From: an uncultured Nocardioides sp.
Lineage (GTDB): Bacteria > Actinomycetota > Actinomycetes > Propionibacteriales > Nocardioidaceae
Direction: 5' to 3'
Assembly: GCF_946885725.1 (NCBI RefSeq)
Contig: NZ_CAMPGZ010000148.1
Span: 1 to 10,784 of the forward strand
DNA length: 10,784 bases
A program made the translations under genes and the position numbers. Of this stretch, positions 1 to 10,784 are shown one piece after another. Every line of letters begins with the position of its first letter. Position 1 is the first letter of the stretch. The notes under the pieces were generated by a model. The model searched no databases. It was not told the DNA's origin and worked only from the letters and a program-made list of their open reading frames with translations.

Positions 1-321
1 CTCGTCGGCGTCCGTGACGTCGTCGACAAGGAGGGTCTGGACCGCGTCTTCGACGTGCTCCGCGCCGCGCACACCGAGGAGCCGACCAACTGGTCGCGCC
101 GCTACAAGGCCAACCTCGAGAAGCTGCACTCCGGCGACGTCATGAAGGTCGCCGAGGTCGTCCGCGACCTGTGGCGCCGCGAGCGTGACCGTGGTCTGAG
201 CGCCGGCGAGAAGCGGATGCTGGCCAAGGCGCGCCAGATCCTCGTCTCCGAGCTTGCGCTGGCCGAGCACACCAACGAGGACAAGGCCGAGGCGCTCCTC
301 GACGAGGTGCTCGCCTCCTGA
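1..321 (+). CDS. carD: CarD family transcriptional regulator, C-terminal part (5' end outside window)
   Basis: The open frame enters at base 1 and ends at TGA 319-321, giving 106 residues of a C-terminal domain. CarD binds the RNA polymerase beta subunit through an N-terminal RID domain, which lies outside the window, and stabilises open complexes at rRNA and many housekeeping promoters. What is visible is the helical DNA-contacting domain: an [13 protein letters not shown] segment, a [17 protein letters not shown] helix, and the very conserved [20 protein letters not shown] stretch followed by an [12 protein letters not shown] end. This ending is almost invariant in actinobacteria. A strong hairpin follows, so the gene probably ends its own transcription unit. 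In many actinobacteria carD is followed by ispD and ispF; here a flavin reductase gene and an IspD-like gene follow instead. Confidence 0.95.
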
Positions 322-365
322 GCCGAGGCCCCGCCTCAACGCTCTTCAGCTACAACGAAACAGCT

Positions 366-409
366 CGACGCCCCCGGACCGGTCACGGTCCCGGGGGCGT
401 CGTACTTTC
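366..409 (+). terminator. Rho-independent-type terminator after carD
   Basis: The left arm at 366-380 (CGACGCCCCCGGACC) pairs with 387-402 with a single bulged C, leaving a six-base loop (381-386). The sequence TACTTTCT follows. It lies 45 bases after the carD stop and is the only strong hairpin between carD and the next gene. Confidence 0.8.
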
Positions 410-452
410 TGGGCCGTGTTCCGAGGGCCGAGCCACGACTGGCGTCATCTAG

Positions 453-471
453 TTAGGTAAGGCTAACCTGC
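453..471 (+). promoter_or_regulatory. DtxR/IdeR-type iron box overlapping a -10 element
   Basis: The sequence TTAGGTAAGGCTAACCTGC matches the 19-bp iron-box consensus TWAGGTWAGSCTWACCTWA at 17 of 19 positions. It ends five bases before the ATG at 477. Inside it, TAACCT (464-469) fits the actinobacterial TANNNT -10 pattern and sits seven bases before the ATG, which would give a leaderless or nearly leaderless mRNA. Iron-loaded repressor bound here would cover the -10 element and the start site, which fits repression of siderophore-iron use when iron is plentiful. Confidence 0.85.
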
Positions 472-476
472 TCGGC

Positions 477-1394
477 ATGACAGCTGTCGCCGCCGTCGAG
501 ACGCCCGTCTGGCGCTTCTACCGCGTGACCGTCGCCGCGGTCCGCCGGCTGAGCCCGAGCTTCGTGAGGATCACGCTGACCGGTCCGGAGCTCGACGAGT
601 TCGCCGACAACGGCTACGACCAGCGGTTCAAGCTGCTGCTGCCCGCACCCGACGGCGGCTTCGCGCACCTCGCCGAGGGCGGCGGGTCGGCGAGCTGGTA
701 CGCCGAGTGGCGGCAGCTCCCCGCCCGCCGGCGCCCGCCGATCCGCACCTACACCGTGCGCGGCGTCCGCCCCGCGCGGCGCGAGGTCGACTTCGACATG
801 GTGCTGCACGGGCACACCGGTCCGGCGTCACGCTTCGCTCTGCGGGCGAAGGTCGGCGACGAGGTCATGGTGATGGGCCCCAACAGCCGGTACGACGGAC
901 GCCACGGAGGCCTCGAGTTCCGCCCGCCCGCGGGCCACGTCGGGCCGACGCTGCTCGTGGGCGACGAGACCGCCGTTCCCGCCGTGCTCTCGATCGTCGA
1001 GCGACTGCCCGCCGACGCGTACGGCGAGGTCGTGCTCGAGGTCCCTGACGCGCTCGACATCACCGACGCGCCGGCACCCGTCGGCCTGCGGATGACCTGG
1101 CTGGTGCGCCAGGACGGCGCGTCCGGCCTTCCCCGGGGCGTTCGCGCCGCGCTGGACCGGATGGGCGTGATCGCTCCTGCGGTTGCGGATGCGGGCGACC
1201 TCGCTGACGTGGCCGGCGACGAGCCGCTCTGGGACGTGCCGGAGGACGCCCGCCCGTCCGGGCTGTACGCGTGGCTCGCCGGTGAGTCGACGGTCATCAC
1301 CGGGCTGCGCCGGCACCTGGTCCGCGACCGCGGCGTCGACCGCCGGGGTGTGGCGTTCATGGGCTACTGGAAGGCCGGCCGCCCCGAGTGCTGA
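477..1394 (+). CDS. Siderophore-interacting protein (ViuB/SIP-type FAD-dependent ferric-siderophore reductase)
   Basis: The 305-residue protein belongs to the SIP family of cytoplasmic flavoenzymes, which reduce imported ferric-siderophores to release iron. An N-terminal FAD-binding beta-barrel carries RTYTVR at residues 90-95, the flavin-binding R-x-Y-T/S motif, and HGHTGPAS at 111-118. The NAD(P)H domain begins near 158 with LLVGDETAVPA (160-170) and ends with the family signature LAGES (267-271) and GYWKAG (296-301). Length is normal for the family. ATG 477 is chosen because the family's typical N-terminal strand (FYRVTVAAVRRLSPS) starts at residue 14. No Shine-Dalgarno lies at a normal distance, which agrees with the leaderless promoter inferred just upstream. 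The iron box there indicates DtxR/IdeR control. No siderophore transporter or biosynthesis gene is adjacent, so the partner siderophore is unknown. Confidence 0.93.
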   Translation: MTAVAAVETPVWRFYRVTVAAVRRLSPSFVRITLTGPELDEFADNGYDQRFKLLLPAPDGGFAHLAEGGGSASWYAEWRQLPARRRPPIRTYTVRGVRPARREVDFDMVLHGHTGPASRFALRAKVGDEVMVMGPNSRYDGRHGGLEFRPPAGHVGPTLLVGDETAVPAVLSIVERLPADAYGEVVLEVPDALDITDAPAPVGLRMTWLVRQDGASGLPRGVRAALDRMGVIAPAVADAGDLADVAGDEPLWDVPEDARPSGLYAWLAGESTVITGLRRHLVRDRGVDRRGVAFMGYWKAGRPEC

Positions 1395-1405
1395 GCGTCC
1401 CGCTG

Positions 1406-1429
1406 TAGCCTGACCGGCACCTGTCAGGC
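1406..1429 (+). promoter_or_regulatory. Candidate -10 element and 7-bp inverted repeat upstream of the IspD-like gene
   Basis: TAGCCT (1406-1411) fits the TANNNT -10 pattern. It overlaps an inverted repeat, GCCTGAC (1408-1414) and GTCAGGC (1423-1429), with an eight-base spacer. The repeat could be an operator or a weak hairpin after the upstream gene. No convincing -35 element is visible. Confidence 0.35.
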
Positions 1430-1443
1430 GAGCGGCGAGGAGC

Positions 1444-2064
1444 ATGAACGACGTGGGCGTTGCCGTCGGTGTCGTGCCGCTCGAGGCGCGTGGGACCTTG
1501 CCGCTGGCCGAGCTCCACGGCGAGCCGATGTTCCTCCACCCCGTCCGCGCGCTGCTCCGCTCCGGCGGCCTCGACCGCGTCGTCGTCACCGCCGACGACC
1601 CGTCCGCGGCGACGCCGTACCTCCCGCGTCGGCTGCACGTCGACGTACTCACGGCCCAAGAATTCTGGGCCGGCGTCGACCAGACCGTCGTGCTCGCCGA
1701 CCCGCTCTGCCCGCTGCTGCCTGCGGACTTCGTCGCCCGCGTCGTCGAGGAGGCGGCCGGCAGCGCGGTGGCGGGCTACCGCCCCGTGACCGACACCGTG
1801 AAGACCGTCGTCGACCAGCGCATCACCGGCACCCTCGACCGCGACCGTCTGGCGGTCGTCGCTTCACCTGTGGTGGTCCCGGCCGCCCTGGCGAAGCAGC
1901 GTCCGCCCGTCGACGACTTCGCCCGGCTCGCCGCCTGGCTGCGCGAGCGCGGCGACCTCCGCCTGGTGAAAGCGCCCTCGATGGCCCGCCGCGTCGGCGA
2001 CGAGTCCGCCCTCCGCGTGCTCGAGTGCCTCGACGAGCTCGCGCATCGCGTCCAGGAAGCCTGA
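1444..2064 (+). CDS. Degenerate IspD-family (MEP cytidylyltransferase-like) protein
   Basis: The 206-residue protein has the IspD nucleotidyltransferase fold but lacks key parts. The N-terminal strand VGVVPLEARGTLPLAEL runs where IspD normally has the CTP-binding loop A-A-G-x-G-x-R-x-G and a catalytic Lys; that loop is deleted. The substrate motif HDAARP is replaced by LADPLCP (84-90). In contrast the arm motif PVTDTVK (114-120) and the following LDR (131-133) are well conserved, and the C-terminal helices resemble IspD. A catalytically dead paralogue or a regulatory or partner subunit is more likely than a working MEP cytidylyltransferase. Position near carD is where actinobacterial ispD usually sits. 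GAGGAG (1437-1442) is only one base from ATG 1444, so GTG 1453, ten bases downstream of it, may be the real start. Confidence 0.75.
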   Translation: MNDVGVAVGVVPLEARGTLPLAELHGEPMFLHPVRALLRSGGLDRVVVTADDPSAATPYLPRRLHVDVLTAQEFWAGVDQTVVLADPLCPLLPADFVARVVEEAAGSAVAGYRPVTDTVKTVVDQRITGTLDRDRLAVVASPVVVPAALAKQRPPVDDFARLAAWLRERGDLRLVKAPSMARRVGDESALRVLECLDELAHRVQEA

Positions 2065-2267
2065 TCGACCGGAACCCGGGCGCTTTCCGGGACCTCCGGG
2101 GCGATGCATCAGCCCAGAAGTGACGGAGAAACACCTTTTGCTGGTACCCCGACAACCCAGCCAGCCCGTTTTCCACAGAGCTCCCCACGTGTTCCTGGCA
2201 GATCCCACGTGAAGTTTCGGCCCGGTTGCGACGGGATCCCAGCAGACGGTGGTATCCCGACAGACAC
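2065..2267. other. Convergent intergenic region with paired CCCACGTG sites
   Basis: This 203-base gap lies between convergent transcripts. It is locally less GC-rich than the genes around it. CCCACGTG occurs at 2184-2191 and again at 2204-2211, exactly 20 bases apart, each containing the palindrome CACGTG. Weak inverted repeats that could aid termination are CCCGG (2075-2079) with CCGGG (2087-2091), and CGGGAT (2232-2237) with ATCCCG (2254-2259). I see no convincing gene and no strong terminator. Confidence 0.4.
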
Positions 2268-2576
2268 CTACCGCCGCACCAACGACCAGAACTCCCGGGC
2301 GAACTTCACGGGCTGGCGCAGGACGGCGCGCGGCAGCGTGGTCCAGAACCCGCGCGGGTCGCGCAGGGCGCGGTGGTAGAGGCGCTGGGGCTTCGACGCA
2401 ACCCGGTGCTCGAGATCGTGGAGGTAGGCCGGGACCAGCGCGCGCTGGGTCATCGTGAGGTGGTGGCCGCAGCGGGTGCAGCGGGCGGACTCCAGCAGGC
2501 GACCGGCGTAGTGCAGCTCGTGCTCAGTGACCAGCTCGCACCGCTCGCAGGCGAGGTCGGCGTGCTCGACGGTCAT
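2268..2576 (-). CDS. Small zinc-ribbon protein of unknown function
   Basis: This is a 102-residue protein with two CxxC knuckles, C10/C13 and C33/C36, in the arrangement of a zinc ribbon. A basic segment rich in Arg, Tyr and Leu and an aromatic C-terminus follow. There is no signal peptide or membrane helix. Its ATG overlaps the TGA of the upstream cytidylyltransferase gene (ATGA, 2573-2576), so translation is probably coupled and the two products may work together. A GAGGGG lies about nine bases before the ATG. Small actinobacterial proteins of this look carry uninformative names such as 'bh protein', as far as I recall. Function is not known; a metal-binding scaffold or nucleic-acid-binding role is possible but not shown. 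Confidence 0.8.
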   Translation of the reverse strand: MTVEHADLACERCELVTEHELHYAGRLLESARCTRCGHHLTMTQRALVPAYLHDLEHRVASKPQRLYHRALRDPRGFWTTLPRAVLRQPVKFAREFWSLVRR

Positions 2577-3358
2577 CGCGGCTCAGCCCCTCGATGACGG
2601 TGGCGTGTCCGGCCGGGGGTGGGGTGCGCGCTCTCGGAGAGGTCGTAGTCGGCCTTGGCCAGCAGCCGCTCGGCGAGGAACAGGTCCTCGGGGAAGGTGA
2701 TCTTGATGTTGCGTGCGTCGCCGGTGACGCAGTGCACCGGCACGTCCGTGTAGCGCTCGACGCAGCTGGCCGTGTCGGTGCCGACAAAGCCCTCGGCGTC
2801 GGCAGCGGTGTACGCCGACAGCAGGGGAGCGGCACGGAACGCCTGCGGCGTCTGTACGGCGACGGTGCGGTCTAGAACCTCGGCGCCGTCGTCGTGCAGC
2901 GGCGTCAGGGCCGGCTGGTCGATGACCGGCAGAGAGCCGCCGTGGGTCGCGGCAGCCTCGATGACGTCGCGGAAGAGCGCCGCCGAGGCCAGGGGACGCG
3001 CCGCGTCGTGGATCACCACCACGTCGGTCTCACCACCCTCGATCGCGGGGCGCAGCGCGCACAGCGCTCGCCACTCCGACTCGTGCCGGGACGCACCACC
3101 GGTCACGACCGTGACCGAGGTGTCGGGCAGCTCGCGTGCGAGCGTCGCGCGCACCGACTCCTGGTCGCCCTCGCGGATGACCAGCACCACGTGGCTGACG
3201 TTCGGCAGCGTCGTGGCCCACCGGATCGACCAGGTGAACACCCGGCGCCCGGCGAGCGGGAGCAGCACCTTGTTGGTGTCGTGCCCGACCCGACGCCCCT
3301 CGCCGGCCGCCAGCATCACCAGCGCCGCACGCGGTGAGGCCTGAGCGGTCGGGGACAC
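2573..3358 (-). CDS. ispD: IspD/TarI-family cytidylyltransferase
   Basis: The 261-residue protein transfers CMP from CTP to a polyol phosphate; in IspD this is 2-C-methyl-D-erythritol 4-phosphate (MEP) of the non-mevalonate isoprenoid pathway. Visible motifs are the CTP loop AAGEGRRVG (17-25) with Lys30, HDAARP (117-122), LDRT (162-165), QTPQAF (169-174), TD (194-195) and NIKIT (217-221) near the C-terminus. The IspD arm motif [P-V-x-D-T-x-K] is not kept: PVIDQPA (144-150) replaces it, so the substrate may differ, or the activity may need a partner. GTG 3358 is chosen because the family N-terminus starts there and TACGGT lies six bases upstream as a leaderless -10 element. The open frame extends upstream to an ATG at 3472, but that would cross the terminator and the preceding gene. 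A C-terminal tail rich in Arg and His (about 240-261) is extra. Its stop overlaps the next start. Confidence 0.82.
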   Translation of the reverse strand: MSPTAQASPRAALVMLAAGEGRRVGHDTNKVLLPLAGRRVFTWSIRWATTLPNVSHVVLVIREGDQESVRATLARELPDTSVTVVTGGASRHESEWRALCALRPAIEGGETDVVVIHDAARPLASAALFRDVIEAAATHGGSLPVIDQPALTPLHDDGAEVLDRTVAVQTPQAFRAAPLLSAYTAADAEGFVGTDTASCVERYTDVPVHCVTGDARNIKITFPEDLFLAERLLAKADYDLSESAHPTPGRTRHRHRGAEPR

Positions 3359-3364
3359 GCGGCA

Positions 3365-3370
3365 ACCGTA
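3365..3370 (-). promoter_or_regulatory. Candidate leaderless -10 element of the cytidylyltransferase gene
   Basis: Read on the - strand this is TACGGT, fitting TANNNT, with exactly six bases (3364-3359) before the GTG start at 3358. No Shine-Dalgarno precedes the GTG. The element starts four bases after the terminator stem on the - strand, so the gene seems to be transcribed independently of the upstream operon. Confidence 0.5.
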
Positions 3371-3373
3371 ACG

Positions 3374-3408
3374 GCAGACCCCGGCCACCGAGGGTGGCCG
3401 GGGTCTGC
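3374..3408 (-). terminator. Perfect 16-bp hairpin ending the PTS/oxidoreductase operon
   Basis: Bases 3374-3389 and 3393-3408 form an uninterrupted 16-bp inverted repeat with a three-base loop (3390-3392). It lies 20 bases beyond the stop of the oxidoreductase gene. There is no clear T-run, as is common in high-GC actinobacteria. It is the strongest hairpin I found in the window and should separate the operon from the cytidylyltransferase gene. Confidence 0.85.
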
Positions 3409-3428
3409 GCGCTCGCGGGGTGCATGGC

Positions 3429-4751
3429 TCAGCGGCGGACCAGCGCCGCCAGGTCGTCGAGGGACGGGACACCGGTCTCCGCCATCGCGTCCTGCATCCG
3501 GCGCAGCTCGACGATCGTGGACGTCTCGTCGAGCTCTACGTCGTCGTAGGTGAGCAGGTGGTCGACCGGCACGTCGCGCTTGAGCGTCGCGCCGGCGAGC
3601 ACCCCGAGAGGTACGGCGCCGTCCCGGGCGAAGTCGGCGGCGTCGTCGATCAGGCCGCGGACCATCGTGCCGCCGACACCGTCGATCTTCTCGCCCGCCC
3701 GCAAGGGGCGCTTGCTCCTCGCGCCGACCTCGGCCGTCCAGTGCTCGGCGACCAACGACGGACGGTTGTCGAGCGCCATCTCGCACACCGTGAGCGGAGC
3801 CTCGATGCTGGCGAGGTGGTAGGGCCGGTAGAGCGAGAAGTACGGACCGTCGCCCATCTGCAGGTAGGTCATCTCGTGGTTGACGTACGGGTCGTCGGTG
3901 CGCACGACCACGAAGACGCCGGGCGCCACCGGACCGGTGCAGTAGTCGACGACGCCCGCCCGGTCGAGCACACCGCCGTCCTCCTTGAGGGCGAAGGTCT
4001 TGTGCAACTCGGGCACTGACGAGGGCGGACCGTGCATGCCGCGCGTGCTGACGCCGAGACCGGTCGTGTTGGCCAGCGCGGCCATCTCGATCATGGCCTT
4101 GGAGCCGTCGACGAACGAGCACAGCATCTTCGGGTTCATCTGCTTGGCCCGGGCACGCGCGGCGAGCGACTCGGGGGTCGCGTAGACGTCGAGCGGGTTG
4201 TTCTTGCCCTTGCCGGCACAGACGACGTCGAAGGACAGGTCTCGCGCGTAGTCGACCAGGATCTTGGTCTCGACCGGTTCGTCACCCCGGCACACGGAGT
4301 AGATGGAGCCGGTCTTCTCGGCCACCACCTTCATCAGCGCGCCGACGGTGACGTCGGACTCGACGTTGAGCGTGGCCAGGCCCTTGCCACTGAGCAGCGA
4401 CTCCAGCGCGACCCGTGCGCCGACGTCGGGAATCCCGGTCGCCTCGACGACGACGTCGAGGGGCAGTGCCCCGAGCTCGTCGATCCCGCCGAGGGCGACC
4501 GATCCGCCGTCCTCGATCACCTTCACGGCCGCGTCCGTGGTGGCGGCCTGCGCCGGGGAGATGCCGGACTGGGTCAGCGCCTCCTCCGCCCGTTCACGTT
4601 GTACGTCGAGCACGGCGGACAACGTGATGCCGGGCATCCGGAGCAGCTGGGCAGCGAAGCCGCGACCCATCTGCCCGGCGCCGACCAGGCCGACCCGCAG
4701 CGGGCGGCCGACCTCGAGCTCGCGGGCCTTCAACCGCGCCCGGTAGCTCAT
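3429..4751 (-). CDS. Homoserine dehydrogenase-like NAD(P)-dependent oxidoreductase with C-terminal SAF domain (COG4091/DRL-type)
   Basis: The 440-residue protein has an N-terminal Rossmann domain with GAGQMG at residues 24-29, a central homoserine-dehydrogenase-like catalytic region (conserved AGKGKNNPLDVY, 179-190) and a C-terminal SAF domain (about 345-408, from RPLRAGE to PVDHLL). This is the architecture of COG4091, the family that includes Brucella DRL, a DXR-like enzyme shown to make MEP from 1-deoxy-D-xylulose 5-phosphate. Many relatives are uncharacterised, so reductoisomerase activity here is an inference. It is the only dehydrogenase in the PTS operon; the usual SrlD-type sorbitol-6-phosphate dehydrogenase is absent, so it probably acts on the imported polyol phosphate. 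Its ATG overlaps the EIIA stop (ATGA, 4748-4751) and GGAGGTGA lies upstream at good spacing. A strong terminator follows. True homoserine dehydrogenase activity is unlikely in this context. Confidence 0.82.
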   Translation of the reverse strand: MSYRARLKARELEVGRPLRVGLVGAGQMGRGFAAQLLRMPGITLSAVLDVQRERAEEALTQSGISPAQAATTDAAVKVIEDGGSVALGGIDELGALPLDVVVEATGIPDVGARVALESLLSGKGLATLNVESDVTVGALMKVVAEKTGSIYSVCRGDEPVETKILVDYARDLSFDVVCAGKGKNNPLDVYATPESLAARARAKQMNPKMLCSFVDGSKAMIEMAALANTTGLGVSTRGMHGPPSSVPELHKTFALKEDGGVLDRAGVVDYCTGPVAPGVFVVVRTDDPYVNHEMTYLQMGDGPYFSLYRPYHLASIEAPLTVCEMALDNRPSLVAEHWTAEVGARSKRPLRAGEKIDGVGGTMVRGLIDDAADFARDGAVPLGVLAGATLKRDVPVDHLLTYDDVELDETSTIVELRRMQDAMAETGVPSLDDLAALVRR

Positions 4752-5158
4752 GTCGTCACCTCCGTCGCGGCGCCGCCCCGGACGATCCGGATCGTGTCGC
4801 CTACCTTCAGGAGGGGGAGCGGCTGCACCTCGACGCAGACGTCCCCCGGCAGTCGGGGGTCGGTGAGGCCGTCGGCCTTGAGATCGAGGTGTCCCAGGTT
4901 GAGCAGGTTGTCCCGGACCACCTCGCCGACGGCGAGGATCTCCAGGGACCGGCCGCCGAGGACGATCGCGTCACCGGGACGCGGTCCTTCCTCGGCCACC
5001 GTCGCCCGGTGCTGCACGGACATCTCGTGCAGCTCCTTCGGCGCGTCGGCGCCGAAGAAGATGAGCATGCCGTGGTCGAGGAAGGCCTCGACCTGGCCGC
5101 CCACCCCGGTGACGGTGCTCTCGTAGAGGACACGCGTCGCCGATGCGGTGTCGTTCAT
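4748..5158 (-). CDS. srlB: PTS glucitol/sorbitol-type EIIA component
   Basis: The 136-residue cytoplasmic protein receives phosphate from HPr and passes it to EIIB. It aligns along its length with E. coli SrlB/GutB: MLIFF (31-35), AP-x-x-L (39-43), the acceptor His50 (aligned with the SrlB phospho-His43), AVGEVV (76-81 region), NL-x-x-LGH, and LPGDVCVEV towards the end. The ATG at 5158 is eight bases after the EIIB stop. Longer upstream frames would overlap EIIB and have no family similarity. Only a weak GAGG lies about 14 bases upstream, so translation may depend on ribosomes finishing EIIB. The stop overlaps the next ATG by four bases. EI and HPr must be encoded elsewhere. Confidence 0.92.
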   Translation of the reverse strand: MNDTASATRVLYESTVTGVGGQVEAFLDHGMLIFFGADAPKELHEMSVQHRATVAEEGPRPGDAIVLGGRSLEILAVGEVVRDNLLNLGHLDLKADGLTDPRLPGDVCVEVQPLPLLKVGDTIRIVRGGAATEVTT

Positions 5159-5166
5159 CGTCGCGG

Positions 5167-5538
5167 TCACGCCTCTTCGACGTTCTCGGGCTTCACGCCC
5201 GACACGAAGATCTCCTCGGTGATGAAGGCCGCGAGCGGCCCCGCCGGGGACGTGGCGTGGATGTCGACGGTGGGCACCTTCTTCATCGGGTACACCCCGA
5301 CGCGGGCGGTGCCCCCGCAGTCGATGACGGCCACGGCGATCTTGTCGAACGGCGCCGAGCTCTTGAACCCGTCGAAGGCCTCGCCTCCGGTCAGCTCGGC
5401 GATCCGCTGCGCCACCGGGTGGATGCCACCCCCGGTGACCGAGTAGATCAGCGGCCTGTCGGCGGTCGGCGTGATGACCAGAGGGCCACCCCACCCGCCG
5501 CGGCCCTGGCTGACCTTGACCGACTTGTACTCGCTCAT
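5167..5538 (-). CDS. srlE: PTS glucitol/sorbitol-type EIIB domain as a separate protein (N-terminal half of SrlE/GutE)
   Basis: The 123-residue soluble protein corresponds to the N-terminal EIIB domain of SrlE: the GRGGWGGPL motif (12-20), then VIDCGGT (71-77) with phosphoryl-acceptor Cys74, VGVYP (80-84), PTVDIHAT and FVSGVKPENV at the end, which is where E. coli SrlE continues into its membrane domain. Here the chain stops (TGA 5167-5169) and the membrane domain is encoded by the gene just upstream. EIIB would accept phosphate from EIIA His50 and phosphorylate the polyol as it crosses the EIIC proteins. AGGAG about six bases before ATG 5538 supports the start. A 49-base gap separates it from the membrane-domain gene. 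Confidence 0.92.
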   Translation of the reverse strand: MSEYKSVKVSQGRGGWGGPLVITPTADRPLIYSVTGGGIHPVAQRIAELTGGEAFDGFKSSAPFDKIAVAVIDCGGTARVGVYPMKKVPTVDIHATSPAGPLAAFITEEIFVSGVKPENVEEA

Positions 5539-5587
5539 GGTTGTCTCCTCGTCTCCTGAAGTCGTGCCGGTGTCAGTCGGTGCCGCG

Positions 5588-6181
5588 TCAGCCGTTGCCG
5601 GCGTTGCTGTAGAGGCCGAAGCTGGCGAAGTACGCGATGACCACGGCCAGCGGTCCGGTGATCAGCCGCGAGAACAGCACGGCGGGTACGCCGACCTCGA
5701 CCGTCTCGGTCTCCGCCTCGCCGAGCGCGAGACCGACCGGGATGAAGTCGCAGCCGACCTGCGGGTTGATCGCGAACAGCGCGGGCAGGGCGTACTGCGG
5801 CGCGATGTCACCCTCACCGATCCGGGTGCCGAGCAGGACGCCGACGACCTGGGCGATGACCGCGCCAGGGCCGAGCACGGGAGAGAGCACCGGGATGGCG
5901 CAGAAGATGCTGATCGCCAGCAGGCCGATCAGGTTGGACGCCAGCGGCTCGATCAGGTGCGCCAGCCAGTCGCCGATACCGGTCTCGTTGATGATGCCGA
6001 TCAGCACGGCGATGAACGCCATGAACGGCAGGATGTTGCGGATGATCGTGTCGATGGAGTCGCGGCCGGCCTGGTAGAGCGTGCCGACGACGCCGCCGAC
6101 GCTGCGGCCGATGGTGACGAGGACCTTGTTGACCCCGTCCATCGCGGAGGTCTTGCCGGCGGGGGTGGTGGTGGCGCTCAT
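5588..6181 (-). CDS. srlE: PTS glucitol/sorbitol-type EIIC2 membrane domain as a separate protein (C-terminal half of SrlE/GutE)
   Basis: The 197-residue membrane protein matches the C-terminal half of SrlE: GRDSIDTIIRNILPFMAF (39-56), LSPVLGPGAVIAQVVGV (99-115), QYALPALFAIN (129-139), CDFIPVGLALGEAE (144-157) and VGVPAVLFSRLITG (163-176). About four to five hydrophobic segments are visible between residues 45 and 190. It forms the polyol channel with EIIC (SrlA). In E. coli this domain is fused behind EIIB; here it is a free-standing gene placed before EIIB, so the parts are split and their order reversed. The ATG overlaps the EIIC stop (ATGA, 6178-6181), and AAGGAG lies eight bases upstream. 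The sequence is intact and well conserved, so this is not a broken gene. Confidence 0.92.
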   Translation of the reverse strand: MSATTTPAGKTSAMDGVNKVLVTIGRSVGGVVGTLYQAGRDSIDTIIRNILPFMAFIAVLIGIINETGIGDWLAHLIEPLASNLIGLLAISIFCAIPVLSPVLGPGAVIAQVVGVLLGTRIGEGDIAPQYALPALFAINPQVGCDFIPVGLALGEAETETVEVGVPAVLFSRLITGPLAVVIAYFASFGLYSNAGNG

Positions 6182-6813
6182 GCCGAGGCTCCTTCGGTCT
6201 GGGTGGTTTCGGCACGGCGGGCCAGCATCCGAGCGGTGATGAACTCGGTGACGATGCCGCGGATGAGGATGACGACCATGCCGACCAGCAGGTAGCGGAC
6301 TGCCAGGTCGCCGAGGTTGCCGCCGAGGGTGGTGATGCCGGCGGCGATGCCGAGGTAGACGAACAGCTCACCCGGGTTCGCGTGCGGGAACAGACCGGTG
6401 ATCGGGTGCACGAAGCTGACGGCCGAGTCGTAGAACGCCGGCTTGTAGCGCTCCGGGAGGAAGCGACCCATCGTGTAGGCCATCGGGTTGGTCAGGAAGA
6501 AGACCGACAGCACCGGGAGCACCAGGTAGCGCACCGGGTACCAGACGATGCCGGGCCTGGCCGCGAGCTCACCGAGCTTGTCGATCTTGTCGGGGCCGAT
6601 CAGCCGGATCAGCGCGTTGACCGCCGTCAGCAGGACGACGAGCAGCGGGATGATGCCGGTGACGAGACCGACGAACACCTCGCCACCGGCCTGGAACAGG
6701 CCGATGAACCATTCCGCCGCCTTGGCGAGTGCGCCGAAGAACCCCTCCGGGTCCTCCAGCTGGGGGGTTTCGGCGGAGAACACGAGGTTCGCCGCCGTCT
6801 GGAGCAGTGGCAT
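6178..6813 (-). CDS. srlA: PTS glucitol/sorbitol-type EIIC component
   Basis: The 211-residue integral membrane protein aligns with E. coli SrlA/GutA: AEWFIGLFQAGGEVFVG (33-49), TGIIPLLVVLLTAVNALI (52-69), FFLTNPMAYTMGRFLPE (105-121), HPITGLFPHANPGELFVYLG (136-155) and YLLVGMVVILIRG (174-186). It forms the other half of the polyol permease. Compared with E. coli it carries about 25 extra residues at the N-terminus, acidic and non-hydrophobic. The start is supported by GAGGAG five to six bases before ATG 6813. It is the first structural PTS gene after a 126-base gap that contains possible operator repeats. Its stop overlaps the EIIC2 start. The substrate cannot be read from the sequence; glucitol-type permeases may take other polyols. 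Confidence 0.93.
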   Translation of the reverse strand: MPLLQTAANLVFSAETPQLEDPEGFFGALAKAAEWFIGLFQAGGEVFVGLVTGIIPLLVVLLTAVNALIRLIGPDKIDKLGELAARPGIVWYPVRYLVLPVLSVFFLTNPMAYTMGRFLPERYKPAFYDSAVSFVHPITGLFPHANPGELFVYLGIAAGITTLGGNLGDLAVRYLLVGMVVILIRGIVTEFITARMLARRAETTQTEGASA

Positions 6814-6832
6814 GATGACTCCTCATCGAGCG

Positions 6833-6867
6833 GGCCAAATCCTGGCCTTGGTGATGCTGGCTGCATC
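6833..6867 (-). promoter_or_regulatory. Inverted repeats upstream of the EIIC gene (candidate operator)
   Basis: Two short perfect inverted repeats lie in the 126-base gap between gutM and the EIIC gene: GATGC (6853-6857) with GCATC (6863-6867), and GGCCA (6833-6837) with TGGCC (6843-6847), each with a five-base spacer. The first includes GTGATGC (6851-6857), which also occurs at 8398-8404 in the regulator promoter. I could not assign a convincing -35/-10 pair here, so the PTS genes may also be read from the regulator promoter. Confidence 0.35.
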
Positions 6868-6939
6868 GTTGGGTTGGTGAGGTCTCCCTCGGTGGTGGCG
6901 TCGGTCGGGGGCCATCCCGGCCGGCGCCGTTGCGTTACC

Positions 6940-7335
6940 TCACGTGGGTGCGACGGAGCGGTTCTTGAGGTGGGTCGCCGCCTCGCGCGCGGCGTCCCTC
7001 TGCTGGGGAGTGAGGCCGGGGATCTCCCGGTCACCCTTGAGCTGGTTGACCTTCGCGCCGCGCAGCGCCGGCACCGGCCGGCCGCGGGCGAACGTCGTCC
7101 AGCCGCTGAGCGAGATCGCGTCGGCGACCTTGCCGTGGTCGTCCACGGCGATCGCCACGAAGGCGCGGCCGCCGCGGTAGCGGCGTCCGGCGACCCCGAC
7201 GCTGACGGTGCCGTGCTTGCGGAGCGCGGTCACCGAGCGGTTGAACGCCATGCTCTGCTGGTAGCTCAGGTAGAGCTGCACGAGCCAGCCGGCCACGACG
7301 GCCGCGAGCAGGACGAGGGCAGTGGTGGTGTTCAC
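6940..7335 (-). CDS. gutM: Glucitol operon activator GutM (SrlM-like)
   Basis: The 131-residue protein resembles E. coli SrlM/GutM, an accessory activator of the glucitol operon. It has a hydrophobic N-terminal segment (about residues 5-22) that could anchor it in the membrane, followed by FNRSVTALRKHGTVSVG (31-47), the AIAVDDHGKVADAISL stretch, FARGRPVPALRG (82-93 region) and a short helical tail. All these blocks have counterparts in SrlM. GTG 7335 is chosen because it overlaps the regulator's TGA by four bases (GTGA, 7332-7335), has a GAGGGG upstream, and starts the family N-terminus; a longer frame to 7437 would lie inside the regulator. How GutM works is poorly defined even in E. coli. 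Here it is paired with a SorC-type regulator rather than the DeoR-type SrlR. Confidence 0.88.
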   Translation of the reverse strand: MNTTTALVLLAAVVAGWLVQLYLSYQQSMAFNRSVTALRKHGTVSVGVAGRRYRGGRAFVAIAVDDHGKVADAISLSGWTTFARGRPVPALRGAKVNQLKGDREIPGLTPQQRDAAREAATHLKNRSVAPT

Positions 7336-8348
7336 GAGCGGTTCCCCTCGGTGGGCACTGCGGTGGCTGGAGGTACGGCGGGCTGGGGCGCGGACGCGCG
7401 CTCGCTGAGCAGCGCCCGTGCCAGGACCTCGTCGCACACCAGGGAGTCGACGATCCGGCCCCGCAGGGCGCCGAGAACACCAGGGGTCTTGGCGCGGCCG
7501 TAGGCCACCCCGACGACGTTGGGGATGCTGCGCAGGTCGTCGAGGTCGATGGCGAGGATGCGGTCGGCGACCGCGCCCTTCACCTCGTGCCCGTCCGCGT
7601 CGTAGTAGCGCGCGGCCAGGTCGCCGACCGGCTCGGCCGTCCAGAACTCCTTCTCCTCCGGCGGGGTGAGCTGCAGCGACGAGAGGATCGCGGACGACGA
7701 CCCGTGGCTGGGGGTGCCGATGCCGACGAAGGCCAGGTCGGCGCCGCGGGCGAGGTCGAGGGTCTCGCGGATCGACTGCTCGGCCAGCAGCGCGTCGCGG
7801 GCGACCGACGAGGTGAGCGTGGCCGGGGCGTGCAGGCTGACGTAGTCGGCGCCGAGGCGGGTGGCGAGCTCCCGGACGAGCTCGGCGCCGCTGATCTCGT
7901 TGCTGATCGACGACAGTCCTCCGACGAGCGGGGTCAGCTTGACGTGGTAGTCACGCTGCGCGTCGACGGCGTAGACCATCGCCTGGAGTGCGTGTCCCCA
8001 CGAGAGCGCGACGGTCATGTCGTCCCTGATCAGCTCGAGGAGCAGGCGTGCCGCCTGGAGCCCGACCTGGTCCTCCACGCGCGCAACGGCGGCCGGCGCG
8101 TGCTGGGCGACACGGACCTGGGTGAGCCCGAACCGCGCGCGCAGCTCCTCCTCGAGCTGCGGCATCCGCCCCGACGGGTCGTTGATCGAGATCTGCACGA
8201 TCCCCTGGCGCAGGGCCTCGCTGAGCATCCGCGAGACGTTGGACCGGGAGGTCCCCAGCTGCCGGGCGATGTCGGCCTGGGACTGCCGCTCGAGGTAGTA
8301 CAGGCGCGCGGCAGCCAGCAGGGTGCTGGGATCACGCGGGGCCGGCAT
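7332..8348 (-). CDS. SorC/DeoR-family sugar-binding transcriptional regulator
   Basis: The 338-residue protein has an N-terminal helix-turn-helix (about 21-45; QADIARQLGTSRSNVSRML) and a SorC-type sugar-phosphate-binding domain (about 60-315) with SWGHALQAMV (116-125), LVGGLSS (141-147), VGIGTPS (208-214), GHEVKGAV (253-260) and VVGVAYG (278-284). Family members are repressors or activators that respond to phosphorylated sugars or polyols, often the product of the pathway they control. A Pro/Ala-rich tail (320-338) is extra. ATG 8348 is supported by AGAGGTGA just upstream; the frame stays open far upstream but those residues overlap E2 and show no similarity. Being first in the transcription unit with gutM and the PTS genes, it most likely controls them. 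The promoter carries a palindrome, so autoregulation is likely. Confidence 0.92.
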   Translation of the reverse strand: MPAPRDPSTLLAAARLYYLERQSQADIARQLGTSRSNVSRMLSEALRQGIVQISINDPSGRMPQLEEELRARFGLTQVRVAQHAPAAVARVEDQVGLQAARLLLELIRDDMTVALSWGHALQAMVYAVDAQRDYHVKLTPLVGGLSSISNEISGAELVRELATRLGADYVSLHAPATLTSSVARDALLAEQSIRETLDLARGADLAFVGIGTPSHGSSSAILSSLQLTPPEEKEFWTAEPVGDLAARYYDADGHEVKGAVADRILAIDLDDLRSIPNVVGVAYGRAKTPGVLGALRGRIVDSLVCDEVLARALLSERASAPQPAVPPATAVPTEGNRS

Positions 8349-8349
8349 T

Positions 8350-8381
8350 GTCACCTCTGTGCAGAGCGTCGTCACATCTGT
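8350..8381 (-). repeat. Direct repeat ACAGANGTGAC, 21-bp spacing
   Basis: GTCACCTCTGT at 8350-8360 and GTCACATCTGT at 8371-8381 (as read on +) differ by one base and start 21 bases apart, about two helix turns. The upstream copy lies at the predicted transcription start and the downstream copy contains the Shine-Dalgarno of the regulator gene. They may be tandem binding sites for the regulator. Confidence 0.45.
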
Positions 8382-8387
8382 CCGAGC

Positions 8388-8416
8388 ATCAGAGCATGTG
8401 ATGCCGATCACGTCAA
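8388..8416 (-). promoter_or_regulatory. Promoter of the regulator gene with a palindrome in its spacer
   Basis: On the - strand a -35 element TTGACG (8416-8411) and a -10 element TCTGAT (8393-8388) are separated by 17 bases. The spacer holds a palindrome, GTGAT (8398-8402 on +) and ATCAC (8407-8411) with a four-base centre, overlapping the end of the -35 element. A protein bound there would block RNA polymerase, so it is a candidate operator for the SorC-type regulator. The predicted 5' leader is about 33 bases. Confidence 0.6.
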
Positions 8417-8449
8417 GACTCTGCATGCCGGACATGTCGGGTCGCCCCC

Positions 8450-9667
8450 TCAGCCCTGCTCGGTCGCGGTGAGCCGGCGGGCGAAGGCGTCGAGCAGGCC
8501 GGCCGCGTGCGCGCCGTCCGCCACGCGATGGTCGACCGTGAGACCGGCTGTGATCGTCAGCGCCGAGCCCACGCCGCCGGGGACGGCCACCGGGCGCTGC
8601 TTGATCGCGCCGAGCGCGAGGACGCTGGCCTGCGGCGGTGTCACGAGCGCCTGGAAGCGGTCGACCCCCATGCCGCCGAGGTTGGACAGCGAACCGTTGG
8701 CCACCCCGAGGTACGCCGGGTCCAGGCGGCCACTGTGCGCGGCGGCCACGACCTGCTTGACCTCCGCGTCGAGCTCGCGCGGGTCGCGCGCATCGGGCTC
8801 GACGAACACCGGGACCAGCAGGCCGCCCTCGGTCGCCACGGCCAGGGCCACAGCGGGTGGGCCACTGGGCACGGCCGCCCCGCGACCGTCGAGGGCGGCG
8901 CTGTCCCAGCGGCTCAGCAGGTCCGGCACGTCGCGCAGTGCGCCGGCGTACGCCTGCAGCAGCGAGGTCGTCCAGGACACGCCTTGCCGGCGGCGCGCGA
9001 CGTCGACCGCGTCGAGTGCGAGGTCGCGCCAGACGGTGAACTGGGGGACGCCGGCCGACTCGGTCATCTTGCGGGCGACGGCCGCGCGGATCATCGCGCC
9101 GCGGTCCTTCTGCGGCTTGGCGGCTGTCGCGGTGGTAGCCGACGTGGCCGCGGGGGCGGGACGGCGGACCTTGTCGACGTCGGCGACGGTGACGAGCCCG
9201 TCCGGCCCGGTCCCGGTGACCGTGGCGAGGTCGATCCCGCGCTCGCGGGCGAGGCCGCGGGCGCGGGGAACGGCGGCGACGGGACCCGACCGCGCGGGGA
9301 CGGCCTTCCACTCGGCGGAGTCGTCGGGGTGGTCGGAGGCGAGCGTCTCGGCATCGGAGGTCGGTGCTGCGGCCGCGGGCTCGGGCTCCGGCTCGGGTGC
9401 GAGCAGGTCGCCGAGACCGAGCCCGTCGTCCTCGCCCTCGAGGTACCCGATCGGTTCGCCGACCGCGACGGTGCCGGACTCGGCGACGATCTCGACCAGG
9501 GTGCCGGCGGAGGTGCTCTCGACCTCCATGTCGACCTTGTCGGTCAACACCTCGCAGACGACGTCACCCGCCGCGACGCGGTCGCCGACCTTCACCAGCC
9601 AGGATGAGACCTCGCCCTCGGTCATGGTCATCGACATCTTCGGCATCAGGATCGGGATGCGCGCCAT
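8450..9667 (-). CDS. Dihydrolipoamide acyltransferase (E2) of a 2-oxoacid or acetoin dehydrogenase complex
   Basis: The 405-residue E2 passes an acyl group from E1-bound TPP through a swinging lipoyl arm to CoA. One lipoyl domain (about 1-80) carries the lipoylation Lys44 in LTDKVDMEV. An acidic/Ala/Pro linker (EPEPEP, 92-97) leads to a peripheral subunit-binding domain (about 133-168, from VPRARGLARERGID) and the catalytic domain (about 188-405), which has the active-site HRVADG at 380-385 (HxxxDG motif). Start ATG 9667 is two bases after the E1-beta stop, with AAGGA upstream. Which substrate the complex uses cannot be told from these motifs; acetoin-type, pyruvate-type and branched-chain complexes look alike. 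There is no clear terminator between this gene and the regulator promoter 34 bases downstream, so read-through into the PTS operon is possible. The catalytic domain is slightly short but has its key residues. Confidence 0.9.
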   Translation of the reverse strand: MARIPILMPKMSMTMTEGEVSSWLVKVGDRVAAGDVVCEVLTDKVDMEVESTSAGTLVEIVAESGTVAVGEPIGYLEGEDDGLGLGDLLAPEPEPEPAAAAPTSDAETLASDHPDDSAEWKAVPARSGPVAAVPRARGLARERGIDLATVTGTGPDGLVTVADVDKVRRPAPAATSATTATAAKPQKDRGAMIRAAVARKMTESAGVPQFTVWRDLALDAVDVARRRQGVSWTTSLLQAYAGALRDVPDLLSRWDSAALDGRGAAVPSGPPAVALAVATEGGLLVPVFVEPDARDPRELDAEVKQVVAAAHSGRLDPAYLGVANGSLSNLGGMGVDRFQALVTPPQASVLALGAIKQRPVAVPGGVGSALTITAGLTVDHRVADGAHAAGLLDAFARRLTATEQG

Positions 9668-9669
9668 GC

Positions 9670-10692
9670 TCAGGAGTCCTTCATCAGCGACCGAGCGGCG
9701 TCGACGATGCCGTCGACCTGCGGGACCGCGGCCGACTCGAGCTGCGGCGCGTAGGGGATCGGGACGTCGAGACCGCTGAGCCGGCGGATCGGCGCGAGCA
9801 GCCGGTAGATCGCCGGTGACTCGACGATGCGGGAGGCGATCTCCGCGGTGAAGCCGACGTGCCCCGGCGCCTCCTGCACGAGCAGTGCCCGGCCCGTGCG
9901 TGAGACGTCCTCGAGGATCGGCTCGTCGTCGAGCGGGCTCAGCGTCCGCGGGTCGATGACCGAGGCGTCGATGCCGTCGGCGGCGAGCCGATCCGCCGCC
10001 TCGAGACTGCGCTGCACCATCACGCCGGTCGCGACGATCGTGACGTCCTTCCCGCGACGGCGTACGGCGGTCTTTCCGAGCGGGACCCGGGCCGCTCCCT
10101 CGGGGACCGGGCCGGACGTGCGGTAGAGGAGCTTGTGCTCGAGCACGATGACCGGGTTGGGGTCGTCGATCGCCGCGAGCAGCAGGCCCTTGGCGTCCTC
10201 GGCCGTCGCGGGCATCACGACCTTGAGGCCCGGCACGTGCGCGAACCACGCCTCGAGGCTCTGCGAGTGCTGGGCGGCGGCCCCGGTGCCGGAACCGAGC
10301 GGGGCGCGCAGCACCATCGGCACCTCGGCCGCACCCCCCAGCATGAAGTGGATCTTGGCGGCCTGGTTGACGATCTGGTCCATCGCCTGGCAGGTGAAGT
10401 CGGAGAACTGGATCTCGACGACCGGGCGCATGCCGGCCAGCGCGGCGCCGACGGCGGCGCCGACGATGCCGAGCTCGGAGATCGGCGTGTCCCGCACACG
10501 GTCGGCGCCGAACCGGTGGACGAGGTCGCCGGTGACGCCGAAGGCGCCGCCGTACACGCCGATGTCCTCGCCGAGCAGGAACACGCGCTCGTCGGCGGTC
10601 ATCGCCTCGGCCAGTGCCTCGCGGACGGCCTGGCTGTAGCTGATCACCCGCTGCTGGTCGGCGGCGGCTGGGGCGGTCGTGGTCAGGGTCAT
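9670..10692 (-). CDS. 2-oxoacid or acetoin dehydrogenase E1 component, beta subunit
   Basis: The 340-residue protein is the beta half of a TPP-dependent alpha2beta2 E1 that decarboxylates a 2-oxoacid, or cleaves acetoin in the AcoAB case, and hands the acyl group to E2. Visible blocks are the N-terminal [13 protein letters not shown] (19-31), [14 protein letters not shown] (41-54), [15 protein letters not shown] (68-82) with the conserved Glu73, EIQFSDF (93-99), and the C-terminal transketolase domain with TIVATGVMV and [12 protein letters not shown]. Length is normal. ATG 10692 is preceded by AGGAG at nine bases. It follows the E1-alpha stop by 19 bases and precedes E2 by two, forming a compact operon. 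Acetoin, pyruvate and branched-chain enzymes cannot be separated here without alignment. Confidence 0.92.
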
Positions 10693-10711
10693 GGCGGCGG
10701 CTCCTGCGCGG

Positions 10712-10784
10712 TCAGGCGGTGGCGGGTGCGTAGACGGCGTCGAGCAGGTCGTCGGGGCGGGCGTCGGGGGCGGCGTTGGCGGCC
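10712..10784 (-). CDS. 2-oxoacid or acetoin dehydrogenase E1 component, alpha subunit, C-terminal end (5' part outside window)
   Basis: On the - strand a frame enters from the window edge and ends at TGA (10714-10712), giving 23 residues, [20 protein letters not shown] and three more. The ending [14 protein letters not shown] is typical of E1-alpha (PdhA/AcoA) C-termini. Position directly before E1-beta, with a 19-base gap, fits the usual alpha-beta-E2 gene order. The evidence is short, so the call rests mainly on context. Confidence 0.7.

Follow-up and report, generated by a model that had tools for sequence, protein, structure and literature searches.

A stretch of 10,784 nucleotides from an uncultured Nocardioides sp., referred to below as the window, carries a run of genes in which a glucitol-type PTS stands beside a DRL-type oxidoreductase, the E1 and E2 components of a dehydrogenase complex, and ispD. 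We favour, with a probability of roughly 60%, a reading in which the PTS makes MEP from 2-C-methylerythritol and this MEP passes either to IspD or, by way of DRL, to DXP and its cleavage by E1/E2. In such a scheme the glucitol-type PTS would convert imported 2-C-methylerythritol to MEP, which would have two exits: one through IspD into isoprenoid synthesis, the other through DRL, which would oxidise MEP to DXP. The E1/E2 complex would then attack the CH3-CO-CHOH head of DXP, much as acetoin dehydrogenase attacks acetoin, and so yield acetyl-CoA and glyceraldehyde 3-phosphate. The computed basis is gene content, its conservation, the replacement of DXR-I by DRL in one order, and the absence of DXS with the PTS in two; from these we infer the imported compound (the results bear on the PTS substrate indirectly), which way DRL runs and with which cofactor, and the substrate of E1/E2. 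The genes of the run are as follows.

10713..10784, minus strand: C-terminal end of E1-alpha, 23 codons plus stop; the translation matches the C-terminus of E1-alpha from N. iriomotensis (ORF L001:3112-4098)
9670..10692, minus strand: E1-beta of a 2-oxoacid/acetoin-dehydrogenase-type complex (PF02779 and PF02780; NF006667 366.8 bits, cut-off 321)
8450..9667, minus strand: E2 dihydrolipoyl acyltransferase (PF00364, PF02817, PF00198)
7332..8348, minus strand: SorC-family regulator (PF04198, E 2.7e-60)
6940..7335, minus strand: GutM (PF06923, E 3.8e-18)
6178..6813, minus strand: SrlA, glucitol-type PTS EIIC (PF03608, E 3.3e-77; NF049923 above cut-off)
5588..6181, minus strand: C-terminal part of SrlE (split EIIBC; PF07663, E 6e-48)
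5167..5538, minus strand: N-terminal part of SrlE (EIIB, split; PF03612, E 1e-53)
4748..5170, minus strand: SrlB, EIIA (PF03829, E 6.2e-30)
3429..4751, minus strand: DRL/DXR-II-like oxidoreductase (PF21135, E 1e-65; PDB 3upl, E 4.4e-94)
2573..3358, minus strand: IspD, the MEP cytidylyltransferase (PF01128, E 2.9e-40; 138.8 bits against a cut-off of 27)

Four adjacent gene pairs of the run overlap by 4 bases. The same-strand series from E1 to the oxidoreductase that a preliminary description had reported holds for E1-beta, E2, the SorC regulator, GutM, the PTS and DRL; of E1-alpha, however, no more than the final 23 codons lie in the window. With the intact gene of locus L001, the set of E1-alpha, E1-beta and lipoyl E2 is complete. 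In the PDB, E1-beta matches beta chains of 2-oxoacid and pyruvate dehydrogenases (best E 3.3e-83), and E2 has lipoyl, E3-binding and acyltransferase domains by Pfam; E1-alpha in locus L012 belongs to PF00676, and in three relatives it scores below the PDH equivalog cut-offs. The complex has the subunits of the acetoin/pyruvate dehydrogenases and would share their ThDP chemistry on a CH3-CO head; it differs from them in its link to a PTS and DRL and in its proposed substrate, DXP. The glucitol-type PTS was rightly called full, with EIIC, both EIIBC parts and EIIA (PF03608, PF07663, PF03612, PF03829), but SrlE is split into two genes, that for the C-terminal part preceding that for the N-terminal part. 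The cluster had been ended at position 3429; it in fact continues for one more gene, since ispD follows 70 bases 3' of DRL on the same strand.

The likeness to the E. coli gut/srl operon lies in the homologues of SrlA, SrlE, SrlB and GutM; the differences are the divided SrlE, the SorC regulator, the presence of DRL and E1/E2, and the lack of SrlD, a Pfam scan of 14 ORFs of the window having found no glucitol-6-phosphate dehydrogenase of that type, as the preliminary description had said. The partnership is not peculiar to the window. Across 53 related loci DRL keeps company with the PTS and E1/E2: it has SrlA nearby in 39, and the gene-neighbourhood comparison proposed at the outset bears out the pairing of PTS with E1/E2, E1-beta being present in 35 of those 39 while the other four stop before the gene. 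Conversely, E1/E2 are absent from all nine DRL loci without PTS genes, and the gene set is kept as far away as Rubrobacter. Among 319 genomes of two orders, taken with a completeness filter of at least 80 or 85%, SrlA occurs in 22 and DRL adjoins it in 21; the contig of the twenty-second (G130) stops just past SrlB. A chance neighbourhood of PTS, DRL and E1/E2 was rejected because the gene set is conserved. An ordinary glucitol-type operon that happens to lie beside MEP-pathway genes is likewise very improbable: the PTS families do carry the glucitol name, but SrlD is missing, the set persists to the Rubrobacter loci, DRL adjoins SrlA in all but one of the SrlA genomes, and the absence of DXS tracks the PTS (see below).

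The oxidoreductase of the window is 41% identical to the Brucella enzyme, DXR-II/DRL (PDB 3UPL, 3UPY), is of the same Pfam family, and matches 3upl over residues 7-424 (E 4.4e-94), which suffices to assign its fold. According to an excerpt of PMC3847144, Lys191, Lys193 and Thr229 are the substrate anchors, Thr229 being absolutely conserved in DXR-II and also an anchor of fosmidomycin, and Gly121, His250, Arg320 and Val351 are typical of DXR-II. The preliminary description had held that missing active-site residues would count against its reading; Lys191 and Lys193, two of the three anchors, are kept in the window's DRL, but Thr229 is replaced by Ala, which touches on that point. The replacement is confined to the window's clade among the 51 locus rows, occurring in the window, L001-L010 and L045 (11 of the 51 rows have Ala and 40 have Thr). 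Gly121, His250 and Arg320 are also kept in the window and Val351 is Thr; across the rows Gly121 is found in 46/51 and His250 in 14/51, and Val351 is replaced in almost all. A further difference from the Brucella protein, apart from the PTS operon and the proposed oxidation of MEP, is an Asp at the end of beta-2 in every DRL row where this stretch was read, where the Brucella enzyme has SARR. An Asp in this position favours NAD, and the residue suggests that DRL uses NAD rather than NADPH.

The gene next to this oxidoreductase encodes IspD, which takes MEP as its substrate. The window's protein scores 160.7 bits against TIGR00453, below the equivalog cut-off of 181.3; its nucleotide-binding loop and catalytic motif regions, at the positions that we take to be those of the IspD motifs, are kept in the alignment. 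N. iriomotensis (G001), a close relative, has a single strong IspD hit, the gene that corresponds to this one (3.4e-40; the other hits 6.2e-8 and 2.1e-6). An IspD match lies downstream of DRL in 33 of the 53 loci, at a distance of about 2.5 kb in L014 and L020; 16 loci have none although the sequence continues and four are cut off. In the loci from Aquiluna, Micrococcales 31B and Rubrobacter, IspD is unlinked.

The distribution of the first two enzymes of the pathway was followed in two orders. In the order of G010, represented by 201 genomes sampled from a larger group, DXR-I is present in 1 of the 32 genomes with DRL against 160 of the 169 others (p 3e-27; the p-values for the DXR-I and DXS counts ignore kinship). 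The two are therefore close to mutually exclusive, and DRL stands in for DXR-I in this order; G011 (L016) has DRL without DXR-I on a whole chromosome. DXS, in its turn, is absent from 13/19 genomes with the PTS, from 0/14 that have DRL and in which no PTS was found, and from 9/168 others. The remaining 6/19 PTS genomes retain it, and G196 lacks DXS and keeps DXR-I. These counts comprise 22 genomes without DXS and 40 without DXR-I, the absences, for 2 of the former and 20 of the latter, being read off a list of positives, and at least 10 of the DXS-less genomes are metagenome assemblies. G252 was counted with the PTS without SrlA having been found (SrlB and the N-terminal part of SrlE lie beside DRL near a contig end); the DRL neighbourhood is cut or unseen in G165, G213 and G323; and G195, which has SrlA and a DRL truncated where the contig stops (L051), is outside the 32. 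Some of the loci were paired with their genomes by equal length of contig. In the second order (that of G016, 118 genomes) SrlA occurs in four genomes, none with a strong DXS match, and 9 of the 114 others are without one; G078, where the DXS match is an end fragment (4.7e-13), was scored as DXS-less. IspG was found in G010, G016, G017, G018 and G019, all five with the cluster and without DXS. On a tree of 48 DRLs, limited to those of sufficient length whose DXS state is known (and leaving out the Rubrobacter loci, L037, G165, G195, G213, G128 and G130), the DXS state shifts seven times and 16/16 DXS-less rows carry PTS genes; another tree omitted L043 and L044. Two further absences of DXS were dropped as evidence: that in Micrococcales 31B (G022), since 16/44 genomes of its family, G022 included, are also without it, and that in the Rubrobacter-type genomes G026-G028, since all 31 genomes of the order are.

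These co-occurrence patterns tie the cluster to the DXP/MEP node. That a PTS feeds a DXP/MEP step followed by E1/E2 had been proposed already; the tie to the MEP pathway is now firmer because ispD follows DRL, DRL replaces DXR-I and DXS absence tracks the PTS, and the substrates and the direction of DRL keep their conditional standing. The patterns would be accounted for equally well if the PTS imported 1-deoxy-D-xylulose and delivered DXP, to be burned by E1/E2 and reduced to MEP by DRL, which would then run from DXP to MEP, the biosynthetic direction established for it (PMC3847144, excerpt). We regard this as unlikely, for the PTS belongs to a polyol (glucitol) family, the beta-2 Asp points to NAD and not NADPH, and DRL would be superfluous in the 10 related genomes that bear DXR-I, yet is kept in the operon. 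Since E1/E2 co-occur with the PTS, the absence of DXS tracks E1 as well, and E1-alpha/beta could themselves be a DXP synthase that joins pyruvate to glyceraldehyde 3-phosphate in place of DXS, the PTS substrate being unrelated to MEP. E1-beta does resemble the C-terminal half of DXS (TIGR00204, 6e-20), and in E. coli aceE (PDH E1) mutants DXP formation is sufficient for DXS to be bypassed, as stated in the available part of PMC3424233. Such an exchange is quite improbable all the same: it leaves the E2 acyltransferase and the whole PTS without a role, and 13 genomes with a DXS of their own (G001-G007, G009, G012, G020, G021, G023, G025) retain the E1-beta of the cluster.

If 2-C-methylerythritol is the substrate, the use made of it appears to differ between lineages. 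The preliminary description had seen a catabolic role alone; catabolism is probably not the whole of its function, and relatives seem to use the system to supply isoprenoid synthesis. Within the clade of the window itself (Nocardioides and Geodermatophilaceae), catabolism is probably the only role, because DXS and DXR-I are both present in all 10 genomes (G001-G008, G029, G030), and for the same reason the argument from loss does not apply to the window's kin. Their retention, together with the Thr229Ala change confined to this clade, would also suit a shift to the phosphate of another branched or deoxy polyol (e.g. methylthreitol or a C6 analogue) handled by the same chemistry; this is unlikely, the operon being otherwise unchanged and IspD still beside DRL. 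Some aquatic relatives that bear the operon are without DXS and therefore may need the imported compound to make isoprenoids. Our more general proposal is tentative, a little short of an even chance: free-living aquatic actinobacteria without DXS (and DXR-I) would draw all their isoprenoids from imported 2-C-methylerythritol, and the same operon would let them and their soil relatives burn it with the DXR/DXS chemistry reversed. The aquatic or freshwater label rests on names such as Planktophila and Nanopelagicales and on lake samples; L011 is from groundwater.

2-C-methylerythritol is made by plants and bacteria, and 2-methyltetrols are an oxidation product of isoprene in aerosols. Among the matches listed from the open PMC literature there was no paper on methylerythritol catabolism or nutrient uptake, and of the one paper listed for 2-methyltetrols with biodegradation (PMC6529453) the portion available uses the latter term nowhere but in the references. 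If the proposed scheme is true, it constitutes a degradation pathway for 2-C-methylerythritol and a biological sink for plant and atmospheric methyltetrols, and it explains why bacteria that already carry DXR-I should have a DXR-II-type gene. The same two metabolites, DXP and MEP, and ispD are shared with the start of the MEP pathway (DXS, DXR, IspD); the difference is the proposed external feed, and in many of the aquatic members no DXS was found. DXS is described in an excerpt of PMC13001223 as the rate-limiting step of the pathway. The uptake route would be an external entry to the MEP pathway that makes DXS dispensable in nature, and such a bypass would be relevant to inhibitors directed at the first enzymes of the pathway.

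A run of genes on the window's minus strand, extending from 10784 to 2573, encodes E1-alpha (its end only), E1-beta and E2 (an acetoin/pyruvate-dehydrogenase-type complex), a SorC regulator, GutM, the glucitol-type PTS parts SrlA, SrlE C-part, SrlE N-part and SrlB, a DXR-II-like oxidoreductase of the Brucella type (DRL) and, finally, IspD, which takes MEP onward to isoprenoids. The preliminary description listed the genes correctly, with two exceptions: E1-alpha is represented only by a 23-codon tail, and the run extends one gene further, to IspD. Four adjoining gene pairs overlap by 4 bases, and DRL and IspD are 70 bases apart. The window's DRL protein shares 91% identity with a Nocardioides iriomotensis protein. 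SrlE is divided between two genes (5167-6181), the C-part first; no separate N-part ORF was seen in the related locus L037 or in the Rubrobacter-type loci L046-L050. The features beyond the run are:

1-321, plus strand: CarD C-terminal domain, left of the run
477-1394, plus strand: siderophore-interacting protein, left of the run
1444-2064, plus strand: degenerate IspD-like ORF (PF01128, 35.6 bits; nucleotide-binding loop absent), near CarD and facing the true IspD

A comparable ORF lies opposite IspD in loci L001-L010 and L012. Between the window's two IspD-like genes there is a 102-aa ORF (2268-2576, minus strand) with no match in Pfam.

Searching genome contigs for the window DRL produced 53 loci, 39 of which contain SrlA; E1-beta is also found in 35 of these, and the remaining four (L002, L005, L010 and L022) stop short of that gene. 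The gene set is present in Nocardioides, Klenkia, Modestobacter, aquatic actinobacteria, Aquiluna, one Micrococcales strain and the Rubrobacteraceae. An IspD match lies downstream of DRL in 33/53 loci (about 2.5 kb off in L014 and L020), is absent from 16 despite continuing sequence, and four loci are cut off. In nine loci DRL occurs with no PTS gene, and none of the nine has E1/E2; among them, L018 has just 504 bases upstream and L044 retains a SorC gene. A PTS enzyme I-like gene was matched in 13/53 loci; the matches in L008 and, apparently, L010 are weak. Its family was confirmed (TIGR01417, above its cut-off) in L012 and L046, the two tested. In both it lies inside the gene run (L012:4331-6046; L046:17573-19267), making the PTS more self-contained. 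An extra galactitol-type EIIC (PF03611) occurs inside or beside the cluster at L046:11490-12908 and L006:3936-5774. The DRL tree places L014 and L018, metagenome assemblies titled Bifidobacterium breve, among aquatic actinobacteria, and these titles are probably wrong.

Within the order of G010, a cluster-bearing genome, DRL is present in 32 of 201 genomes and DXR-I, the usual enzyme of DXP/MEP interconversion, in 161. DXR-I occurs in 1/32 DRL genomes versus 160/169 others (p = 3e-27, kinship ignored); the sole genome with both is G196, and G011, a DRL genome without DXR-I, is a whole chromosome (L016, 1,431,431 bases). Since the two enzymes are nearly mutually exclusive, DRL very probably catalyses the DXP/MEP interconversion in this clade.

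In the same order SrlA was found in 18/201 genomes, to which G252 was added as a 19th PTS genome since its SrlB and SrlE N-part adjoin DRL near a contig end. DXS, the usual source of DXP, was not found in 22/201; it is missing from 13/19 PTS genomes versus 9/182 others (p = 1e-10, kinship ignored), and present in all 14 DRL genomes without a PTS found, the DRL neighbourhood being unseen or cut for three. In the order of G016, SrlA occurs in 4/118 genomes, and a strong DXS match is lacking in 4/4 of these versus 9/114 others (p = 9e-5, kinship ignored). A tree of 48 DRLs implies seven changes of DXS state, at least five of them forced by well-supported branches, and PTS genes accompany all 16 DXS-less rows; PTS-less DRLs are interspersed among PTS-bearing ones, requiring three changes. 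The five DXS-less genomes with the cluster (G010, G016-G019) all have IspG, as do 28/30 genomes of the set containing them. These patterns are most simply read as the PTS supplying a metabolite at the MEP/DXP node, so that DXS is dispensable in lineages that keep the PTS and indispensable in those that lose it. All ten DXS-less genomes tied to named records are metagenome assemblies. In five of the six DXS-keeping PTS genomes (G012, G152, G168, G229 and G255), DXS is divergent and matches its profile less strongly (E about 1e-79 to 1e-87); in G012 it is split at profile 193-233. DXS was undetected in 31/31 genomes of the Rubrobacter order (PF13292, E up to 1e-20) and in 16/44 of the family of Micrococcales 31B; hence neither the Rubrobacter loci nor 31B were counted as evidence. 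IspG and DXR-I are nonetheless present in G027 and G028 of the Rubrobacter order, which may have another DXP source.

As the preliminary description proposed, the PTS would deliver MEP made from 2-C-methylerythritol. This metabolite fits best, ahead of its main rival, DXP from 1-deoxyxylulose, because the transporter belongs to a polyol family, because IspD uses MEP, and because DRL is kept in operons of DXR-I genomes, where it would be unneeded for making MEP. Asp at the beta-2 end generally favours NAD, and this residue is present there in all DRL rows that cover the stretch (SARR in the Brucella enzyme). The predicted NAD preference suits an oxidation by DRL; however, the same Asp is found in DRLs standing alone with IspD, and therefore it is not by itself indicative of direction. 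E1/E2 would cleave DXP, by analogy with acetoin dehydrogenase chemistry and with the reverse precedent of E. coli aceE mutants, whose DXP output is described in PMC3424233 as sufficient to replace DXS. Alternatively, E1 may act as a DXP synthase; as E1 and the PTS travel together, their co-occurrence is no argument against this, but such a role would leave E2 and the PTS without function, and 13 genomes have both cluster E1-beta and DXS. On methylerythritol catabolism itself, there was nothing among the matches listed from the open PMC literature.

Thr229, described in PMC3847144 as an invariant DXR-II residue that anchors fosmidomycin together with Lys191 and Lys193, is Ala in the window, L001-L010 and L045, and Thr in the other 40/51 locus rows. 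The window DRL retains Lys191 and Lys193, together with His250 and Gly121; His250 occurs in just 14/51 locus rows, and Val351 is substituted in the window and nearly every row. Given this residue pattern, both DRL branches are called DXR-II-like here, as only possible members, in the strict sense, of the published DXR-II group. All ten window-kin genomes tested keep both DXS and DXR-I, so the system probably serves catabolism alone in Nocardioides and Geodermatophilaceae; its substrate there may be somewhat shifted.
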